This document shows, piece by piece, positions 1-64,000 of a stretch of 64,000 nt of DNA. Under the pieces are notes generated by a model that ran no database searches, had not been told where the DNA came from, and saw nothing but the letters and a program-made list of their open reading frames with translations. The DNA is from Oceanobacillus zhaokaii (lineage in GTDB: Bacteria > Bacillota > Bacilli > Bacillales > Amphibacillaceae). Every line of letters begins with the position of its first letter. Position 1 is the first letter of the stretch. The translations under genes and the position numbers were made by a program. The DNA lies in NCBI RefSeq assembly GCF_003352005.1, contig NZ_CP024848.1, positions 3,667,001-3,731,000 on the forward strand. The letters are read 5' to 3'.

Positions 1-86
1 GGGAACTCGAGCCAGTAATCAAGGAAATTCAATTGTGGGCAGATCAGCACGTTACACCAGAGGAAGTCGCAGAGAATGAGGCATAA
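1..86 (+). CDS. 3' end of an unidentified protein
   Basis: An open frame enters from the left edge (first full codon at position 3) and stops at TAA 84-86. Only 27 residues are visible, acidic and helix-like, ending in EEVAENEA. This is too little to name a family. A hairpin with a T run follows at once, so this is the end of a transcription unit. Confidence 0.6.
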   Translation, partial: ELEPVIKEIQLWADQHVTPEEVAENEA

Positions 87-94
87 TAAACGTT

Positions 95-124
95 AAGGAC
101 TGCTTTCAATGCAGCCCTTTTTTG
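95..124 (+). terminator. Intrinsic terminator of the truncated first gene
   Basis: GGACTGC pairs with GCAGCCC across a short TTTCAAT loop (one mismatch) and is followed by a run of T. It sits 9 bases after the stop codon. Confidence 0.7.
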
Positions 125-210
125 TTGGACAAAATTACTATCCATAAGAAAGTTAAGCTTGCAAACGTACTTTACTACTTCCATATAATAATGTGCAAGA
201 TTTCCACAAT

Positions 211-735
211 CTACTTATCCTTTTCCCACAAAAAACCTGCCCCCAATTCATTCGCAAGTTCTTTTGATCTGGTTTTCCTATCTTTTCGTTGCTGGGCTCG
301 AATGGAACCACTTTCAAAGAGTTTTTTTTCTAGTTCTGTTTCTGGATAAACTGTAGGAACAGGAACTGGTCTTCCAGTTTCGTCTATTGCAACAAATGTC
401 AGGAATGCCGTATTACAAACCCTCTTTTCCTCGGTTAATAGGTTTTCTGTAATTACTTTTGCGAATACCTCCATTGATGTTCGATGGGTCCAAGTAACAA
501 AAGCTTCAATCGTAATCGAATGCCCAACCTTTACAGGTGCTAGAAAATCGACCGAATCCGTTGATGCTGTAACAACAGGTTGTCTTGCATGCTTAATTGC
601 TGCAATTGATGCGACATCGTCAATATGTGCTAGTAATCTTCCCCCGAATAATGTTCCATGAATATTTGTGTCTGGTGGAAAAACCTGTGTTGTTTTTACT
701 GCTAATGAATCTGAACAAGATTTCGCCTGTAACAT
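211..735 (-). CDS. ykhA: Acyl-CoA thioesterase, hotdog fold (YkhA-like)
   Basis: Hydrolyses acyl-CoA to free acid and CoA in the cytoplasm. It is a single hotdog domain of 174 residues, the usual size for the bacterial YkhA/YciA group. The signature N-x-x-G-T-L-F-G-G followed by a conserved acidic pair (about residues 24-40) lies on the central helix that carries the catalytic Asn/Asp. The ATG at 735 is chosen because GAGGAG lies 6-7 bases before it; a longer frame opening with TTG at 750 would run through that ribosome site. The gene stands alone, with a repeat copy starting about 100 bases upstream. The physiological substrate cannot be read from sequence. The family call is secure. Confidence 0.9.
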   Translation of the reverse strand: MLQAKSCSDSLAVKTTQVFPPDTNIHGTLFGGRLLAHIDDVASIAAIKHARQPVVTASTDSVDFLAPVKVGHSITIEAFVTWTHRTSMEVFAKVITENLLTEEKRVCNTAFLTFVAIDETGRPVPVPTVYPETELEKKLFESGSIRAQQRKDRKTRSKELANELGAGFLWEKDK

Positions 736-832
736 AACATTTCTCCTCAATTATAATTTCTTTTTAAATATTAAATATTTAGATAAACTAAGACGTAACT
801 TGAGTGAAGATTGCTCACGGGCTTATCGCTCC

Positions 833-940
833 GGAAATACACTCCGCGCACCTTAGGGCGGCTGGTGAGCCCCTTGTGCTACCGCACTTCGGTGTCTCGT
901 CCTGAGGCCTTTCCTCCCGCAGGAGTCTCCGTGTATTTCC
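833..940 (-). repeat. R1 repeat, copy A (short form, minus orientation)
   Basis: Member of the dispersed R1 family, best seen at 21083-21188. Outer arms GGAAATACAC (833-842) and GTGTATTTCC (931-940) are perfect inverted repeats. The apical GTGC/GCAC hairpin is intact, but the GGTGAG/CTCACC stem is partly broken in this copy. It lies between the thioesterase gene and copy F, which points the opposite way. Confidence 0.85.
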
Positions 941-1025
941 TAGGCTGGGTTTGTGCGAGTATATAATATTCTATCCCTCTATTATAAATAATCGCATTTG
1001 GCCACCCTTATCTCCCTGGATTTTA

Positions 1026-1190
1026 GCGGAGGATAGGAGACTACTCGAAATTAAAGATCAATTTTCTAACGGAGATGTAACGCTGTCGGAGCCTTCCTTG
1101 TCCTGTGGGAATAGTCACGGCCGAGGATTCATTGGAATGACTTTTCCCACAGGAAGAAGACTGCGTTGCTCACGGAAAGCGACTGTACGC
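1026..1190 (+). repeat. R1 repeat, copy F (long form, degenerate)
   Basis: A worn copy of R1 with the GCGGA entry, GAGACTACT, then a 59 bp extra segment (1046-1104) ending in TTGTCCT, and a recognisable CACGGAAAGCG end. Both terminal arms have decayed. The extra segment has the same length and place as in copies E and H. Confidence 0.65.
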
Positions 1191-1249
1191 CAACTGCAAT
1201 CAACATTACTCTTACGTCGCCCTTTAAATCAACTGCTAATTATCATCCC

Positions 1250-2692
1250 TCAAAGAACTGGTGATATTAATCTTGAGACCGATTCTTTGAAACGAATGCC
1301 AATCGAACGTTTTTGGTATAACTTCTTCGTCATTTGGGTTGATAACTTAATATCATCATGGAATGCATCAACCAACCGAATCGTTGTTTCTTCATCGTAG
1401 ATAAATGCATTTACTTCAAAGTTTAGACGGAAGCTGCGTACATCAATATTTGCTGTACCTACAGATGAAATCTTACCGTCTACCACGATGGTCTTCGCGT
1501 GGAGGAATCCATTTTGGTAAATATACACTTCTGCACCGGCATCCAATAGATCCCCACAATTAGATAATGTTGCCCAATAAACAAATGGGTGATCAGGTTT
1601 ATTCGGAATCATAATCTTTACCTCTACACCTGATAATGCTGCAATTCTTAATGCATCCCGGAGACTTTCATCAGGGATAAAATATGGTGTTTGAATGTAG
1701 ATATACTTTTTTGCTGACAGAATCATTTTGATATAGCCAATCTTAATTTGTTCCCATTCCGTATCAGGACCACTTGATACAATTTGGAGACCAACATCAC
1801 CAGCAGAATCAGCAGCATAAAAACGCTCTTCAGGAAATATATCATCTCTTGATGCTTGGTTCCAATCTAAAACAAACCTCGCTTGCATATTCTGCACCGC
1901 GTGTCCAATTACGCGCAAATGCGTATCACGCCAGTAACCGAACTTCTTATATTTTCCTAGATACTCATCACCAATATTAAAACCACCGATATAGCCTATT
2001 CTTCCATCGATAATTGCTAATTTACGATGATTTCGGTAATTAATTTTAAAATTAATCTTGGCAATCTTTGATGGGAAGAAGGCCTCGACCTGCACTCCAG
2101 CATGCCTTAGCCGTTTTACAAAACTCCGTTTTATCGACCTTGAGCCTAAATCATCGTATAGCAGGCGGACTTGAACACCTTCATTTACTTTCTTAATTAA
2201 CACATCCGCGATTCGTTGCCCTAGCTCATCATGCCTGATTGTATAGTACAACAGATGAATATGATCCTTCGCCTTCTGCATGTCCTGTATTAACGCATTG
2301 AATTTTTCATTGCCATCTGTGTAAATATTCACTTGATTATCTTGTGTGAAAATAGCATCATCATTGCGAAGATGTAAGTAAACCAAATCAGAGAAATGAT
2401 TAATTTCCTCATCTATAAATTCAAAACGTTTCTCTTCCAACGCTCGAAGCTGGGATTGTACCGTTGTCTTTACCTCAATCCTCGTTTTCTTATCCCATGT
2501 GAAAATGCGGCTTCCACTTATTGGCTTTCCAAAAATCAAATAGAGTATAAAACCTAAAATAGGGATGAACATAAGAACCATTAACCATGCCCAAGTAGAA
2601 GTTGCATCTTTTCGTTCTAAAAATACAATAGAAATACCTAGCGCAATGTTTAATAATATAATTGATCCTAATAAATAGGTAAGTATCCCCAT
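1250..2692 (-). CDS. cls: Cardiolipin synthase (phospholipase D family)
   Basis: Joins two phosphatidylglycerol molecules into cardiolipin plus glycerol at the membrane. The 480 residues match the standard bacterial Cls length. Two N-terminal membrane segments (about 3-25 and 35-55) precede two PLD catalytic motifs, H222-x-K224-x4-D229 and H398-x-K400-x4-D405, each followed by a G/S-rich stretch. All six HKD residues are present, so the enzyme should be active. It is a single gene with repeats downstream and a G-rich ribosome site before the ATG at 2692. Bacillus genomes carry several cls paralogues and I cannot say which this is. Confidence 0.95.
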   Translation of the reverse strand: MGILTYLLGSIILLNIALGISIVFLERKDATSTWAWLMVLMFIPILGFILYLIFGKPISGSRIFTWDKKTRIEVKTTVQSQLRALEEKRFEFIDEEINHFSDLVYLHLRNDDAIFTQDNQVNIYTDGNEKFNALIQDMQKAKDHIHLLYYTIRHDELGQRIADVLIKKVNEGVQVRLLYDDLGSRSIKRSFVKRLRHAGVQVEAFFPSKIAKINFKINYRNHRKLAIIDGRIGYIGGFNIGDEYLGKYKKFGYWRDTHLRVIGHAVQNMQARFVLDWNQASRDDIFPEERFYAADSAGDVGLQIVSSGPDTEWEQIKIGYIKMILSAKKYIYIQTPYFIPDESLRDALRIAALSGVEVKIMIPNKPDHPFVYWATLSNCGDLLDAGAEVYIYQNGFLHAKTIVVDGKISSVGTANIDVRSFRLNFEVNAFIYDEETTIRLVDAFHDDIKLSTQMTKKLYQKRSIGIRFKESVSRLISPVL

Positions 2693-2933
2693 CGTGAAAC
2701 CCCCTCTACTTATAGAGACTATACATAATAATTCTATTACAAATATAGCACAGAACTACCCTTTTACGTTAATTTTTAACAGCCCTTCCTACCTATGCCA
2801 ATCATCCAGGCAATGAAGTTTTAATGTAATTGTTATTAAAGCATATTAGATTAAACTAAGAATAGAATTCTTTTCTTTGCCTAATTTCCGAAATCGCTCT
2901 AAAATGAACTTACTATAAGTGAGGAAGTGCAAT

Positions 2934-3830
2934 ATGAACGCTGAACCATTGAAACTAGGCATATTTTATACAATCAGTGCATATATCCTTTGGGGATTTT
3001 TGCCAATATACTGGAAGGCCGTCGATTATGTCCCTGCAGGGGAGATTTTGGCACATCGGATAATTTGGTCCTTTGTCTTCATGCTTATTCTCGTCATGCT
3101 GACTGGGAATTGGTCAAGCTTTATAGAAGTATGTAAGCAAATGCTTCATGAACGGAAGCAATTAATCGGTATTACGTTCGCCTCTATTCTAATTAGTATC
3201 AACTGGTTAACATTTATTTGGGCGGTAAACAGTAATCATGTCATCCAAGCAAGCCTTGGTTATTACATTAATCCATTAATAAGCATTTTATTAGGTGTAA
3301 TCGTCATGAAGGAAAAACTGACAAGGAGACAGATATTATCATTTGTTCTTGCAGCATTTGGCGTTTTGTATTTAACCTTTAGTTTCGGCGTATTTCCATG
3401 GATATCATTGCTTCTAGCATTTTCATTTGCATTTTACGGTCTTCTGAAAAAGATGGTTAAGGTAAGTGCAATGTTCAGTTTAACGATTGAAACGATGATT
3501 GTTACACCGATTGCTTTAATCTATTTATTCCTATTACCGGAAGATGTCTTCAGCTTTACGAATCCATCTGTATTAACAAATATAACCTTAATGGGCGGCG
3601 GAATCGTAACTGCTATTCCATTATTACTATTTGCAATTGGAGCAAAACATATCCCCCTTTCGATGATTGGATTTTTGCAATACTTCAGTCCAACGATCAT
3701 GTTAATTTTAGGCGTATTTTTATTTAACGAAACATTTACAAGTGCGCATTTAGTGGCTTTTCTATTTATTTGGTCGGCGTTAATCATTTACATGTTATCG
3801 GCTTACCAGCGACCAATTCGTAATCGATAA
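2934..3830 (+). CDS. rarD: RarD/EamA-type membrane transporter
   Basis: A drug/metabolite-superfamily permease with about ten membrane helices (EamA repeats), 298 residues. The N-terminal run with AYILWGFLPIYWK and the following AGEILAHR is typical of RarD, the protein first named for chloramphenicol sensitivity. The true substrate is unknown. ATG 2934 is preferred over the GTG at 2919 because GTGAGGAAG, which contains that GTG, is itself the ribosome site. It is a single gene; the S-box promoter of the next gene begins about 24 bases after its stop. Confidence 0.9.
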   Translation: MNAEPLKLGIFYTISAYILWGFLPIYWKAVDYVPAGEILAHRIIWSFVFMLILVMLTGNWSSFIEVCKQMLHERKQLIGITFASILISINWLTFIWAVNSNHVIQASLGYYINPLISILLGVIVMKEKLTRRQILSFVLAAFGVLYLTFSFGVFPWISLLLAFSFAFYGLLKKMVKVSAMFSLTIETMIVTPIALIYLFLLPEDVFSFTNPSVLTNITLMGGGIVTAIPLLLFAIGAKHIPLSMIGFLQYFSPTIMLILGVFLFNETFTSAHLVAFLFIWSALIIYMLSAYQRPIRNR

Positions 3831-3853
3831 TTTGAATCTATTGTATAATATAA

Positions 3854-3882
3854 TTGACATTAGCAGGAAACACGTTTATACT
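3854..3882 (+). promoter_or_regulatory. Sigma-A promoter of the S-box transcript
   Basis: A perfect -35 TTGACA (3854-3859), 17 bp spacer and -10 TATACT (3877-3882). Transcription should begin near 3890, about 17 bases before the SAM riboswitch. Confidence 0.85.
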
Positions 3883-3906
3883 AATTTATAATTTAGATAA
3901 TTGAAT

Positions 3907-4025
3907 CTCTTATCAAGAGTGGTGGAGGGAATAGGCCCTTTGAAGCCCGGCAACCTTTAAGTTAGATTTTCTAATTTATTACGGTGCCAAATCCTACAGA
4001 TCTCACGTGATCTGGTAGATAAGAG
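3907..4025 (+). ncRNA. SAM-I (S-box) riboswitch
   Basis: Binds S-adenosylmethionine and stops transcription when SAM is plentiful. The outer P1 helix pairs CTCTTATC (3907-3914) with GATAAGAG (4018-4025). The core shows GGTGGAGGGA, AGGCCCTTTGAAGCCCGGCAACC and GGTGCCAAATCC, the known S-box consensus blocks. It is followed at once by a G+C-rich hairpin and T run, and then by a sulfhydrylase gene, which is the expected target. Confidence 0.97.
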
Positions 4026-4046
4026 GAGGACCGGTTTGCGCATACG

Positions 4047-4073
4047 CCCTCTTCTTAGGAAGAGGGTTTTTTT
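4047..4073 (+). terminator. Expression-platform terminator of the S-box leader
   Basis: CCCTCTTC (4047-4054) pairs perfectly with GAAGAGGG (4059-4066) around a four-base loop and is followed by seven T. In the SAM-free state the 3' part of P1 and nearby bases (AAGAGGAGG, 4021-4029) can pair with the CCCTCTTC arm as an anti-terminator. Confidence 0.9.
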
Positions 4074-4127
4074 ATTTCCCCTCTTCCTCCAGATGCTATT
4101 TTTTAAAATAAAAAGGAGGAATTATTT

Positions 4128-5843
4128 ATGTCTCAATTTCATTTGCAAAACCCAGAAACAATTTTACTTCATGGTGGTCAGTCTCCCGATTCCGCTACAG
4201 GAGCACGTGCAGTACCAATCTATCAAACTACTTCCTATGTATTCCGTGACACTGAACACGCACAAAATCTCTTTGGTTTGGCGGAAAGTGGAAATATTTA
4301 TTCGCGAATTATGAATCCGACAGTTGACGCCTTCGAACAACGTGTTGCTTTGCTTGAAGATGGTGTTGGTGCTGTAGCGACTTCATCCGGAATGGCAGCT
4401 ATTACTCTAGCAATTTTAAATATAGCTGGAACAGGCGACGAAATAATTGCAGATAGCAATTTATATGGTGGAACGTATAATCTTTTCGCTACCACGCTGC
4501 CCCGTTATGGTATTACAGTAAAATTCGTTGATGGAACAGATCCAGAAGCTTTTCGATCAGCAATAACTGATAAGACGAAAGCATTTTTTGGTGAGATAAT
4601 TACAAATCCTAGTCTTTACGTATTTGATGTTGAAGCAGTAGCAGAAATTGCACATGAAAATGGGATTCCGTTAATTATCGATAATACATTTGCACCTTAT
4701 ATTGCAAAGCCAATCGCTTGGGGAGCTGATATTGTTGTTCATTCCGCTACGAAATGGATTGGTGGACATGGGACAACGATTGGTGGAGTAGTAGTTGATG
4801 GGGGACGCTTTAATTGGGATAGCGGACGTTTCCCTGATTTCACCGAGCCTGATCCAAGCTATAATGGGCTTCGTTATGTTGATGTCGGCGCAGCTGCTTT
4901 TGCAACAAAATTACGTGTACAGCTTCTTCGCGATATTGGTGCGTCCTTGAGTCCACAAAACGCATTCTTATTACTTCAAGGCTTGGAGACATTGCATTTA
5001 CGAATTGAAAGACATAGTGAAAATGCAATAGAGGTTGCAAATTACTTGAAAAATCACCCAGCGGTTGAATGGGTTAATTTCCCTGGCTTAGAAAATCACC
5101 CATCACATGGACTTGCCAAGAAATACTTTACAAGTGGTTTTGGATCAATCATTACATTCGGTATTAAGGGCGGCCGAGACGCCGGCAGAAAATTAATCGA
5201 CAATGTAAAACTATGGTCCCATGTAGCCAATGTTGGCGATGCAAAATCCTTAATTATTCACCCTGCATCTACTACTCATCAGCAATTGAGTGGAGAGGAC
5301 TTGAAGAAAAGTGGTGTAACCGAAGAATTAGTTCGATTATCAATCGGACTCGAGTCAACGAAAGACACGCTAGCTGATTTGGATCAGGCAATTGCTATTG
5401 CTGTTGGAGAAGCTCCATCCTTAAAAGCAACAGAAGAAGACGCAATTAAATGGTTGCTTTCCTCTCCTTTTAATAGAGATGAGACAGGCATTCGCAAGAA
5501 AGCAATTGCAATTTCAGGGCAAACAAATCATGCGATCCGAAAATTAGCAACATCAGGATACCAGATTATTCCTTTTGGGGAAAACACGAGTAATCAAACA
5601 TTAGAGGACATCCCGCTCGAAGTTGATGCAGTATGGACTGCTGATGGTAACTTACCAAATTCAACTATCGAACAAATCATAAACAAACAGGGTAAAATCC
5701 TTTGGGTGGAACATTTTACGAATGCAGACAACACTATTGAGCACGCCAAAGCGGCCGGGATTACCGTGATTAGTAACAAAGATATTTACGAGGAATCTGT
5801 AAAAGCGAGAGGACAATTCACGAATGCAGTGATTGGAGTATAA
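4128..5843 (+). CDS. O-acetylhomoserine sulfhydrylase with C-terminal CoA-binding-like domain
   Basis: The first roughly 425 of 571 residues are a Cys/Met-metabolism PLP enzyme that makes homocysteine (or methionine from methanethiol) from O-acetylhomoserine. The PLP lysine is K209 in [11 protein letters not shown], and the NPT and SSGMAA motifs near residues 63 and 86-90 are typical. The usual length is about 430. The extra 140 residues (about 435-571) have a Rossmann pattern with [37 protein letters not shown] and AAGITVISN, which resembles the small CoA_binding_2 domain proteins. The reading frame is continuous, so this is a fusion and not a frameshift. AGGAGG lies before ATG 4128. It is controlled by the S-box leader. 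It could be called metY or metZ. Confidence 0.88.
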
Positions 5844-5906
5844 TTAAGATTTATTTTCTATAGATTAAAATTAAATTTCCTATTTTCAAGCCATTTACCA
5901 ATCTCA

Positions 5907-5936
5907 GGAGTTCAATCAAACGTTTGATTGAACTCC
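5907..5936. promoter_or_regulatory. 30 bp perfect palindrome, possible operator
   Basis: GGAGTTCAATCAAAC is followed directly by its exact reverse complement, with no loop and no T run, so it is poor as a terminator. Perfect dyads with a CAAACGTTTG centre are typical of TetR-type operators, but no TetR gene is nearby. It lies 64 bases after the sulfhydrylase stop. Confidence 0.5.
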
Positions 5937-5992
5937 CTCTAAGGTGCCTATTTCAATTGGAACAATGCTTTTATTCTACACCTAATTTATAA

Positions 5993-6023
5993 GATGTCCC
6001 CTTTCTTTGGAGGCATCTTTTTT
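5993..6023 (+). terminator. Probable terminator downstream of the sulfhydrylase gene
   Basis: GATGTCCCC pairs imperfectly with GGAGGCATC (one wobble, one mismatch) and is followed by TTTTTT. It is about 150 bases past the stop and is the only T-tailed hairpin I see for this transcript. Confidence 0.55.
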
Positions 6024-6201
6024 GATATTTTCTATAATCATCATTTTTTTGATTTAAACTCAATTCGCTATTTATATGAACTGTAGCATATACGTGATGT
6101 TAAATCTCGGTCTGAGTCTTCACTTTCCATAGTGAAGACTTATGTAGTTTGATGTCACATCAAGATAGACAACTAATTTCCACTTGCAAAACCCCAACAG
6201 A

Positions 6202-6370
6202 GAAAATACACGGAGACTCCTCGAAAATAAAGAGCAATTTTCTTCGTGCGATGTAATGCTGACGTAGCTTTCCTTGTCCTGTGGGAAGAAGAGCCTAGGT
6301 AAGGCTTCGAAGTGCGAAAGCCCAAGAAGGCTCACCAGCTCCCCTAACTGCGCTCCAGCTACTGGTCTGT
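6202..6370 (+). repeat. R1 repeat, copy E (long form, 3' end decayed)
   Basis: It has the 5' arm GAAAATACAC (6202-6211), the 59 bp extra segment (6222-6280) and the apical GTGC-GAAA-GCCC hairpin, but the 3' arm and CCCGCGGAAAG part are replaced by unrelated sequence. It lies in the 900-base gap before ypmR. The rest of that gap (6400-6749) is A+T-rich, with no clear gene or strong promoter that I can place. Confidence 0.8.
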
Positions 6371-6749
6371 GAGCAGTCATCAATCTAAGTTAAGTCGCAA
6401 TTTATATCGATAACGAAATACCATTAATCACTTGTATAACCATCAATCTTTTATTAAATCTTCAAATGTGAAAGATACTAATTAGTCGGAGATAATACAA
6501 AGCTTAATTTAGTATTCTGCTCATCGTTTGAGAAATCACTAGAGAAGTGAATAGCAACATCATTGTTAGTCTCAATATATATCATTAAGCAATAATCAAG
6601 ATAAAATTACCTATTTTTTATTGACTGTGTTTAACTTCCTTTAATATTGCTTACAATATTAAGGTATACATTATGGAAATCTACTTTATAATGAAGTCAT
6701 CTAGTGATTTTTTTCATAATATATACTAGTTATGTATAGGTGTGATTAG

Positions 6750-7688
6750 ATGAAAAGAATGTTTGTATTTTTTATTATATTCGTTTTTACAATAGGTATT
6801 GGTTCCATTTATTTTCTGAATCGTACCGGTCCAGAACAACAGGACATCGTAATCTCTCCACAAAAAGAGCAACAGGTTGTATATAAGATGCCATTCGAAA
6901 GAGAAACTCCCAAAGAAGAAGTAAAAGTAGACACTCAAGCACAGGAGGAAGTTGCCCTTCCAGATAAAATTATCGAGGCGGTTCAATGGACAGTTGAAGC
7001 ATTTCCTGATCATGAAACACAAATTGTTGCAGTTGGTGATTCGCTTACAGAAGGATTTGGTGATACTTCTAAACGTGGTGGATACGTCGGTATTCTTGAT
7101 CGTACCCTTAATGAGGAACGCCAGATCGCGACAATTAATAATTTTGGCAAACGCGGGATAAGTTCAGCACAACTATTGCAGCAATTAAATAAAGAGGAAG
7201 TCTTTACCGCTATTAAAGATTCGAATATCATTTTAATTACGATTGGTGCAAACGATTTACTGCAAGTAGTAAGAGAGAATATTGCAGATCTGCAAATAGA
7301 AGACTTTGCTCCAAAACAAATGGAATTTGGTAAAAATGTAAACCGCATTATCGAACAGATTCAAGAAATAAATTCAAGTTCAAGAATCTATTTAATCGGT
7401 TTTTATAATCCCTTTGATCGATATTTTTCAGATATTAAGGAACTGAATATGATTGTTGATTCATGGAATAATACAACAAGGCTGATTTCAGAACGCTATA
7501 GCAATCTTACATTTATCCCTACAGATGATTTATTCCAGGACGAGGAGATTAATCTTTTAGCAGAGGATAACTTTCATCCAAATTACATCGGCTACCACCG
7601 AATCGCTGCTCGTGTATTAGCATATATTACAAAAGAGAAGGATGAAGAACATGTCCACTCGAAACCAGCGTTTGAAAGAAAAAAATAA
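6750..7688 (+). CDS. ypmR: SGNH/GDSL-type lipase-esterase (YpmR-like), membrane-anchored
   Basis: An esterase-fold hydrolase of 312 residues held outside the membrane by an N-terminal helix (about residues 4-22), followed by an acidic linker to about residue 90. The four SGNH blocks are visible: GDSLTEG with nucleophile S98, G137 in the GKRG region, G-A-N168-D, and D273-x-x-H276 completing the triad. The substrate is unknown. B. subtilis YpmR has the same architecture and the same partner, YpmS, downstream. The next gene overlaps its end by 38 bases, so the pair is co-transcribed and translated. Confidence 0.9.
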   Translation: MKRMFVFFIIFVFTIGIGSIYFLNRTGPEQQDIVISPQKEQQVVYKMPFERETPKEEVKVDTQAQEEVALPDKIIEAVQWTVEAFPDHETQIVAVGDSLTEGFGDTSKRGGYVGILDRTLNEERQIATINNFGKRGISSAQLLQQLNKEEVFTAIKDSNIILITIGANDLLQVVRENIADLQIEDFAPKQMEFGKNVNRIIEQIQEINSSSRIYLIGFYNPFDRYFSDIKELNMIVDSWNNTTRLISERYSNLTFIPTDDLFQDEEINLLAEDNFHPNYIGYHRIAARVLAYITKEKDEEHVHSKPAFERKK

Positions 7689-8274
7689 ATGGAAAAAATT
7701 TTTTTATAGCTTACTAGCTTTAAATATTGCCGTTATCATCATCTTTACTGTTCTTATTTTTTGGCCCGGTTCTCAGAGAGATATCGCTTTAAATGAAAAG
7801 AATGTAAAAGAAGCAAGCTCTGAATTTTTCGTACGAACAACAAAGAAAAATTTAAATGATTTAATAAATACTTATCTCGCCCAGCTCCAGAAGGATACCG
7901 AGCATCAATATCAGGTTTCCCTTGAAGATGATGTGCAATTAATTGGAGAACTGCCTGTTTTCTCAACTACTGTACCACTCGCTGTCCATTTTGAACCACT
8001 TGTACAGGAAAATGGAGATATCATTTTAAAGCTGCGCTCAATTTCCGTTGGCTTACTGGAATTACCTAATAAAATCATCATGGAATTCATGAAGGAATAT
8101 TTATCGATGCCCGAGTGGGTTACAATAATTCCAAATGACGAAGCAATCTACCTTGCTGTGACAGAAATAGAAATGAAAAGTAACTTCAAGGTCGCCGTTG
8201 AGCATATCGACCTAGAGGCAAATAACTTAGTGTTTAAAATTAATGTACCCTATCAATCATTAGGGATTGATTGA
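7651..8274 (+). CDS. ypmS: DUF2140 family membrane-anchored protein (YpmS-like)
   Basis: 207 residues with one N-terminal membrane helix (about 13-36) and an extracellular domain of alternating strands, the DUF2140/YpmS family of unknown function. The ATG at 7651 is preferred over 7642: AGAAGGATG, which would contain the earlier ATG, is the ribosome site, 6-8 bases ahead. It overlaps ypmR, and the conserved pairing suggests that the two act together at the cell surface. The 167 bases after it hold nothing I can name. Confidence 0.85.
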   Translation: MSTRNQRLKEKNKWKKFFYSLLALNIAVIIIFTVLIFWPGSQRDIALNEKNVKEASSEFFVRTTKKNLNDLINTYLAQLQKDTEHQYQVSLEDDVQLIGELPVFSTTVPLAVHFEPLVQENGDIILKLRSISVGLLELPNKIIMEFMKEYLSMPEWVTIIPNDEAIYLAVTEIEMKSNFKVAVEHIDLEANNLVFKINVPYQSLGID

Positions 8275-8408
8275 TCTCCAGAGGTGATTCACCTTGCATT
8301 TTCCCAGCGGTTTATGGATGCGGTGTGCTTAGTTTTTTCCTGAATCGGTAACCCTTGAGTGAATCCTCATTATAAGGTTATTTAGCAATATATCAATAAA
8401 TAAGTGGT

Positions 8409-8439
8409 AAAAAAAGAACTCTACTATTTGTAAAGTCCT
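8409..8439 (-). terminator. Terminator of the papain-like gene
   Basis: On the minus strand AGGACT pairs with AGTTCT around a 13-base loop and is followed by seven T. It starts 3 bases after the stop codon. Confidence 0.6.
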
Positions 8440-8441
8440 TT

Positions 8442-9071
8442 CTACTTCGTCACGAAGCGTTTTACTGTATTAGATATAAAAAATGTAAATGATTGCCGCG
8501 GTGAGATTTGCTCACCAATAACTAATTTTCTTTCTTCAACCGCATGTTCAGGCTGGTAATCTTCTAGTCTTCCTTGATAAATCAATTGCATTCCTTCGCT
8601 CATGCGAAGATCCGCTGGAGTAGTTAGACTAGCAGGCTTGCCAAATTGAAATCTCTCGGAATCTTTTAATACAGTTGCAACGAATTGCGAACAGAAAAAA
8701 GCATTCTTACGTTTAATCTCAATTTGCAATAATATACCAAAGAGACCAATGAAATTATATTTATAATCCTGTTTTCTAGCTTCTATTTCTTCAATGTTAC
8801 GGATAATCGATTGATATTCCGCTTCACTTAGTTGATATCGGTAAATGGCGCACTCGGATTTTTTAAAGAATTCACTTTGAATATCTTCTTTTACAAACCC
8901 GCCAATAAATGGGTTATTTGGATTTTTACGCCCAAAACTATATACATTCTTTAATGTACTATCATAGCTAATGGAAACGTGGTTATAAGATGTCCTCATA
9001 CAATAATGGATTGTCCTTGATAATACAGTTCCTGTATCAGTGAACAAAAAATAGATTGTTTTTTCTTTCAT
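8442..9071 (-). CDS. Permuted papain-like (NlpC/P60 superfamily, YiiX type) protein
   Basis: 209 residues. The order His first (H31 in SYNHVSISY), then Cys (C127 in AFFCSQFV) is the circularly permuted NlpC/P60 arrangement found in YiiX, LRAT and DUF830 proteins, which are thiol hydrolases or acyltransferases. No signal peptide is evident, so it probably acts in the cytoplasm. The start is put at ATG 9071 because AAGGAG lies 8 bases before it; the upstream GTG at 9080 overlaps that ribosome site. The substrate is unknown. Confidence 0.7.
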   Translation of the reverse strand: MKEKTIYFLFTDTGTVLSRTIHYCMRTSYNHVSISYDSTLKNVYSFGRKNPNNPFIGGFVKEDIQSEFFKKSECAIYRYQLSEAEYQSIIRNIEEIEARKQDYKYNFIGLFGILLQIEIKRKNAFFCSQFVATVLKDSERFQFGKPASLTTPADLRMSEGMQLIYQGRLEDYQPEHAVEERKLVIGEQISPRQSFTFFISNTVKRFVTK

Positions 9072-9301
9072 CCAATTCACTCCTTCCCCAATCTATTGGA
9101 TAGGAATTCATTTTCTCACATCTTCACTTAAAAATATAGCTTTATTTTTCACTAGTCACTAAAAATTGGAAATTTTATAATACCTTCCATAAAAAAATCA
9201 CTTCCTATTATAATAGATAACAGTTTTACATTGACGAAGACCCTTAAATGACGTAAGCTAATTTTGAGTACTATTTATTTAATTGGAGGAAACAATTCGT
9301 T

Positions 9302-10927
9302 ATGATAACTGTAAATAATGTTAGTTTACGATATGGTGACAAGAAACTTTTTGAAGATGTTAACTTAAAATTCACTCCTGGTAACTGTTATGGTGTCATT
9401 GGCGCAAATGGTGCTGGAAAGTCGACTTTTCTAAAAGTGCTATCTGGTGAAGTTGAACCACAGTCTGGAAATGTTTCCATGTCTCCTGGTGAGCGACTAA
9501 CGATGTTGAAACAGGACCACTTTGCCTTTGAAGATCACGAAGTATTAGATACCGTATTAATCGGCTTTGAGAAATTATATAAAGTGAAACAGGAGAAAGA
9601 CGCAATTTACATGAAAGCGGACTTCTCTGAGGAAGATGGAATGCGTGCAGCTGAGCTTGAAGGTGAATTCGCAGAAATGAATGGTTGGGAAGCTGAATCA
9701 GATGCAGCCATTTTATTAAAAGGCCTTGGCATTGGCGAGTCTCTTCATACGAAGAAAATGAGCGAATTACCAGAAGACCAAAAAGTAAAGGTATTGCTAG
9801 CACAAAGTTTATTCGGTAATCCGGATATTCTACTGCTAGATGAGCCGACAAACGGTCTTGATCTACAGGCTATTCAATGGCTAGAAGAATTCCTAATCAA
9901 TTTCGAGAATACTGTTATTGTCGTTTCCCATGACCGTCACTTCCTAAATAAGGTATGTACACATATTGCGGATGTTGATTTTGGTAAAATTCAAATCTAC
10001 GTTGGTAACTATGATTTTTGGTATGAATCCAGTCAGCTAGCAACACAAATGGCACAAGATGCAAACAAGAAGAAGGAAGAAAAAATTAAAGAGCTGCAAG
10101 CCTTCGTTGCCCGCTTTAGTGCAAACGCATCGAAATCAAAACAAGCAACTTCTCGTAAGAAGATGCTTGAAAATATTACACTTGATGATATTAGACCATC
10201 ATCACGTAAATATCCATATATTGCCTTCACTCCCGAACGTGAAATAGGTAATGACTTATTACGTGTCGAAGGACTTACGAAAACAATCGGCGGCAAGAAA
10301 GTATTGGATAATATTAGCTTCACTATAAATAAAGACGACAAGGTAGCCTTCCTTGGTCAGGATGATATTGCTAAAACGACTTTATTCAAAATCCTAACTG
10401 GCGAGCTTGAACCTGATTCTGGTTCATATAAATGGGGTGTGACAACCTCTCAATCTTATTTTCCAAAAGACAATAGTGAGTTCTTCGAAAATAATGAGCT
10501 TTCACTAGTCGATTGGTTACGTCAATATTCATCACCAGATGAACAAACAGAAACTTTCTTACGTGGATTCCTAGGTAGAATGTTATTCTCTGGTGAAGAA
10601 GCTTTGAAGAAGGCTAATGTATTATCCGGCGGAGAGAAAGTTCGTTGCATGCTTTCGAAAATGATGCTTTCAAGTGCAAATGTCTTAATTCTTGATGAGC
10701 CAACAAACCATCTGGACCTTGAATCAATTACATCATTAAATAATGGTCTAATTAAATTTAAAGGTTCCATTCTCTTTACTTCACATGACCATCAATTTGT
10801 TAATAGTATCGCTAATCGTCTGATTGAAATTACACCAAGCGGAATTATTGATAAAGAAATCAGTTATGATGAATACGTTCAAGATAAAGATATTCAAAAG
10901 CAGATAAGCAAGATGTATGCTGTTTAA
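9302..10927 (+). CDS. ykpA: ABC-F family ATPase (YkpA/YbiT type)
   Basis: A soluble twin-ATPase of 541 residues without membrane parts, of the ABC-F class that acts on ribosomes. Domain 1 has Walker A GANGAGKST (about 37-45) and DEPTNGLD; domain 2 has a variant Walker A G-Q-D-D-I-A-K-T-T, LSGGEKVR and DEPTNHLD. The linker near residues 240-300 is basic and helical, as in the P-site tRNA interaction motif. The first signature is LPEDQ, not LSGGQ; as I recall, this is normal for Gram-positive members of this subgroup. GGAGG lies before ATG 9302. It is a single gene. Resistance to a particular antibiotic should not be assumed. Confidence 0.88.
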   Translation: MITVNNVSLRYGDKKLFEDVNLKFTPGNCYGVIGANGAGKSTFLKVLSGEVEPQSGNVSMSPGERLTMLKQDHFAFEDHEVLDTVLIGFEKLYKVKQEKDAIYMKADFSEEDGMRAAELEGEFAEMNGWEAESDAAILLKGLGIGESLHTKKMSELPEDQKVKVLLAQSLFGNPDILLLDEPTNGLDLQAIQWLEEFLINFENTVIVVSHDRHFLNKVCTHIADVDFGKIQIYVGNYDFWYESSQLATQMAQDANKKKEEKIKELQAFVARFSANASKSKQATSRKKMLENITLDDIRPSSRKYPYIAFTPEREIGNDLLRVEGLTKTIGGKKVLDNISFTINKDDKVAFLGQDDIAKTTLFKILTGELEPDSGSYKWGVTTSQSYFPKDNSEFFENNELSLVDWLRQYSSPDEQTETFLRGFLGRMLFSGEEALKKANVLSGGEKVRCMLSKMMLSSANVLILDEPTNHLDLESITSLNNGLIKFKGSILFTSHDHQFVNSIANRLIEITPSGIIDKEISYDEYVQDKDIQKQISKMYAV

Positions 10928-10936
10928 TAGCGAATG

Positions 10937-10967
10937 ATGCGTTCTTCCTTTGGGAGGGCGTATTTTT
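10937..10967 (+). terminator. Terminator of the ABC-F gene
   Basis: ATGCGTTCTTCC pairs with GGGAGGGCGTAT through a three-base loop, with several G-U pairs, followed by a T run. It starts 10 bases after the stop. Confidence 0.75.
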
Positions 10968-11085
10968 TGTTGAACTTTATGTTAACCAGGGTGGAGCGTT
11001 TGTTGAAATTTCGGGCGCTTGAACGGAGTTCTCATGCTCTTGGTGATATTCACGCACTCCCGATGATTTATGGACATTCTTGATG

Positions 11086-12033
11086 CTATTTTCCCAGATC
11101 CCTTTTAATTTTTGCTAGCATATCCTTCGATAGCTTTTCTAAATCATATTCCACCCGAAACTTCCAATCACTTACTGCTTCAGAGCAATCAATTACGTTT
11201 GGCCAGCTATCAGCAATGCTTTGTCTAATGGGATCTACTTGATAATCTAGTGTAAATGCTGGGATATGCTTCTTTATTACCCTAGCAAAATCTTCTGGCG
11301 CTGCGGAGAATGATGATACATTATAGGCATTACGGTGCACCAGTTTCTCCGGGTTCGCTTCCATCAGTGTTATAATTGCATTTAATGCATCAGGCATATA
11401 CATCATATCCATTGCCGTTCCTTCCGCGATATAAGACTTGTAGGTTTTATTTTTCACTGCATGATAATAAATCTCCACGGCATAATCGGTCGTCCCCCCT
11501 CCTGGTGGTGCAAGATAGGAAATTAAACCAGGAAATCTTAGTCCACGTGTATCAACTCCAAATCGTTTAAAATAATAATCACATAATAGTTCTCCCGCAA
11601 CTTTACTGATGCCATACATTGTCGTTGGACGTTGCAATGTAACTTGTGGGGTATTATTTTTTGGTGTCGAGGGTCCAAATGCACCTATCGAACTTGGCGT
11701 AAAAAATTGTAAATCAAGCTCTCGTGCAACCTCAATTGCATTGATTAATCCAACCATATTGACATCCCACGCAAGTCTAGGGGCTGTCTCTGCCTTTGCA
11801 GACAATATGGATGCTAAGTGGATGATTGTATCCACTCTGTATTTTACCGCACACTGGAAAATAGCTGATCCATCTGTTACATCAACCAATTCAATTGGCC
11901 CCTTCTCTTTAACGGCATCATCAGCACGTATATCTGTCGCAATTACATTCAGTGTTCCATACACATCGCGCAGCTTGTTGACGAGTTCTGTTCCAATTTG
12001 ACCGAGCGCACCAGTAACTAGAATTCGCTTCAT
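11086..12033 (-). CDS. tdh: L-threonine 3-dehydrogenase, epimerase (SDR) type
   Basis: Oxidises L-threonine to 2-amino-3-ketobutyrate with NAD+. An extended short-chain dehydrogenase of 315 residues: G-x-x-G-x-x-G (TGALGQIG, residues 7-14) binds NAD and the Y-x-x-x-K pair is in MYGISKVAGE. Similarity to UDP-sugar epimerases is expected for this threonine dehydrogenase class, and the kbl gene just upstream fixes the role. Start ATG 12033 has AAGGGGTG about 7 bases ahead; the GTG at 12042 lies within that site. The gap from kbl is 33 bases. I see no clear terminator after it. Confidence 0.9.
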   Translation of the reverse strand: MKRILVTGALGQIGTELVNKLRDVYGTLNVIATDIRADDAVKEKGPIELVDVTDGSAIFQCAVKYRVDTIIHLASILSAKAETAPRLAWDVNMVGLINAIEVARELDLQFFTPSSIGAFGPSTPKNNTPQVTLQRPTTMYGISKVAGELLCDYYFKRFGVDTRGLRFPGLISYLAPPGGGTTDYAVEIYYHAVKNKTYKSYIAEGTAMDMMYMPDALNAIITLMEANPEKLVHRNAYNVSSFSAAPEDFARVIKKHIPAFTLDYQVDPIRQSIADSWPNVIDCSEAVSDWKFRVEYDLEKLSKDMLAKIKRDLGK

Positions 12034-12066
12034 TTCCAGCACCCCTTTGTCATACTGGATGATTTA

Positions 12067-13257
12067 TTAAATGATGCCTAGCTCTTTCCCAACCTTTTCG
12101 TAAACTGAAACGGCTTCATTTAACATTTCTGTAGTGTGTGCAGCAGTTGGCATATTGCGAACTCTCCCTGTACCTCTTGGCACTGTCGGAAAGACAATTG
12201 CCTTCGCATATACCCCTTCTTCAAATAATCGCTTACTAAACATCTGTGCTTGTTTTTCATCGCCAATAATACAAGGGGTGATTGGTGTTTCACTAACTCC
12301 AACGTTAAATCCCAATTTCTTCAATTCACCCTTTAAATAAGTGCCATTTTTCCATAATTGCTCATTTAGCTCCGTACTTCCCATTAATATTTCAAGTGCC
12401 TTTGCACTCGCAATCGTATCAGCTGGTGAAAGTGCAGTTGAAAATAAAAAAGGACGCGATCGTGCCTTTAACCAATTGATTAGATTTGCTTTGCCAGCAA
12501 CATACCCACCAACAACACCAATTGCCTTCGAGAGAGTCCCCATTTGAAAATCTATCCGCTTCTCGAGTCCGAAGTGCTTAACCGTACCAGCTCCATTTCC
12601 TGTTACGCCAGACCCATGTGCATCATCAACATAAGTAATCAAGTCAAATTCCTCAGCAATTGCAACGATGTCAGGAAGATTTGCGATATCGCCATCCATG
12701 GAAAATACACCATCGGTAATAACCATAATTTTATTATATGCTCTAGACTCAGCCGCTTCTTTTGCCTTTTGGCGAAGGTCCTTCATGTCTGAGTGGCCAA
12801 ATCGAATAGTTTTTGCTTTTGACAAGCGACACCCATCAATAATCGATGCATGGTTTAATGAATCAGAAAGGATTGCATCGTTTTTATCCATCACTGCAGA
12901 AATTGCCGCCATATTGCAATTAAAGCCAGATTGATAAGAAATTGCCGCTTCCGTCCCTTTAAATTGTGCTAGCTTATTCTCTAGTTGAATATGTAAATCG
13001 AGTGTTCCATTTATCGTTCGAACTGCACCAGATCCCACACCATGAGAATCAATGGCTTGCTTTGCTGCTGCCTTTAAACGGTTATCTGCAGCTAAACCTA
13101 AATAATTATTCGATGAAAGATTAATTTTTTCTACCCCATCTATTGTTATCACCGGTCCATTAGCACCCTGTACGACATCAATCGCATTATATAGTCCATT
13201 CTCCTTCAATTCGGCAATACAATCATCTAAAAACTGATTCAGTGTCTTACTTGTCAT
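12067..13257 (-). CDS. kbl: Glycine C-acetyltransferase (2-amino-3-ketobutyrate CoA ligase)
   Basis: Cleaves 2-amino-3-ketobutyrate with CoA to glycine and acetyl-CoA. A 396-residue PLP enzyme of the alpha-oxoamine synthase family: NNYLG near residue 50, DDAHGSG carrying the PLP-contacting Asp and His, and the PLP lysine in GTLSKAIG. The fold cannot separate it from 8-amino-7-oxononanoate synthase, but the tdh gene next to it and the absence of biotin genes make the threonine pathway far more likely. AGGAGG lies about 11 bases before ATG 13257. It is first in a two-gene operon that turns threonine into glycine and acetyl-CoA. Confidence 0.92.
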
Positions 13258-13508
13258 TTATCACTTCACTCCTCCTCTTAAATGGATGCGCTTACTATTA
13301 TTGCAAATTATTATACATAAATAGTAAACTAGTCTGCACGTATAAAGCGAGGTAGTTTTTCGTATTTCCTGCTATCAATAAATGATGCCTATTCTCTTAC
13401 TATGTTTAAATATTGACGGTTATTCCTATTTTTCTAAGAATTGCCAATGGTGAATTGCAGCAATTTTTATTATAATGGGGATAGGAACAATCTTTGGAGG
13501 CATTATCG

Positions 13509-13655
13509 ATGAAAAAAACTTTAGTTACCTTGCTTGCAGTTATAATTATCGGCATTGGGATTGTAGGATTTAAACAATTAACCGATAATCCAGATGAAGT
13601 AATTCAGGACAATAATCATTCTAAGAAAATCAATGTATCGCTTAATATAAGATAG
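13509..13655 (+). CDS. Small membrane or exported peptide, 48 residues
   Basis: ATG 13509 is preceded by TGGAGG at a suitable distance and the frame ends at TAG 13655. The peptide begins MKKTLVTLLAVIIIGIGIVG, a basic start plus hydrophobic helix, then a polar tail rich in Asn, Asp and Lys. This could be a membrane micro-protein or a short secreted peptide. No cysteine lipobox is present. A strong terminator follows at once, which supports an independent gene. I do not recognise the family. Confidence 0.65.
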   Translation: MKKTLVTLLAVIIIGIGIVGFKQLTDNPDEVIQDNNHSKKINVSLNIR

Positions 13656-13682
13656 ATATATAGGTTTAGAGTTCAGAAAAAG

Positions 13683-13716
13683 AAGGAAAGCATTTTATAT
13701 AGATGCTTTCCTTTTT
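13683..13716 (+). terminator. Terminator of the small peptide gene
   Basis: GGAAAGCAT (13685-13693) pairs perfectly with ATGCTTTCC (13703-13711), with TTTTT after it. Confidence 0.85.
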
Positions 13717-13742
13717 GCTGGCAATAATTTTATAAAGGGATC

Positions 13743-13784
13743 TTCAAAAAGTCCAATAAAATGAGTTATCGGTCCTTTTTGAAC
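13743..13784. repeat. Short inverted repeat resembling the R3 ends
   Basis: TTCAAAAAGTCC at 13743 and GGTCCTTTTTGAAC ending at 13784 face each other over 16 bases. These match the outer ends of the R3 repeat (25475-25777), so this may be a collapsed R3 copy. On the minus strand it lies 15 bases after the stop of the LysM/3D gene and could act as its terminator. Confidence 0.55.
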
Positions 13785-13798
13785 ACACACTATATTGA

Positions 13799-14587
13799 TT
13801 AGTTAACAATTGTGACGTCAACTGTACGAACGCCCCAATTCATTGCTTCACTCGTTGTTGGAACATGAAGGTCAATCTTGTTTCCTTTAATAGCGCCGCC
13901 GATATCAGCTGCTGTTGCATATCCGTAGCCTTCCACGTAAACTTCTGAACCTAGTGGAATAACATTAGGATCAACAGCGATTACTTTAGCATTTGGGTTT
14001 GCATTTAGGTCAACACCTGTATATGTTACACCAGAACATCCATCACATTTTGCTGTATATGCTGTTGCTTTTACGGAAATTGTCTTACCTTGTGGCTCTT
14101 GCTTTTGTTTTGTTTCACTCTTTGGTGCTTCTGTTTGTGCTGATGCAGTATTCTGTGTATTGGTTTCACTAGATGTTGCATCTGTAGTTGCTGGCTTACT
14201 AGATTTCTTCGTAACTGCTATGTCGTCTTGCTTTACATTACCATTCTTAATGGATAACTCTTGACCAATAACGATTAGATCTGTCTTTAAATTATTCCAT
14301 TCTCTTAAATCTTTTAACGTAATATTATGCTCCTTCGCGATACTTAATAATGTATCACCTGGGCGCACTGAATAATTAGCTTGAATGTAAATTAATTGTT
14401 TTGGGTGTATTACTGAGTCTTTAAGTTCATTTATATCTATTAATTCGTCTACTGTCGTATTATTTTCATTTGCAATATTCCAAAGGCTATCACCTTTTTG
14501 TACTTCATATTCCTCTGCGGAAACGTTTGTTACAGCTGCGCCAGCAATGATAATCCCCGTAGCAATTGCCGCTACAAATTTCTTCAT
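13799..14587 (-). CDS. yocH: Secreted LysM-3D domain cell-wall protein (YocH-like)
   Basis: A 262-residue exported wall hydrolase. A signal peptide ends near VSA-EE (residues 22-26). Two LysM peptidoglycan-binding repeats follow (about 26-70 and 72-115), then a Ser/Thr/Gln-rich linker (about 116-168), then the C-terminal 3D domain (about 170-262) with three conserved Asp in DPNVIPLG, ADIGG and KIDLHV, the fold of lytic transglycosylase MltA-type enzymes. In B. subtilis yocH is switched on by WalRK. The upstream region here has several TGTAAT half sites, though none in exact 11 bp register. AGGAGG precedes ATG 14587. Confidence 0.88.
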   Translation of the reverse strand: MKKFVAAIATGIIIAGAAVTNVSAEEYEVQKGDSLWNIANENNTTVDELIDINELKDSVIHPKQLIYIQANYSVRPGDTLLSIAKEHNITLKDLREWNNLKTDLIVIGQELSIKNGNVKQDDIAVTKKSSKPATTDATSSETNTQNTASAQTEAPKSETKQKQEPQGKTISVKATAYTAKCDGCSGVTYTGVDLNANPNAKVIAVDPNVIPLGSEVYVEGYGYATAADIGGAIKGNKIDLHVPTTSEAMNWGVRTVDVTIVN

Positions 14588-14696
14588 TTGGGTTCCTCCT
14601 TAAATTTCTGACAAACCCAATACTAACACAGGAGACTATCGAATACAGTTACAGGGCGTTTAAGAGTCTATTACAAGAATGACTAATTTAGGCGGT

Positions 14697-14755
14697 AATA
14701 TTACAAATGTAATATTTTTGATATAAAAGTCTCATATTTTACAAGATGCATTACA
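14697..14755 (-). promoter_or_regulatory. Cluster of TGTAAT half sites upstream of yocH-like gene
   Basis: A dyad AATATTAC-AAAT-GTAATATT (14697-14716) and two minus-strand half sites TGTAAT (14750-14755) and TGTAAA (14738-14743) that are 12 bp apart. The WalR consensus is TGTWAH with N5, an 11 bp period, so the spacing is one base too long. Regulation by an OmpR-type regulator is possible but not shown. Confidence 0.35.
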
Positions 14756-14807
14756 AAAGTCATATAATAATAGATTTTGTAACAGAAATCCCCTTATATT
14801 CTCACCA

Positions 14808-15845
14808 TTATACAGGTATATTATCTTTTCTTTTATCATCACTCGCTTTAAACTCTTGGTTATAGTTTTCATCATATACATGGCATGCAACCCAATGATC
14901 TTGCTTATATTCCTGCCATGTTGGTTCTATTTTTGCACAAACGTCCATCGCTAGTGGACATCTTGTTCGGAATCTGCATCCATTTGGTGGATTAACTGGA
15001 CTCGGAACATCTCCTTCTAATATGATTCGTTCCCGTGACCGTTCTATTCTTGGATTTGCAATCGGAATGGCACTAATTAATGCTTGCGTATATGGATGCA
15101 ATGGTTCACGATATAATTCTTCACTTTTGGCTATTTCTGCCATTTTCCCTAAGTACATCACACCAACACGATCACTAATATGTTTTACCATTGATAGATC
15201 ATGAGCAATAAACAGAAATGTCAATCCATGCTCCCTTTGAAGTCGTTTCAGCAAATTTACAACCTGTGCCTGTATCGAAACATCAAGTGCTGAAATCGGC
15301 TCATCAGCAACAATGAATTCTGGGCTGACCGCTAACGCTCGGGCAATTCCAATCCGCTGCCGCTGGCCACCACTAAATTCATGTGGATAGCGATTACCAT
15401 GGTCTTTATTCAGCCCAACTATTTCTAGTAATTCATTCACACGAGTCGTCCGTTCTTTTGAAGATTTTATCAATCCATGAATATCGATGCCTTCTGCAAT
15501 GATATCCTTTACCGTCATCCTTGGATTTAGTGAGGCATATGGATCTTGGAAAATCATTTGCATGGAACGATTAAATTCCTTTAATTTCCTTTTTGACTTC
15601 GCTTGATGGACATCCTCTCCGTCAAATGCCACTTTCCCTTCTGTTGCTTCGTATAACCGCATAATCGCCCGGCCTGCTGTGGACTTCCCACAGCCAGATT
15701 CGCCAACCAGTCCGAACGTTTCCCCTTTAAAAATATCAAATGTGATGCCATCAACAGCCTTTAATACATTGTTTCTGTCCAGTTTAAAATGTTTTTTTAA
15801 ATCTTTTATCTCCAGCAGCTTTTCTTTATCATTAGACATAAACAT
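14808..15845 (-). CDS. oppF: Oligopeptide ABC transporter ATPase OppF (operon 1), Fe-S type
   Basis: Second ATPase of the first peptide importer, 345 residues. Walker A is GESGCGKST, the signature SGGQRQR, and Walker B ends in ADEPISALD. The C-terminal oligo_HPY region keeps four cysteines in the pattern GC-x5-RC-x6-C then C, which in the Dpp/Opp family can hold a [4Fe-4S] cluster. ATG 15845 or 15839 are both possible behind GGAGGAGAGG. It overlaps the end of oppD by 14 bases. It is the last gene of oppABCDF and has no evident terminator. Confidence 0.9.
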
Positions 15846-16860
15846 CCTCTCCTCCTACGATTGCTGATTCAGGAATATCTACTTTAGGTGCTCTCTCATC
15901 TAACAACCAACAAGCTGCTTCATGTGTCGGAGATACCGCAGTAAATGCTGGCATATAGTCACTGCAAGCATTCATTGCGTATGGACAGCGCGTTACAAAC
16001 GGACATCCTTTTGGAGGTTCAGCCAAATCTGGTGGTGATCCCGGAATAACTTGCAGATTCTCCTGTTCTCTGTCGATCTTCGGCATCGATCCTAATAATC
16101 CCCATGTATAAGGGTGCTTCGGTTCAAAAAATATCTCATCCACTGTAGCTGATTCCACAATCTTTCCACCATACATCACCGCAACTCTGCTAGCTGTATT
16201 TGCTACTACACCTAAGTCATGTGTAATTAATATGATTGCTGTACCCGTTTCCTCTTGGATTTGCCTCATCAATTCAAGGATTTGTGCCTGAATGGTAACA
16301 TCTAATGCAGTTGTAGGTTCATCAGCAATTAAGATTTTAGGATTACATGAAAGGGCAATGGCAATCATTGCACGTTGGCGCATCCCACCCGAATATTGAT
16401 GTGGATATTGTTTAATTCTTACTTCTGGAGTTGGAATACCAACTAATTTTAATAACTGGATTCCCCGAAGATGTGCCTCTTTCTTTGACATATTTTGGTG
16501 TTTCATTAGTCCTTCTGCAATTTGCTTGCCAATCGTCATTGTCGGATTTAACGATGTCATCGGATCTTGAAAGATCATGCTGATTTCCTTTCCGCGAATA
16601 CTTTCCATTTGTTTTTCTGATTTTTGCAGGAGATCTTCTCCATTAAATCGAATTTCCCCACCGACGAATTTCCCTGGTGGAGTTTGCACGAGCCGCATTA
16701 CCGATTGTGCGGTCACACTTTTCCCAGATCCAGATTCTCCAACAATTGCAAGTGTTTCCCTTTCGTTTAATTGAAAACTAACATCCCGTACCGCTTTCAC
16801 TTCTGCCCCATATGTATCAAACGATACGGAAAGATTCTTCACTTCTAAGATTTTACTCAT
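15832..16860 (-). CDS. oppD: Oligopeptide ABC transporter ATPase OppD (operon 1), Fe-S type
   Basis: First ATPase of importer 1, 342 residues, pairs with OppF on the cytoplasmic face of OppBC. Walker A is GESGSGKSV, the signature SGGMRQR, Walker [10 protein letters not shown]. The C-terminal part has GC-P-F-V-T-R-C then C and a last C before WLLDE: four cysteines placed for a [4Fe-4S] cluster. The start at 16860 is fixed by AAAAAAGGAGGACATAAG just before ATG; an earlier frame opening reaches back to 16902 but runs into oppC. The gap from oppC is 16 bases. Confidence 0.92.
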
Positions 16861-16876
16861 CTTATGTCCTCCTTTT

Positions 16877-17797
16877 TTAGCGTTCATTCGGATCCAATGC
16901 ATCCCTCATCCCATCGCCAACAACATTAAATGCTAGCATCGTAATACAAATGAATATTGCTGGAAAGAATAGCTGATTTGGGTAATATTGAAGTGCTGGC
17001 AAAGCGTCTGAAGACATTGTTCCCCAACTCGCTAATGGAGCTTGTACACCAATACCAAGGAAGCTTAAAAAAGACTCCGTGAATATCGCACTCGGAATTG
17101 TTAATGTTAATGTAACTAAAATAGGTCCTAAAGTATTAGGAATGAGATGCTTTATTAATAATCTGCCATTACTCGCGCCTAATGATTTCGACGCCATGAC
17201 AAACTCCTCTGACCTGAGCTGCATCACTTGGCCCCGGACAATTCTCGCCATATTTATCCATCCCGTTATCGTCATAGCAATAATTAATGTCCATAGATTT
17301 TGCGGTAACACGACTAATAGTAAAATAACGACTAATAGATACGGCACACCGTATAAAACATCCGCAATTCTCATTAGAATTTCATCGACTTTCCCTCCAA
17401 AGAAGCCTGCTATCGCACCCCAAATAACACCGATAACTAGATCAATCAGGGCTGCCATTAAACCAATAAACAGGGAAATTTGTGCCCCATACCATGTTCT
17501 GGAAAATACATCTCTCCCTAGATTATCCGTACCAAACCAATGTTCAGCAGATGGTGCTTGATTCGCTTCTAATAAGCTATTCTCATAATAATTTTGCCCA
17601 GAAATTGGACCCCCGATGATAGCCATTACACCTAATAATAGAATGATAATGATACCAAATAATGCTAGTTTATTTTTTTTAAACCGACGCCAAGCATCCT
17701 TCCAATATGAAGTGCTTTCGCCTACGATTTTTTCTGCTTCCGATTGTTTTAATTGTAAGGCTTCAAAGTCGATTTCCTTTAACTGCCGATGTTCCAT
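16877..17797 (-). CDS. oppC: Oligopeptide ABC permease OppC (operon 1)
   Basis: Membrane subunit of importer 1, 306 residues. It has an N-terminal cytosolic segment, one helix (about 43-65), an external loop that opens with a G-T-D-N-L-G-R-D-type motif, and a five-helix BPD_transp_1 core. The EAA loop (about ...ASKSLGASNGRLLIKHLIPN) that docks on the ATPase is visible. Its ATG shares a base with the last base of oppB. It ends in LDPNER as usual for OppC/DppC. Confidence 0.92.
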   Translation of the reverse strand: MEHRQLKEIDFEALQLKQSEAEKIVGESTSYWKDAWRRFKKNKLALFGIIIILLLGVMAIIGGPISGQNYYENSLLEANQAPSAEHWFGTDNLGRDVFSRTWYGAQISLFIGLMAALIDLVIGVIWGAIAGFFGGKVDEILMRIADVLYGVPYLLVVILLLVVLPQNLWTLIIAMTITGWINMARIVRGQVMQLRSEEFVMASKSLGASNGRLLIKHLIPNTLGPILVTLTLTIPSAIFTESFLSFLGIGVQAPLASWGTMSSDALPALQYYPNQLFFPAIFICITMLAFNVVGDGMRDALDPNER

Positions 17798-18732
17798 TAT
17801 TTATTCGCCCCTTTCGATGTTACTTTAATGCGTGGATCAATCAGACCATAGAGAAGATCGACGATTAAAATCGATACGAGCAGCAGAACACTGAAAAAGA
17901 CAGTCGTACCCATAATTACCGTATAATCACGGTTGGTTACGCTTACAACAAATTCACTACCTAAACCAGGAATACCAAAAATCTTCTCAATGATAAAACT
18001 CCCAGTAAGTATCGAGACAACTAATGGACCTAAGTAGGAAACAACAGGTAATATCGCATTGCGCAATGCATGTTTATAAGTTACGACTCGTTGACTGAGT
18101 CCCTTCGATTTTGCCGTTTTAATATAATCACGATTTAGAACATCCAGCATACTTGATCGCATCAATCTCGCAATAAAGGCAAGTGGTGTCGTCGCCAAGG
18201 CAACTGCCGGTAAAATCGTATGTGCAAATGACTCGAATCTAGCAATCGGTAAAACCTGAAGATAAATTGCGAAGATATATTGTAAGATTGCCGCCATAAT
18301 AAAGCTTGGAACAGAGATTCCTAAGACAGCAATAATCATTGCCAGATAATCTCCAAATTTATTATGCTTAACAGCCGCTATAACTCCTAGTAAAACTCCT
18401 ACCGATATAGCAATAAAGATAGCTTCTAAACCAAGAATCAACGAATAGGGAAAGCTTCTGCCAATAATCTCGGTTACTTCTTGTCCAACATATTTAAATG
18501 ATGGACCAAAGTCGAATGTGAAGGCATTAATAAGATAAGAGAAATATTGTTCATGAATTGGATCATTAAATCCATATGCTTCATTCATTTGTGCTTCAAT
18601 TGCAGGGGGTAATGCTCGTTCCGATGCAAAAGGACCACCAGGTGCAGCCTTCATTAAAATAAATGTTACCGTAACAATTAAAAATAAAGAAAGAATAATA
18701 TAGCCGATTCGCTTAAGTAAGTATTTAATCAT
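17797..18732 (-). CDS. oppB: Oligopeptide ABC permease OppB (operon 1)
   Basis: Membrane subunit of importer 1, 311 residues with six helices. It starts [12 protein letters not shown] and carries the EAA-like loop [20 protein letters not shown]; the end [13 protein letters not shown] is standard for OppB/DppB. ATG 18732 is selected over 18738 because GGAGGTG lies 7 bases before it. Two hairpins in the 140 bases upstream separate it from oppA. Confidence 0.92.
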
Positions 18733-18764
18733 GAACATTCACCTCCACTATCTATTTGAGGAAA

Positions 18765-18851
18765 TTACATATGTGTATAGCCATATGTAATGAAATGAAA
18801 AAAAGGAAATCAACATAAGGCATACAGATCCCCTCTATATACCTTATGTTG
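18765..18851 (-). other. Two intercistronic hairpins between oppA and oppB (operon 1)
   Basis: Hairpin 1 (nearest oppA): CAACATAAGG (18811-18820) pairs perfectly with CCTTATGTTG (18842-18851); on the transcript it is followed by a U-rich stretch. Hairpin 2: TTACATATG (18765-18773) with CATATGTAA (18782-18790). Together they should both protect the oppA 3' end and let only part of the transcription go on to oppBCDF. Confidence 0.75.
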
Positions 18852-18880
18852 AAAAGCATTTTATCAATTACTGCATAGAT

Positions 18881-20599
18881 TTATTCCTCAGCAAGATATG
18901 CCCACTTAAACTGCACTCCACCAAGTCCTGATACTTCTAAATCCTTCACATAATCTTGGCTCAGCCATGAATTAGTATAGAAGTAAACTGGAGCGATTGG
19001 CATATCCTCCATAAAGATTGCTTCCGCTTGTTTTAAGATTTCTTTACGTGCATCTGGATCTATTTCTGTTCTTGATTGTTCTATCAGATCTGAGTATTCT
19101 TCATCTTCCCAGTTCGTATAGTTGTTTCCACCGACAGATTGGAAAATCTCGATAAAGTTAATCGCATCGTTAAAGTCGGCAAGCCAGCCCATACGACCTG
19201 TTTGGAAATTCCCTGATCCCATACTATCAAGGTAAACATTCCATTCTTCATTATTCAGAGTTACCTCAACACCCAAATTCTGTCTCCACATATCTTGTAC
19301 AGCTTGAGCAATTGCTGCATGTGCTTCACTCGTATTATAGGAAAGGCTAATTGCTGGCAGTTCTTCCAATCCTAATTCTTCTAATCCAGTTGCTAAATAC
19401 TCTTTCGCCGTTTCCACATCATTATCCTTAAAGTATCCTTCTTCACTCTCCTCCCAAATCGATGGAGGAACAAGTGCCATTGCTGGAATTTCCTCACGTT
19501 GCGTAATACTTTGAACAATACCTTCACGATTTATCGATAGGGCAAATGCCTTCCTGATATTTACATTATTAAACGGCTCTGCCTCAGTATTAAATGCATA
19601 ATAATAAACACCAGCTAGTGGCGAAATATTTAATGATCCATCCGCTTTTAATGACGGTATTGCTGATAATGGCAGCGCGTCTGTTGGATCTCCAGCCCAG
19701 TCTAATTCCCCATTATTAAACATCTCTAAAGAAGTATTTTCATCATCAATCATGTACATATTAATTGTTTCTAATTTTACAGTATCTGCATCCCAATATT
19801 CAGTGTTCTTCTTAAGTACGATTTGATCTTTATGTGCCCATGATTCGATTAAAAACGGTCCATTGGTAACGTACGTATCCGTTACATTTTGCGCCCAGTC
19901 AGCTGCACCTTCAACTACTTTTTGGTTGACTGGATAGTAAGTATAGAAAGCAGTAAGATCTAGGAAATAAGGCGTTGGTTGTTCAAGTACGACTTCTAAC
20001 GTCTTTTCATCTTTTGCAGTGACGCCTACATCATCGATTGAAGCACCTTCTTCTTTCGCAGCTTGTGCTCCTTTAATGATATACAATTGGTACGCATAAT
20101 CTGTATCCGCGTTATCTGGATTTAATACCCATTTCCACGCATATTCAAAGTCGCCAGCTGTTACTGGATCACCATTTGACCACACTGCATCTTCACGTAT
20201 ATGGAATGTATACGTTAACAAATCATCAGAGACTTCGTAGGATTCAGCCATTGCTTCCTCTACTTCACCATCTTGGTTAATTCTCATAAGTCCTTCGAAA
20301 ATTTGATCGAGTACAGCACCTGAAGTTGTATCTGAAGCAAGACCAGGATGCAATGAAGGTGGCTCTGTTCTAATATTTATATCAAATGTTTGGTCTGCGG
20401 CAAGGCCATCTCCGCCTGCTGAGGCTTCTGCATCTTCTTCTGTACCCTCTGTATCTTCTGATTCTGCAGGTTCTTCCGTATTACCATCGTCAGTTCCACC
20501 TTCGTCACTATCTGCTGGCTCATCTCCACTACAAGCAGCTAGCAGGACTCCCAATGCAAGTAATAAAGCTAAAAGCAATGACCAACTCTTCCACTTCAT
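18881..20599 (-). CDS. oppA: Oligopeptide-binding lipoprotein OppA (operon 1)
   Basis: A peptide-binding lipoprotein anchored outside the membrane, 572 residues. Lipobox L-L-A-A-C23 follows an 18-residue hydrophobic stretch, then a very acidic Asp/Glu/Gly-rich linker (about 24-68). The SBP_bac_5 domain contains the family signature AESYEVSDDLLTYTFHIRED and DPVTAGDFEYAW. First gene of oppABCDF. The strong acidity fits a salt-tolerant organism. Which peptides it takes cannot be read from the sequence. Confidence 0.92.
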   Translation of the reverse strand: MKWKSWSLLLALLLALGVLLAACSGDEPADSDEGGTDDGNTEEPAESEDTEGTEEDAEASAGGDGLAADQTFDINIRTEPPSLHPGLASDTTSGAVLDQIFEGLMRINQDGEVEEAMAESYEVSDDLLTYTFHIREDAVWSNGDPVTAGDFEYAWKWVLNPDNADTDYAYQLYIIKGAQAAKEEGASIDDVGVTAKDEKTLEVVLEQPTPYFLDLTAFYTYYPVNQKVVEGAADWAQNVTDTYVTNGPFLIESWAHKDQIVLKKNTEYWDADTVKLETINMYMIDDENTSLEMFNNGELDWAGDPTDALPLSAIPSLKADGSLNISPLAGVYYYAFNTEAEPFNNVNIRKAFALSINREGIVQSITQREEIPAMALVPPSIWEESEEGYFKDNDVETAKEYLATGLEELGLEELPAISLSYNTSEAHAAIAQAVQDMWRQNLGVEVTLNNEEWNVYLDSMGSGNFQTGRMGWLADFNDAINFIEIFQSVGGNNYTNWEDEEYSDLIEQSRTEIDPDARKEILKQAEAIFMEDMPIAPVYFYTNSWLSQDYVKDLEVSGLGGVQFKWAYLAEE

Positions 20600-20666
20600 T
20601 CTTTTGACCCCTCTCTATTCACCTCTATTTTATTTAACAGATAATTCCAAATTACCTGTGATAGCT

Positions 20667-20694
20667 ATTATACTATTATCTCGGAATATATCAA
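20667..20694 (-). promoter_or_regulatory. Promoter of opp operon 1
   Basis: On the minus strand TTGATA (20694-20689), 16 bp, TATAAT (20672-20667). It lies about 70 bases before oppA. Confidence 0.65.
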
Positions 20695-20929
20695 CAGAAT
20701 TTTATAAAAGTTCATAAAATAAAGTTTTGTCGTTATTAATCGCATATTGTTAATATTGTATAAACATCCGTTTAGTTGAATAATAGATTGAAGATGTTTT
20801 CTATAGATTGTTGCTTTGCAAGAGTATCACCATGTTTCAAGGTGACATTATTCGTTGTATTTTAGGGGGGGAAGTTATTTAATACTATCTGCCAGGTGAT
20901 GAATGGTAATTCGAAGTTAATATAAACTG

Positions 20930-21050
20930 CGAACTATCGCAATGTCGATTTCCACAGGCAAAGCGGTCTGATACCGCAAGAGCCTCTTGTCCTCCGCTAA
21001 AATCAACCCCATGATAGAGGTGATGCCATCATAACTTATAGCAAGAAAGA
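20930..21050. repeat. R2 block next to R1 copy B
   Basis: A second repeated block beginning AACTGCGAACTA, with CGATTTCC, GCGGTCTGA and TCCTCCGCT. A related block at 57336-57500 also sits just before an R1 copy in the same order, so R2 and R1 may move or decay as one compound element. The remainder of the gap 20700-20930 is A+T-rich with no gene seen. Confidence 0.55.
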
Positions 21051-21082
21051 TAAAACACATAACAGTCGCACAACCCAGCGGA

Positions 21083-21188
21083 GGAAATACACGGAGACTC
21101 CTGCGGGAGGAAAGGCCTCGGTGAGACTACGAAGTGCGTTAGCACAAGGAGGCTCACCTGCCGCCCGCGGAAAGCGTAGTGTATTTCC
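21083..21188 (+). repeat. R1 repeat, copy B (reference short copy)
   Basis: 106 bp with nested pairing: outer arms GGAAATACAC/GTGTATTTCC (21083-21092, 21179-21188), GCGGG/CCCGC (21103-21107, 21164-21168), GGTGAG/CTCACC (21120-21125, 21153-21158) and an apical GTGC-GTTA-GCAC hairpin (21134-21145). Flanks are GCGGA and GGAGCG. It lies in the gap between opp operon 1 and the DUF1002 gene. Confidence 0.9.
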
Positions 21189-21317
21189 GGAGCGAATGGT
21201 CCGAGTGCATTTGATATCCTAGGCTATTGCATCCTATATTAATAGCAACAAGCAATGATTTAAGTGGTGCATTTGAAAGTAAGTTAGAATTGGTTATTGC
21301 CATAATCTTATCCATAA

Positions 21318-21340
21318 TAAAAAGGACTCCATTAGAGTCC
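21318..21340 (-). terminator. Terminator of the DUF1002 gene
   Basis: GGACTC (21324-21329) and GAGTCC (21335-21340) form the stem; on the minus strand it is followed by a T run. It lies 18 bases after the stop codon. Confidence 0.8.
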
Positions 21341-21358
21341 CTTTATCAATCTCTCAGT

Positions 21359-22288
21359 TTATTTGAACAATCCACCAAAGAAATTGCTTATTCCTTGGAA
21401 CATTTCACTGAAGAAGTTTGCTACTTTTTCCCAGAAACCAGCATCTAAACCTAGTTCATTTGCTTTATCAGAAATAGAAGAAGCAATATCTTCAAGTTGG
21501 GTTTTTACTGCGCCAAAATCGATATCGATGTTACGCATCTTATCAAATAAATCTATCAGCATTTGTCGATCTGCTTCATTTAATGTGATTTCTAGATTTT
21601 GTAATTGTTCGCTGACGATTTGTTCTACATCTTCTCTTGTTGCTGGGTTTTGATCAGCAATCATTTGCTTAATCTCTGTTAATAATTGACTTACCTTCTC
21701 TTGTGACATACCTTCATTATCAGCTAGGCTTGTTGCTACTCCGAGCTCTTCATTTGCAATTTCCATTCGCTCCTTATCCAGCTCTACCCCTTCTGCATCA
21801 TATGCCTTGTAAATCCCAGTTAATGCAGAATGTCCTGATACCTTAACTGGAGAAACGACATCGACCGTTGCATCAGATACACCAGCTGTTAATAGAGCAT
21901 TAGCATACATGTCGCTCGATACTTCTGTAATATTTTCAGGAGTAACAATATTAATTGTCAACCCATTTCCTTCTTCCTGACGCACAATTTTTGCTGAAGA
22001 AAACAATCTGGCATTTGCATCACCATTGATATAATTTACTACATCCTGCCCAGTAACATCGTATTCTACCACTGATTCAGGATCGTTAACTTCTAATTTC
22101 TCACGCACTTCACTTCGTTGCTCTTCTGACAATGTGCCACCGTAAACAACTATTGGCGGTCCTAATTTTTCATTAATAGAATCTACATCCGTCGGACCTG
22201 AAGCTGCATATACAGGTATCGATAATCCTAATAGAATACTAGCGATAATAACTAGTGAAATAATCTTTTTCAAATTTAATTTCATCAT
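21359..22288 (-). CDS. ypuA: Secreted DUF1002 family protein (YpuA-like)
   Basis: 309 residues with a signal peptide ending near AYA-AS (about residues 27-30), then a DUF1002 domain: a GPPIVVYGGTLSEEQ start, a mixed alpha/beta region to about residue 170, and a long, charged, probably coiled helical region to 280. The last 20 residues are Phe/Gly-rich and amphipathic, which could touch the membrane. Function is unknown; in Bacillus this family has been linked to the cell envelope. AAGGAG lies before ATG 22288. It is a single gene with its own terminator. Confidence 0.8.
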   Translation of the reverse strand: MMKLNLKKIISLVIIASILLGLSIPVYAASGPTDVDSINEKLGPPIVVYGGTLSEEQRSEVREKLEVNDPESVVEYDVTGQDVVNYINGDANARLFSSAKIVRQEEGNGLTINIVTPENITEVSSDMYANALLTAGVSDATVDVVSPVKVSGHSALTGIYKAYDAEGVELDKERMEIANEELGVATSLADNEGMSQEKVSQLLTEIKQMIADQNPATREDVEQIVSEQLQNLEITLNEADRQMLIDLFDKMRNIDIDFGAVKTQLEDIASSISDKANELGLDAGFWEKVANFFSEMFQGISNFFGGLFK

Positions 22289-22530
22289 ATCTTATTCTCC
22301 TTATAAATCGTCATTTTCAGGTTACTAAGTCAATAATTAATAAACTTTAAGTTGATTCCTATTTATTATAACCTTTTCGTAACTTTATGGATATTTTTTT
22401 CTCCATTATACATCCTATGGTTGTTAATAAAGCCCTGTCATATCAAGTTTGAGCATATAACTTCCAATAATGTTTCGAGTACAGTATATTTAGGGTATCG
22501 AAGTATATTTTAGAAAGGAAGGCGGGTCCA

Positions 22531-23790
22531 ATTACTGATTCATCACAAGCTGTTAAACGTAATTTAGCAATCATGTGGTTTGCTAACTTTTTTGTTTCTG
22601 GAAGTATGACAATGGTTATTCCGTTTATCTCCTTATATATTAGCTCCTTTGGTCATTTCTCCGCTTCATATGTTCAAACATGGTCAGGTCTGACTTTTGC
22701 TGTGACGTTCGTTACCGCTTTTATCTTTGCACCAATCTGGGGAAGGATTGGCGATAAATTTGGCCGAAAGAATATTTTGATTATCTCTGCCACTGGGATT
22801 GGTATTTCTGTTTTCTTAATGGGGTTTGCCACATCGGTATGGCAGCTTTTTTTGTTGCGCCTATTAATGGGAATAGTAACAGGATTTATCCCGATGTCCC
22901 AAGCGTTTATTTCGACACAAACACCGAAAGAAGTTGCTGGAAAAGTACTTGGAACACTACAAACTGGCGGTGTTACCGGCTCACTAATTGGGCCAATGCT
23001 GGGTGGAGTACTAGCGGACACTTTTGGGTATGCGAATTCATTCAAATGGGTCTCTATAACAATATTCTTATCCGCATTGCTCGTTTTATTTGGTGTAAAG
23101 GAAATTAAAGTTAAATTGTCTGCAGATAAGCGAGATTATAAGAATTATTCCAGTAAAGATGTTGTTAAGCATATTTTTCAGAAGCCCACATTGCTGGTCG
23201 TATTATTGTTATCTGCACTAGTACAAATAGCAAACTTTAGTATTCAGCCAATCCTATCGCTATTTGTCGAAGAAATTCATGGCCCAGTTAATATCGCCTT
23301 TTTCGCTGGTATTGCATTTTCTGCTGCTGGTTTAGGTAATCTATTTATGGCAAGGAACTGGGGCAAGCTCGGAGATAGAATTGGGCATATCAAAATTCTA
23401 ACCCTTCTCTTGCTTTTATCAGGAATCGTTTATCTTCCAGGTGCATTTGTTACGGGTATTTGGCAACTAGTAATGCTGCGATTTTTATTAGGAGTAACAA
23501 TGGGTGGGATTATTCCAGCACGAATCGCTTATATTAGAGAAGCTGCACCACTCTCCATGCAGGGTGAGGTTCTTGGGTATAACACAAGCTTGCGATTTTT
23601 AGGAAATGTTATTGGTCCAGCAATGGGTGGTATTATCGCTGCAGCATTTGGTTTTTCTGCGGTATTCTTTGTGACAAGCATACTACTTATCATCTGTGGG
23701 CTTATTATGTTATTTACTTGGTATCGATTTGAACATACATCTAAGAAATCACACTCATTTTCGACTCGGCACCATGCTAGACAAGAGTAA
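22531..23790 (+). CDS. MFS multidrug-type efflux transporter, probable ATT start
   Basis: A 12-helix major facilitator transporter of about 420 residues. Motif A is visible as GRIGDKFGRKN after helix 2 and again as G-K-L-G-D-R-I-G-H in the second half. The first ATG (22573) has no ribosome site. A good one (AAAGGAAGGCGGG, about 22514-22526) lies further up, and the only start-like codon at the right distance is ATT 22531, giving an N-terminus ITDSSQAVKRNLAIMWF that fits homologues beginning before the first helix. If ATT is wrong the gene starts at 22573. The substrate is unknown. Confidence 0.8.
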   Translation: MTDSSQAVKRNLAIMWFANFFVSGSMTMVIPFISLYISSFGHFSASYVQTWSGLTFAVTFVTAFIFAPIWGRIGDKFGRKNILIISATGIGISVFLMGFATSVWQLFLLRLLMGIVTGFIPMSQAFISTQTPKEVAGKVLGTLQTGGVTGSLIGPMLGGVLADTFGYANSFKWVSITIFLSALLVLFGVKEIKVKLSADKRDYKNYSSKDVVKHIFQKPTLLVVLLLSALVQIANFSIQPILSLFVEEIHGPVNIAFFAGIAFSAAGLGNLFMARNWGKLGDRIGHIKILTLLLLLSGIVYLPGAFVTGIWQLVMLRFLLGVTMGGIIPARIAYIREAAPLSMQGEVLGYNTSLRFLGNVIGPAMGGIIAAAFGFSAVFFVTSILLIICGLIMLFTWYRFEHTSKKSHSFSTRHHARQE

Positions 23791-23794
23791 GTAT

Positions 23795-23834
23795 AAAGGA
23801 AGCACGCTGTCATATGTGCGGCGTGCTTCCTTTT
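23795..23834 (+). terminator. Terminator of the MFS gene
   Basis: GGAAGCACGC pairs perfectly with GCGTGCTTCC and is followed by TTTTCTTTTT. It starts 5 bases after the stop and lies between converging genes. Confidence 0.85.
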
Positions 23835-23880
23835 CTTTTTTCATCTTTATTCTACAATATTCCCCAGGAAATATCAGTTG

Positions 23881-25053
23881 TTACAAGCTTGCTTGAAAGA
23901 TGGCAAGAGAATCCTGTTTATTAAGTTTTTTAAACCCACCGTATTCTGCACTCATCGTAACTGTCTTTTCTGCCATGGATTCTACCGAGCTTTCATCAAT
24001 ATCATAATCAGTCAATGATGCTGGTGCTCCAATGCTTGTCCAAAACGCTCGCAATTGATTAATTCCTTCAAGAGCAACCTCTTCATCTGACTTTCCAGTT
24101 GGATCAACATTAAACACTCGAACAGCAAGCTGTTTAAAGCGTGGTGCATTATCGTCGTCAAGAACATGCTTCATCCAGTTCGGGAAGATGATTGCTAGCC
24201 CGCCACCATGTGGAATATCATGTACTGCGGAAACGGCATGCTCTAAATTATGTGAAGCCCAATCACCAGAGAAGCCAATATTTAGCATATTATTTAATGC
24301 TAGCGTTCCACTAAGCATAATGGTTTCCCGATGCTCATAGCTTTCCAAATTGTCGAGTAGTTTTGGCGCTGTTTCGATTATGGTTGTCAAAATACCCTCA
24401 CAGAATCGATCTTGAACCTTCGTATTGGTTGCCTGATGGAAGTAATGTTCTAATACATGTGACATCATGTCGACTATCCCATAGATTGTTTGGTCACGTG
24501 GAACAGAAATAGTATGCATTGGATCGAGAATAGAAAATTTCGGAAAGGTATACGGTCTAAGCCCCCAGCCATATTTTTCATTTGTTTCCCAATTTGTAAT
24601 AACAGAGCTGGCATTCATTTCTGAACCTGTTGCAGCTAGCGTCAATACCGTACCAAATGGCAGGGCATCTTCAGCACGCGCTTTTCTAGTAATAATATCC
24701 CACATATCTATGTCAGTTTTAGCACCAACAGCGATTGCTTTCGTACAATCTATTGTACTTCCGCCGCCAACAGCTAAGATAACATCGATATTCTCATTTT
24801 TACAAATCTCGACACCCTTACGAACGGTTGAAATTCTCGGGTTTGGCTCTACTCCAGATAATTCAAATATTACTGCATCCATTTCTTCTAATTTTTTCAT
24901 TATGTTATCGTAAATACCATTTTGCTTAATACTTCCTCCGCCATAAACGACGAGTACTCTTTTCCCATACTGTTCAATTTCACTTGGTAAAGCATCTAAT
25001 TGACCTTTGCCGAATATTAATTTTGTAGGATTGTAATAAGTAAAATTATCCAT
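23881..25053 (-). CDS. Iron-containing alcohol dehydrogenase (BdhA/YugJ type)
   Basis: Reduces aldehydes or oxidises primary alcohols with NAD(P)H. Group III (iron-dependent) dehydrogenase, 390 residues as usual. GGGST near residue 98 binds the nucleotide; metal ligands are expected at D (VDMMSH), H in HVLEHY, and the two His in HDIPHGGG. The N-terminus [17 protein letters not shown] is that of butanol dehydrogenase/YugJ/YqhD proteins. It lies 13 bases after ridA on the same strand, likely one operon. Confidence 0.9.
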
Positions 25054-25066
25054 AAGAGCTTACCTC

Positions 25067-25444
25067 CTATTTAGTATATGCTACAACATCCATCTCAACT
25101 AGTACATCCTTCGGTAAACGGCTAACTTCCACTGTTGCGCGTGCAGGATATGGTTCTGTTAAAAATTCTCCATAAATTTCATTAACTGTTGCAAAATGTT
25201 CCATTGAAGCTAAATAAATAGTGAATTTCACTACACTTGAAAAATCAGTACCTGCTTCGGCTAAAATAGCTTGCAGGTTTTTCAACACTTGCTCTGTTTG
25301 ATTTTCAATTCCTTCAACTACCTCAGAAGTTTCTGGGTTAATAGGAATTTGACCTGAAACATAAACGAAATCCCCTGCTGCGATCGCTTGTGAATATGGC
25401 CCAATTGCTGCTGGTGCTTTGTCTGTTTGAATTGCTTTTACCAT
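25067..25444 (-). CDS. ridA: RidA family enamine/imine deaminase
   Basis: Removes reactive 2-aminoacrylate and related imines by hydrolysis to keto acids and ammonia. 125 residues, a trimer in the family. IGPYSQA, VYVSGQIP, and the catalytic Arg in YPARATVEV with the end PKDVLVEMDVVA are all present, so the deaminase residues are intact. TAAGGAGGAATTCTA precedes ATG 25444. It is upstream of the alcohol dehydrogenase gene. An R3 repeat begins only about 30 bases upstream, so its promoter must lie within or across that repeat. Confidence 0.93.
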   Translation of the reverse strand: MVKAIQTDKAPAAIGPYSQAIAAGDFVYVSGQIPINPETSEVVEGIENQTEQVLKNLQAILAEAGTDFSSVVKFTIYLASMEHFATVNEIYGEFLTEPYPARATVEVSRLPKDVLVEMDVVAYTK

Positions 25445-25474
25445 TAGAATTCCTCCTTAAATTTTCTTTAAGTG

Positions 25475-25777
25475 CTTGTTCAAAAGGGAGGATAAAAAGG
25501 ACCGCGTCGGCTAAGTTCGCAACGTCCTGGGACTGCGATTAATCGCCCCATCAAAAACATTTGTTGCGACGCCGACACTAGCCCGTCCTGGGCGTCGAAA
25601 GTTCGAGGCGGCGTAGCTCCCCGCAACGGGCTTCCACAGGATGTGGTGACTTCTACGTTTGTCCACAGGACGTGGACGGTTTTAGTAGAAGTTCCTTGAC
25701 TGTTTTAGCGTGAGTAGCGGAAAAGCAAGCCAACTAGAAACATCGATGTGTCATTTTTACCGGACTTTTTGAACTTT
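25475..25777 (+). repeat. R3 repeat, copy 1
   Basis: About 300 bp, clearly richer in G+C than its surroundings, with inverted ends TTCAAAAG and CTTTTTGAA. Shared blocks with the copy at 58400-58624 (opposite strand) are AGGATAAAAAGG, GGCGGCGTAGCT, ACGGGCTT, ACTTCTA, GTCCACAGGA and ACATCGATGTTTC (read in one direction). No open reading frame of note. The inverted ends and dispersed copies fit a non-coding mobile element of MITE kind. Confidence 0.7.
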
Positions 25778-25799
25778 CTCTTTAATCATATCATTATGT

Positions 25800-26432
25800 T
25801 TATAATTCTACAGCTAATACATCCCGATATGCCATTACAGATTTAACATAATAAATATCCCCATAACATGCATCGTACTCTTTAGCTTCTTCACGTAAGC
25901 ATCGATAAATACTCTTATCTGGTGCATTTTGATACATTTCCTGTGAGAAATCGATTGCAATTTCTTGTGTATAACCTCCTGTTTGTTCTAGAACATAATG
26001 AATAAAACCGAGCCCAAAGTTATACGATTGAATTGCTAATTTCAAATCACCATTAGCATCCTCTATTACTTTTGAAAAATAATAGACTCCTTGTTTAATA
26101 GACAGTTCAGGATCGTCGATACAACCTATTTCTCCACAGTAGCTTTCCGATGATTGCATTGGATCATTTCCTCTGCCACCAGATTCCTGCATCATAATTG
26201 CTAACAGCACATCCACATAATCAGCAATGCCATGTTCTTCTGCATACTTATCCACAAGTGGACGATAATTATATACCTCATCCGATATTCGGGGACCTGG
26301 ATTAACTGCTTCATGCTTCGTATCATAGTTAACCATCGATATTATGGATATAACAAAAAAAACGCCAAATAGCAGGATCATAGTTATAAATGATTGAAAT
26401 AAAGCTTTCTTCAACGTCTTCTTACGCTTCAT
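25800..26432 (-). CDS. Membrane-anchored lysozyme-like wall hydrolase
   Basis: 210 residues: basic start, one membrane helix (about 12-34), then a lysozyme-like (CwlT/Slt-type) domain. AIMMQESGGRGNDPMQSSE holds the catalytic Glu and the usual Gly-rich follow-up, and IKQGVYYF and IQSYNFGLGFI are typical of this group. It should cut glycan strands outside the cell. CwlT in B. subtilis is part of a conjugative element, but no other transfer gene is present here, so this is a chromosomal version. The start is ATG 26432. Confidence 0.82.
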   Translation of the reverse strand: MKRKKTLKKALFQSFITMILLFGVFFVISIISMVNYDTKHEAVNPGPRISDEVYNYRPLVDKYAEEHGIADYVDVLLAIMMQESGGRGNDPMQSSESYCGEIGCIDDPELSIKQGVYYFSKVIEDANGDLKLAIQSYNFGLGFIHYVLEQTGGYTQEIAIDFSQEMYQNAPDKSIYRCLREEAKEYDACYGDIYYVKSVMAYRDVLAVEL

Positions 26433-26631
26433 TCGCTATCTTTCCCTTTACTTTCTAAGTTTTCTTCCGCATAACTTGTATCATTTGACTATAAATTTAT
26501 ATATGCTAATTATAACATGCATGAATTTTCTTTTACTATTAGACTGGCGACCTATATTACAGATTTACTTGGGAAAAATAATTGAGTGCCTGCTCTACCT
26601 TTATTGAAGCAACATCACTTATATAGAGTAA

Positions 26632-26766
26632 ATATCCACATAACATCTATTGCAGAATGATTCATTTATTAACAATGATAAGAATATTCATCTTTTATCC
26701 ACATTTTTATACACTTATCCCCATAAAGGTAACGAATAATCACAAATTACCAACAAGTTATCCACT
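26632..26766 (+). other. Cluster of DnaA-box-like sequences
   Basis: Five 9-mers in 135 bp, all in one orientation: ATATCCACA (26632), TTATCCACA (26695, perfect), TTATACACT (26707), TTATCCCCA (26715) and TTATCCACT (26758). The surroundings are A+T-rich. No replication gene is near, so this is more likely a DnaA-binding cluster than an origin. The rest of the 550-base gap 26433-26983 contains no gene that I can see. Confidence 0.6.
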
Positions 26767-26890
26767 TAAATAGGTGGCATGGAAGATACCCAGCCACCTT
26801 TATTCACATTTTTTTACTCCCCATCAGCCTTTAGTAATTTATCTTCATTCGATCTTCCTTTGATACCGTAAAATGTCAATAGATGAAAAT

Positions 26891-26949
26891 CCTTAATTTT
26901 TTATATTCTCATCACAAAATGACACCTGAAAAATTAAGGAAAGATTCTT
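26891..26949. repeat. Perfect 11 bp inverted repeat with overlapping dyad
   Basis: CCTTAATTTTT (26891-26901) and AAAAATTAAGG (26939-26949) face each other over 37 bases. A second dyad, CACCTG (26933-26938) with CAGGTG (26965-26970), overlaps it. Both lie just after the stop of the glnP-like gene, and alternative folding here could end that operon, but neither has a good T run. Confidence 0.45.
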
Positions 26950-26983
26950 CCCCCCAGGTGCCGAATCCGTATGAAAGTCAACA

Positions 26984-27634
26984 TCATGTATGCTTGAGCT
27001 CTAGTCGTCTTGCAATCAAAGATAATATATAGTTTACAATGAAGTATATTACAGCAATTAATATGAAGATTGGAATTACATAATGTATGTTTTGAGCTTG
27101 AATAATTTTTGCATGATGAAGCATTTCAGGTAACGAAATGATAACCGCAAGTGATGTATCCTTTAACAGGGAGATAAATTGACTGACAAGATTCGGTACC
27201 ATTCGTCTCAATGCTTGTGGCAGAATGACTTTTTGCAATGCTTGCAAATACGTGAGGCCTGAGGACCGTGCTGCTTCCATTTGTCCTTTTTCAATTGAAT
27301 TCAATCCTCCTCTGACAATTTCAGCAATCATGGACGATTCAAAAACAACTAAAGCGATAATGGCTGAAACGGTGATACTCAGGTTAATACCAATCTCAGG
27401 CAATGCTAAATATGTAAACAGTATAATTAACAGAAGCGGCAAATTTCGAATTGTTTCAACGATAACAACGACTATTTGTGATATGACAGGTACCTTGGAG
27501 AAACGAATAGTTCCAAGTATCCCGCCGATGATAAAGCTAAAAATAATAGCAATAACCGCCACTTTTAATGTCACATAAAATCCTTGCATTAAAAATGCTA
27601 AATTATCTAGCGAATATGCGCCGACAAAATCCAT
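26984..27634 (-). CDS. glnP: Glutamine/polar amino acid ABC permease GlnP
   Basis: One of two membrane subunits of a polar amino acid importer, 216 residues, about five helices. The EAA loop (MEAARSSGLTYLQALQKVILPQA) is complete. AGGAGG lies close to ATG 27634, 12 bases after glnM ends. The gene order ATPase, binding protein, permease, permease is that of B. subtilis glnQHMP. The true ligand could be glutamine, glutamate or aspartate. Confidence 0.88.
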   Translation of the reverse strand: MDFVGAYSLDNLAFLMQGFYVTLKVAVIAIIFSFIIGGILGTIRFSKVPVISQIVVVIVETIRNLPLLLIILFTYLALPEIGINLSITVSAIIALVVFESSMIAEIVRGGLNSIEKGQMEAARSSGLTYLQALQKVILPQALRRMVPNLVSQFISLLKDTSLAVIISLPEMLHHAKIIQAQNIHYVIPIFILIAVIYFIVNYILSLIARRLELKHT

Positions 27635-27646
27635 TTTTCCCCCTCC

Positions 27647-28297
27647 TTAATAAGTATTTGCGAGACGTCTTTCTATGTACCTTAAGCCTAAACTCAACGG
27701 AATTGTGATAATTAAATAAATTAATGCGACTAATATATATACATCAAAAACAATAAATGTTTTAGCTGAGATAAGATCCGCTTGGTACATCAAGTCGGCA
27801 CCAGAAATTAGCGCTAAAATGGATGAGTTCTTCACTAAATTAATAAATTGATTTCCGATTGGAGGTATCACAATTCTAATTGCTTGTGGCAAAATAATCA
27901 TTCGCATTGTCTGCATATAATTTAGGCCCGATGATCTTGCTGCTTCTGTTTGCCCTTTTGGAATAGATAGAATACCCGAACGAATAGCTTCAGCAATAAA
28001 GGCTGATGTATAAATAGAAAGTGCAATTGTACCCGCTGTAATACCACTAAACTTTATTCCAATCGCAGGAGTACCAACAAAAAAGAAAAAGGCAATGACA
28101 ACCAAAGGAATATTTCTAAAAAACTCAACATACGCTGCTCCTACCCAACGCAATGGTGCAATGGGGGTAATACGCATAACGGCAATAATTGTTCCTATGA
28201 TAAAACTTGCGACTAACGCTGTTAAACTTGCGACAATCGTGACTTTAAAGCCATCCCAAAACATATCCGAGTAATCTACTAAAATCGAGAAGTCCAA
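27647..28297 (-). CDS. glnM: Glutamine/polar amino acid ABC permease GlnM, probable TTG start
   Basis: The other membrane subunit, 217 residues, with the EAA loop TEAARSSGLNYMQTMRMIILPQA and five helices. The upstream GTG at 28312 lies next to and inside the G-rich ribosome site (GGGGGGAG, 28310-28303), so the start is placed at TTG 28297, giving MDFSILVDY, which matches the MDF start of its partner GlnP. GTG 28300 is the alternative. A hairpin separates it from glnH. Confidence 0.87.
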   Translation of the reverse strand: MDFSILVDYSDMFWDGFKVTIVASLTALVASFIIGTIIAVMRITPIAPLRWVGAAYVEFFRNIPLVVIAFFFFVGTPAIGIKFSGITAGTIALSIYTSAFIAEAIRSGILSIPKGQTEAARSSGLNYMQTMRMIILPQAIRIVIPPIGNQFINLVKNSSILALISGADLMYQADLISAKTFIVFDVYILVALIYLIITIPLSLGLRYIERRLANTY

Positions 28298-28323
28298 CAC
28301 ATCTCCCCCCACTTCATTTAATT

Positions 28324-28348
28324 AGGATGAGCATAAAATGCTCATCCT
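28324..28348 (-). other. Intercistronic hairpin between glnH and glnM
   Basis: AGGATGAGCAT (28324-28334) and ATGCTCATCCT (28338-28348) form a perfect 11 bp stem with a three-base loop, right after glnH. It has no T run, so it should act by mRNA protection or partial attenuation, favouring the binding protein. Confidence 0.8.
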
Positions 28349-28376
28349 GTTAATTGATCCATCTAAACAATTATTT

Positions 28377-29198
28377 CTATTCCATATCAATCCATTCATT
28401 GTAAATCTCATCATATTTCCCATTATCTTTCATTGCCGTCAGAGCGTCATTGATTGCATCTACTAGCTCTTTTTGCCCTTTTTTAACGGCAACACCATAA
28501 GGCTCATCAGTGAACGTCCCACCTACCAATTCAAAAGAGTCGTCTTCCGAAGCCATTCCTAAAAGAATAGAGTTATCCGTTGTTAACGTATCGCCTTGCC
28601 CAGATTTCAGTGCAGTGAATGCCTCTTGGTAATTTTCGAATTCCAATACTTGAGCATCTGGAGCTGCTTCACGGATATTATCTGTGGAAGTAGAACCTTT
28701 TACTGCAAGTACCGTTGTGTCTTTTGTTAAGTCATCAACACTTTCGATGGGGCTGCCTTTTTTAACTAATAAAGATTGGCCTGCCTCAAAATAGACATCA
28801 GAGAAATCAACTTCTTTTTTACGTTCTTCAGAAATTGTCATGGTCGCGATAATCGCATCGATATCTCCCTTGTTTAATAAAGGTATTCTTGTCTTTGATG
28901 TAACCTCAACAAATTCAACTTTTGTTTCATCACCTACAATTTCTTTTGCGATTTGCTTAGCAATATCAATATCAAATCCTTCTACTTCACCTGAAGCTGG
29001 ATCCTTTAACCCAAAGAGTCTAGTATCATATTTCACACCAAAAATGATCTTATCGCGATCTTTAATATCCTCTAACACATTTCCGCCTTTTTCCCCATCT
29101 CCGCTTGCATTCTCACTACTAGAACCACATGCAGCTAATAGAATAATAGAAAGTAATGCCACTACTGCTAAAACCGATAATCTTTTTAGTTTTCTCAT
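28377..29198 (-). CDS. glnH: Polar amino acid-binding lipoprotein GlnH
   Basis: Extracellular substrate-binding lipoprotein, 273 residues, SBP_bac_3 family. Lipobox L-L-A-A-C24, a Ser/Gly linker, then the domain with DPASGEVEGFDIDIAKQIAK (about 68-87), TSKTRIPLLNKGDIDAIIAT and SGQGDTLTTDNSI, typical of glutamine/glutamate binders. ATG 29198 follows a G-rich site; the gap from glnQ is 16 bases. Confidence 0.9.
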   Translation of the reverse strand: MRKLKRLSVLAVVALLSIILLAACGSSSENASGDGEKGGNVLEDIKDRDKIIFGVKYDTRLFGLKDPASGEVEGFDIDIAKQIAKEIVGDETKVEFVEVTSKTRIPLLNKGDIDAIIATMTISEERKKEVDFSDVYFEAGQSLLVKKGSPIESVDDLTKDTTVLAVKGSTSTDNIREAAPDAQVLEFENYQEAFTALKSGQGDTLTTDNSILLGMASEDDSFELVGGTFTDEPYGVAVKKGQKELVDAINDALTAMKDNGKYDEIYNEWIDME

Positions 29199-29214
29199 TT
29201 TCTCCCTCTCCTCT

Positions 29215-29943
29215 TCAATGATTTAATACACGGTTAAGAAATAATTTTGCTCGATCCTCTTGCGGATTCTCAAAAAATTCCACAGGATCGGCCTCTTCAA
29301 GAATTTGACCTTCATCAATAAAAATAATTCGGTCTCCTACTTCTTTGGCAAATCCCATTTCATGTGTTACTACAACCATTGTCATACCCTCTTTTGCAAG
29401 CGCCTTCATAACATCTAATACTTCCCCAACCATCTCTGGGTCAAGTGCCGATGTCGGCTCGTCAAAGAGTAAAATTTCAGGTTTCATGGCAAGCGCCCTT
29501 GCAATTGCGACACGTTGTTGCTGTCCTCCTGAAAGCTGAGAAGGATAGGAAGAAGCTTTATTAGGAATACCCACTTTTCCTAAGTAGAACTCGGCTGTTT
29601 CTTTGGCTTCTTCCTTTGATTTCTTTAATACATTCATTGGGGCAAGCGTAATATTTTCAAGCGCCGTTTTATGAGGATATAAATTAAATTGCTGAAATAC
29701 CATGCCTATCCGTTGCCTAACTTTATTAATGTCCGTTTTTTTATCTTGAATTTCTTTATCTCCAACGATTAGCGAACCGTCAGATATTGTTTCAAGTTTA
29801 TTGATGCACCTCAATAACGTACTTTTCCCAGACCCTGATGGACCAATAATTACAACTACTTCTCCCCTGTTAATTGTAAGGTTAATGTCTTTTAATACAT
29901 GGAAGTCCCCAAAATACTTATTCACATTTTTAAAGGAAATCAT
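29215..29943 (-). CDS. glnQ: Polar amino acid ABC transporter ATPase GlnQ
   Basis: Single-domain ATPase, 242 residues: Walker [10 protein letters not shown] (about 32-40), Q-loop in [20 protein letters not shown], Walker [11 protein letters not shown] and the switch His in VVTHEMG. ATG 29943 is chosen because GGGGGGAAGAC precedes it; the ATG at 29961 lies upstream of that site. First gene of the glnQHMP operon. Confidence 0.93.
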
Positions 29944-30175
29944 GTCTTCCCCCCTTTCCATTAAAATACAAGCGTATTAACCAATAAGGAATTTAAACAT
30001 TTTCTTTTTGTGGATTAATAAGATATATTAAAACCAATAATTCTTCTGACTCACATATTCTATGTCTATCCGCCTATGCACAAAAGAAATAATTATGTAT
30101 CATCCTTATTAGAAAACTTGGCTGTGACCATGCCTGTCGGTGACGCAAAATCCCCCTTTTAAAAATCATATTTGT
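29944..30175 (-). other. Long untranslated leader of the gln operon
   Basis: Between the promoter and glnQ lie about 230 bases without a gene. A block near 30130-30165 (minus strand GCGTCACC, GACAGG, CATGGTCAC, AGCC) is richer in G+C than the rest and can pair internally (GTCACC/GGTCAC-like and GGC/GCC). I do not recognise a known riboswitch or a T-box, and no T-tailed terminator is evident. Confidence 0.35.
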
Positions 30176-30181
30176 AGTTGT

Positions 30182-30211
30182 ATTTTACACATAGGTTCAC
30201 TCAATTGTCAA
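30182..30211 (-). promoter_or_regulatory. Promoter of the glnQHMP operon
   Basis: On the minus strand TTGACA (30211-30206), 18 bp, TAAAAT (30187-30182). The transcript would have a leader of about 230 bases before glnQ. Confidence 0.65.
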
Positions 30212-30364
30212 ACAATTCATAAATAATAATATTGAGCGAATAGGCATAATATTGTCTAATTTTGTCGAAAAAAATTAGGAAAAATCAGTGGTTTGTGATC
30301 TTTTCACTAAAAACTATGCATAGCCAATCTATTCAGCGACTGCCTCCGTTCTTCAAAAACAAAA

Positions 30365-30398
30365 AGAGACAAGGAGGCGATTAAGCTTCCTTGTCTCT
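30365..30398 (-). terminator. Terminator of opp operon 2
   Basis: AGAGACAAGGA (30365-30375) pairs with TCCTTGTCTCT (30388-30398); on the minus strand it is followed by TTTTTG and more T. It lies 6 bases after the oppF stop. Confidence 0.9.
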
Positions 30399-30403
30399 AT
30401 ATT

Positions 30404-31339
30404 CTATTTTTGAGCAGCTTCTTTCTTGTACTGCTCAAATTCTTTTGTAGTGCAACGTACCCAATGTCTTGGGCTCACTTCTCTAAATTCAGGTACTTCA
30501 CTTGAATCGTGTACTGTTGGATCATATGTGATACGTTTGCGATTACGTTCATATTCAGGATCTGGCAGAGGTATTGCTGAAAGCAGTGATTTCGTATATG
30601 GATGAATTGGGTTATTGTATAATTCTTCACTATCTGCAAGTTCTACTAAATTCCCTAAATACATTACACCAATTCGATCACTAATATATTTAACCATTGA
30701 AAGGTCATGCGCAATAAATAAGTACGTTAGCCCACGATCTTTTTGCAATCTTTTCAGCAAGTTTACAACCTGTGCTTGAATCGATACGTCCAGTGCAGAG
30801 ATAGGTTCATCGGCAATAATGAACTCTGGTTCTACCGCAAGTGCACGAGCAATCCCTATCCGTTGTCGTTGTCCACCACTGAACTCATGCGGAAATCTTG
30901 TTGCATGCTCGCGGTTTAAACCAACGACTTCTAATAATTCTTCCACACGTTCTTTCCGTTCTTTTTCGTTTTTAACTAATTTATGAACGTCTAATCCCTC
31001 TGCGATAATGTCCAATACCGTCATACGCGGATTTAGTGAAGAAGATGGATCTTGGAAAATCATCTGCATTTTACGATTGAATTTTAATAATTCTTTTTTG
31101 GACTTTTTCCCATGAACATCTTCACCATTAAACTTAACTTCTCCACCTGTTGCATCATACAGTCGGATGATTGTTCTTCCCGTTGTCGATTTTCCAGATC
31201 CTGATTCACCAACAAGTCCAAACGTTTCACCACGAAGAATATCAAAGGATACACCATCAACAGCTTTAACCGTTTTGTTTCGTCCGACATCAAAATGCTT
31301 CTGTAAATTAATAACTTCTAATAATTTATCTTCTGCCAT
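30404..31339 (-). CDS. oppF: Oligopeptide ABC transporter ATPase OppF (operon 2), no Cys cluster
   Basis: ATPase of the second peptide importer, 311 residues. It has Walker [17 protein letters not shown] and ADEPISALD. It is shorter than OppF of operon 1 at its end: after RNRKRITYDP the chain goes to EVPEFREVSPRHWVRC without the GC-x5-C-x6-C set, so no Fe-S cluster can form. As I recall, this is also how B. subtilis OppF ends. ATG 31339 shares a base with the oppD stop. Confidence 0.92.
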   Translation of the reverse strand: MAEDKLLEVINLQKHFDVGRNKTVKAVDGVSFDILRGETFGLVGESGSGKSTTGRTIIRLYDATGGEVKFNGEDVHGKKSKKELLKFNRKMQMIFQDPSSSLNPRMTVLDIIAEGLDVHKLVKNEKERKERVEELLEVVGLNREHATRFPHEFSGGQRQRIGIARALAVEPEFIIADEPISALDVSIQAQVVNLLKRLQKDRGLTYLFIAHDLSMVKYISDRIGVMYLGNLVELADSEELYNNPIHPYTKSLLSAIPLPDPEYERNRKRITYDPTVHDSSEVPEFREVSPRHWVRCTTKEFEQYKKEAAQK

Positions 31340-32382
31340 TATTGTTCACCTTCCATTTTCGAAAAACCTTGCATTCTACGCTTTACGGATTCTGGAGGCT
31401 CAATTTTCGGTGCATCTTCATGAAGCAACCATGTCGCTGCATAATGTGTGTCCGATACTTTAAACATCGGTGGCTCCATCACAGTATCAATTTCAAGAGC
31501 AAACTTGTTCCTTGGTGCAAATGCATCCCCTTTTGGAGGATTAAGCAAATCTGGAGGACTTCCAGGAATAGCATACAGCTCTTCATCCGAACTATCCAGT
31601 GTTGGCATGGAGCCGAGTAATCCCCATGTATATGGGTGCTTCGGATTATAGAAGATATCATCTACCGTTCCAACTTCTACTACTTTCCCCGCGTACATTA
31701 CTGCCACTCGGTCAGCAACATTCGCAACTACCCCTAAGTCATGGGTAATAAAAATTAACGCACTATTTGTTTCCTCTTGGATTTTTTTCATCAATTCCAA
31801 GATTTGTGCTTGAATGGTTACATCAAGTGCTGTTGTTGGTTCGTCAGCAATCAATAATTTAGGGTTACATGCAAGTGCAATTGCGATAACAACACGTTGA
31901 CGCATCCCACCAGAAAACTGATGTGGGTATTGATTCATACGAACATCTGGATGTGGAATCCCAACTAATTCCAATAACTCTGTTGCTTTTTTCTTTGCGT
32001 CTGCACGATTCATATTTTGATGTTTGATCAGACCTTCCATAATCTGGTTTCCAACTTTCATTGTTGGATTAAGGGAAGACATCGGATCTTGGAACACCAT
32101 TGCAATATCATTACCACGGATTTTCTGCATTTCCTTCGCTGATTTCTTAACAAGGTCTTCTCCTTCAAACAGGATTTGACCTGATTTGATAAATCCTTGT
32201 GGTTTCGGAAGCAATCCCATTAGCGTTGTCGATGTTACAGATTTACCTGAACCTGACTCACCAACAATTGCTAGTGTTTCTCCTTTATTTAAATCAAAGC
32301 TTACACCGCGAACAGCTTGTACTTCGCCATTGTAGGTGTTAAATGATACTTTTAAATCTTTGACTTCTAATAATTTACTCAT
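31339..32382 (-). CDS. oppD: Oligopeptide ABC transporter ATPase OppD (operon 2), no Cys cluster
   Basis: 347 residues with [16 protein letters not shown] and ADEPTTALD. The C-terminal segment reads PPKGDAFAPRNKFALEID, where operon 1 has [11 protein letters not shown]..., and later YAATWLL in place of AACWLL: all four cluster cysteines are gone. A ribosome site precedes ATG 32382, 18 bases after oppC. Confidence 0.93.
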   Translation of the reverse strand: MSKLLEVKDLKVSFNTYNGEVQAVRGVSFDLNKGETLAIVGESGSGKSVTSTTLMGLLPKPQGFIKSGQILFEGEDLVKKSAKEMQKIRGNDIAMVFQDPMSSLNPTMKVGNQIMEGLIKHQNMNRADAKKKATELLELVGIPHPDVRMNQYPHQFSGGMRQRVVIAIALACNPKLLIADEPTTALDVTIQAQILELMKKIQEETNSALIFITHDLGVVANVADRVAVMYAGKVVEVGTVDDIFYNPKHPYTWGLLGSMPTLDSSDEELYAIPGSPPDLLNPPKGDAFAPRNKFALEIDTVMEPPMFKVSDTHYAATWLLHEDAPKIEPPESVKRRMQGFSKMEGEQ

Positions 32383-32400
32383 TTAATAACACCTACCTTC

Positions 32401-33555
32401 TTATTTATGCATTTTCGGATCAAACGCATCACGTAATCCGTCCCCAATTAGATTGAATGCAATCATAATTAACGAAATCAAGACTGCTGGGTACACTAAT
32501 AAATATGGATATAATCTCAAATTATCAAAACCTGCATTAATCAATGAACCGAGTGATGCATCTGGAGGAACAATACCTAGACCAATAAAGCTCAAGAATG
32601 CTTCAAAGAAGATTGCATCGGGAATTGTAAACATCGTATTGATGATTATAATCCCACTAATATTTGGCAATAAATGTTTCATTATTACTTTGCCATTTGT
32701 TTGACCCAAGGTTCGTGCTGCAAGAACAAATTCTTGGTTTTTAAGTTTTAATACTTCACCACGGACAATCCGTGCCATCCCTGTCCATCCTGTAATAGAG
32801 AGGGCGACGACAATCGACGTTATCCCAGGCTGGAGGACGAGCATCATTAATAGAATGACGACGAGGTTCGGTATCCCGACAAGAATCTCGACGATTCGCA
32901 TCATGACGTTATCGACTTTCCCACCATAAAATCCGGCAATACCACCGTAAGCAACACCTACTACAAGTCCGATGACCGCTGCAACAAATGCAATGATCAA
33001 TGAAACTCTAGTACCTTCCCATAGACGTGTCCATTGATCACGACCGAGTGTATCCGTTCCTAACCAGAAATACTCGTCAGACATGTCTTTCGCATCGTAG
33101 ATATGATAAGTCGCATTAACAACTGCAGAGTTTCTGCTGCCGTCGCCTTCATCAACAACTTCTATATCTATAAAATCTTCATTATTATCATAACGTGCAA
33201 TAGCATTTGCAGTCGCCGCTTCAACATCATTACCGCGGTACTTTCCACTTAACGTTCCATCAAAACCAAGCCAAGAAATATTTTCTAAGACGGGTACATG
33301 TGGAGGCATCTTCGCTCTCATTAAATCCTGATCGTCAGAACCATGTTCATTCATAGACGGTCCAAAAATACTCATAAGGATAACGATAATGATTAAAACT
33401 ACACTAACTACTGCTAATTTATTTTTGAAAAAGGCTCTTCTAGCATCCTGCATAAAAGTTCTGCTCGGACCAGAAATCTTTTCACTAGTATCTTCTTTTC
33501 GTACTAATGGAACGAGCAGTTCCTTTGGTATCTTATTTTGATCGTTTGTAGCCAT
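32401..33555 (-). CDS. oppC: Oligopeptide ABC permease OppC (operon 2)
   Basis: 384 residues, about 75 longer than OppC of operon 1. The extra part is a large extracellular insert (about residues 70-150, acidic, with DNNEDFIDIEVVDEGDG) between helix 1 and the GTDTLGRDQWTR motif. The core has five helices and the EAA loop AARTLGQTNGKVIMKHLLPN. It starts 1 base after oppB ends. The insert is known in Gram-positive OppC and may contact the binding protein. Confidence 0.92.
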   Translation of the reverse strand: MATNDQNKIPKELLVPLVRKEDTSEKISGPSRTFMQDARRAFFKNKLAVVSVVLIIIVILMSIFGPSMNEHGSDDQDLMRAKMPPHVPVLENISWLGFDGTLSGKYRGNDVEAATANAIARYDNNEDFIDIEVVDEGDGSRNSAVVNATYHIYDAKDMSDEYFWLGTDTLGRDQWTRLWEGTRVSLIIAFVAAVIGLVVGVAYGGIAGFYGGKVDNVMMRIVEILVGIPNLVVILLMMLVLQPGITSIVVALSITGWTGMARIVRGEVLKLKNQEFVLAARTLGQTNGKVIMKHLLPNISGIIIINTMFTIPDAIFFEAFLSFIGLGIVPPDASLGSLINAGFDNLRLYPYLLVYPAVLISLIMIAFNLIGDGLRDAFDPKMHK

Positions 33556-33556
33556 A

Positions 33557-34486
33557 TTAACTATTACCTCCCGAAACTCTTATTCTAGGATCTATTAATC
33601 CGTAAAGGAGGTCAATTACTAAAATAATTACAACAAATAAGAAAGCAAATAACAAGGTTGTCCCCATAATTGTTGGATAATCATTTACGAGAACTGACGT
33701 GACAAACTGTTCTCCAATTCCAGGTATAGCAAAAATTTGTTCAATAACCATCGACCCTGTCAGCATACTTACTGCCATTGGTCCAATAACCGTAATTAAC
33801 GGAATTAACCCATTACGTAATCCATGTTTAAATACAACTCCAGCTTCTCCAATTCCCTTCGCACGAGCGGTAAGAATAAAGTTGGAATTTAATACTTCCA
33901 CCATTTCCGTTCGAATAAACCGGGCAGCTGTAGCCATCGGGAATATCATTAATGCAATGGTTGGCAGGATTGAATATTCAAATCCTCCCCATAATGCAAC
34001 AGGGAACCATTCTAATTGAACTGCAAATACGTATTGCAGAAGTCCTGCAAAAACAAAGTTGGGGATGGAGGATCCTAACACAGCGATTACTGTTGAGGTA
34101 TAATCGATAGCACCGTTACGGAATACTGCTGCAATTAATCCCAAGATTATTCCTAGAAAAGATCCGATCAACAATGATTGAAGACCTAATTGTAGTGAAG
34201 GACCCATACGATCCACTAATATTTTTGTTACTGGTGTGTTATCAAAAGCAAAGGAAATTCCTAGATCACCTTGTGCTAATCCACCAAGATACTTCAAATA
34301 TTGCACAGGTACAGGGTCATTTAAGCCGTATTTTTCTAATACGATTGCTTTTTGTTGTTCACTAAGTTTATCTTCAGCATTTAACGGGCTACCAGGTAGC
34401 ATTTTCATAAGGAAGAATGAAACAGTAGCGATAATGAATAGCGTAATTAACATATAGAATAACCGTCGTAATATATAGCGGAACAT
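33557..34486 (-). CDS. oppB: Oligopeptide ABC permease OppB (operon 2)
   Basis: 309 residues, six helices, start MFRYILRRLFYML, EAA loop TARAKGIGEAGVVFKHGLRNG, end [17 protein letters not shown] 34486 has AGGAGGTG ahead; the longer frame to 34507 runs through it. A perfect hairpin lies between it and oppA. Confidence 0.92.
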   Translation of the reverse strand: MFRYILRRLFYMLITLFIIATVSFFLMKMLPGSPLNAEDKLSEQQKAIVLEKYGLNDPVPVQYLKYLGGLAQGDLGISFAFDNTPVTKILVDRMGPSLQLGLQSLLIGSFLGIILGLIAAVFRNGAIDYTSTVIAVLGSSIPNFVFAGLLQYVFAVQLEWFPVALWGGFEYSILPTIALMIFPMATAARFIRTEMVEVLNSNFILTARAKGIGEAGVVFKHGLRNGLIPLITVIGPMAVSMLTGSMVIEQIFAIPGIGEQFVTSVLVNDYPTIMGTTLLFAFLFVVIILVIDLLYGLIDPRIRVSGGNS

Positions 34487-34566
34487 ACCAGCACCTCCTA
34501 GATTCAAATTAAATTCATAAGGAACACAAAATGTTCAATATTATAAGATATTTTTCTCACAATGGA

Positions 34567-34606
34567 ACAAGAGAGTTATGACTCTTTTGGAGGCAAACTC
34601 TCTTGT
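34567..34606 (-). other. Intercistronic hairpin between oppA and oppB (operon 2)
   Basis: ACAAGAGAGTT (34567-34577) pairs perfectly with AACTCTCTTGT (34596-34606), loop 18 bases, 42 bases after the oppA stop, without a T run. It is likely an mRNA-stabilising or attenuating element. Confidence 0.8.
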
Positions 34607-34647
34607 CAATTATTGATTAGCTTATTCGATTAGCAAAAATCAAACAA

Positions 34648-36354
34648 TTATTCAGCGGAACCAACACTAGCCCATTTATATTCATATGTTGGGCCAAATG
34701 GGTTTACAATAACACCCTCTACTTTTGGTGACTGTAGCTGTGCTACTGCTTTTTGATAAATTGGTGCAATTGCTGCATCTTCAAATAAAATCTTTTCAGC
34801 TTCTAAGAAGTTTTCATATCTTGCTACATTATCTGTTGCAAGTTCTGTTGTTGTTGCATTGATTAATTCATCGTATTCAGGATTTGAATAACCCATCTTA
34901 TTATTTTCACCATCTGTCAAGAATAAGTTCAAGAAAGTGTATGGATCAAGGAAGTCTGGTCCCCATCCTGAAATTAGAAGATCGTAATCCATTGCTGTAT
35001 CTAAATCAAGACGTTGTTCAAATGGAACGTTTTTCAATGTTACTTTCAAACCAGGCAGATTTGTAGATAATTGGTTAGCTAAATATTCACCCATTACTTT
35101 AGCACTTTCACCATCATCACCAAGTAACTCAAGTTCTACTGTATCTGTTCCAAGCTCTTCAAGACCTTTTTCCCAGTATTCTTGTGCTTTTTCAACATCA
35201 TATGTTACAAGATCGCCACTAACTTCACGGAAGTCCTTACCAGCATCTGGTGAGCCCTCTGGCAAGCGTGAAAAGTCAGCAGGAATAATTCCATTTGCAA
35301 CGAGTGATCCATTATTTAGAATTTCATTAACAATCGCTTCTTTATTAAATGCTCTGCTGATTGCAGCACGGATATTTTTGTTAGCAAGTGCTTCGTTTCT
35401 AGTTTGATTCATTTTCAAATAGAATATTGATGTTTGTGGTTCAACTGTATAATCTTCATGTGTAGCATATTGGTCAACAAGATCAGATGATAATGGAGCA
35501 CGGTCTACTGTACCTGCTTCATATAGATCGACACCTGTTTGTGGTTTTTTAACTACTTCATAAGTCATTTTATCTAACTGTACTGTTTCAGCATCCCAGT
35601 ATTCTTCATTTTTCACAAGATTCCATGAGTTGCTTGTACTCTCCCAGTCTTCTAAAACATATGGTCCATTAGCTAATAATGTGTCAGAACTTGTAGCAAA
35701 TTTATTGCCTTGTTCTTCAACAAATTTTTGGTTCAATGGTAAGAATGTACCAAATGTTGTTAATGACTCAAAATATGCTGTTGGGTTTTCTAATTCAACA
35801 ACTAATGTGAAGTCACCATCTGCTTTAACACCTAAGTCTTCAACTGGTGCTTCACCTGTGCTTACAGCTGTAGCATTTTTGATAACACCGCTCATCATGT
35901 ATGGACCGTATTCTGATCCAGTTTCAGGATTCACTGCACGTTGCCATGCATATACAAAGTCATGCGCTGTTACTGGGTCACCATTGGACCATACTGCGTC
36001 TTCACGCAATGTGAATGTCCATGTAAGACCATCTTCACTTACTTCATGATCTTTTGCAATACCTTCAACAGGTTGTGCATTTTCACCTAGACGATATAAA
36101 CCTTCCATTGTTGCTCCTAAGAACTGGAAGCCATATTCATCTGTTGCTAACGAAGGGTCCATAGATGGAATTTGATCCCCATTAACAAAATTAAGTACAT
36201 TTTCTCCTTCTGTTGCTGTATCTTCTGTACCTGTTGCTCCTTGTTCTGCGTTGTCAGATGATTCTTTTGTACCACCATCTCCTCCGCCACAGGCAACCAG
36301 GACACTTAATAATAAACCAAAGGCAAGTAATAATGCCCAATTTTTAAGCTTCAT
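34648..36354 (-). CDS. oppA: Oligopeptide-binding lipoprotein OppA (operon 2)
   Basis: 568 residues. Lipobox V-L-V-A-C22 is followed by GGGDGG and an acidic linker to about residue 52. SBP_bac_5 domain with AKDHEVSEDGLTWTFTLRED and DPVTAHDFVYAWQRA. It is only moderately like OppA of operon 1 (ordering and motifs are the same, the linker differs), so the two importers are old paralogues rather than a recent copy. First gene of operon 2. Confidence 0.92.
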   Translation of the reverse strand: MKLKNWALLLAFGLLLSVLVACGGGDGGTKESSDNAEQGATGTEDTATEGENVLNFVNGDQIPSMDPSLATDEYGFQFLGATMEGLYRLGENAQPVEGIAKDHEVSEDGLTWTFTLREDAVWSNGDPVTAHDFVYAWQRAVNPETGSEYGPYMMSGVIKNATAVSTGEAPVEDLGVKADGDFTLVVELENPTAYFESLTTFGTFLPLNQKFVEEQGNKFATSSDTLLANGPYVLEDWESTSNSWNLVKNEEYWDAETVQLDKMTYEVVKKPQTGVDLYEAGTVDRAPLSSDLVDQYATHEDYTVEPQTSIFYLKMNQTRNEALANKNIRAAISRAFNKEAIVNEILNNGSLVANGIIPADFSRLPEGSPDAGKDFREVSGDLVTYDVEKAQEYWEKGLEELGTDTVELELLGDDGESAKVMGEYLANQLSTNLPGLKVTLKNVPFEQRLDLDTAMDYDLLISGWGPDFLDPYTFLNLFLTDGENNKMGYSNPEYDELINATTTELATDNVARYENFLEAEKILFEDAAIAPIYQKAVAQLQSPKVEGVIVNPFGPTYEYKWASVGSAE

Positions 36355-36475
36355 ATTTCTTTGACCTCCCTATAGTTGTTTTTTTCTGAAAATTCAAGAT
36401 AAAGAAGCTATTCATTTACTTGTAATGAGAATTATATCGTTATTCCAATAAGAATGCAAAGTTTTTTTACAATAT

Positions 36476-36503
36476 AGTATAATTTCTGCTAACTTCTGTC
36501 GAA
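36476..36503 (-). promoter_or_regulatory. Possible promoter of opp operon 2
   Basis: On the minus strand TTCGAC (36503-36498), 16 bp, TATACT (36481-36476), about 120 bases before oppA. The -35 box is weak. Confidence 0.45.
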
Positions 36504-36649
36504 CAATGTCGCTATAACTGTGGCTTTAGCCTCATTTTGGAAATATTTGTTAAATCGTTTTATTCAACTTTTTTATTTGATTATGATATACTATCGTTCG
36601 TTACAGCTACTTTGACGATAAAATTATTAGAATTATAGGTGGAACTAAC

Positions 36650-37012
36650 ATGAGAGATAAACAGTATCTATATCTTGTCCTAAATTTAATTATTACCTCA
36701 CTCTTATTCCTCTTTTTTTCTGATCAGTATAATATCACCAATTTTATCAATACGTTATTTTATATTTCTCTTCTCTACATTATTATCGGATTGTTTCTGT
36801 ATATAAAACGAGGTGGCTTCTTTGATGGAATTACATTTGGTTTTAGAAGGTTTTGGAGCGTGATGTCGAGGCATCCCGATTATCTAGAGGAATGGAAGGA
36901 GAAGCCTTTACCTTCGGAGAGCAAGAATGAGAAATTCTACCGTTTTATAAAATTTCAAGGAATTGCCTTATTTATTATTTTGGTAGTTTTGTTGGTTATC
37001 TATTATTTATAA
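36650..37012 (+). CDS. DUF3899 family small membrane protein
   Basis: 120 residues with three predicted membrane helices (about 8-26, 31-51, 98-119) and a cytoplasmic basic/Pro-rich loop with FRRFWSVMSRHPDYLEEWKEKPLP between the second and third. The pattern is that of DUF3899, of unknown function. It is divergent from opp operon 2, with a likely TATACT -10 near 36588. AGGTGG lies before the ATG. Confidence 0.7.
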   Translation: MRDKQYLYLVLNLIITSLLFLFFSDQYNITNFINTLFYISLLYIIIGLFLYIKRGGFFDGITFGFRRFWSVMSRHPDYLEEWKEKPLPSESKNEKFYRFIKFQGIALFIILVVLLVIYYL

Positions 37013-37053
37013 GAAAACAAAATAGTGAGGAGGGCTCACAGGCCTACCGCTCC

Positions 37054-37159
37054 GGAAATACACTACGCTTTCCGCGGGTGGCTGGTGAGCCTCCTCGCAC
37101 TAACGCACTTCGCAGTCTCACCTAGGCCATTCCTCCCGCAGGAGTCTCCGTGTATTTCC
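37054..37159 (-). repeat. R1 repeat, copy C (short form, minus orientation)
   Basis: 106 bp with arms GGAAATACAC (37054-37063) and GTGTATTTCC (37150-37159) and all inner stems. In the apical hairpin GCAC is changed to GTGC, which still pairs through two G-U pairs. It lies downstream of the DUF3899 gene. The remainder of the gap to 37314 has no gene that I can see. Confidence 0.88.
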
Positions 37160-37314
37160 TCCGCCAGGATTGTAGTATTACAATCAATTAACTAAGTCTT
37201 TAAAAAATGAGATGGCAACACCTCCTTTTAACCGATGACCAGAGCGTAAATCAACATTACATATACAACGCAATTTATTTAAAAACCAAACGATAATAAT
37301 GAGCAGAGCTATTA

Positions 37315-37350
37315 AAGAGCCCCCACTATAACAAAATAGTGGGGGCTCTT
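37315..37350 (-). terminator. Strong hairpin terminator of the nitronate monooxygenase gene
   Basis: AAGAGCCCCCACTAT (37315-37329) pairs perfectly with ATAGTGGGGGCTCTT (37336-37350) over a six-base loop, 10 bases after the stop. The following T run is short. Confidence 0.8.
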
Positions 37351-37360
37351 CACTTAGCGG

Positions 37361-38395
37361 TTAAGTTAATTTAGCGATAATTTCTTCGACTGTCTCTTCT
37401 TTTTTGAGTGCCCCTACGCCTTGGCCAGCAAATAGTGCCTGCACGTTGGCAATTGCAAACTCACTACCCGCTGCCCGAATATCCTTTGTTAATTCATTTT
37501 GAATTGGAAATGGTAAAACTTCAATTTTGCTTTCTTCTACTTTTTGTACGAAAGAATTATGTATCAATCTAGCCGGCCTTCCAGTGAACGATCTTGTGAT
37601 AACCGTGTCGTCCATTTCTGCTTTTATTATTGCTCTTCGATAAGAAGGATTCGTACCCGCTTCCTTCGCCATAAGAAATACAGTTCCTAATTGCACTCCA
37701 GCTGCACCCATTTGGATTAGTGCATCAATCTGCTCTTTCCTATATATTCCCCCTGCAGCAACTATGGGAATATTTATTTGATCGATAAACGACTGCACTA
37801 GCGTTATCAAACCTATATCACTGCCGTTGGGATTGTTAACGGTATCAAAGGTACCTCGATGTCCTCCTGCTTCATATCCTTGTGCAACAACAAGGTCATA
37901 CCCTGCATCTTCCAGTTGCTTTGCTTCATTTAAATTCGTTGCCATACCAATCAGTTTTACATTATTATCTTTAAGCCGCTCAATTAATACCGAAGACAAA
38001 CTGCCAAATGCCGTGCTGACTACTGGAACATTCTCTTGAATAATGATATATATTTTTTCTTGTAAGTAATCATTCACTTTTACTAGGTCATTGCCAGAAT
38101 CTATTTCAAGGGTGGTCCTAATGGTATTCAAAAACGCTTGCATTTCCTGAATGTCTTCTGTGAATACCTCTAAGTTTGCAGCAAATAAGTTTACTGCAAA
38201 GGGTTTGTTAGTCAAGCTTTTTACTCCTCGAATCGCTTCTTTTAACGAAGAAGCGCTTAGATAACCAGCACCAATTGTTCCTAAAGCCCCTTCGTTCGAA
38301 ACTGCTGCGACCAATTCAGGAGTTGTAATGCCTCCAGCCATCCCTGCCTGAATAATTGGTATTTCAACATTCATAATCTCCGATAACTTGTTCAC
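37361..38395 (-). CDS. Nitronate monooxygenase (FMN), GTG start
   Basis: Oxidises alkyl nitronates such as propionate 3-nitronate using FMN and O2. A TIM barrel of 344 residues: IPIIQAGMAGG at the N-terminus, AVNLFA, GYEAGGHRGTF with the active-site His, and AAGGIYRKEQIDALIQMGAAGVQLGT with the FMN phosphate loop. Start GTG 38395 has GGGGAGGTAG just before it; a longer frame (to 38497) has no ribosome site and overlaps a likely promoter. Some family members are enoyl-ACP reductases of FabK type, so the assignment is family level. Confidence 0.85.
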   Translation of the reverse strand: MNKLSEIMNVEIPIIQAGMAGGITTPELVAAVSNEGALGTIGAGYLSASSLKEAIRGVKSLTNKPFAVNLFAANLEVFTEDIQEMQAFLNTIRTTLEIDSGNDLVKVNDYLQEKIYIIIQENVPVVSTAFGSLSSVLIERLKDNNVKLIGMATNLNEAKQLEDAGYDLVVAQGYEAGGHRGTFDTVNNPNGSDIGLITLVQSFIDQINIPIVAAGGIYRKEQIDALIQMGAAGVQLGTVFLMAKEAGTNPSYRRAIIKAEMDDTVITRSFTGRPARLIHNSFVQKVEESKIEVLPFPIQNELTKDIRAAGSEFAIANVQALFAGQGVGALKKEETVEEIIAKLT

Positions 38396-38500
38396 GTTAC
38401 TACCTCCCCATAAAACGAATCTTTCCACTCCTTCAATCATATCATAACGTCTGCGAACTGTAGGAATTGAGCTTATTTTCCTATAATTCAAATTCATTTC

Positions 38501-38529
38501 TTGACAATAGTAAGAAAATTCAATATGAT
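38501..38529 (+). promoter_or_regulatory. Promoter of the multidomain regulator gene
   Basis: TTGACA (38501-38506), 17 bp, TATGAT (38524-38529), 75 bases before the start codon. Confidence 0.7.
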
Positions 38530-38604
38530 AGTATGAATTATTTAATAATTGTAAAAGCGTTCGTTGAATACATGCATTATTTACGGTAAAGGAGCAGAGC
38601 TGAG

Positions 38605-39891
38605 ATGAGTATTAAAATCGCAATGTTTGGTAGAACAGAGATAATAACAAGGTCAAAAACAATCGCAGAAAATAGTCAAAATATCGCAATTATTCCTTTT
38701 CGCTATGAAGAAGAAGAAGAAGTACTGGAGTTGATTGAAAAAGCATTCATGTGTGATATATACATATTTACAGAACCTATTTCCTATTTATATGTAAAAG
38801 AGAAAGTGGAGAAAAAACGTTTACCAGTGGTACGGGTGGAGTTCGATGAACATACGATAATATCATCTGTACATTATTTAATGATGCATTCTCCACATAT
38901 CACCAATCGACTTTCAATAGATATTATTGAAGGAACAAATATTAATTCTATGCTTCAAGAGTTAAATATTGACAGTAAGAACGCATATCAATACACCTAC
39001 CAAAAAGATACTATCGTCGATTTAGATGCCATCATCGATCATCATGTAAGTCTGTGGAGCGATGGGATAATTAATCATGTACTAACCTCGAGCAATGAAG
39101 TGAAAGAAAGACTCCATTTATTAGGTATACCAGTCAGCATGATGCATATTCCTTCTAAAAATATTGAACAAGCAATTAACATAGCAGCATCTATGATTCG
39201 TTTTAATAAGAAAACAAGTTCACAAGTCGTCATTGGCTATGCCGCTATCAAAAATTCTGTACAAACAATTCATGAGGACGACGTCGTTCAAATCGAGATA
39301 AACAAGATAAAAGAAGCATTCTCTCGTTTTGCAAGTAAAACCAATGCAGCTGTTTTTGCGACGTGCAATAATCAGGTTACAATCGTTGGTACGAAAAGCT
39401 TGCTAGACTATTTAACTAAACACTATCGTGATTTCCCTATATTTCATGAATTGACTAATGAATTACAATTGCCTATTAATATTGGCTTTGGACTTGGATT
39501 ATCACCAGAGCAAGCTGAAAATAATGCACAATTAGCTTTAAAGGCCTGCAATTTAGAGAAGAAAAGCATTAGTTATATTATGAATGAAAGACAGGAATTA
39601 ATTGGGCCGATAGGAGTTACAAAACATGTCGATACATCCAAGCTATATCAAGCACTCATTCATAAAGCTAGATTAAATAATGAATTATCCTATAACTTTA
39701 TTGAATTCATTACAAACCGCAATAATGAACCATTTTCTTCAAATGATATTGCCGTTTTCTATAAAGTTACGAAACGAAGTGCAGAACGAACAGTCAATAA
39801 ACTTCTTACAGGTGAGGTCATCAGAGTCTCCGGGGAAGAAAGACCATACTTAAAAGGACGACCAAGAAAGCTCTTTACCTTGAATCAATAG
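38605..39891 (+). CDS. Unrecognised multidomain transcriptional regulator with C-terminal winged HTH
   Basis: 428 residues, no membrane parts. Residues 1-200 look like two tandem Rossmann-type ligand domains in the manner of PrpR_N or response regulators (AMFGRTEII, DIYIFTEPISY, LGIPVSMMHIPSKNIEQAINIA). Residues about 215-335 resemble a nucleotide-cyclase-like ferredoxin fold (GGDEF or GTP cyclohydrolase III type), ending in INIGFGLGLSPEQAENNAQLAL, but no GGDEF catalytic motif is visible. The last about 75 residues form a winged helix with VTKRSAERTVNKLLTGEV and a GRPRK tail that should bind DNA. It has its own promoter and a shared terminator. Ligand and targets are unknown. Confidence 0.6.
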   Translation: MSIKIAMFGRTEIITRSKTIAENSQNIAIIPFRYEEEEEVLELIEKAFMCDIYIFTEPISYLYVKEKVEKKRLPVVRVEFDEHTIISSVHYLMMHSPHITNRLSIDIIEGTNINSMLQELNIDSKNAYQYTYQKDTIVDLDAIIDHHVSLWSDGIINHVLTSSNEVKERLHLLGIPVSMMHIPSKNIEQAINIAASMIRFNKKTSSQVVIGYAAIKNSVQTIHEDDVVQIEINKIKEAFSRFASKTNAAVFATCNNQVTIVGTKSLLDYLTKHYRDFPIFHELTNELQLPINIGFGLGLSPEQAENNAQLALKACNLEKKSISYIMNERQELIGPIGVTKHVDTSKLYQALIHKARLNNELSYNFIEFITNRNNEPFSSNDIAVFYKVTKRSAERTVNKLLTGEVIRVSGEERPYLKGRPRKLFTLNQ

Positions 39892-39960
39892 TTTTATGAA
39901 AGTCTCATCTCAGATTGGTTAGTTTAATTGTTATTACTGAAAGCAAACACGTAATGAAAA

Positions 39961-39997
39961 AACCGATACATGGCACAAGGCCATGTATCGGTTTTTT
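39961..39997. terminator. Bidirectional terminator between converging genes
   Basis: CCGATACATGGC (39963-39974) pairs perfectly with GCCATGTATCGG (39980-39991), loop ACAAG, T run on the plus strand and A run ahead, so it serves both the regulator gene and the SNF2 gene. Confidence 0.92.
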
Positions 39998-42900
39998 AGA
40001 TACTCAATAGTTCTCGCACATCCGCTTCACTTAAGGAAGACAACATTGTTTCCCCTGGCTGGATTACTTGATCGATAAGCTCACGTTTCTTTTGCTGCAA
40101 CTCATAAATCTTCTCTTCAATTGTCCCTTCTGTTACGAGACGAATAACCTGCACAACGTTCTTTTGACCAAATCGATGGGCACGACCTGTTGCTTGATCC
40201 TCAACCGCGGGATTCCACCATAAATCATAAAGAATAACGGTGTCCGCACCAGTGAGATTCAGTCCCGTCCCACCAGCCTTTAATGAAATAAGGAAAATAT
40301 TCTTCTCCCCATTATTAAAGCGTTCACTCATGTCAACTCGATCCTTAGCCGGAGTTGATCCATTTAGATAGAAGTAGTCAATCCCCTCGTTTGCCAAGCG
40401 CTCAATAATAAGTTCATGCATACTTGTAAACTGCGAGAAAATCAGCATTCGTTTGCCATTTTCAAGTGCGGTCTTTACCGTATCCATCAATTGCTCGAGC
40501 TTGCTCGATCCCCCTTGGTAATTCTCAATAAATAAAGAGGGATGACAACAAATTTGACGCAAGCGAGTTAAGCCAGCTAATATTTTCATCCTGTTTCTAT
40601 TAAATCCACTTTCCTGCATCGATTGTGCGGCCTCTTGTTGCACTTGACGTAAGTAACCGACATATAAATCCTTTTGATCATTCGTCAGCTCTGACACACT
40701 AACCGACTCTATCTTCTCTGGCAGCTCTTTTAGAACATCCTTTTTCAAGCGTCGTAAAATAAATGGTCTCGTTAGCATCGCAATTTTTTCGTTTGATAAT
40801 TGTTTAAAGTCTCGCTGATTTGGCATTAGTCCAGGTAAAATAACTTGGAAAATTGCCCACAGCTCATCAATTGTATTCTCAATCGGTGTCCCACTTAATG
40901 CGAAACGACGTGTTGCTTTAATTTCCCGCATTGCCTTAGATGTCTTTGTTGCATAATTCTTGATAAATTGTGCTTCATCCAAAATAAACGATTGGAAGGT
41001 TAATTCACGATAAATATCAATATCCTGGCGCAATGTTGCATAGGAAGTGATCCATACATCCATGTCCATGCTCTCCGCAATTTTTTGATGGCGCTCAGCG
41101 GGCTGCCCTGTTAAAATAGCCACTTTTAAATCGGGAACAAATTTCTCAAATTCATTTTTCCAGTTGTAAACAACCGAGGATGGTGCAACAATAAGATGCG
41201 GCCAGCCATTTTCACTTGGTTCTGAAGCAATGTAGGCAATACTTTGCAACGTTTTACCTAACCCCATATCATCTGCTAGAATTCCTCCTAAGTGATAATG
41301 ACTTAATGATTTATACCACTGGAATCCCGTCATTTGATAATTCCGAAGTGACGCATTCAGATTATCTGGCAGTTCATAGACCTGTTCCTCAGGCGCTCGC
41401 AGATGATGTAATAGTTGGCGAAAGGATGGATCATAATTCTTTTTCGTATCAATTAATTCATCTAATTGTGTACCTCGATAAACAGGAACTTGAACATTCC
41501 CATCATGTAAATCTCGTTTCTTAATGTCCATATCTTGGAAAAATCGTTGCATAGAAGCAAATTCTTCCCCTTCTAAAGACATTAGCGCCCCGCTTTGTAA
41601 ACGATAATAACGTTTTTTCTCAATTACTGCATCAAGAATTTTATTAATCTCTGAATCATCTACGCCATCAATATTAAAGCCAATCTCCAGTAAATTAGTA
41701 GCCGATTCCAATCGCACACTCGTACTAGGTGCTGGATCATTTTCTACTATTAGATGATGAATTTCTGCTGTCATGAACAGCTCCACATAGTCATCGAGAA
41801 GTGGCATCACATAATAAAGAAAATCATACATTTCCTCTTCATCTGCTTCGATATAAAGATCCTTGCCATTATAGTGAAAATTAGCATGCTCGATTAACTG
41901 CATGATTTGCTGTTCCTTTTCCACATCTCGAATAATAATGACATCCCCCTGCTTGCGCCCACTGAAGGGATCGATTAGATGGCTTCCATAATGATATTCC
42001 AGCTTACCGATAATCCAGTCTTCCTTCACCTCTAAATATAGCTTCGCTTTAAGTGGAACCTGAACAATCTCTTCTGTTACCTTTTCTGATGCTTCGACTT
42101 TACCAATTCTTCTCAATGAAGGTATAACCTCTGACATAAAAATGTCGGCTTGTTTTTTTGTGATCGGTAATCGCAAGTCCTCCATACCAAAACGGGAGAC
42201 CTCTTCAACGATTGGAAGCTGTTCTTTTTGCGGAAAATAAAATATTCCTTGATGGAATAACATTTCATATTCCTTAAAATAAGTTGCATCCTTAACCTCA
42301 TCCATCTGCAACATCAACTCATCATTTTCACTTTTCGTTAATAAAAACTGAAAAGGCAGAGTTTCTTTTTCAATGGCAATGTGGCGATAAAGATGTCCGT
42401 ATGATTCCACCGTAAAATCCCGTTCAATCAGCTTTTGAAGTAATGATTCAGCTATAAGCGGCGGCACAATTATCGACCGTTTATCACTAACATTCCGCTG
42501 AAAGTGGTAACTATCATAGCCATTATATATTTTCTCATTATTTCTAATCGAATACAGCATTTCAAAGATTTCCAAATCCTGCTGCAGGAAATAATGAGAT
42601 TCTGGATTATAAGTGAATTTCTTCGTAAAGAAATGCTCATTTCCTTGTAATATATTTTCTAAAAAGTCATAGGCGTCCTTCACTACATAACAGTGCTTCT
42701 CTCCAGCCTTCAATTCTATTAATAAATTTCTGTCATAGGACCATTTGCAGTAATATTCAACTTGCATTGCTGCTTTCTCTGGCAGTATGTCGGTTGTCAT
42801 ATTTTGAGTACGTAGTGAACTGAGTGCTTGGATGAAACGATTTGTTTGTTGATAATCATAGTTTGCAAATCCAGGAGTTTTATTTGACTCTTTGTTCGCA

Positions 42901-43172
42901 ATGCCTATTAGTGTAGCGGCAATATGCTTACATGATCCAAATGTATCAAATGCTGGACAGTCGCAAAATGTATCAATTGAACCGTTCGCGTAATCCTTCA
43001 TGTCTATTTCTACAAAATAATTCTCAGATCCTTGAACAGTCGCCGTCCAGACCTGATTATTTATATCATATAAAAGATTATTCACCTTTTTTCGATTAAA
43101 ATATTCTAAACCGCGCTTATATATAATAGATGGAAATAATTTCTGGATATTCATTTCACTAAGTTTTTTCAA
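39996..43172 (-). CDS. SWIM zinc-finger SNF2-family helicase (YwqA-like)
   Basis: 1058 residues. An N-terminal SWIM zinc finger with C70, C72, C81 and H83 (CDC ... SCKH), a bacterial SNF2-associated region to about residue 590, then the SNF2 ATPase: Walker A DDMGLGKT near residue 635, DEAQ box in LDEAQFIKN, and a helicase C-terminal domain with GTGLNLTGAD and QATGRAHRFGQ. An ATP-driven DNA translocase that probably remodels protein-DNA complexes. The start is TTG 43172 with AAGGTAGG about 10 bases ahead; the first ATG (43154) has no ribosome site. It is a single gene. Confidence 0.88.
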   Translation of the reverse strand: MKKLSEMNIQKLFPSIIYKRGLEYFNRKKVNNLLYDINNQVWTATVQGSENYFVEIDMKDYANGSIDTFCDCPAFDTFGSCKHIAATLIGIANKESNKTPGFANYDYQQTNRFIQALSSLRTQNMTTDILPEKAAMQVEYYCKWSYDRNLLIELKAGEKHCYVVKDAYDFLENILQGNEHFFTKKFTYNPESHYFLQQDLEIFEMLYSIRNNEKIYNGYDSYHFQRNVSDKRSIIVPPLIAESLLQKLIERDFTVESYGHLYRHIAIEKETLPFQFLLTKSENDELMLQMDEVKDATYFKEYEMLFHQGIFYFPQKEQLPIVEEVSRFGMEDLRLPITKKQADIFMSEVIPSLRRIGKVEASEKVTEEIVQVPLKAKLYLEVKEDWIIGKLEYHYGSHLIDPFSGRKQGDVIIIRDVEKEQQIMQLIEHANFHYNGKDLYIEADEEEMYDFLYYVMPLLDDYVELFMTAEIHHLIVENDPAPSTSVRLESATNLLEIGFNIDGVDDSEINKILDAVIEKKRYYRLQSGALMSLEGEEFASMQRFFQDMDIKKRDLHDGNVQVPVYRGTQLDELIDTKKNYDPSFRQLLHHLRAPEEQVYELPDNLNASLRNYQMTGFQWYKSLSHYHLGGILADDMGLGKTLQSIAYIASEPSENGWPHLIVAPSSVVYNWKNEFEKFVPDLKVAILTGQPAERHQKIAESMDMDVWITSYATLRQDIDIYRELTFQSFILDEAQFIKNYATKTSKAMREIKATRRFALSGTPIENTIDELWAIFQVILPGLMPNQRDFKQLSNEKIAMLTRPFILRRLKKDVLKELPEKIESVSVSELTNDQKDLYVGYLRQVQQEAAQSMQESGFNRNRMKILAGLTRLRQICCHPSLFIENYQGGSSKLEQLMDTVKTALENGKRMLIFSQFTSMHELIIERLANEGIDYFYLNGSTPAKDRVDMSERFNNGEKNIFLISLKAGGTGLNLTGADTVILYDLWWNPAVEDQATGRAHRFGQKNVVQVIRLVTEGTIEEKIYELQQKKRELIDQVIQPGETMLSSLSEADVRELLSI

Positions 43173-43409
43173 AATACTAGTAACCTACCTTCTATTACTT
43201 CTTATCTCTATTGTAAATGACATACTTTTGTTTTTGAAACGATTTACCTTATCCATAACTACAAGGATAGGTTTTCTAATACTATATTATACATCATTTT
43301 GGAGAATGATTCTTGGGGATTGTAGTTCATTAAGGAAAACAAGTTTGTCACTATTTATATAAACTGCAAACTACTCTAGGGCAAAGGTTACTCACAGGCC
43401 ACTCGCTTC

Positions 43410-43477
43410 GAAAATACACTTCGCTTTCCGCGGGGGGCTGGTGAGCCTTCCTCCCGCAGGAGTCTTCGTGTATTTTC
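43410..43477 (-). repeat. R1 repeat, copy D (internally deleted)
   Basis: 68 bp. The outer arms are GAAAATACAC (43410-43419) and GTGTATTTTC (43468-43477), changed together from the GG/CC form. The whole apical part from GGCCTCGGTGAG through the GTGC hairpin is absent, leaving the outer arms, GCGGG/CCCGC and one side of the CTCACC stem. It lies upstream of the SNF2 gene. The rest of the gap 43173-43655 contains worn repeat-like sequence and no gene. Confidence 0.8.
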
Positions 43478-43655
43478 TCCGCTGAATTTGTGCAATCTTA
43501 CAATTTCAGAGCGATAAACACACTAATATCACCATTGCACTACGGTGTGAAACTATCCTCGTGCCGCAATCAACATTGCCTAATTCGCAATCTAAATCAA
43601 CTGCCAATAATCAAAAGTAACAAACCTTTAGAAGGCGAAACCGCGCCGTGAAAGG

Positions 43656-43689
43656 GAAAAACGGAATGGATATTCCCCATTCCGTTTTT
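43656..43689 (-). terminator. Terminator of the yknXYZ-like operon
   Basis: AAAACGGAATGG pairs with CCATTCCGTTTT through a seven-base loop; on the minus strand TTTTT follows. It lies immediately after the permease stop. Confidence 0.9.
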
Positions 43690-43690
43690 A

Positions 43691-44914
43691 TCAATCATGT
43701 CGTAATGCTTCGACTGGTTGTAGTTTTGATGCTCTAATTGATGGAAGTAGTCCAAAGATTATTCCAATCAACATTGAGAAAACAAACGAACCAACGACGG
43801 CTGGTATCGATACGAAAAATGGCATGTTGGCAAACTCAGATACAATTTTGGCAATACCGATACCTAAGAGGATCCCAACAATTCCACCTAAACTTGTCAG
43901 CACAATCGATTCTGTCAAAAACTGTGCTAAAATGACATGCCGCTTAGCACCGAGCGCTTTCTTTATACCGATTTCCTGTGTACGTTCTGTTACGGAAACG
44001 AGCATAATATTCATTACGCCGATTCCACCAACGAGCAAGGAAATACTTGCAATTCCACCGAGGATGAAGGCAAAGATACGATTGTACTCTCCCATTTCTT
44101 CCATCATTCGTTCAAAATCAGCTACCTGATAGATTGCTGTATCAAATGGTGGCAAGTCTTCATTTAGCCGACCCGCTATAGATGTCCCAACCTCTTGTAT
44201 TGCATCTGAGGAATCTGCTTGAACCGCAACCTGCATTGGCGCATCAAAGCCATTAATGATTGGCCAGATTGTCTTCGGCAAATAGATTATCGGTTCCTCA
44301 TAGTACCATTCATTATCCTTTTCCCCATTATTATTCGTAAACACACCAACTACCCGAAATGGTGTGCCAGATATATCGAGGCTTTGATTTAGTGCGTCTC
44401 CTTCTGGAAACAGCTCAGTAAGTACCATTTCGTTAATTAATGCCACTTGGCTGTATGACTCATAATCCTCTTCCGAGAAAGTTCTCCCTTCCACTATGGA
44501 AGCTTCAAACATGTCAAAATAACGCTCATCCACTCCATATATTCGTGGATGACTAATATTCATTAAATGATAGACTTCATTCCAGCCTTCATGATAAACA
44601 GACATGCCAGAAACATTAGGATACGTTAATATTTCTTCAATAGCCTCTTCTTTAATCGGTGGCGCAGCTTTATTGGAAACCTCACCACCATACATTCCTT
44701 CTTCACCATACATATCTGCTTCTTCATAAACGACATTAATTGTATTTTTACCCATACCAATTAAATTGCTTTTTAATTCTTCACTACCACCTTCAATAAT
44801 CGCGAAGATGGCAATAACTGCCGCAATCCCAATAATAACACCAAGCATTGTAAGCACAGAACGGAGCTTATGATTCCAAATGGATTGAAATGATGCGCGA
44901 ATGTTCTCAAGCAC
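43691..44914 (-). CDS. yknZ: MacB/FtsX-type ABC efflux permease (YknZ-like)
   Basis: 407 residues: helix 1 (about 18-40), a large extracellular MacB_PCD domain (about 45-270), then three helices with GVMNIMLVSVTERTQEIGIKKALGA, the FtsX signature. It works with the ATPase and adaptor encoded just upstream to export substrates from the membrane. It overlaps the ATPase gene by 8 bases. In B. subtilis YknWXYZ protects against the SdpC toxin; the function here is by analogy. Confidence 0.85.
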   Translation of the reverse strand: MLENIRASFQSIWNHKLRSVLTMLGVIIGIAAVIAIFAIIEGGSEELKSNLIGMGKNTINVVYEEADMYGEEGMYGGEVSNKAAPPIKEEAIEEILTYPNVSGMSVYHEGWNEVYHLMNISHPRIYGVDERYFDMFEASIVEGRTFSEEDYESYSQVALINEMVLTELFPEGDALNQSLDISGTPFRVVGVFTNNNGEKDNEWYYEEPIIYLPKTIWPIINGFDAPMQVAVQADSSDAIQEVGTSIAGRLNEDLPPFDTAIYQVADFERMMEEMGEYNRIFAFILGGIASISLLVGGIGVMNIMLVSVTERTQEIGIKKALGAKRHVILAQFLTESIVLTSLGGIVGILLGIGIAKIVSEFANMPFFVSIPAVVGSFVFSMLIGIIFGLLPSIRASKLQPVEALRHD

Positions 44915-45593
44915 GAATCACGTCACTCCCTTCATCAATCAGCTCACCATCACGGATTAAAACAACTCGATCCGCTTTCCGAGCAACTTCCTTATCATGA
45001 GTAATTAGGATAATCGTTACCCCACTTGCATTAAGTTCTTGAAAAAGGGACAAAATTTGTTCTCCTGTTTTAGAATCGAGCGCTCCAGTAGGTTCATCGG
45101 CTAAAATAAATTTCGGTTCATTAATAAGCGCACGAGCAATTGCCACTCGCTGTCTTTGTCCACCTGACATCTTGGATGGACGGAAGTTTGCACGCTCCGC
45201 AAGTCCTACTCTTTCAAGCGCAGCTGCTGCTCTTTCTTTTCTCTCCCTTTTCTTCACCCCACTATAAATCAGTGGTAATTCAACATTTTGCTGAGCCGTT
45301 AACCTTGGTAATAGATGGAAGGTTTGAAAGACAAAGCCAATTGACCGATTGCGGATTTCCGCTAATTTGCCTTCTTTAAGCTTTAATATATCCATAGAAT
45401 CAAGCACATAATCTCCTGTATTCGGACGATCAAGACAACCGATAATATTCATCAAGGATGTTTTCCCAGATCCAGACGGTCCCATAATCGCTAGGATTTC
45501 TCCTTCTTCAACATTTAGATTTATTTCACGAAGAATCGGGATTTCCTCTTTCCCTAACCGGTAAGACTTATTAATATTCTTCAGTTGTATCAT
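44907..45593 (-). CDS. yknY: MacB-type ABC efflux ATPase (YknY-like)
   Basis: 228 residues. Walker [10 protein letters not shown]-loop [18 protein letters not shown], Walker [12 protein letters not shown] and the switch His in LITHDKEVA. This is the LolD/MacB/YknY group. ATG 45593 gives the standard start [11 protein letters not shown]; the longer frame to 45662 lies within the adaptor gene. It overlaps the adaptor gene by 23 bases, so all three genes are tightly coupled. Confidence 0.88.
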
Positions 45594-46866
45594 AGTCAAG
45601 GACCTCAACCTTCTTTCCTTCCTCAATTGAAGTTGAAGGATCGGGGAACACAATCGAATCATCCATTGTTAAACCAGTAAGAATTTCCACCATATATCCG
45701 TCATCAGTTTCAGCAAATTCCACTTCCTGCTTGTACGTTTCATTTGTTTCTAAATTTACAGCCCATACAAAGGGCACTTCTTCATCTTGAACAATATAAT
45801 CGATTGGGATCATAACTGCTCCTGTTGATGGTTCGGACTCAGAATTCCCTGTGATTGGTGCAAGGTTCACATGAAAGCCGATTTCAAGACCTTCATGTTC
45901 ATTCAGCAAAACAGTAAATGGATACTTGGATGTTTGTGGATTGCCTTCTTCATAGTAATACATTTCCTGATTCATATCGCCTTCACCTTCACCTACCGGA
46001 AGTTTGCCAATCTCAGTAATTTCACCAATCCATTCCCCGTCTATTCCTTTTTTCGTCGATACTTGAACTTTGTCACCGACAGCAATCGTATCTAGTAATA
46101 ATTCATTTACTTCACTTTTAATTAAATATGCACCTGTGGAAACGATTGTTAATAACGGACCGCTTGCACCTGACTCTTCTCCATATGGTGCACCAGCAAG
46201 TAAATCTTGATTAATCGTCTGAACAATACCTGGTCCTTTACTTACGACAACTGGAGATTTTTCTTCCTCTTTGAAAGCTTCAATTTCCTTCTGTACTTGG
46301 CCAGCTTGAAGGTTACTCATTCGTAAATCGAAAATAACCTGATCAAGTTCTTGCTGTAGTGTTTCTTTTTCATCTGCAAAGGAAATCTCTTCCCCTTCTT
46401 CTTCCGGTACTTCACTTGCAGTTGCTCCTGCATTTTTGATCTGCTTTTCCAATCGTTCCTTTTGCTTCTGCAAACGATTGATATCCATATAAGCCATTTC
46501 AAGTTCAATTTGTTTTTGATCTTTTTCGATTGAAAGGTCCTCTTCTGGCTCGTATTCAAATAATGTGGTCCCCTCTTCCACTGCATCACCTTCAGAGACA
46601 AACACCTCTTTAATAGTTCCTTCTGCAGGGTCGTAGTAGATTTTTTCCATTCTTTCCGCCTCGACTTTTCCAGAGAATGCTGCAAATGCACCCATATCCA
46701 TTTCCATCCCCATAAAATCAGACACATTCTCTGCATACAACGGAAATTCCTCACTGCCAAATACCGGATTTGCTGTATTCATATTGTAAAAAATGAATCC
46801 CCCACCAACAATTAGCAATACTGCTAAGCCAATACCTACCCCAAGCCAAACCTTTCTTTTTTTCAT
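45571..46866 (-). CDS. yknX: HlyD/MacA-type efflux adaptor (YknX-like)
   Basis: 431 residues: N-terminal membrane helix (about 7-27), a biotinyl-lipoyl-like hairpin domain split around a long coiled coil (about 105-215, rich in Glu, Lys and Gln), and beta-barrel domains to the end. It joins the ATPase-permease pair to the cell surface. ATG 46866 follows GGGGAGAAAGACG; a frame opening at 46881 crosses that site. First gene of the operon. An 11-bp-period triple direct repeat sits just upstream of its promoter. Confidence 0.85.
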   Translation of the reverse strand: MKKRKVWLGVGIGLAVLLIVGGGFIFYNMNTANPVFGSEEFPLYAENVSDFMGMEMDMGAFAAFSGKVEAERMEKIYYDPAEGTIKEVFVSEGDAVEEGTTLFEYEPEEDLSIEKDQKQIELEMAYMDINRLQKQKERLEKQIKNAGATASEVPEEEGEEISFADEKETLQQELDQVIFDLRMSNLQAGQVQKEIEAFKEEEKSPVVVSKGPGIVQTINQDLLAGAPYGEESGASGPLLTIVSTGAYLIKSEVNELLLDTIAVGDKVQVSTKKGIDGEWIGEITEIGKLPVGEGEGDMNQEMYYYEEGNPQTSKYPFTVLLNEHEGLEIGFHVNLAPITGNSESEPSTGAVMIPIDYIVQDEEVPFVWAVNLETNETYKQEVEFAETDDGYMVEILTGLTMDDSIVFPDPSTSIEEGKKVEVLDYDTTEEY

Positions 46867-46906
46867 CGTCTTTCTCCCCATTTATGTAATATTTTGTAAT
46901 ATCTCC

Positions 46907-46969
46907 ATTATTATTCAACTATGAGTGAATTGCAATCTATTTTTACAAAAATATTACATTTATATTACA
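46907..46969 (-). promoter_or_regulatory. Promoter with triple TGTAAT-type response-regulator site
   Basis: On the minus strand TGTAAT-N5-TGTAAT-N5-TGTAAA (46969-46942) ends 6 bases before a -35 TTGCAA (46935-46930), with a 17 bp spacer and -10 AATAAT (46912-46907). Direct hexamers at an 11 bp period next to a weak -35 are the layout of an OmpR-family activator site; the hexamer fits the WalR consensus TGTWAH. No two-component genes are in this window. Confidence 0.65.
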
Positions 46970-47060
46970 TGGAGGAATCTAGCATTTCTTTCTGGTTATG
47001 ATTGCTTTATGCTGGTGCTTTTATCCGATTATTTTTGCTAAATATTCTCCATTTGCTTAA

Positions 47061-47090
47061 AAAAAAACCAAGCAACGGCTGTTTGCTTGG
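47061..47090 (-). terminator. Terminator of the second MFS gene
   Basis: CCAAGCAA (47068-47075) pairs with TTGCTTGG (47083-47090); on the minus strand nine T follow. It lies 10 bases after the stop. Confidence 0.88.
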
Positions 47091-47099
47091 ATTCTCTTA

Positions 47100-48287
47100 T
47101 TATTGTATTTGTCTCTTAGCTCTCCAGACCAGTCCTCCATATAATAATAAACATAGAAAGATAGAACCGGCAGAAGTTATATAAATAGAATGATAGCCAA
47201 ATACCGCGAGCTGACCAAAGAGCATTGCACCAATTCCGATTCCTAAATCGAAAAAGGAGAAGAACGTAGCATTTGCCATGCCTTTTCGATTACTCGGCGC
47301 TTTTTCTACAGACCATGCCTGCAAAGCAGGCTGAACGATTCCGAAGCCAAGCCCGTATAATGTTGCTGCTAGAAGCAGGATAGGTGTATTTGGTAGCCAA
47401 GCTAATAGTAACATTGCAATAAAGATCAATGCAGCACCAGGCGGAAACACGTACAGATGCCCTTTTTTATCATAAATCTTCCCTGCAAAGGTTCTTGATA
47501 GCATTAAAAATAATGCATAGATAAGAAAGTAATAATGGATACCTGTAACACCTTTTTCAATTGCATAAAGCGGAAGAAATGTTGCAATTCCGCCAAAAGT
47601 AACCGTAATAAAAAATACAAGCATTGATGGCTGAAGTGCCGTTTTTTCAAAGATGTCGAACTTCACATGCGTCACTTTTGCTTCTGATTCATTCACTTTT
47701 TTATATTTAATTTTTGAAGCTAAAACAAATGAAATAAGTCCAAGTGCAGCACAGATTAAGAAGAGTTGCTTAAATGATATTATTCCTGCTAACGTTAGCC
47801 CGAGTGAAGGTCCAAGTGCAAGTGCAATATTTCCAGATAATCCAAAATACCCTAAACCTTCTCCACGACGGCTCGCTGGAATAATATCCGTTGCAATCGT
47901 TCCTCCCGCTGTTGTAGAAAATCCCCAGCCAATACCTTGGATAATTCTTAAAATAAATAAAAATACGATACTAGCAACAAAAGCAAAACCACCGACAGAA
48001 AGGACGAATATTGATAATCCTAGTAAATATACGAATCCTCTACCTTTCGATTCAAGCGCATGACCAGCATATGGTCTAAATAACAATGCCGAAAAGGTAA
48101 AGATTCCGACTACAAAGCCAATTAATTGATCGCTTCCACCCAGTTCCTTCACAAATAATGGGATGGTCGGTAAGGTCATTTGAAAGCCTAAAAATACGAA
48201 GAAATTTGCTAAACAAATAATCACAAAATCTCGTGACCAAATTTTCTCTTGTTGTACTTCAGTTTGCGCTCTTGATAGAGAATCCAT
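47100..48287 (-). CDS. MFS transporter (drug efflux or sugar efflux type)
   Basis: 395 residues, 12 helices. After helix 2 the motif-A region is degenerate (PYAGHALESKGRG), as in several Gram-positive MFS exporters; IIQGIGWGFSTTAGGT is the motif-C-like helix 5. A large loop with KVNESEAKVTHVKFD separates the halves. ATG 48287 has AAAGGAAGG ahead. It is a single gene; the substrate is unknown. Confidence 0.85.
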   Translation of the reverse strand: MDSLSRAQTEVQQEKIWSRDFVIICLANFFVFLGFQMTLPTIPLFVKELGGSDQLIGFVVGIFTFSALLFRPYAGHALESKGRGFVYLLGLSIFVLSVGGFAFVASIVFLFILRIIQGIGWGFSTTAGGTIATDIIPASRRGEGLGYFGLSGNIALALGPSLGLTLAGIISFKQLFLICAALGLISFVLASKIKYKKVNESEAKVTHVKFDIFEKTALQPSMLVFFITVTFGGIATFLPLYAIEKGVTGIHYYFLIYALFLMLSRTFAGKIYDKKGHLYVFPPGAALIFIAMLLLAWLPNTPILLLAATLYGLGFGIVQPALQAWSVEKAPSNRKGMANATFFSFFDLGIGIGAMLFGQLAVFGYHSIYITSAGSIFLCLLLYGGLVWRAKRQIQ

Positions 48288-48452
48288 ATTTTCCTTCCTT
48301 TCCTTCACTATTAAATTCGTATTATACAGGAAAGAAATTCATTAGGAAATTAAAGCGCACTGTGTAATTTGGTAATTTATAATCGATTTCATTCATCAAA
48401 GAGCATGGATATTCAATTATCATGTTTTTATAAAGCAATTTACCTATAGATG

Positions 48453-48626
48453 TTACAAGTTCACGAGAACATGGTATACTGGAACTAGAAGAGTAATATA
48501 ATAAAAAGGACTAGCTACAACTAGTCCCTTAGAATAAGCGGTTCCCCTAGAGAGGGATCGGCTACTCTAATGTGAATAGACGCTCCCTAAAGACTTTGGA
48601 AGGCTAATAGGGAGGGTCTATTTTTT
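48453..48626 (+). ncRNA. Antitoxin RNA of a type I toxin-antitoxin locus (predicted)
   Basis: A promoter TTACAA (48453-48458), 16 bp, TATACT (48475-48480) with an extended TGG should start an RNA near 48487. It forms a hairpin GGACTAG/CTAGTCC (48507-48527) and ends at the terminator GACGCTCCCTA (48579-48589)/TAGGGAGGGTC (48608-48618) with TATTTTTT. Its 3' end overlaps the 3' end of the toxin transcript coming from the other strand, as in the Fst/RatA/BsrG type loci. The RNA itself is predicted. Confidence 0.65.
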
Positions 48627-48716
48627 GATCATCGAAATAATCAAAGCGAGTAACGCAATTAACAATGTACCGAAACTTCCAAGTACCATCATTACTTCAT
48701 ACATTCCCACAGGCAT
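48618..48716 (-). CDS. Hol_Tox-type small hydrophobic toxin, 32 residues
   Basis: ATG 48716 preceded by TTGGGGGTG. The peptide MPVGMYEVMMVLGSFGTLL is followed by IALLALIISMIKK: a charged start, one membrane helix with an SFGTLL core and a Lys-Lys end, the pattern of the putative holin-like (Hol_Tox) toxins of type I systems. The promoter on the minus strand is TTCTAT (48805-48800), 17 bp, TATAAT (48782-48777) with an extended TGC, which gives a leader of about 50 bases with a GGGACGGGTCGGCTAACCC hairpin able to hide the ribosome site. Confidence 0.75.
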   Translation of the reverse strand: MPVGMYEVMMVLGSFGTLLIALLALIISMIKK

Positions 48717-48833
48717 CACCCCCAAACTTTAAAAAGGGTTAGCCGACCCGTCCCTAAAAGAACGTTATCTATTTTGATTATAGCATATCTATACTAAAAA
48801 TAGAACATACATTCTATTTTTATATTCCTAATT

Positions 48834-49448
48834 CTATAATTTTTCACCGATAACCCCACAAGCGATTCTCTCTCCTGCATCTCCAGCAGGCTGGGAGATA
48901 TAGTCATCAGCCTTCTCATGTATCATCAATGCCGTTCCCTGTTCAGTCAATAATGTGTTTTTACCTTGTGGATTTAATGTAACCATATCTGCTAGAACTT
49001 CTATTTTAACTGTTCCATCTTCCATTACCTCAATATTTTTTAAATCACCTGCATGTGGCCCAAGCGGATCTTTGAATCCGTGATGTGCTCCTGTTGGGTT
49101 ATAATGAGCCCCAGCTGATTTAAAATCTGGCGTCTCACATAATCCCACTTCATGTATGTGAAAACCATGAACACCTGGTGGAAGGTTCTTACCTTCAAGC
49201 GTAATCTTAACTCCATCATTACTTTCCGTTAATGTTGCTGTTGCTACAATTTCCCCATCTGTATTTTTTAAAGATACAGGGACTTCTGCCGCTGTTGAAT
49301 TCGCATCTATTGCATCCTCTATATTTTCAGAAGCATTTCTACTTTGAACACCATTTCCGTTTTCTTGCTCCTTATCTTCGTTCATACTAAATATACTGAG
49401 CACAAATACAGTAATAAACATGACAGGAATTATTAACCAACGATTCAT
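48834..49448 (-). CDS. sodC: Cu/Zn superoxide dismutase, membrane-anchored
   Basis: Turns superoxide into oxygen and peroxide outside the cell. About 205 residues: a hydrophobic N-terminal anchor or signal (about 4-21), an Asn/Glu-rich linker, then the SodC domain. Metal ligands: HGFHIHEVG, GAHYNPTGAHHG, GPHAGDL and MIHEKADDY, with the Arg of GERIACG at the channel and two cysteines (GLCETP and IACGV) for the disulfide. The start is ambiguous: ATG 49448 lies 7 bases after AAGGGTGAT, while 49457 and GTG 49460 overlap that site. As I recall, Bacillus YojM lacks one copper ligand; all appear present here. Confidence 0.88.
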   Translation of the reverse strand: MNRWLIIPVMFITVFVLSIFSMNEDKEQENGNGVQSRNASENIEDAIDANSTAAEVPVSLKNTDGEIVATATLTESNDGVKITLEGKNLPPGVHGFHIHEVGLCETPDFKSAGAHYNPTGAHHGFKDPLGPHAGDLKNIEVMEDGTVKIEVLADMVTLNPQGKNTLLTEQGTALMIHEKADDYISQPAGDAGERIACGVIGEKL

Positions 49449-49575
49449 TTTATTCATCACCCTTCATATTGAATAGTAACTATCCTTTACGATTAAGAGG
49501 ATGTTTAAACATATATCACTTCAGGTAGAAAAATTAATGTCGAATTTTAGCATCTATTTATTTTCTGCACATTAA

Positions 49576-49612
49576 AAAAGCTGACTTCTAGATTTCTCTA
49601 AAAGTCAGCTTT
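49576..49612 (-). terminator. Terminator of the doxX gene
   Basis: AAGCTGACTT and AAGTCAGCTT form the stem with a 14-base loop; on the minus strand a T run follows. It begins about 10 bases after the stop. Confidence 0.85.
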
Positions 49613-49623
49613 ACTTAAACTAT

Positions 49624-50145
49624 TTATGCGACTACAACTTCTTTTTTCACTTTTTCTTTTTCTTTTGCGATAGGTGTGTGGTTCTTTAAGATAGGAAGAA
49701 CCCATCTGTCTAGACCGTAACGTCCTGCATTATAACCTGCAATGATTAGAAATACTGTGATTAGTACCATTTGTGCGTTTGTGCTTACTGTTCCACTGAA
49801 TAAGAAAGCGAAGTTCATTGTAATACCCATTAATGCTGCAAAGTTTGTGAAAACACCTAAGATAAGTGCTGCGCCAACTAATATCTCACCCCACATAACT
49901 AGGAAGCTGAATAATCCAACGTTTGGTAATGCGACTGTTTCTAAAAATGTTCCCCACCAAGCTTGAACAGTTGCGCCTTCACCAGTAGAGTTAGCAATTG
50001 CTCCTTGAATAAATCCACTTGCATCAAATCCCCCACTAGTTACTTTTCCTAAACCACCCATTAACCATGTGTACCCGATGTAAATTCTTAAAATAGCTAA
50101 TACTCCAGCGACAAATTTATTATTGCGAATAAATTCCATAATCAT
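49624..50145 (-). CDS. DoxX family membrane protein
   Basis: 173 residues, four helices, with RIYIGYTWLMGGLGKV and the MWGEILVGAALILGVFT motif that mark the DoxX family. The C-terminus is Lys/Glu-rich and cytoplasmic. DoxX proteins are linked to quinone or thiol stress but the reaction is not established. Start ATG 50145 is 9 bases after AAAGGAG; the ATG at 50154 touches that site. Two similar 18 bp motifs upstream may be operators. Confidence 0.82.
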   Translation of the reverse strand: MIMEFIRNNKFVAGVLAILRIYIGYTWLMGGLGKVTSGGFDASGFIQGAIANSTGEGATVQAWWGTFLETVALPNVGLFSFLVMWGEILVGAALILGVFTNFAALMGITMNFAFLFSGTVSTNAQMVLITVFLIIAGYNAGRYGLDRWVLPILKNHTPIAKEKEKVKKEVVVA

Positions 50146-50180
50146 TCTAGCCATCTCCTTTAAATTTAGTTTTATTTTTG

Positions 50181-50198
50181 TTGTTCACTATTTCACAA
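50181..50198 (-). promoter_or_regulatory. 18 bp motif near doxX, copy 1
   Basis: TTGTTCACTATTTCACAA on the plus strand. It matches the motif at 50264-50281 at 16 of 18 positions. One half resembles a Rex half site (TTCACAA) but the other half does not. Confidence 0.4.
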
Positions 50199-50263
50199 TA
50201 TATTGTAAAGGTGTTTCTTACTACATTTATAGAATACCATGATTTCCAAATTTGAAAATATGA

Positions 50264-50281
50264 TTGCTCACTAGTTCACAA
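50264..50281 (-). promoter_or_regulatory. 18 bp motif near doxX, copy 2
   Basis: TTGCTCACTAGTTCACAA on the plus strand, 83 bases from copy 1. The core ACTAGT with TTG and CAA ends is partly palindromic. Any doxX promoter would lie between or beside the copies. The rest of 50282-50480 holds nothing recognisable. Confidence 0.4.
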
Positions 50282-50487
50282 TTCGTTAACAAAGTTTTGT
50301 CGGAAATGTGAACGTGTAATTGCCCGTACAGTCCCATGATCATTTTATTGATTATTACATGCTCAATGACGCACATAAAACTCAAGGTTTTTCATTAATA
50401 TATTGGAAATACAAACGGCCTTATTAGCTTGGGTACAAGAAATTCTGTAGCCAAACATCATAAAAGTATTTTTTCTGAAAATTAGTA

Positions 50488-50529
50488 TTTACTTTTTTCA
50501 TAACTGGTTATATACTGTTTATATAAACA
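50488..50529 (+). promoter_or_regulatory. Promoter and GntR operator of the yhcEFGHI operon
   Basis: TTTACT (50488-50493), 17 bp, TATACT (50511-50516), then the perfect 14 bp palindrome TGTTTATATAAACA (50516-50529) overlapping the -10 and start point. That position fits repression by the GntR protein encoded two genes in. Confidence 0.7.
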
Positions 50530-50563
50530 TACACAGCATAACGCTTAAAGGAGGCTATTAATT

Positions 50564-51286
50564 ATGAAGGACTGGAAACAGGCTTATCAATTGGCTATGA
50601 ATGAACTGCGAACATCTAAAATGAATTATATCGGTTCGATGTTTTTATATTTATTGATTTCCCTCTTTGTCTTAGTATTTGACGGCAAAGCAAAAATGAT
50701 AGGCTGGACGATCAACGATATATTCCTGATTGTTATCTTCTGCTTTGCGCCGTATTATTTGAAGCCAAAAGAGTTCCAACTGCAAAAGGTAAGTGGAGAG
50801 CTTTGGGCCGTCCCATCCGTTGTGTGGCTAAAAACACTGCCAATTAAAGAGAACGTCATTATTTGGAGCAGGCTGATCATTTATTCATTCTATTCCCTGC
50901 CACCACAGATTATCCTGTTAGTTGCTTTATATACGATTTCACCAGATTATCGAGAATTAATGCCCCCGACTAATTACATTATTTTCTCCATTATTTGGCT
51001 GGCACTTGGTATTTCCATTGGATTTTCGATGGCTGCAAGTGATGTTGGCGACTTAATTAATCTAAAATCAATAAGTATCGCAATTATTACGATAATAGCA
51101 AGTATTGCCTTGTTCATTTTCATTTTCTACCGTTTACTAGATGATGGACTCGTTAAATGGACGATTTTCATTGCACAAGATTGGCCGGTTCTTTCGATTA
51201 TCATTTCAATCATTGCAACAGTATTGAGCATCAAATATTGGCTCCATTATATGAAGAAACAAATGAAGAAATTAGATTATCTATAA
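50564..51286 (+). CDS. yhcE: Membrane protein of the yhc ABC operon (YhcE-like)
   Basis: 240 residues with about six membrane helices, starting MKDWKQAYQLAMNELRTSK. No catalytic motif. By its place as first gene before yhcF-yhcG-yhcH-yhcI it matches YhcE of B. subtilis, probably a membrane part of the YhcG transporter. AAAGGAGG lies before ATG 50564. Named mainly by gene order. Confidence 0.7.
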   Translation: MKDWKQAYQLAMNELRTSKMNYIGSMFLYLLISLFVLVFDGKAKMIGWTINDIFLIVIFCFAPYYLKPKEFQLQKVSGELWAVPSVVWLKTLPIKENVIIWSRLIIYSFYSLPPQIILLVALYTISPDYRELMPPTNYIIFSIIWLALGISIGFSMAASDVGDLINLKSISIAIITIIASIALFIFIFYRLLDDGLVKWTIFIAQDWPVLSIIISIIATVLSIKYWLHYMKKQMKKLDYL

Positions 51287-51316
51287 TGGATGTGCCAGCA
51301 GAAAGGAGGATTTATG

Positions 51317-51709
51317 ATGGAGCTGCCGATACGTCTGTCAAAAGATTCTCGTGAGCCGATTTATCATCAAATAGAAAACCAGCTAAAAGCTCTAATTGCA
51401 GGTAATCACCTGCAGGCTGGGACACCGCTCCCATCCATCCGAGTATTGGCAAAGGATTTGGAGGTGAGTGTCATTACGATTCGCCGTGCATATCAAAATT
51501 TGGAATACCAAGGATTTATTCAAACATTGCAAGGTAAAGGAACTTTTGTAGCAGAAATTGAGAAAAAGTTAAAAAATAAAGTGAAAACGACATCCGTCTA
51601 TGAAACCTTTGAGAAAGCAGTTGAAACTGCAATAAATTACGACTATACCATTGAAGAGATTGAGGAAATCTTCCAAGAAGTATTAGCAGCATGCAGGAAA
51701 GGAGATTAA
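51317..51709 (+). CDS. yhcF: GntR family (YtrA subfamily) repressor (YhcF-like)
   Basis: 130 residues: a GntR winged HTH (about 8-75; PIYHQIENQLKALIAG, PLPSIRVLAKDLEVS, QGKGTFVAE) and a short C-terminal helix pair, as in the small YtrA/YhcF group that governs ABC operons. AAAGGAGG sits 7 bases before ATG 51317; ATG 51314 and 51290 are less good. It should bind the palindrome at 50516-50529 and repress its own operon, lifting on cell-envelope stress in related systems. Confidence 0.85.
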   Translation: MELPIRLSKDSREPIYHQIENQLKALIAGNHLQAGTPLPSIRVLAKDLEVSVITIRRAYQNLEYQGFIQTLQGKGTFVAEIEKKLKNKVKTTSVYETFEKAVETAINYDYTIEEIEEIFQEVLAACRKGD

Positions 51710-51712
51710 AAT

Positions 51713-52564
51713 ATGAAAGCCTATGCGGAAATATCCCAACTGCAGAAAAATATAGATGATTTTCAGCTGGGTCCAATTGATTTAACAATCGAGCCAGAAA
51801 CGATTACAGCACTAGTTGGCAATAATGGAACAGGAAAGAGCACGCTTCTGAAGCTAATGATGAATCTTGCTTCCCGTGATTCTGGCGATATTAAACTATT
51901 TAATACGTCTGTTAGTAATGGGAATGAAAGCTGGAAAAGAAATGTAGCATATCTGCCGCAAACCATTATTGGCATGGACGCTTATACAGGCAACACATTA
52001 AAAGCATTGATAGAAAGTCTCTACCCAAACTGGGATGATTCCCTATTTATTGAAATGATAAATCTGTTTGACGTCCCATTAAATAAGCGATTTGGCAAAC
52101 TATCACAAGGTGTTCGGCAAAAATTAAATCTAGCCTTAACGGTTGCGCGTAATACACCATTATTAGTACTCGATGAACCAACAGCATTCATGGATATCCC
52201 TTCTAAAAAGTTTTTCATGGATATATTAGTTGATTGGATGGACAAAGGTGACCGTTCCATTATCATTACTAGTCATCAAGTAGAGGATATTAAGAAACTT
52301 TCCGATTACTTATTCGTACTACGTAATGGGAAAGCGATTGGAAATTTTGAGAAAGAAGCATTGACAGAGAACTACAAGCGTTACTGGCTGAATGGTTTGT
52401 TGCCAAATACTGCCATTCCCGGAGAAGTTTCCCGTGCCAACCTGCAGATTATCTCCAATAAGCCAGAGAAAACAGAGGTATTTTTACAAAAAAATAACAT
52501 TGGTTGGATTGACAGAAAATCACTTGAACTGGAAGAAATTATTACGCTGCTTTTAACAACATAG
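51713..52564 (+). CDS. yhcG: ABC transporter ATPase (YhcG-like)
   Basis: 283 residues: Walker A GNNGTGKST (about 36-44), signature LSQGVRQKL, Walker B DEPTAFMD and the switch His in ITSHQVEDI. The Q-loop QTIIGMD is of the YtrB/YhcG kind. It begins 3 bases after yhcF. It probably powers the YhcE membrane protein. Confidence 0.85.
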   Translation: MKAYAEISQLQKNIDDFQLGPIDLTIEPETITALVGNNGTGKSTLLKLMMNLASRDSGDIKLFNTSVSNGNESWKRNVAYLPQTIIGMDAYTGNTLKALIESLYPNWDDSLFIEMINLFDVPLNKRFGKLSQGVRQKLNLALTVARNTPLLVLDEPTAFMDIPSKKFFMDILVDWMDKGDRSIIITSHQVEDIKKLSDYLFVLRNGKAIGNFEKEALTENYKRYWLNGLLPNTAIPGEVSRANLQIISNKPEKTEVFLQKNNIGWIDRKSLELEEIITLLLTT

Positions 52565-52606
52565 TAATAATATTGCGGTTTAAACCACAGACAAGGAGGA
52601 AATACA

Positions 52607-53539
52607 TTGGAAGTTATGCTATCAATTGACGGTTTAGAGAAATCATTTAAAGACAAGAAAGTTCTCCATAACATCTCCTTTGACGTTCGTAAAGGAGAAA
52701 TCATGGCAATTCTTGGGCCAAACGGCGCCGGAAAATCAACTACAATCCGGAATATTATGGGGATTATGTATCCAGATGCAGGATCAATTACATTTCATAA
52801 ATACGGGGGCAAGGAAATTCCACGACATAAAATTGGTTACCTGCCAGAGGAACGAGGACTTTACAAAAATGTGAAGGTAATGGATATTTTATTGTATCTC
52901 GCTGATTTGAAAGACTATCCTTTAGATAAGGCAAAAGAGCGGATCCTTATGTATTTGAAAAAATTCGATTTGGAAGGAAAGGAAAAAGTATCGATCGAAG
53001 AACTTTCAAAAGGAATGGGTCAGAAAGTACAGTTTATCGGCTCCATCCTGCATGAACCGGAATTGCTGATTTTAGATGAACCATTTTCCGGACTAGATCC
53101 AGTTAGCCAAGAGCTATTTAAAGAAGAGATTCGTAGTTTAGCAGATCAAGGCACTGCGATTCTACTATCCTCTCACCAAATGAATCTAGTAGAAGAAATG
53201 TGCGATCGACTCTTTATGATTCAAAAAGGACATAAAGTAATTTATGGCACACTTGATGAAGTTAAAACGGAATATGCTAATTTCAAATGTACAATTAATG
53301 GTAAAAACCAACTGCATGATCTTGAAGCAATTGTCGATGTAGAGCGTGTGGAACAGCATGATAATAGTGCTACTCTCTATTTATCAAGAGATGTAAACCC
53401 ATCAAAATGGCTCAGATTATTACCTGAACATCTTGTAATAAATGAATTGAAAATTAATCGCGTTTCCCTCCATGAAATCTTTATCGATATCGCTACAGGG
53501 AAAAACTTACTGCAGGAAGCAGGTGCAAGTAATGCGTAA
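52607..53539 (+). CDS. yhcH: ABC transporter ATPase (YhcH/NatA-like), TTG start
   Basis: 310 residues: Walker A GPNGAGKST, the signature ELSKGMGQK, Walker B LDEPFSGLDP and a DUF4162-type C-terminal domain (about 215-310), as in NatA-like exporters. AAGGAGG lies 7 bases before TTG 52607; ATG 52616 is the alternative. It overlaps the permease gene by 8 bases. Confidence 0.87.
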   Translation: MEVMLSIDGLEKSFKDKKVLHNISFDVRKGEIMAILGPNGAGKSTTIRNIMGIMYPDAGSITFHKYGGKEIPRHKIGYLPEERGLYKNVKVMDILLYLADLKDYPLDKAKERILMYLKKFDLEGKEKVSIEELSKGMGQKVQFIGSILHEPELLILDEPFSGLDPVSQELFKEEIRSLADQGTAILLSSHQMNLVEEMCDRLFMIQKGHKVIYGTLDEVKTEYANFKCTINGKNQLHDLEAIVDVERVEQHDNSATLYLSRDVNPSKWLRLLPEHLVINELKINRVSLHEIFIDIATGKNLLQEAGASNA

Positions 53540-54773
53540 TTCAAACAAGGTTGCAAAATGGGAAATAAAACGCAACATGAAGAATAAATCATATCTCATT
53601 GGATTATTTTTAACGCCCATCTTAATGGTAATCGGCTTCACCCTACCCGGACTTTTTAATAGTGATGATGACAATTCAGATGCAACACAAGTCTATGTTA
53701 ATGACGAATTAAATCTGTTTACAGAAATGGAAGGTATTGTCGATCAAGCTGAATTAAATTGGCAACTGCATCTGACCGAAATAAATGAAACAGAAGCACA
53801 AGAAGAATTGAAGGAAAGTGAAAATACAGCTTATCTCTTTTTAAATGAACAAGTGCTTGCTGACGGTGTTGTTCCCGTTTATACAAGTGAAGAGATAGAT
53901 ACATCTTTTATTAATGAAGTTCGATCATTGACAGCTCCGCTTCAAGCCTTACAGTTAGAACAGCTTGGTTTATCCGCTGAGCAGTTAGCGATGGTTTCAA
54001 ATGGTATTGTTTTTAATACAATATCCACAGAGGATTCAGAGGCTGAGTCTGAAGAAGGTGGACTAGAAACTGCATCATCAGATGATTTTCTAGAGCGCAT
54101 GATCCCTGGTGCCTTTGCAGGAATCATTTTTATCTCAATTGTCTTTTCGGGGATGGCGATTTTCCAAAGTGCCTCACAGGAAAAGAAAGATAAAATTGCA
54201 GAAATTATTTTATCATCGATTACGCCATCTGAATTAATGCAAGGGAAAATAATAGGTTATTTCTTATTAGGACTTATTCAAGTTGCTGTCCTATTGGTAT
54301 TCCTTGTTCCACTAGTAATTTGGAAATATGATATGCCAGTTATGGAGTACCTGTTTGTTCCAGAAACATTGATCTTGTCGATCATTGCCCTTCTTGGCTA
54401 CTTGTTATTTGCAGCTATCTTTGTTGGAATCGGTGCGACAATGTCCGATATGACAACCGCTGGTAATTTCCAAGGTTTTGTAATGATGCTGCCATTCCTG
54501 CCATTCGCCTTTATCGGCCCCGTAATTGGCAATCCGAGCGGTTTAATTGCACAGATTGGCACATATATCCCGTTCAGTTCCTCAGGAGTCATGATTTTAC
54601 GACTTTCATTACTGGAAGAATGGCCATGGGTCGAAATAATAATCGGTCTCGCAATCCTTCTCATCAGCATCTGGCTATGTATGAAATTAGCTGGGAAAAT
54701 ATTCAAGGTTGGTATATTAATGTACGGTAAAAATGCCTCCCCTGCTGAAATTTGGAAATGGATACGAGCTTAG
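53532..54773 (+). CDS. yhcI: ABC-2 type permease (YhcI/NatB-like)
   Basis: 413 residues: helix 1 (about 19-40), a large extracellular domain (about 45-190, acidic), then five helices with SQEKKDKIAEIILSSITPSELMQGKI, the ABC-2 signature. It starts at ATGCGTAA, overlapping the yhcH stop, and forms a NatAB-like exporter with YhcH. A strong terminator follows. Confidence 0.87.
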   Translation: MRNSNKVAKWEIKRNMKNKSYLIGLFLTPILMVIGFTLPGLFNSDDDNSDATQVYVNDELNLFTEMEGIVDQAELNWQLHLTEINETEAQEELKESENTAYLFLNEQVLADGVVPVYTSEEIDTSFINEVRSLTAPLQALQLEQLGLSAEQLAMVSNGIVFNTISTEDSEAESEEGGLETASSDDFLERMIPGAFAGIIFISIVFSGMAIFQSASQEKKDKIAEIILSSITPSELMQGKIIGYFLLGLIQVAVLLVFLVPLVIWKYDMPVMEYLFVPETLILSIIALLGYLLFAAIFVGIGATMSDMTTAGNFQGFVMMLPFLPFAFIGPVIGNPSGLIAQIGTYIPFSSSGVMILRLSLLEEWPWVEIIIGLAILLISIWLCMKLAGKIFKVGILMYGKNASPAEIWKWIRA

Positions 54774-54780
54774 ATATAGG

Positions 54781-54807
54781 AGGACCGGGCAAATCCAGCC
54801 CGGTCCT
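54781..54807 (+). terminator. Terminator of the yhcEFGHI operon
   Basis: AGGACCGGGC pairs perfectly with GCCCGGTCCT over a seven-base loop, with TATCAGTTTT after it. Confidence 0.88.
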
Positions 54808-54987
54808 TATCAGTTTTCCATACTACAAAACTTTATATTATCAAAAATGCGGTTTTTCATTCTAAATTTATTCCGAGCACCTTTGCAGTTTATTAGCTAC
54901 GATACCATCATCGACTATAATTGTGAAAAATTACTTTCTTTTTAAAATAGATGCGGATATTTATCAATGCATCACAACCCCAGCGGA

Positions 54988-55093
54988 AGAAATACACGGA
55001 GACTCCTGCGGGAAGAAGAGCCTAGGTGAGACTTCGAAGTGCGAAAGCACAAGAAGGCTCACCAGCTCCCCGCGGAAAGCGTAGTGTATTTCT
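54988..55093 (+). repeat. R1 repeat, copy G (short form)
   Basis: 106 bp. Outer arms AGAAATACAC (54988-54997) and GTGTATTTCT (55084-55093): the first and last bases have changed together compared with copy B. Inner stems GGTGAG/CTCACC and the apical GTGC-GAAA-GCAC are perfect. It lies between the yhc operon and the EamA gene. Confidence 0.9.
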
Positions 55094-55176
55094 GGAGCGA
55101 CAGCCAAGGAAGCAAATATCATCCTAAGTTCGTTGGTAGTTTATACATAACTAGCAACATCCAATAAAAAAACCAA

Positions 55177-55205
55177 TTGTTAAGTGACATTACATAAGCT
55201 ATAAT
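55177..55205 (+). promoter_or_regulatory. Promoter of the EamA transporter gene
   Basis: TTGTTA (55177-55182), 17 bp, TATAAT (55200-55205), 45 bases before the start codon. Confidence 0.75.
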
Positions 55206-55249
55206 TGGATAGTTATAAATGAATTCAGCAACAAGGAGAGCGTATTATA

Positions 55250-56134
55250 TTGAACCATAGTAACAATTCGAGAAATTTTGCCTTGCCATTAATTATCTCG
55301 ATTATCGCCATTTCATTTTCAGCCATCTTCGTAAAATGGTCAGATGCACCACCAACCATTTCCAGTATGTATCGTATGTGGTTTGCCTCGCTATTTTTAT
55401 TGCCAATGGTCTGGAGTAATCGGAGCGAATTTCGAAAGATAACTAAAAAAGGCTGGTACTTATTATTCTTCTCCGGCCTCTTTTTAGCCCTTCATTTCGC
55501 CCTTTGGTTTGGCTCATTACAATTAACAACCGTGGCAAGTTCAACAATTATACTAGCATTACAACCTATCATTTCATTGATTGGCGGTTTTTTCTTATAC
55601 AAAGAACGAGCAACAGGTGCAGCAATGTTAACGATGGGAATTGCTGTAATTGGAGCTGTAATGGTTGGCTGGGGAGACTTCGGACTCAGTCGTCAGGCAA
55701 TTATTGGAGATATTCTCTCTTTCCTTTGTGTAATTGCTGTTGTTTGCTATTTATTAATTGGACAAAATGCAGTAAAGAAAGTTTCTCACTGGATTTATAG
55801 TTTCTGTGTCTTTCTCTTTGCAGCTATTGTATTAACTTTGTTTAACCTCATCGCAAATGTTCCTTTATTTCATTATGAAACGAAAGAGTGGGGTATCTTT
55901 CTCTTACTTGCAATAGTTCCGACGATTTCTCATGTCATTAATAACTGGCTGTTAAACTATGTAAATGCTACATTCATTTCGATGAGTATTTTAGGTGAGC
56001 CAGTTGGCGCGACAACTCTAGCTGTTATAATATTGGGAGAACGACTGAGCATTCTACAAATCATTGGTGGAGTTATTGTTTTAGTCGGTGTGTTTTTATT
56101 CCTAATGCAGCAGAAGAAACGCATTCCGGCATAA
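55250..56134 (+). CDS. EamA family (DMT) transporter, TTG start
   Basis: 294 residues, ten helices, two EamA repeats: FVKWSDAPPTISSMYRMWFAS in the first and ILGEPVGATTLAVIILGERLS in the second. AAGGAG lies about 11 bases before TTG 55250; no ATG fits. The substrate is unknown; relatives export amino acids or metabolites. It is a single gene with its own promoter and terminator. Confidence 0.87.
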   Translation: MNHSNNSRNFALPLIISIIAISFSAIFVKWSDAPPTISSMYRMWFASLFLLPMVWSNRSEFRKITKKGWYLLFFSGLFLALHFALWFGSLQLTTVASSTIILALQPIISLIGGFFLYKERATGAAMLTMGIAVIGAVMVGWGDFGLSRQAIIGDILSFLCVIAVVCYLLIGQNAVKKVSHWIYSFCVFLFAAIVLTLFNLIANVPLFHYETKEWGIFLLLAIVPTISHVINNWLLNYVNATFISMSILGEPVGATTLAVIILGERLSILQIIGGVIVLVGVFLFLMQQKKRIPA

Positions 56135-56241
56135 TTGATGGGTTTTGAATCTTAGTAAACAAGGCTAACGCCTAGTTTTTCGCGACAGTTTTAGCTGCAC
56201 TTATTTTTCATAAAGTTTTTATACTTTCTTATCTACAAAAT

Positions 56242-56278
56242 AAGACTTTAAGAAAGGAAATCTTTCTCAAAGTCTTTT
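56242..56278 (+). terminator. Terminator of the EamA gene
   Basis: AAGACTTT pairs with AAAGTCTT, with an inner AGAAAG/CTTTCT stem, and a run of T follows. It lies about 108 bases after the stop. Confidence 0.8.
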
Positions 56279-56345
56279 TTTGCTTTTTCAATCAATAGGT
56301 AATAATGGTTAAGCCAAAAAGGCATTAAAAGAACACTTTACTATT

Positions 56346-57176
56346 TTACAATGAATTCCCCGGAGGCTGAGTATTCTTCACTAATTCAAATAATCTCGGT
56401 ACTTGCTCAGCCATCACCTTTGATTCGGAGCGCCATTCCAGTTTTGGTCCAACGCCGCCATATTCATAGGAAACAACCCAAGGTTCCGGCCACGTTCCTT
56501 GTTTTATGTTATCTAACGCCCATTCTACTAGCTGCCAATTAGCATCCGATAGCGGCATATGTTCATAAAGCTTATTATCCACACGCTGAATTCCTGTCAC
56601 ATGCAATTCGCGCAATGCGTCTAGGGGAAATTGGTTTATATAATCATGAACATCCATATCTAAAAACCCGCTCGTCATTTGTGCATGTGCTAAATCGAGC
56701 AATAATCCACAATTGGTTTCACGGATAATCCTCGTGATTATTTCTGGCTTTGTAATCGCTTGTTGCGTATTTCCGTCTGGACGATAGATTACATTTTCTA
56801 AAATAACGTTATTTGCACCATACCGTTCCGTTACCTGCTCGATATCATGTATTACCGCTTCTAACACTTGTTCCAGATGCTCCGGATCATTGCTTGCGAT
56901 ATCTATTTCTGGATAATCCTCACTGTATGCGACCATATGTAAATTTACAAAAGGTGTTTCTGTCTTCTTGAGTAAATCATCGATGATTGCCCAATCAACC
57001 TCATTGGAATTTTTTTGTCCCGCATATAATGCAAAATGAACATATGCATGTCTTGCTTCCTGTGCATCACGAATAAGTTGCTGATCAAAATCAGGGCACT
57101 TAAACATATCAATATCGATTATCCCCTGATCGACTAATTGCTTTGCTTCCACCGAATAATTCATCGCAAATTTCAT
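56346..57176 (-). CDS. DUF692-like (MNIO family) TIM-barrel protein
   Basis: 276 residues with a barrel pattern. NNVILENVIYRPDG, GLLLDLAHAQ, ELHVTGIQ, SDANWQLVEWAL and SYEYGG give a series of Glu, Asp and His in the order of DUF692, the multinuclear non-haem iron oxidases that modify peptides (as in methanobactin synthesis). It could also be a more distant xylose-isomerase-like protein. No precursor peptide or partner gene is next to it. ATG 57176 is 5 bases after GGGGTG; ATG 57179 is the other choice. Confidence 0.7.
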   Translation of the reverse strand: MKFAMNYSVEAKQLVDQGIIDIDMFKCPDFDQQLIRDAQEARHAYVHFALYAGQKNSNEVDWAIIDDLLKKTETPFVNLHMVAYSEDYPEIDIASNDPEHLEQVLEAVIHDIEQVTERYGANNVILENVIYRPDGNTQQAITKPEIITRIIRETNCGLLLDLAHAQMTSGFLDMDVHDYINQFPLDALRELHVTGIQRVDNKLYEHMPLSDANWQLVEWALDNIKQGTWPEPWVVSYEYGGVGPKLEWRSESKVMAEQVPRLFELVKNTQPPGNSL

Positions 57177-57335
57177 CATTACACCCCTATTGTAATTATT
57201 TACATGTTATTTGGTTTCATTTCATATATATTCATAATAAAGGGAATCATCCCTAAGAATCAATCAAATAGAAAACCTTACTTATTTTATCTAAACTAAC
57301 TACAATAGGCTCATTTCAAATGTTTTGTTCTCTAA

Positions 57336-57500
57336 CTGCGAACTACTTGCGATGTGGATTTCCGATGCGGATAGTCGCACACCATAGGGCAAGCGGTCTA
57401 CTTCATCCGTTGCTATTCCCGTAGGTGCTCCCTGTCCTCCGCTGTAATCCCATCAATGAGGGAGGAAAATGCGGCTCTATCGTGCTTGTTAATAACTTAG
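57336..57500. repeat. R2 block next to R1 copy H
   Basis: Starts AACTGCGAACTAC, with GATTTCCGATG, GCAAGCGGTCTAC and TCCTCCGCTG. It corresponds to the block at 20930-21050, with extra sequence in the middle. It directly precedes R1 copy H in the same order as at 21 kb. Confidence 0.5.
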
Positions 57501-57542
57501 ATGAGGATAGAAAGCCATTTTTACTCACACAATCCCAGCGGA

Positions 57543-57708
57543 GAAAATACACGAAGACTCCTCGAAAATAAAGTGCGATTTTCTTCGTGCGATGTAATGC
57601 TGCCGAAGCCTTCCTTGTCCTGCGGGAGGAAGGGCTTCGGTGAGACTTCGAAGTGCGACAGCACAAGAAGGCTCACCAGCCCCCCTAAGGTGCGCGTAGT
57701 GTATTTTC
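57543..57708 (+). repeat. R1 repeat, copy H (long form)
   Basis: 166 bp. Outer arms GAAAATACAC (57543-57552) and GTGTATTTTC (57699-57708) are perfectly inverted. A 59 bp segment (57563-57621) sits between GACTCCT and GCGGGAGG and ends in GTCCT, so TCCT flanks it on both sides. Inside it GAAAAT and ATTTTC form a small hairpin. The apical hairpin is GTGC-GACA-GCAC. It is the best long copy in the window. Confidence 0.88.
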
Positions 57709-57857
57709 GGTGCGATAGGCCCAAGAATATTTGATATCCTAAGTTAGTTCGAAGTTTATATTAACTTCTAATTATCATCCATCACTTGAAAAAGCAACAT
57801 TTATTAGAAATAAGTCTTACGATAAATAGGTTTGTAAATCACCAAGGAGGTCAAATA

Positions 57858-58397
57858 ATGAAAATTGCAGTTATCCATGGTTCAACAAGAGAAAATAGCA
57901 ACACCGAATATTTAACGTATCACGCTGTACCAAAGGAAAAAGGGACCCATATTTATTTACGAAATCATTATGTTCAGCCAATTATCGATAAGCGCCATGC
58001 AGCTGATGGATTTCCTGTTGCAAAGGATGATCACGAAAAGCTGATAACAAAAATGCTGGAACATGATATTATCGTGTTTTCTACACCAATTTATTGGTAC
58101 AGTATGTCAGGTCCCATGAAGATATTTATTGATCGCTGGTCACAAATTATGAAAACAGCACATTTTTCCCATTTTAGGGAGGAATTAAAAAAGAAACAAG
58201 CATACTTAATTGTAGTAGGTGGCGATAATCCGCGTGTAAAAGGCCTGCCACTTATACAACAATTTAACTATATTTGCCAATTTTACGGTATGGCTTTTTC
58301 AGGATATGTCATTGGCAAAGCAAGTAGACCTGGCGAAATGAAAAAAGACCTTGCAGCGTTAAAGGCTGCTTCTTTATTATTACCAACTGAAATATAA
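57858..58397 (+). CDS. NAD(P)H-dependent flavin/quinone reductase, flavodoxin fold
   Basis: 179 residues. Flavodoxin-like FMN-binding fold: IAVIHGSTRENSNTEYL holds the phosphate loop, STPIYWYSMSGPMKIFIDRW the flavin-ring loop, and GGDNPRVKGLP the third. Relatives are NADPH:FMN or quinone reductases. AAGGAGGTC lies before ATG 57858; the frame reaches further up but without a ribosome site. An R3 repeat begins right after the stop. Confidence 0.87.
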   Translation: MKIAVIHGSTRENSNTEYLTYHAVPKEKGTHIYLRNHYVQPIIDKRHAADGFPVAKDDHEKLITKMLEHDIIVFSTPIYWYSMSGPMKIFIDRWSQIMKTAHFSHFREELKKKQAYLIVVGGDNPRVKGLPLIQQFNYICQFYGMAFSGYVIGKASRPGEMKKDLAALKAASLLLPTEI

Positions 58398-58399
58398 GA

Positions 58400-58624
58400 G
58401 GGTGTCCGAAAAATTTTTAAAAACAACACATCGTTGTTTCTGGTTTTGCTAGCTTCTCCTGCATGCAGGATTATTTGCTTACGTTTAAACAGAAACTTAT
58501 ACAAGAAACCGTGTACTTCCTGTGGACAACATAGAAGTTATACCCACGCATGCAAGCCCGCTACGCGGAAGCTACACTGCCTCGCTCTTCTCGCCCCTTT
58601 TTATCCTACTTTTGAACAAGTACT
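58400..58624 (-). repeat. R3 repeat, copy 2 (minus orientation)
   Basis: About 225 bp matching the copy at 25475-25777 on the other strand: AGTACTTGTTCAAAAG at one end, AGGATAAAAAGG, GAGGCAGTGTAGCT, CGGGCTT, AACTTCTATGTTGTCCACAGGA and ACATCGTTGTTTCT. The inner G+C-rich part found in copy 1 (25510-25600) is mostly missing. No gene inside. Confidence 0.7.
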
Positions 58625-58761
58625 ATACAAGGAAATATGAGACCTCTTGCTTTATACCTATTATTCTTTTAACTAGAAATTAGTTCCTACTATATTCAGA
58701 ATATTAATAGGATGAAATAACGAACTTCATAGTACGTCTGAACGATTTTGGAAAAAATTAC

Positions 58762-58790
58762 TTGTTATGACTAGTATTTCGTAATATCAT
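58762..58790 (+). promoter_or_regulatory. Promoter of the amidase gene
   Basis: TTGTTA (58762-58767), 17 bp, TATCAT (58785-58790), 30 bases before ATG. Confidence 0.65.
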
Positions 58791-58820
58791 TATCTTGACA
58801 GTCATAATAAGGAGGTCCAT

Positions 58821-59966
58821 ATGAATTTTTTACGCAGCTTTAGTATCAGTATAGGTTTCTTGCTATTTTTGCTATTACTGATACCAAATGTAGGTCAGGC
58901 ACAAGAAGGACGAACCTATGAAGTTAGTTCAGCCGTACTTAATGTTCGGGGTGAACCTAGCAATAATTCAGAAATAATAGGGTTATTAAGTAAGGGAAAC
59001 AATGTGATGGTCTTCCAAGAGAAATACGGATGGGTGCAAACCTATTACGGTGGACAAGTTGGATGGATTGCCAAGCACCATCTAATCCCGTTAACGAACA
59101 CTCATACCGCTGATCGAAACGTTTCAGAAAATCAGTCTTCATCAAATAATGTAACTGTCACAGCTACCAGTGTAAATATCCGTTCCGGTCCGAGTACCAG
59201 TTATTCGATTATTGGTTCCACATATTCCGGTGATACTTATCCGTTAGTAGCTACAGATGGTGATTGGCATCAAGTATCATTAGCAAATGGATCTAGAGGC
59301 TGGATTGCATCATGGCTTACAGATAAAACCACTGCATCCGAAGAATCAAATCAAATAAGTCCGGCCGATACAGTTGAGAATGGCTTAACGGATAATGATA
59401 ATACAGCGATAGACTCATCAACTGGCGGCTCACTCGCTGGCTATAATATTGTCATTGATCCTGGTCACGGTGGTAACGACCCTGGGGCGATTGGTCTCGG
59501 TGGTGTTTATGAGAAGGACCTCGTTTCCAGTACTTCTGACATTGTAGTAAAACAATTACGTGCTGCAGGTGCAACTGTAATTGTTACTAGATTAGGTGAT
59601 CATTATATATCACTAAATCAACGTGCACATATAAGTAATTCTTACAATACAGATGCATTTATCAGCTTGCATTATAACGCATTCCCGATTATTGGAGTAC
59701 ATGGTGTTAATACATATTACTCTAGTCAATCTGACTATCAGCTTGCACGGAATGTTCATTCTTCTCTTGTAAGTAATGTAAATTTAAACAACCGAGGCAT
59801 TATTCAAGAGAATTATAAAGTATTACGATCAACCAATGCCCCATCTATTTTAATGGAGCTCGGATTTATAACAAATCCAAATGACTTATCCATTATTCAA
59901 ACATCTGATTATCAGTTTAAAGTAGCTCAATCGATAACAAATGGCTTAATCAATTACTTTAATTAA
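58821..59966 (+). CDS. Secreted N-acetylmuramoyl-L-alanine amidase with two SH3b domains
   Basis: 381 residues. A signal peptide ends near GQA-QEG (about residue 27). Two bacterial SH3 wall-binding domains follow (about 32-92 and 112-168), a Ser/Asp/Thr linker, then the zinc Amidase_3 domain (about 205-381). Zinc ligands H216 (DPGHGG), E231 (YEKDL) and H284 (SLHYNA), and catalytic E346 (MELGFI), are all present. It cuts the bond between MurNAc and L-Ala in the wall. AAGGAGG precedes the ATG. It is a single gene with promoter and terminator. Confidence 0.93.
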   Translation: MNFLRSFSISIGFLLFLLLLIPNVGQAQEGRTYEVSSAVLNVRGEPSNNSEIIGLLSKGNNVMVFQEKYGWVQTYYGGQVGWIAKHHLIPLTNTHTADRNVSENQSSSNNVTVTATSVNIRSGPSTSYSIIGSTYSGDTYPLVATDGDWHQVSLANGSRGWIASWLTDKTTASEESNQISPADTVENGLTDNDNTAIDSSTGGSLAGYNIVIDPGHGGNDPGAIGLGGVYEKDLVSSTSDIVVKQLRAAGATVIVTRLGDHYISLNQRAHISNSYNTDAFISLHYNAFPIIGVHGVNTYYSSQSDYQLARNVHSSLVSNVNLNNRGIIQENYKVLRSTNAPSILMELGFITNPNDLSIIQTSDYQFKVAQSITNGLINYFN

Positions 59967-60026
59967 TGATTAAGAACGGAAAAATGGCTGAAATGATTAA
60001 AAAATTATTATTTCCTGAACTAAATA

Positions 60027-60058
60027 AAAACGCTGTTCCTATTGGAACGGCGTTTTTC
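60027..60058 (+). terminator. Terminator of the amidase gene
   Basis: AAAAACGC-T-GTTCC pairs with GGAAC-G-GCGTTTTT (one T-G pair inside) over a four-base loop. It is nearly symmetric, so it also ends transcripts from the small gene on the other strand. Confidence 0.88.
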
Positions 60059-60062
60059 CAGT

Positions 60063-60239
60063 CTATTGAAGCCATTTATCGGATTCCATTTTAATCACAT
60101 TTTGACTCTTTTCCTCATTTAATTCGTGTACACCTCGCTGGAAACGAATATGGATATAAAGCTCCCTTAATATTTCTTCTAGGGATACATTGTCTGGCAG
60201 CGCTTGGATCATTTTAATTACTTCTTCTTTTTCACTCAA
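60063..60239 (-). CDS. 58-residue antitoxin-like protein, TTG start
   Basis: The frame from TTG 60239 to TAG 60063 has GAGGGGG 6 bases before the start and a TATAAT-like box near 60271-60276. The product starts MSEKEEVIKMIQALPDNVSL and goes on with EEILRELYIHIRFQRG, a layout like small antitoxins in which an ALPDDxSLEEILEELY-type segment is followed by a helix. No toxin gene is adjacent: its neighbours are the amidase and the dead merR gene. It may be solitary or only antitoxin-like. Confidence 0.6.
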   Translation of the reverse strand: MSEKEEVIKMIQALPDNVSLEEILRELYIHIRFQRGVHELNEEKSQNVIKMESDKWLQ

Positions 60240-60293
60240 AGCATAGCCCCCTCAAATAGTCTATTTATCTATTATACAAATCATAGCACATGA

Positions 60294-60983
60294 TTATTTC
60301 TTTTTCGCGTATATCATACCTAAAATATTATTAAATTGGTATGTCTGAACCTGATAATTATGTTGCATTAGCCAATCTACTAGTTTGGATCTGTCACCGT
60401 AAAATTCATCCTCAATTGAAAATATCGCTTCTGTATTTCCATCCTGACCCATATGCCTCCATCACTTTTTGACGATGCTCTTTATTTACAAACATCAAAT
60501 CTGCAATACAGATTTGCCCATAAAAGTATATATAGTAATCAAAATCAGCTGCCCAACTATCAAAGTCCCATTTATCCTGCCAATTTTTACGGATCATTTT
60601 CAAGTTCTTTATATGCTATGCTAGCTCATAAATATAAGTTGCAGCATGATTATCCTGTTCCGTATTCTTGATCTCCATCATCCGATCAATCGTCGCAATC
60701 ATATCCCTAATTTCAAACCATTGTTCAAACAACGCCGAGCGCTGTATATTCAAATACTCATGCATGTCATAACTGGGTCTGTTAAGCTCTTCTTAATTTC
60801 CTTTATCGGAACACCAATTTCACGTAGCGTTAAAATTGTACTCAAACGGTGGATTTCTTCCTCCGTAAATAACCGGTAATCGTTATTTTTATCTTTCTTT
60901 GGTGTGATTAGTCCCTTTTCTTCATATAAGCGGATTGCTCGCGGTGTCGTGTTCAGCTTCCTCGCTACTTCCTTTATTTACAT
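60294..60983 (-). pseudogene. Decayed MerR-family regulator fused to SAM methyltransferase
   Basis: The start region GGGAGGGGGCAGC-ATG is followed at once by TAA (codon 2), then an open MerR HTH (IKEVARKLNTTPRAIRLYEEKG ... TLREIGVPIKEIK). A frameshift follows near SLTDP; the frame continues as YLNIQRSALFEQW, hits an in-frame TAG after YIYELA, and goes on as NLKMIRKNWQDKWDFDSWAADFDYYIYF. It then jumps to CIADLMFVNKEHRQKV, which in intact relatives lies about 100 residues later, so the methyltransferase core is deleted. A last frameshift precedes TEAIFSIEDEF to the stop at 60294. At least four lesions make this a pseudogene. Confidence 0.85.
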
Positions 60984-61006
60984 GCTGCCCCCTCCCTTCC
61001 CCCTTT

Positions 61007-61037
61007 ACTATAAACGTTCACGTAACGGAAAAGTAAA
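61007..61037 (-). promoter_or_regulatory. MerR-type promoter with 19 bp spacer and central dyad
   Basis: On the minus strand TTTACT (61037-61032), 19 bp, TATAGT (61012-61007); the spacer holds CGTT-ACGTG-AACG, a dyad. A spacer of 19 bp with a dyad inside is the hallmark of promoters remodelled by MerR proteins. It precedes the dead merR gene by 24 bases. Confidence 0.7.
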
Positions 61038-61122
61038 GGGGGTATTAAAAAATAAATTTCATGAATGTGGATACTGGGGATATTGTGGATAATATGTGCA
61101 TATCTTATAATTAATGAAACAC

Positions 61123-61155
61123 AAAAATAGGAACCAGCAAATCGCCGATTCCTAT
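61123..61155 (-). terminator. Terminator of the nrd operon
   Basis: ATAGGAA (61127-61133) pairs with TTCCTAT (61149-61155); on the minus strand TTTTTG follows. It lies 6 bases after the nrdF stop. Confidence 0.8.
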
Positions 61156-61160
61156 CGTTT

Positions 61161-62207
61161 TTATAGATCATCAAACCCATTGAGATCACTAGTTTTCGTA
61201 TATTGTCTAGATTTTTGCTCAAAGAAGTCTGTTTTCGTACCATCGAAGTTATCCACATATGCACGAATCCATTTCATTGGATTATCCACATTTTCTGGAT
61301 AAATCTCACTTAGACCCATCATACGCAGCATTTTGTTCGCACGGTATTTAATGTAGCCAGCCATTTCCTCTAAATCAATACCTTCTACCTCTGCTAATAC
61401 ATATTTCGACCATTCAATTTCTAGTTCAACTGATTCTTTAAAATGTGTATAAACCCAATCTGTTAACTCAGCTGTGTTTTGTTCTGGATTTTCTGCTAAA
61501 GTTGCCCGGAACAATTCAGCAATAAATCGGCCATGCTCTAACTCATCGCGATTGATATAGCTGATCATCGTTGATGTACCAACCATTTTATTGTTTCGTG
61601 CTAGATTATAGAAGAAGGCAAATCCGGAATAGAAGAACATTCCTTCCAGCAACGATGTATAAACTAGTGTCTTAAGAATATTATCAATCGTTGGTTCCTC
61701 TACAAATTGATTGTATTGCTTCACTAAATTTCCGTTCCGTTTGAGAAGTACCGGATCTTTTCTTCCGTGCTGGAATGATTTATTTTGCTCATCTAGTGAT
61801 ACAACCGATGATAACACATAAGAGTAGCTTTCATTATGAACTGCTTCCTGCTGAGCAATTACAGCCATAATAGACTGAACCGATGCATCCGTAGCGTATA
61901 AAGATATAAGTAATGCCGTTCTCGTTTGTGGTGCATCCAATGTAGCAAGCAGGCCAATAATTTTTAAGTATGCATCTTGCTCTGCTTTCGATAATGAAGG
62001 AAATTGCTTCACATCACTGGACATATTAATTTCATCTGCTTGCCAGTAATTTCCTACTAAACGTTTATACATTTTATACCAATGTGGATAAGCAATATCA
62101 TTCCAATTTAAAATCCCACTAGATTTCCCACCAAAAAGTGCTGTAGACTTATTTGGAAATAGCGGTTCTAATGTCTTTGCCTTATCAAGCAATGCTTTTG
62201 ACATCAT
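61161..62207 (-). CDS. nrdF: Ribonucleoside-diphosphate reductase beta subunit
   Basis: Makes and holds the radical that starts reduction of NDPs to dNDPs. 348 residues, all helices. Dimetal ligands D91 (TLDAPQ), E121 and H124 (QEAVHNESYSY), E188 (LLEGMF), E222 and H225 (DELEHGRF) are all present, with Tyr128/130 placed as the radical site. It is therefore an ordinary dimetal-tyrosyl enzyme and not a ligand-less variant. GAAGGAGTGTTAC precedes ATG 62207. It overlaps the flavodoxin gene by 23 bases. Confidence 0.93.
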   Translation of the reverse strand: MMSKALLDKAKTLEPLFPNKSTALFGGKSSGILNWNDIAYPHWYKMYKRLVGNYWQADEINMSSDVKQFPSLSKAEQDAYLKIIGLLATLDAPQTRTALLISLYATDASVQSIMAVIAQQEAVHNESYSYVLSSVVSLDEQNKSFQHGRKDPVLLKRNGNLVKQYNQFVEEPTIDNILKTLVYTSLLEGMFFYSGFAFFYNLARNNKMVGTSTMISYINRDELEHGRFIAELFRATLAENPEQNTAELTDWVYTHFKESVELEIEWSKYVLAEVEGIDLEEMAGYIKYRANKMLRMMGLSEIYPENVDNPMKWIRAYVDNFDGTKTDFFEQKSRQYTKTSDLNGFDDL

Positions 62208-62619
62208 GTAACACTCCTTCTATCCATTCATCAATCATCGTTTCCTGACTTCCACGTGGAGATTGTTCAATCTTTAAAGGCTCCCACTTACTATTGTAAA
62301 ACTTTGCAAGCTTAATCGCTGCTTTACAGAATAGATTATCCCCACCAAATTGAGTGTCGCCAGTGCCAAATATCGCAATATTATCTGGTTTATAACCAAT
62401 TTCAAGAATAAGGTCCTTCACCTCATCCGGCGTACTGCCAGTTGCCCATGTAAAGGTTCCGATAAATACATAATCATAGTCCTCGGGATCAAATGGACGG
62501 TCAATCCCAATTCGATGCATTTCTACTGAAATTTTCTCCTCTAACAATCTTGACTCGATTAATTCAGCAACTTCCTTTGTGTTTCCACTATAGGACAGAT
62601 ATGCAATGATTATCCTCAA
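62185..62619 (-). CDS. nrdI: Flavodoxin-like NrdI-type protein, TTG start
   Basis: 144 residues with a flavodoxin fold: AYLSYSGNTKEVAELIE is the FMN phosphate loop, GTFTWATGSTPDE and GTGDTQFGGDNLFCKA line the flavin. Lying between nrdE and nrdF it should help to assemble or reduce the metal-radical site, the role of NrdI. It is more flavodoxin-like (long GTGDTQFG loop) than classic NrdI. The start TTG 62619 overlaps the nrdE stop (TTGA), so translation is coupled. Confidence 0.85.
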   Translation of the reverse strand: MRIIIAYLSYSGNTKEVAELIESRLLEEKISVEMHRIGIDRPFDPEDYDYVFIGTFTWATGSTPDEVKDLILEIGYKPDNIAIFGTGDTQFGGDNLFCKAAIKLAKFYNSKWEPLKIEQSPRGSQETMIDEWIEGVLHDVKSIA

Positions 62620-64000
62620 CTTTCACACCACTCACATTCTTCGATATCATTTGACGTTGATCTTACGTAATATGTTGTTTTTAGTCCCTCTCTCCATGCT
62701 TGGATATGAAGGTCTAGTAATATGGATGCACGAATTGTATTTGGTACATAGAAATTAAAGGAAATACTTTGATCAATATGCTTTTGACGTGCGGCATTTT
62801 GCTTTACAGACCAGCGTTGATCAACAATATATGCTGAACGGCGGTAAACATCATATGTGTTATGGTCAAGATCAGGCGCCGTTACTGGAATACGAAAATC
62901 CTTTTTCTCTTCACTGTAGAAGGCTTTGAATACTGGATCGATACTCGCAGTTGATCCAGCAATCATAGATGTAGAAGAGTTTGGTGCTACTGCCATTAGA
63001 TAGCTGTTTCTAATTCCATTCTCTTTTACTTCGTTTGCAAGTGATTGCCACTTCTCATCCGTATATCCTTTCGTAAGGAAATATTCACCAGAATTCCATT
63101 TACTTCCTTCAAAGTATGGATAGCTTCCTTTTTCCTTACTTAAATTCATGCTCGCTTCAATTGTAAGGTATGCAATTTTCTCGTATAACTCATCTGCATA
63201 ACTTACCGCTTCATCTGTTTCCCATTTGATGTTTTTCAGCGCTAATAAATGATGCCATCCGAACGTACCAAGACCGATTGCACGGTATTTACTATTTGTG
63301 ATTGTCGCTTGTTTTACTGGCAGGTTATTAATATCGATAACATTATCCAGCATTCTCACTTGAATTGGAATAAGTTTTTCCAATACACCAGCAGGAACAG
63401 CTCTGCCTAGGTTAATAGAGCTTAAATTACAAACAACAAAGTCTCCAGCTTTATATTTCTTAATAACAATATCTTCGTCTTCGATATATTCTTCTAATAA
63501 TTGTGTTGGGGATTGATTTTGCGTTATTTCTGTACATAAATTCGAGCAATAAATCATCCCTTGATGTGTGTTCACGTTTTGTCTATTAACTTCATCACGA
63601 TAGAACATGAACGGTGTACCCGTTTCAAGCTGTGAAATCATGATTCGTTTCATAATGTCAATTGCTTTTACTGTTTTTCTAGACAATGCTTCGTTTGCAA
63701 CACATGCTTGGTATTTTTCTCTGAAAGAACCTTTTCCTTTTTCTTCATCATAATAATCTTCCAGGGAGAAGCCCATCACTTGGCGTACTTCATGTGGATC
63801 GAATAAATGCCAGTCCTCTCTCGCTTCAAGGACTTCCATGAAAATATCCGGAATCGTTACGCCAGTAAAAATATCATGCGCACGCTGACGGTCATCGCCA
63901 TTATTCAATTTCAAATCCAAGAAGGATTCAATATCTTGATGCCAAACATCTAAGTAAATCGCAATAGCACCTTTTCTTGTTCCAAGCTGGTCAACACTTA
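62616..64000 (-). CDS. nrdE: Ribonucleoside-diphosphate reductase alpha subunit (5' end outside window)
   Basis: The frame runs from the right edge (visible from ...SVDQLGTRKGAIAIYLDVW) to the stop at 62616, about 460 residues of the C-terminal part of the catalytic subunit. VCNLSSINLG carries the substrate-site Cys region, YCSNLCTEI the catalytic loop, KTTYYVRS the radical-transfer Tyr pair, and the end ECEWCES the C-x-x-C redox pair re-reduced by thioredoxin or NrdH. The N-terminal and ATP-cone regions are not in view, so allosteric type cannot be judged. Operon order nrdE-nrdI-nrdF. Confidence 0.95.
   Translation of the reverse strand, partial: SVDQLGTRKGAIAIYLDVWHQDIESFLDLKLNNGDDRQRAHDIFTGVTIPDIFMEVLEAREDWHLFDPHEVRQVMGFSLEDYYDEEKGKGSFREKYQACVANEALSRKTVKAIDIMKRIMISQLETGTPFMFYRDEVNRQNVNTHQGMIYCSNLCTEITQNQSPTQLLEEYIEDEDIVIKKYKAGDFVVCNLSSINLGRAVPAGVLEKLIPIQVRMLDNVIDINNLPVKQATITNSKYRAIGLGTFGWHHLLALKNIKWETDEAVSYADELYEKIAYLTIEASMNLSKEKGSYPYFEGSKWNSGEYFLTKGYTDEKWQSLANEVKENGIRNSYLMAVAPNSSTSMIAGSTASIDPVFKAFYSEEKKDFRIPVTAPDLDHNTYDVYRRSAYIVDQRWSVKQNAARQKHIDQSISFNFYVPNTIRASILLDLHIQAWREGLKTTYYVRSTSNDIEECEWCES

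Follow-up and report, generated by a model that had tools for sequence, protein, structure and literature searches.

The R1 repeat of Oceanobacillus zhaokaii is one half of a gene-free composite element, in which it lies head to head with a sister module, R2 or R3. The composite is present in many copies and across genera, is present or absent at corresponding places in related genomes, and has inverted interiors at shared loci, and the folding of R1 is conserved with double-sided change in several helices. We favor the view, at a probability of roughly 0.6, that the R1 element is MITE-like, invertible, non-autonomous, and selected to fold. The first-pass annotation overlooked this larger unit, and its interpretation is partly supported. 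The window analyzed here is a stretch of 64,000 nucleotides (C1:3667001-3731000) from a one-contig genome of 4.10 Mb; for one flanking protein, the nearest named record is from Virgibacillus indicus (67% identity).

Eight copies of a dispersed structured repeat had been listed in the window. The repeat is real, and related sequence was present in all eight intervals. Seven are R1 or derived from R1 (Table 1), but the interval 1026-1190, with no AAATACAC arm and no match to the R1 covariance model, is the sister module R2. The interval 6202-6370 (copy C) also departs from the description, as it retains GAAAATACAC on the left and lacks GTGTATTT on the right. The three arm variants agreed with the description once its copy letters were assigned by sequence. 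A covariance model trained on 62 genomic copies, an approach the first-pass annotation had proposed, recovered the family in the window and in relatives. The seven window matches lay on the expected strands, and an extra match was a weak antisense echo at 54979-55101. The location between genes was also borne out: the neighbors of all eight intervals carry Pfam matches, and small open reading frames (ORFs) overlap some copies (951-1400, 6120-6383, and 57403-57666), the first of which gave no match in a Pfam scan. In the copies at 1026, 6202, and 57543, ~60 extra bases (CGAAAATAAAG...TTGTCCTGYGGGA) interrupt the GACTCCTGCGGGA motif, and the same insert was found again in copies from one relative (genome G022). 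Elsewhere in the window, a SAM riboswitch (3907-4025, + strand; 87.6 bits) lies directly upstream of a Cys/Met-metabolism PLP enzyme gene (4128-5843).

Table 1. R1, its sister module, and associated sites in the window (window positions; arm positions and model matches in separate columns)
Feature	Position	Strand	Arms (at)	Covariance-model match	Basis
R1 copy A; tail to left at 726-823	824..948	-	GG..CC (833)	824-948 (-)	covariance model, tail profile, sequence
R2-type sister module, long insert, head to head with copy A	1026..1190	+			sequence, flank alignment
R1-derived copy C, long insert, right arm lost	6202..6370	+		6280-6347 (+, fragment)	sequence, covariance model
Palindromic left end site of the composite holding copy D	20907..20936	.			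fetched loci, cross-genome match
R1 copy D; interior inverted in G007 here	21075..21197	+	GG..CC (21083)	21075-21197 (+)	covariance model, site comparison
R1 copy E, between convergent genes	37045..37167	-	GG..CC (37054)	37045-37167 (-)	covariance model
R1 copy F, inner hairpin deleted	43401..43485	-	GA..TC (43410)	43401-43485 (-)	sequence, covariance model
R1 module, focal copy	54980..55102	+	AG..CT (54988)	54980-55102 (+)	covariance model (152.2 bits), sequence
Right tail of focal copy, with degenerate end site	55103..55183	+			tail profile, 37.6 bits over 55100-55183
R1 copy H, long insert, between divergent genes	57543..57717	+	GA..TC (57543)	57596-57717 (+)	sequence, covariance model

Across the 4.1 Mb genome, GACTCCTGCGGGA with at most one mismatch occurs at 98 places, compared with 1 for the reversed pattern; several of the one-mismatch places read GACTCCTACGGGA, which we take to be the reading found in 16S rRNA genes. 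At least 80 distinct copies among the fetched sequences carry both arm-plus-hinge anchors (at most four substitutions each). Chance is excluded by these two counts together with paired change that exceeded 500 of 500 shuffles. The first-pass annotation placed similar repeats across Bacillaceae, and the covariance model identified family members in 52 of 58 relatives, representing 25 of 31 genera, with per-genome counts that are lower bounds (at most 61 candidates per genome were scored). The exact 13-mer was found in 46 of the 58, with counts of 0 to 172. Lower-scoring R2-type copies were also reached by the model in 30 relatives' loci. Another small hairpin-like module, similar in sequence to GTGGGACGAGTAATCGCAGTCCC, lies inside R1-type loops of relatives (loci L127 and L132) and also at the outer tails of some composites in the O. 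zhaokaii genome, just outside the unit.

A comparison with Rfam, and with Bacillaceae-1 in particular, gave a divided answer. R1 matched no family at the gathering score, nor at E-values up to 1 over the focal region, where the E ≤ 1 scan returned a single chance-level match outside R1. Bacillaceae-1 (RF01690) was nested in the elements of two relatives, scoring 58.3 and 49.1 bits against a gathering score of 35 (14 of 30 relatives' loci scanned). One host is an R2-type element with its left part masked (L115) and the other, L117, is of the R1 type; a further four weak matches in the 14 loci lie off the modeled parts of the elements. What links Bacillaceae-1 to R1 is its place within R1/R2-type elements of two relatives. 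R1 itself is unmatched, however, and in the window Bacillaceae-1 occupies a separate place, at 25633-25701 (- strand; 66.7 bits), where it stands by itself with a Ribonuc_L-PSP gene on one side and a lysozyme-like gene on the other.

The fold was assessed in an alignment of 62 copies with cores of 113-120 bp (18 of the 80, with cores of 75-107 or 176-177 bp, were omitted), using a 37-pair structure drawn by hand from folds. At the first position of the outer arm, 30 copies have G-C and 29 have A-T; at the second, the numbers are 38 and 21. Pairing over the 37 pairs reached 92.6% of cells compared with 89.6% in shuffles, and double-sided change was found in 15 of 37 pairs (7.9 in shuffles) and in 103 cells (36.2 in shuffles), values that none of 500 shuffles reached; further pair types were unexceptional (39 compared with 36.4, reached by 52 of 500 shuffles). 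Sliding the partners by 1-3 columns lowered pairing to 35-54%, a lenient control because the structure was derived from the same sequences. Part of the paired-change signal is inheritance within subfamilies. A 3′ module ~10 bases from the right arm exists in two versions (a CCGCGG/CCTAAGG swap), and the arm classes occur with both (AG/CT in 14 and 14 copies, GA/TC in 13 and 7, and GG/CC in 6 and 2, with six other rows). These combinations imply either several separate changes of the arms or recombination that preserved their pairing. Some pairs count against the fold: in the 25-26 copies that carry the CCTAAGG module, two pairs of helix 3 are broken, and a pair of helix 4 is broken in 22 copies. 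RNAalifold alone gave fewer pairs (21) and a covariation term of only -1. Three folded copies were far more stable than their shuffles, both as DNA (z -2.9 to -6.3) and as RNA (z -3.8 to -7.1), and the DNA folds are stable on both strands.

Arm sequences differ between genera yet still pair. Among 25 relatives' copies in which both hinges were located (hinge-less copies were dropped), at least 6 of the 7 arm positions pair in 24, compared with 33% of mismatched arm combinations, and none of 2000 permutations reached the observed total arm pairing. Paired change with free loops, as described in the first-pass annotation, holds for the outer arms and for inner helices and extends across genera. 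The hinge beside the arm is a symmetric internal loop, GNA/GNA, adjoining a GC/GC step; GNA/GNA loops are able to form sheared G.A pairs. Of the 62 copies, 59 have G.A at one closing opposition and 61 have A.G at the other, around a variable middle base, and the left hinge reads GNA in 25 of 25 relatives' copies, the right hinge being preset by the search pattern. In R2, two loops of the GNA/GNA type are seen by eye in tandem.

Gene context was examined in three segments, where a simple ORF caller placed 47 of 55 elements: 38 in co-directional, 7 in convergent, and 2 in divergent gaps. The background of gaps of at least 150 bases comprised 295, 58, and 87, respectively. Divergent gaps were avoided (2 of 47 compared with 87 of 440; p 0.005), convergent gaps were not enriched (7 of 47; p 0.67), and of the 38 copies in co-directional gaps, 26 had R1 on the same strand as the genes (p 0.03), all p-values being optimistic because the three genomes are related. 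The caller put the other eight elements inside ORFs of 92-124 aa, which overlap the repeat and probably do not represent genes. A phage or plasmid home was considered and rejected: there was no match to phages, and the plasmid matches were two partial ones, each to Priestia megaterium.

The preference for the gene strand, the very stable RNA folds, and the nesting of Bacillaceae-1 in two relatives could be explained by a structured RNA, either an sRNA or a UTR element, with one strand under selection and carried by the repeat incidentally. Excerpts of one report describe the reverse complement of Bacillaceae-1 as matching CsrA-binding motifs, with the strand uncertain (PMC4333381). The folded-RNA interpretation had been raised at the outset, and its conserved fold stands, but the test for a single strand gave no significant bias: in the four helices free of the 3′ module swap, 27 G-T cells were counted compared with 16 A-C cells (p 0.13). 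Helices 3 and 4 were left out of this strand test because the swap dominated the counts over all helices (63 G-T and 66 A-C). The stability of the DNA folds on both strands and the orientation flips at shared sites (below) also speak against a one-strand RNA, which we consider improbable as the general explanation; an RNA role for some copies is possible. An intrinsic terminator or stabilizer of mRNA 3′ ends would fit the scarcity of copies in divergent gaps, a scarcity that we also count in favor of the MITE-like reading, but it is not favored by the absence of convergent enrichment. A scan placed a terminator-like site elsewhere, at 54780-54808, and within R1 a single weak one on the minus strand. 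The large hairpin of the focal copy is followed by no T-run, which leaves the terminator reading unsupported there, and for the family as a whole we regard it as scarcely credible.

Alignment of copies with their flanks revealed the order of the composite: end site, reversed R2 or R3, spacer, R1, tail, and end site. The first-pass annotation had offered the arms as ends matched by a transposase, but they sit inside this larger unit, which has inverted end sites of its own, similar in sequence to TTAGTTCGCAGTT-TATAT-AAACTGCGAACTAA. With at most two mismatches, the end-site pattern TTAGTTCGCANTTTATATNAA occurs at 58 places and its reversed control at none. Looser matching in the fetched loci of the O. 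zhaokaii genome gave 122 places, 49 of them with an R1 arm just inside. As in a MITE, these ends form terminal inverted repeats, 35 of the 49 having an inverted mate within 450 bp, and they bound short, non-coding units: 33 of the 35 have a single mate, at a distance of 113-395 bp that for 29 of them lies in the range 241-395, and the copy number of R1 is high, as given above. The remaining end sites have no recognizable mate, so many ends have decayed. Some end sites are full 24-bp palindromes. The palindrome TTCGCANTTNATATNAANTGCGAA, at no more than two mismatches, was found in 13 of 58 genomes and 4 of 31 genera, with as many as 40 clean palindromes in a single genome, and the reversed control gave 0 in all 58. 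R1 or R2 motifs lie within 450 bp at 14 of 17 fetched palindrome loci; of the others, L288 has none and L281 and L292 lie at the locus end. The outer tails fade gradually, with no sharp border. No autonomous partner with the same ends was seen in the fetched loci, and no cognate enzyme for the composite was found. One candidate for an autonomous element, a gene between two R1 copies in three genomes, was set aside when it read by eye as an ABC-transporter ATPase.

Turnover and inversion were followed by comparing 430 kb of the genome with syntenic contigs of two relatives (G007 and G022), whose long matches mostly show 80-90% DNA identity. A profile search gave 22 elements longer than 80 bases in O. 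zhaokaii, 12 in G007, and 21 in G022, and many of the O. zhaokaii elements have no R1 at the anchored place in the relative or could not be anchored. At genome positions 3655690-3656121, a 431-bp stretch with an element corresponds to a closed gap (-6) in G022; CCTTTTT is a possible target-site duplication by eye, and ~70 bp past the end tail is also missing in G022. The element at site H of the window is absent from G007, with an imprecise gap. Two other parts of the window, a nitronate monooxygenase gene (37361-38497) and a block at ~43690-47000 that includes a MacB/FtsX permease gene, are unmatched at the syntenic place in both relatives.

Shared sites could be paired at 12 places with G022 and 7 with G007, and R1 was opposite in direction at 6 of the 12 and 2 of the 7. 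Local alignment was used to score the flanks, starting 15 bases beyond the end sites, in place of flank identity, which was inseparable from its control; 442 mismatched comparisons gave a mean of 15.6 and a maximum of 27. Both flanks exceeded this control in three opposite pairs: 3572939 with G022 (34, 105), 3564347 with G022 (127, 95), and 3564347 with G007 (63, 88). One flank did so at 3527625 (18, 104), 3553017 (14, 44), and 3614746 (16, 122) with G022 and at 3688071 (87, 18) with G007, and neither did at 3596226 with G022 (20, 14). A nearby insertion is a possible account of these five of the eight opposite pairs, because one or both flanks fall within the control. At 3572939, the flank matches forward over own positions 4-147 and 382-517, and the interior matches in reverse over 137-231, 237-265, and 361-400, with flank and interior matches overlapping at the end half-sites (137-153 and 384-400). 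This is the picture expected of an inversion between the end half-sites, and reversed re-insertion at the same site would look identical. At 3688071, which is copy D, the forward match of the left flank stops exactly where the half-site ends, and 235 bp of the interior match in reverse. As judged from these alignments, the composite lies in the same flanks with its interior often inverted in two related genomes, and at the clearest site the breakpoints fall at the end sites; inversion of the interior in place, as described for Correia elements, is seen between species.

The main rival to an enzyme-driven element is a passive history, in which the interiors of old MITE-like debris are flipped and exchanged by replication template switching or by infrequent homologous exchange across its short inverted ends, with gene conversion homogenizing copies within species. 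Short inverted ends around interiors of a few hundred bases would suit such events, the three genomes have different subfamilies at the sites they share, and no enzyme was found. Neutral debris would not easily keep clean 24-bp palindromes at so many places in a genome, or maintain pairing in several helices, and we judge this history to be unlikely, though it has a real chance of being right.

Mobilization of a REP/REPIN-like element by a RAYT (REP-associated tyrosine transposase) was suggested by a significant association across genomes. RAYT hits of at least 56 bits occur in 17 of 19 genomes that have at least 20 exact copies of the motif, compared with 11 of 39 others (p 1.3e-5), and in 16 of 21 genomes with covariance-model counts of at least 45 compared with 12 of 37 others (p 0.002), both p-values being optimistic because the genomes are related. 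The RAYT genes examined carry other repeats, however. The O. zhaokaii RAYT (a 267 aa frame) is flanked, by eye, by a different, GGGACAGG-type repeat, and among 20 relatives' regions around RAYT hits, R1/R2 motifs lie near the gene only at L257; the RAYT frame was unmarked in 8 of these 20 regions, and the motif scan covered all 20 whole. No RAYT hit was obtained in two genomes that are rich in copies, G004 and G022. RAYT is thus a weak rival as mobilizer, and we consider it very improbable. The one O. zhaokaii RAYT gene that GGGACAGG-type repeats flank belongs to L102 (genome positions 3258511-3258897), and elsewhere there are two stretches of degraded RAYT-like sequence.

For the invertible MITE-like element that we favor, a trans-acting enzyme would recognize the end sites, spread the element, and flip its interior; a dedicated enzyme is the weakest step of this proposal. 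The arms would stay foldable if the folded form, as a cruciform or single-stranded DNA and possibly also as a transcript, were what is bound or protected, whether in that reaction or as the DNA replicates. A bolder proposal is a new class of site-specific inversion or cassette system in the bacterial order studied here, with a trans-acting recombinase that flips or swaps cassettes at dozens of intergenic loci and reads the folded arms rather than their sequence. The palindromic core sites, ~13-bp half-sites around an AT spacer, would then bound exchangeable cassettes consisting of folded-DNA modules with GNA/GNA hinges. We offer this tentatively and think it unlikely.

In many of the relatives sampled, the structured family to which R1 belongs reaches tens of copies per genome, and it has no Rfam match. 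Its arms form a natural series of changing yet pairing sequences that can show whether folded DNA or RNA is selected. With interiors inverted at shared loci, a simple PCR assay for the flip and a search for the enzyme are directly feasible. We found no paper giving the sequence of the R1 family in the open-licence literature. As far as that literature was searched, the anatomy of folded modules, the palindromic ends, and the range of genera covered are new, and the behavior fits a known kind, the invertible MITE-like element. Like REP/REPIN sequences with their RAYT, R1 is high-copy intergenic palindromic DNA in head-to-head pairs, but it differs in its ~120 bp module, its inverted end sites, and the bordering of RAYT genes by other repeats. 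The bcr1 and Bhal-1/Bhal-2 families are dispersed intergenic stem-loops in Bacillus, according to excerpts of their description (PMC2267715), and R1 is likewise a dispersed intergenic stem-loop, a likeness by description alone. A precedent for the flip comes from the Correia repeat enclosed elements, MITEs of Neisseria that are reported in a review to undergo inversion (PMC10969869). Compared by description, these share with R1 a small, gene-free intergenic element with inverted ends, and R1 is set apart by its pair of structured modules placed head to head, by end sites that are palindromic, and by arms that covary.
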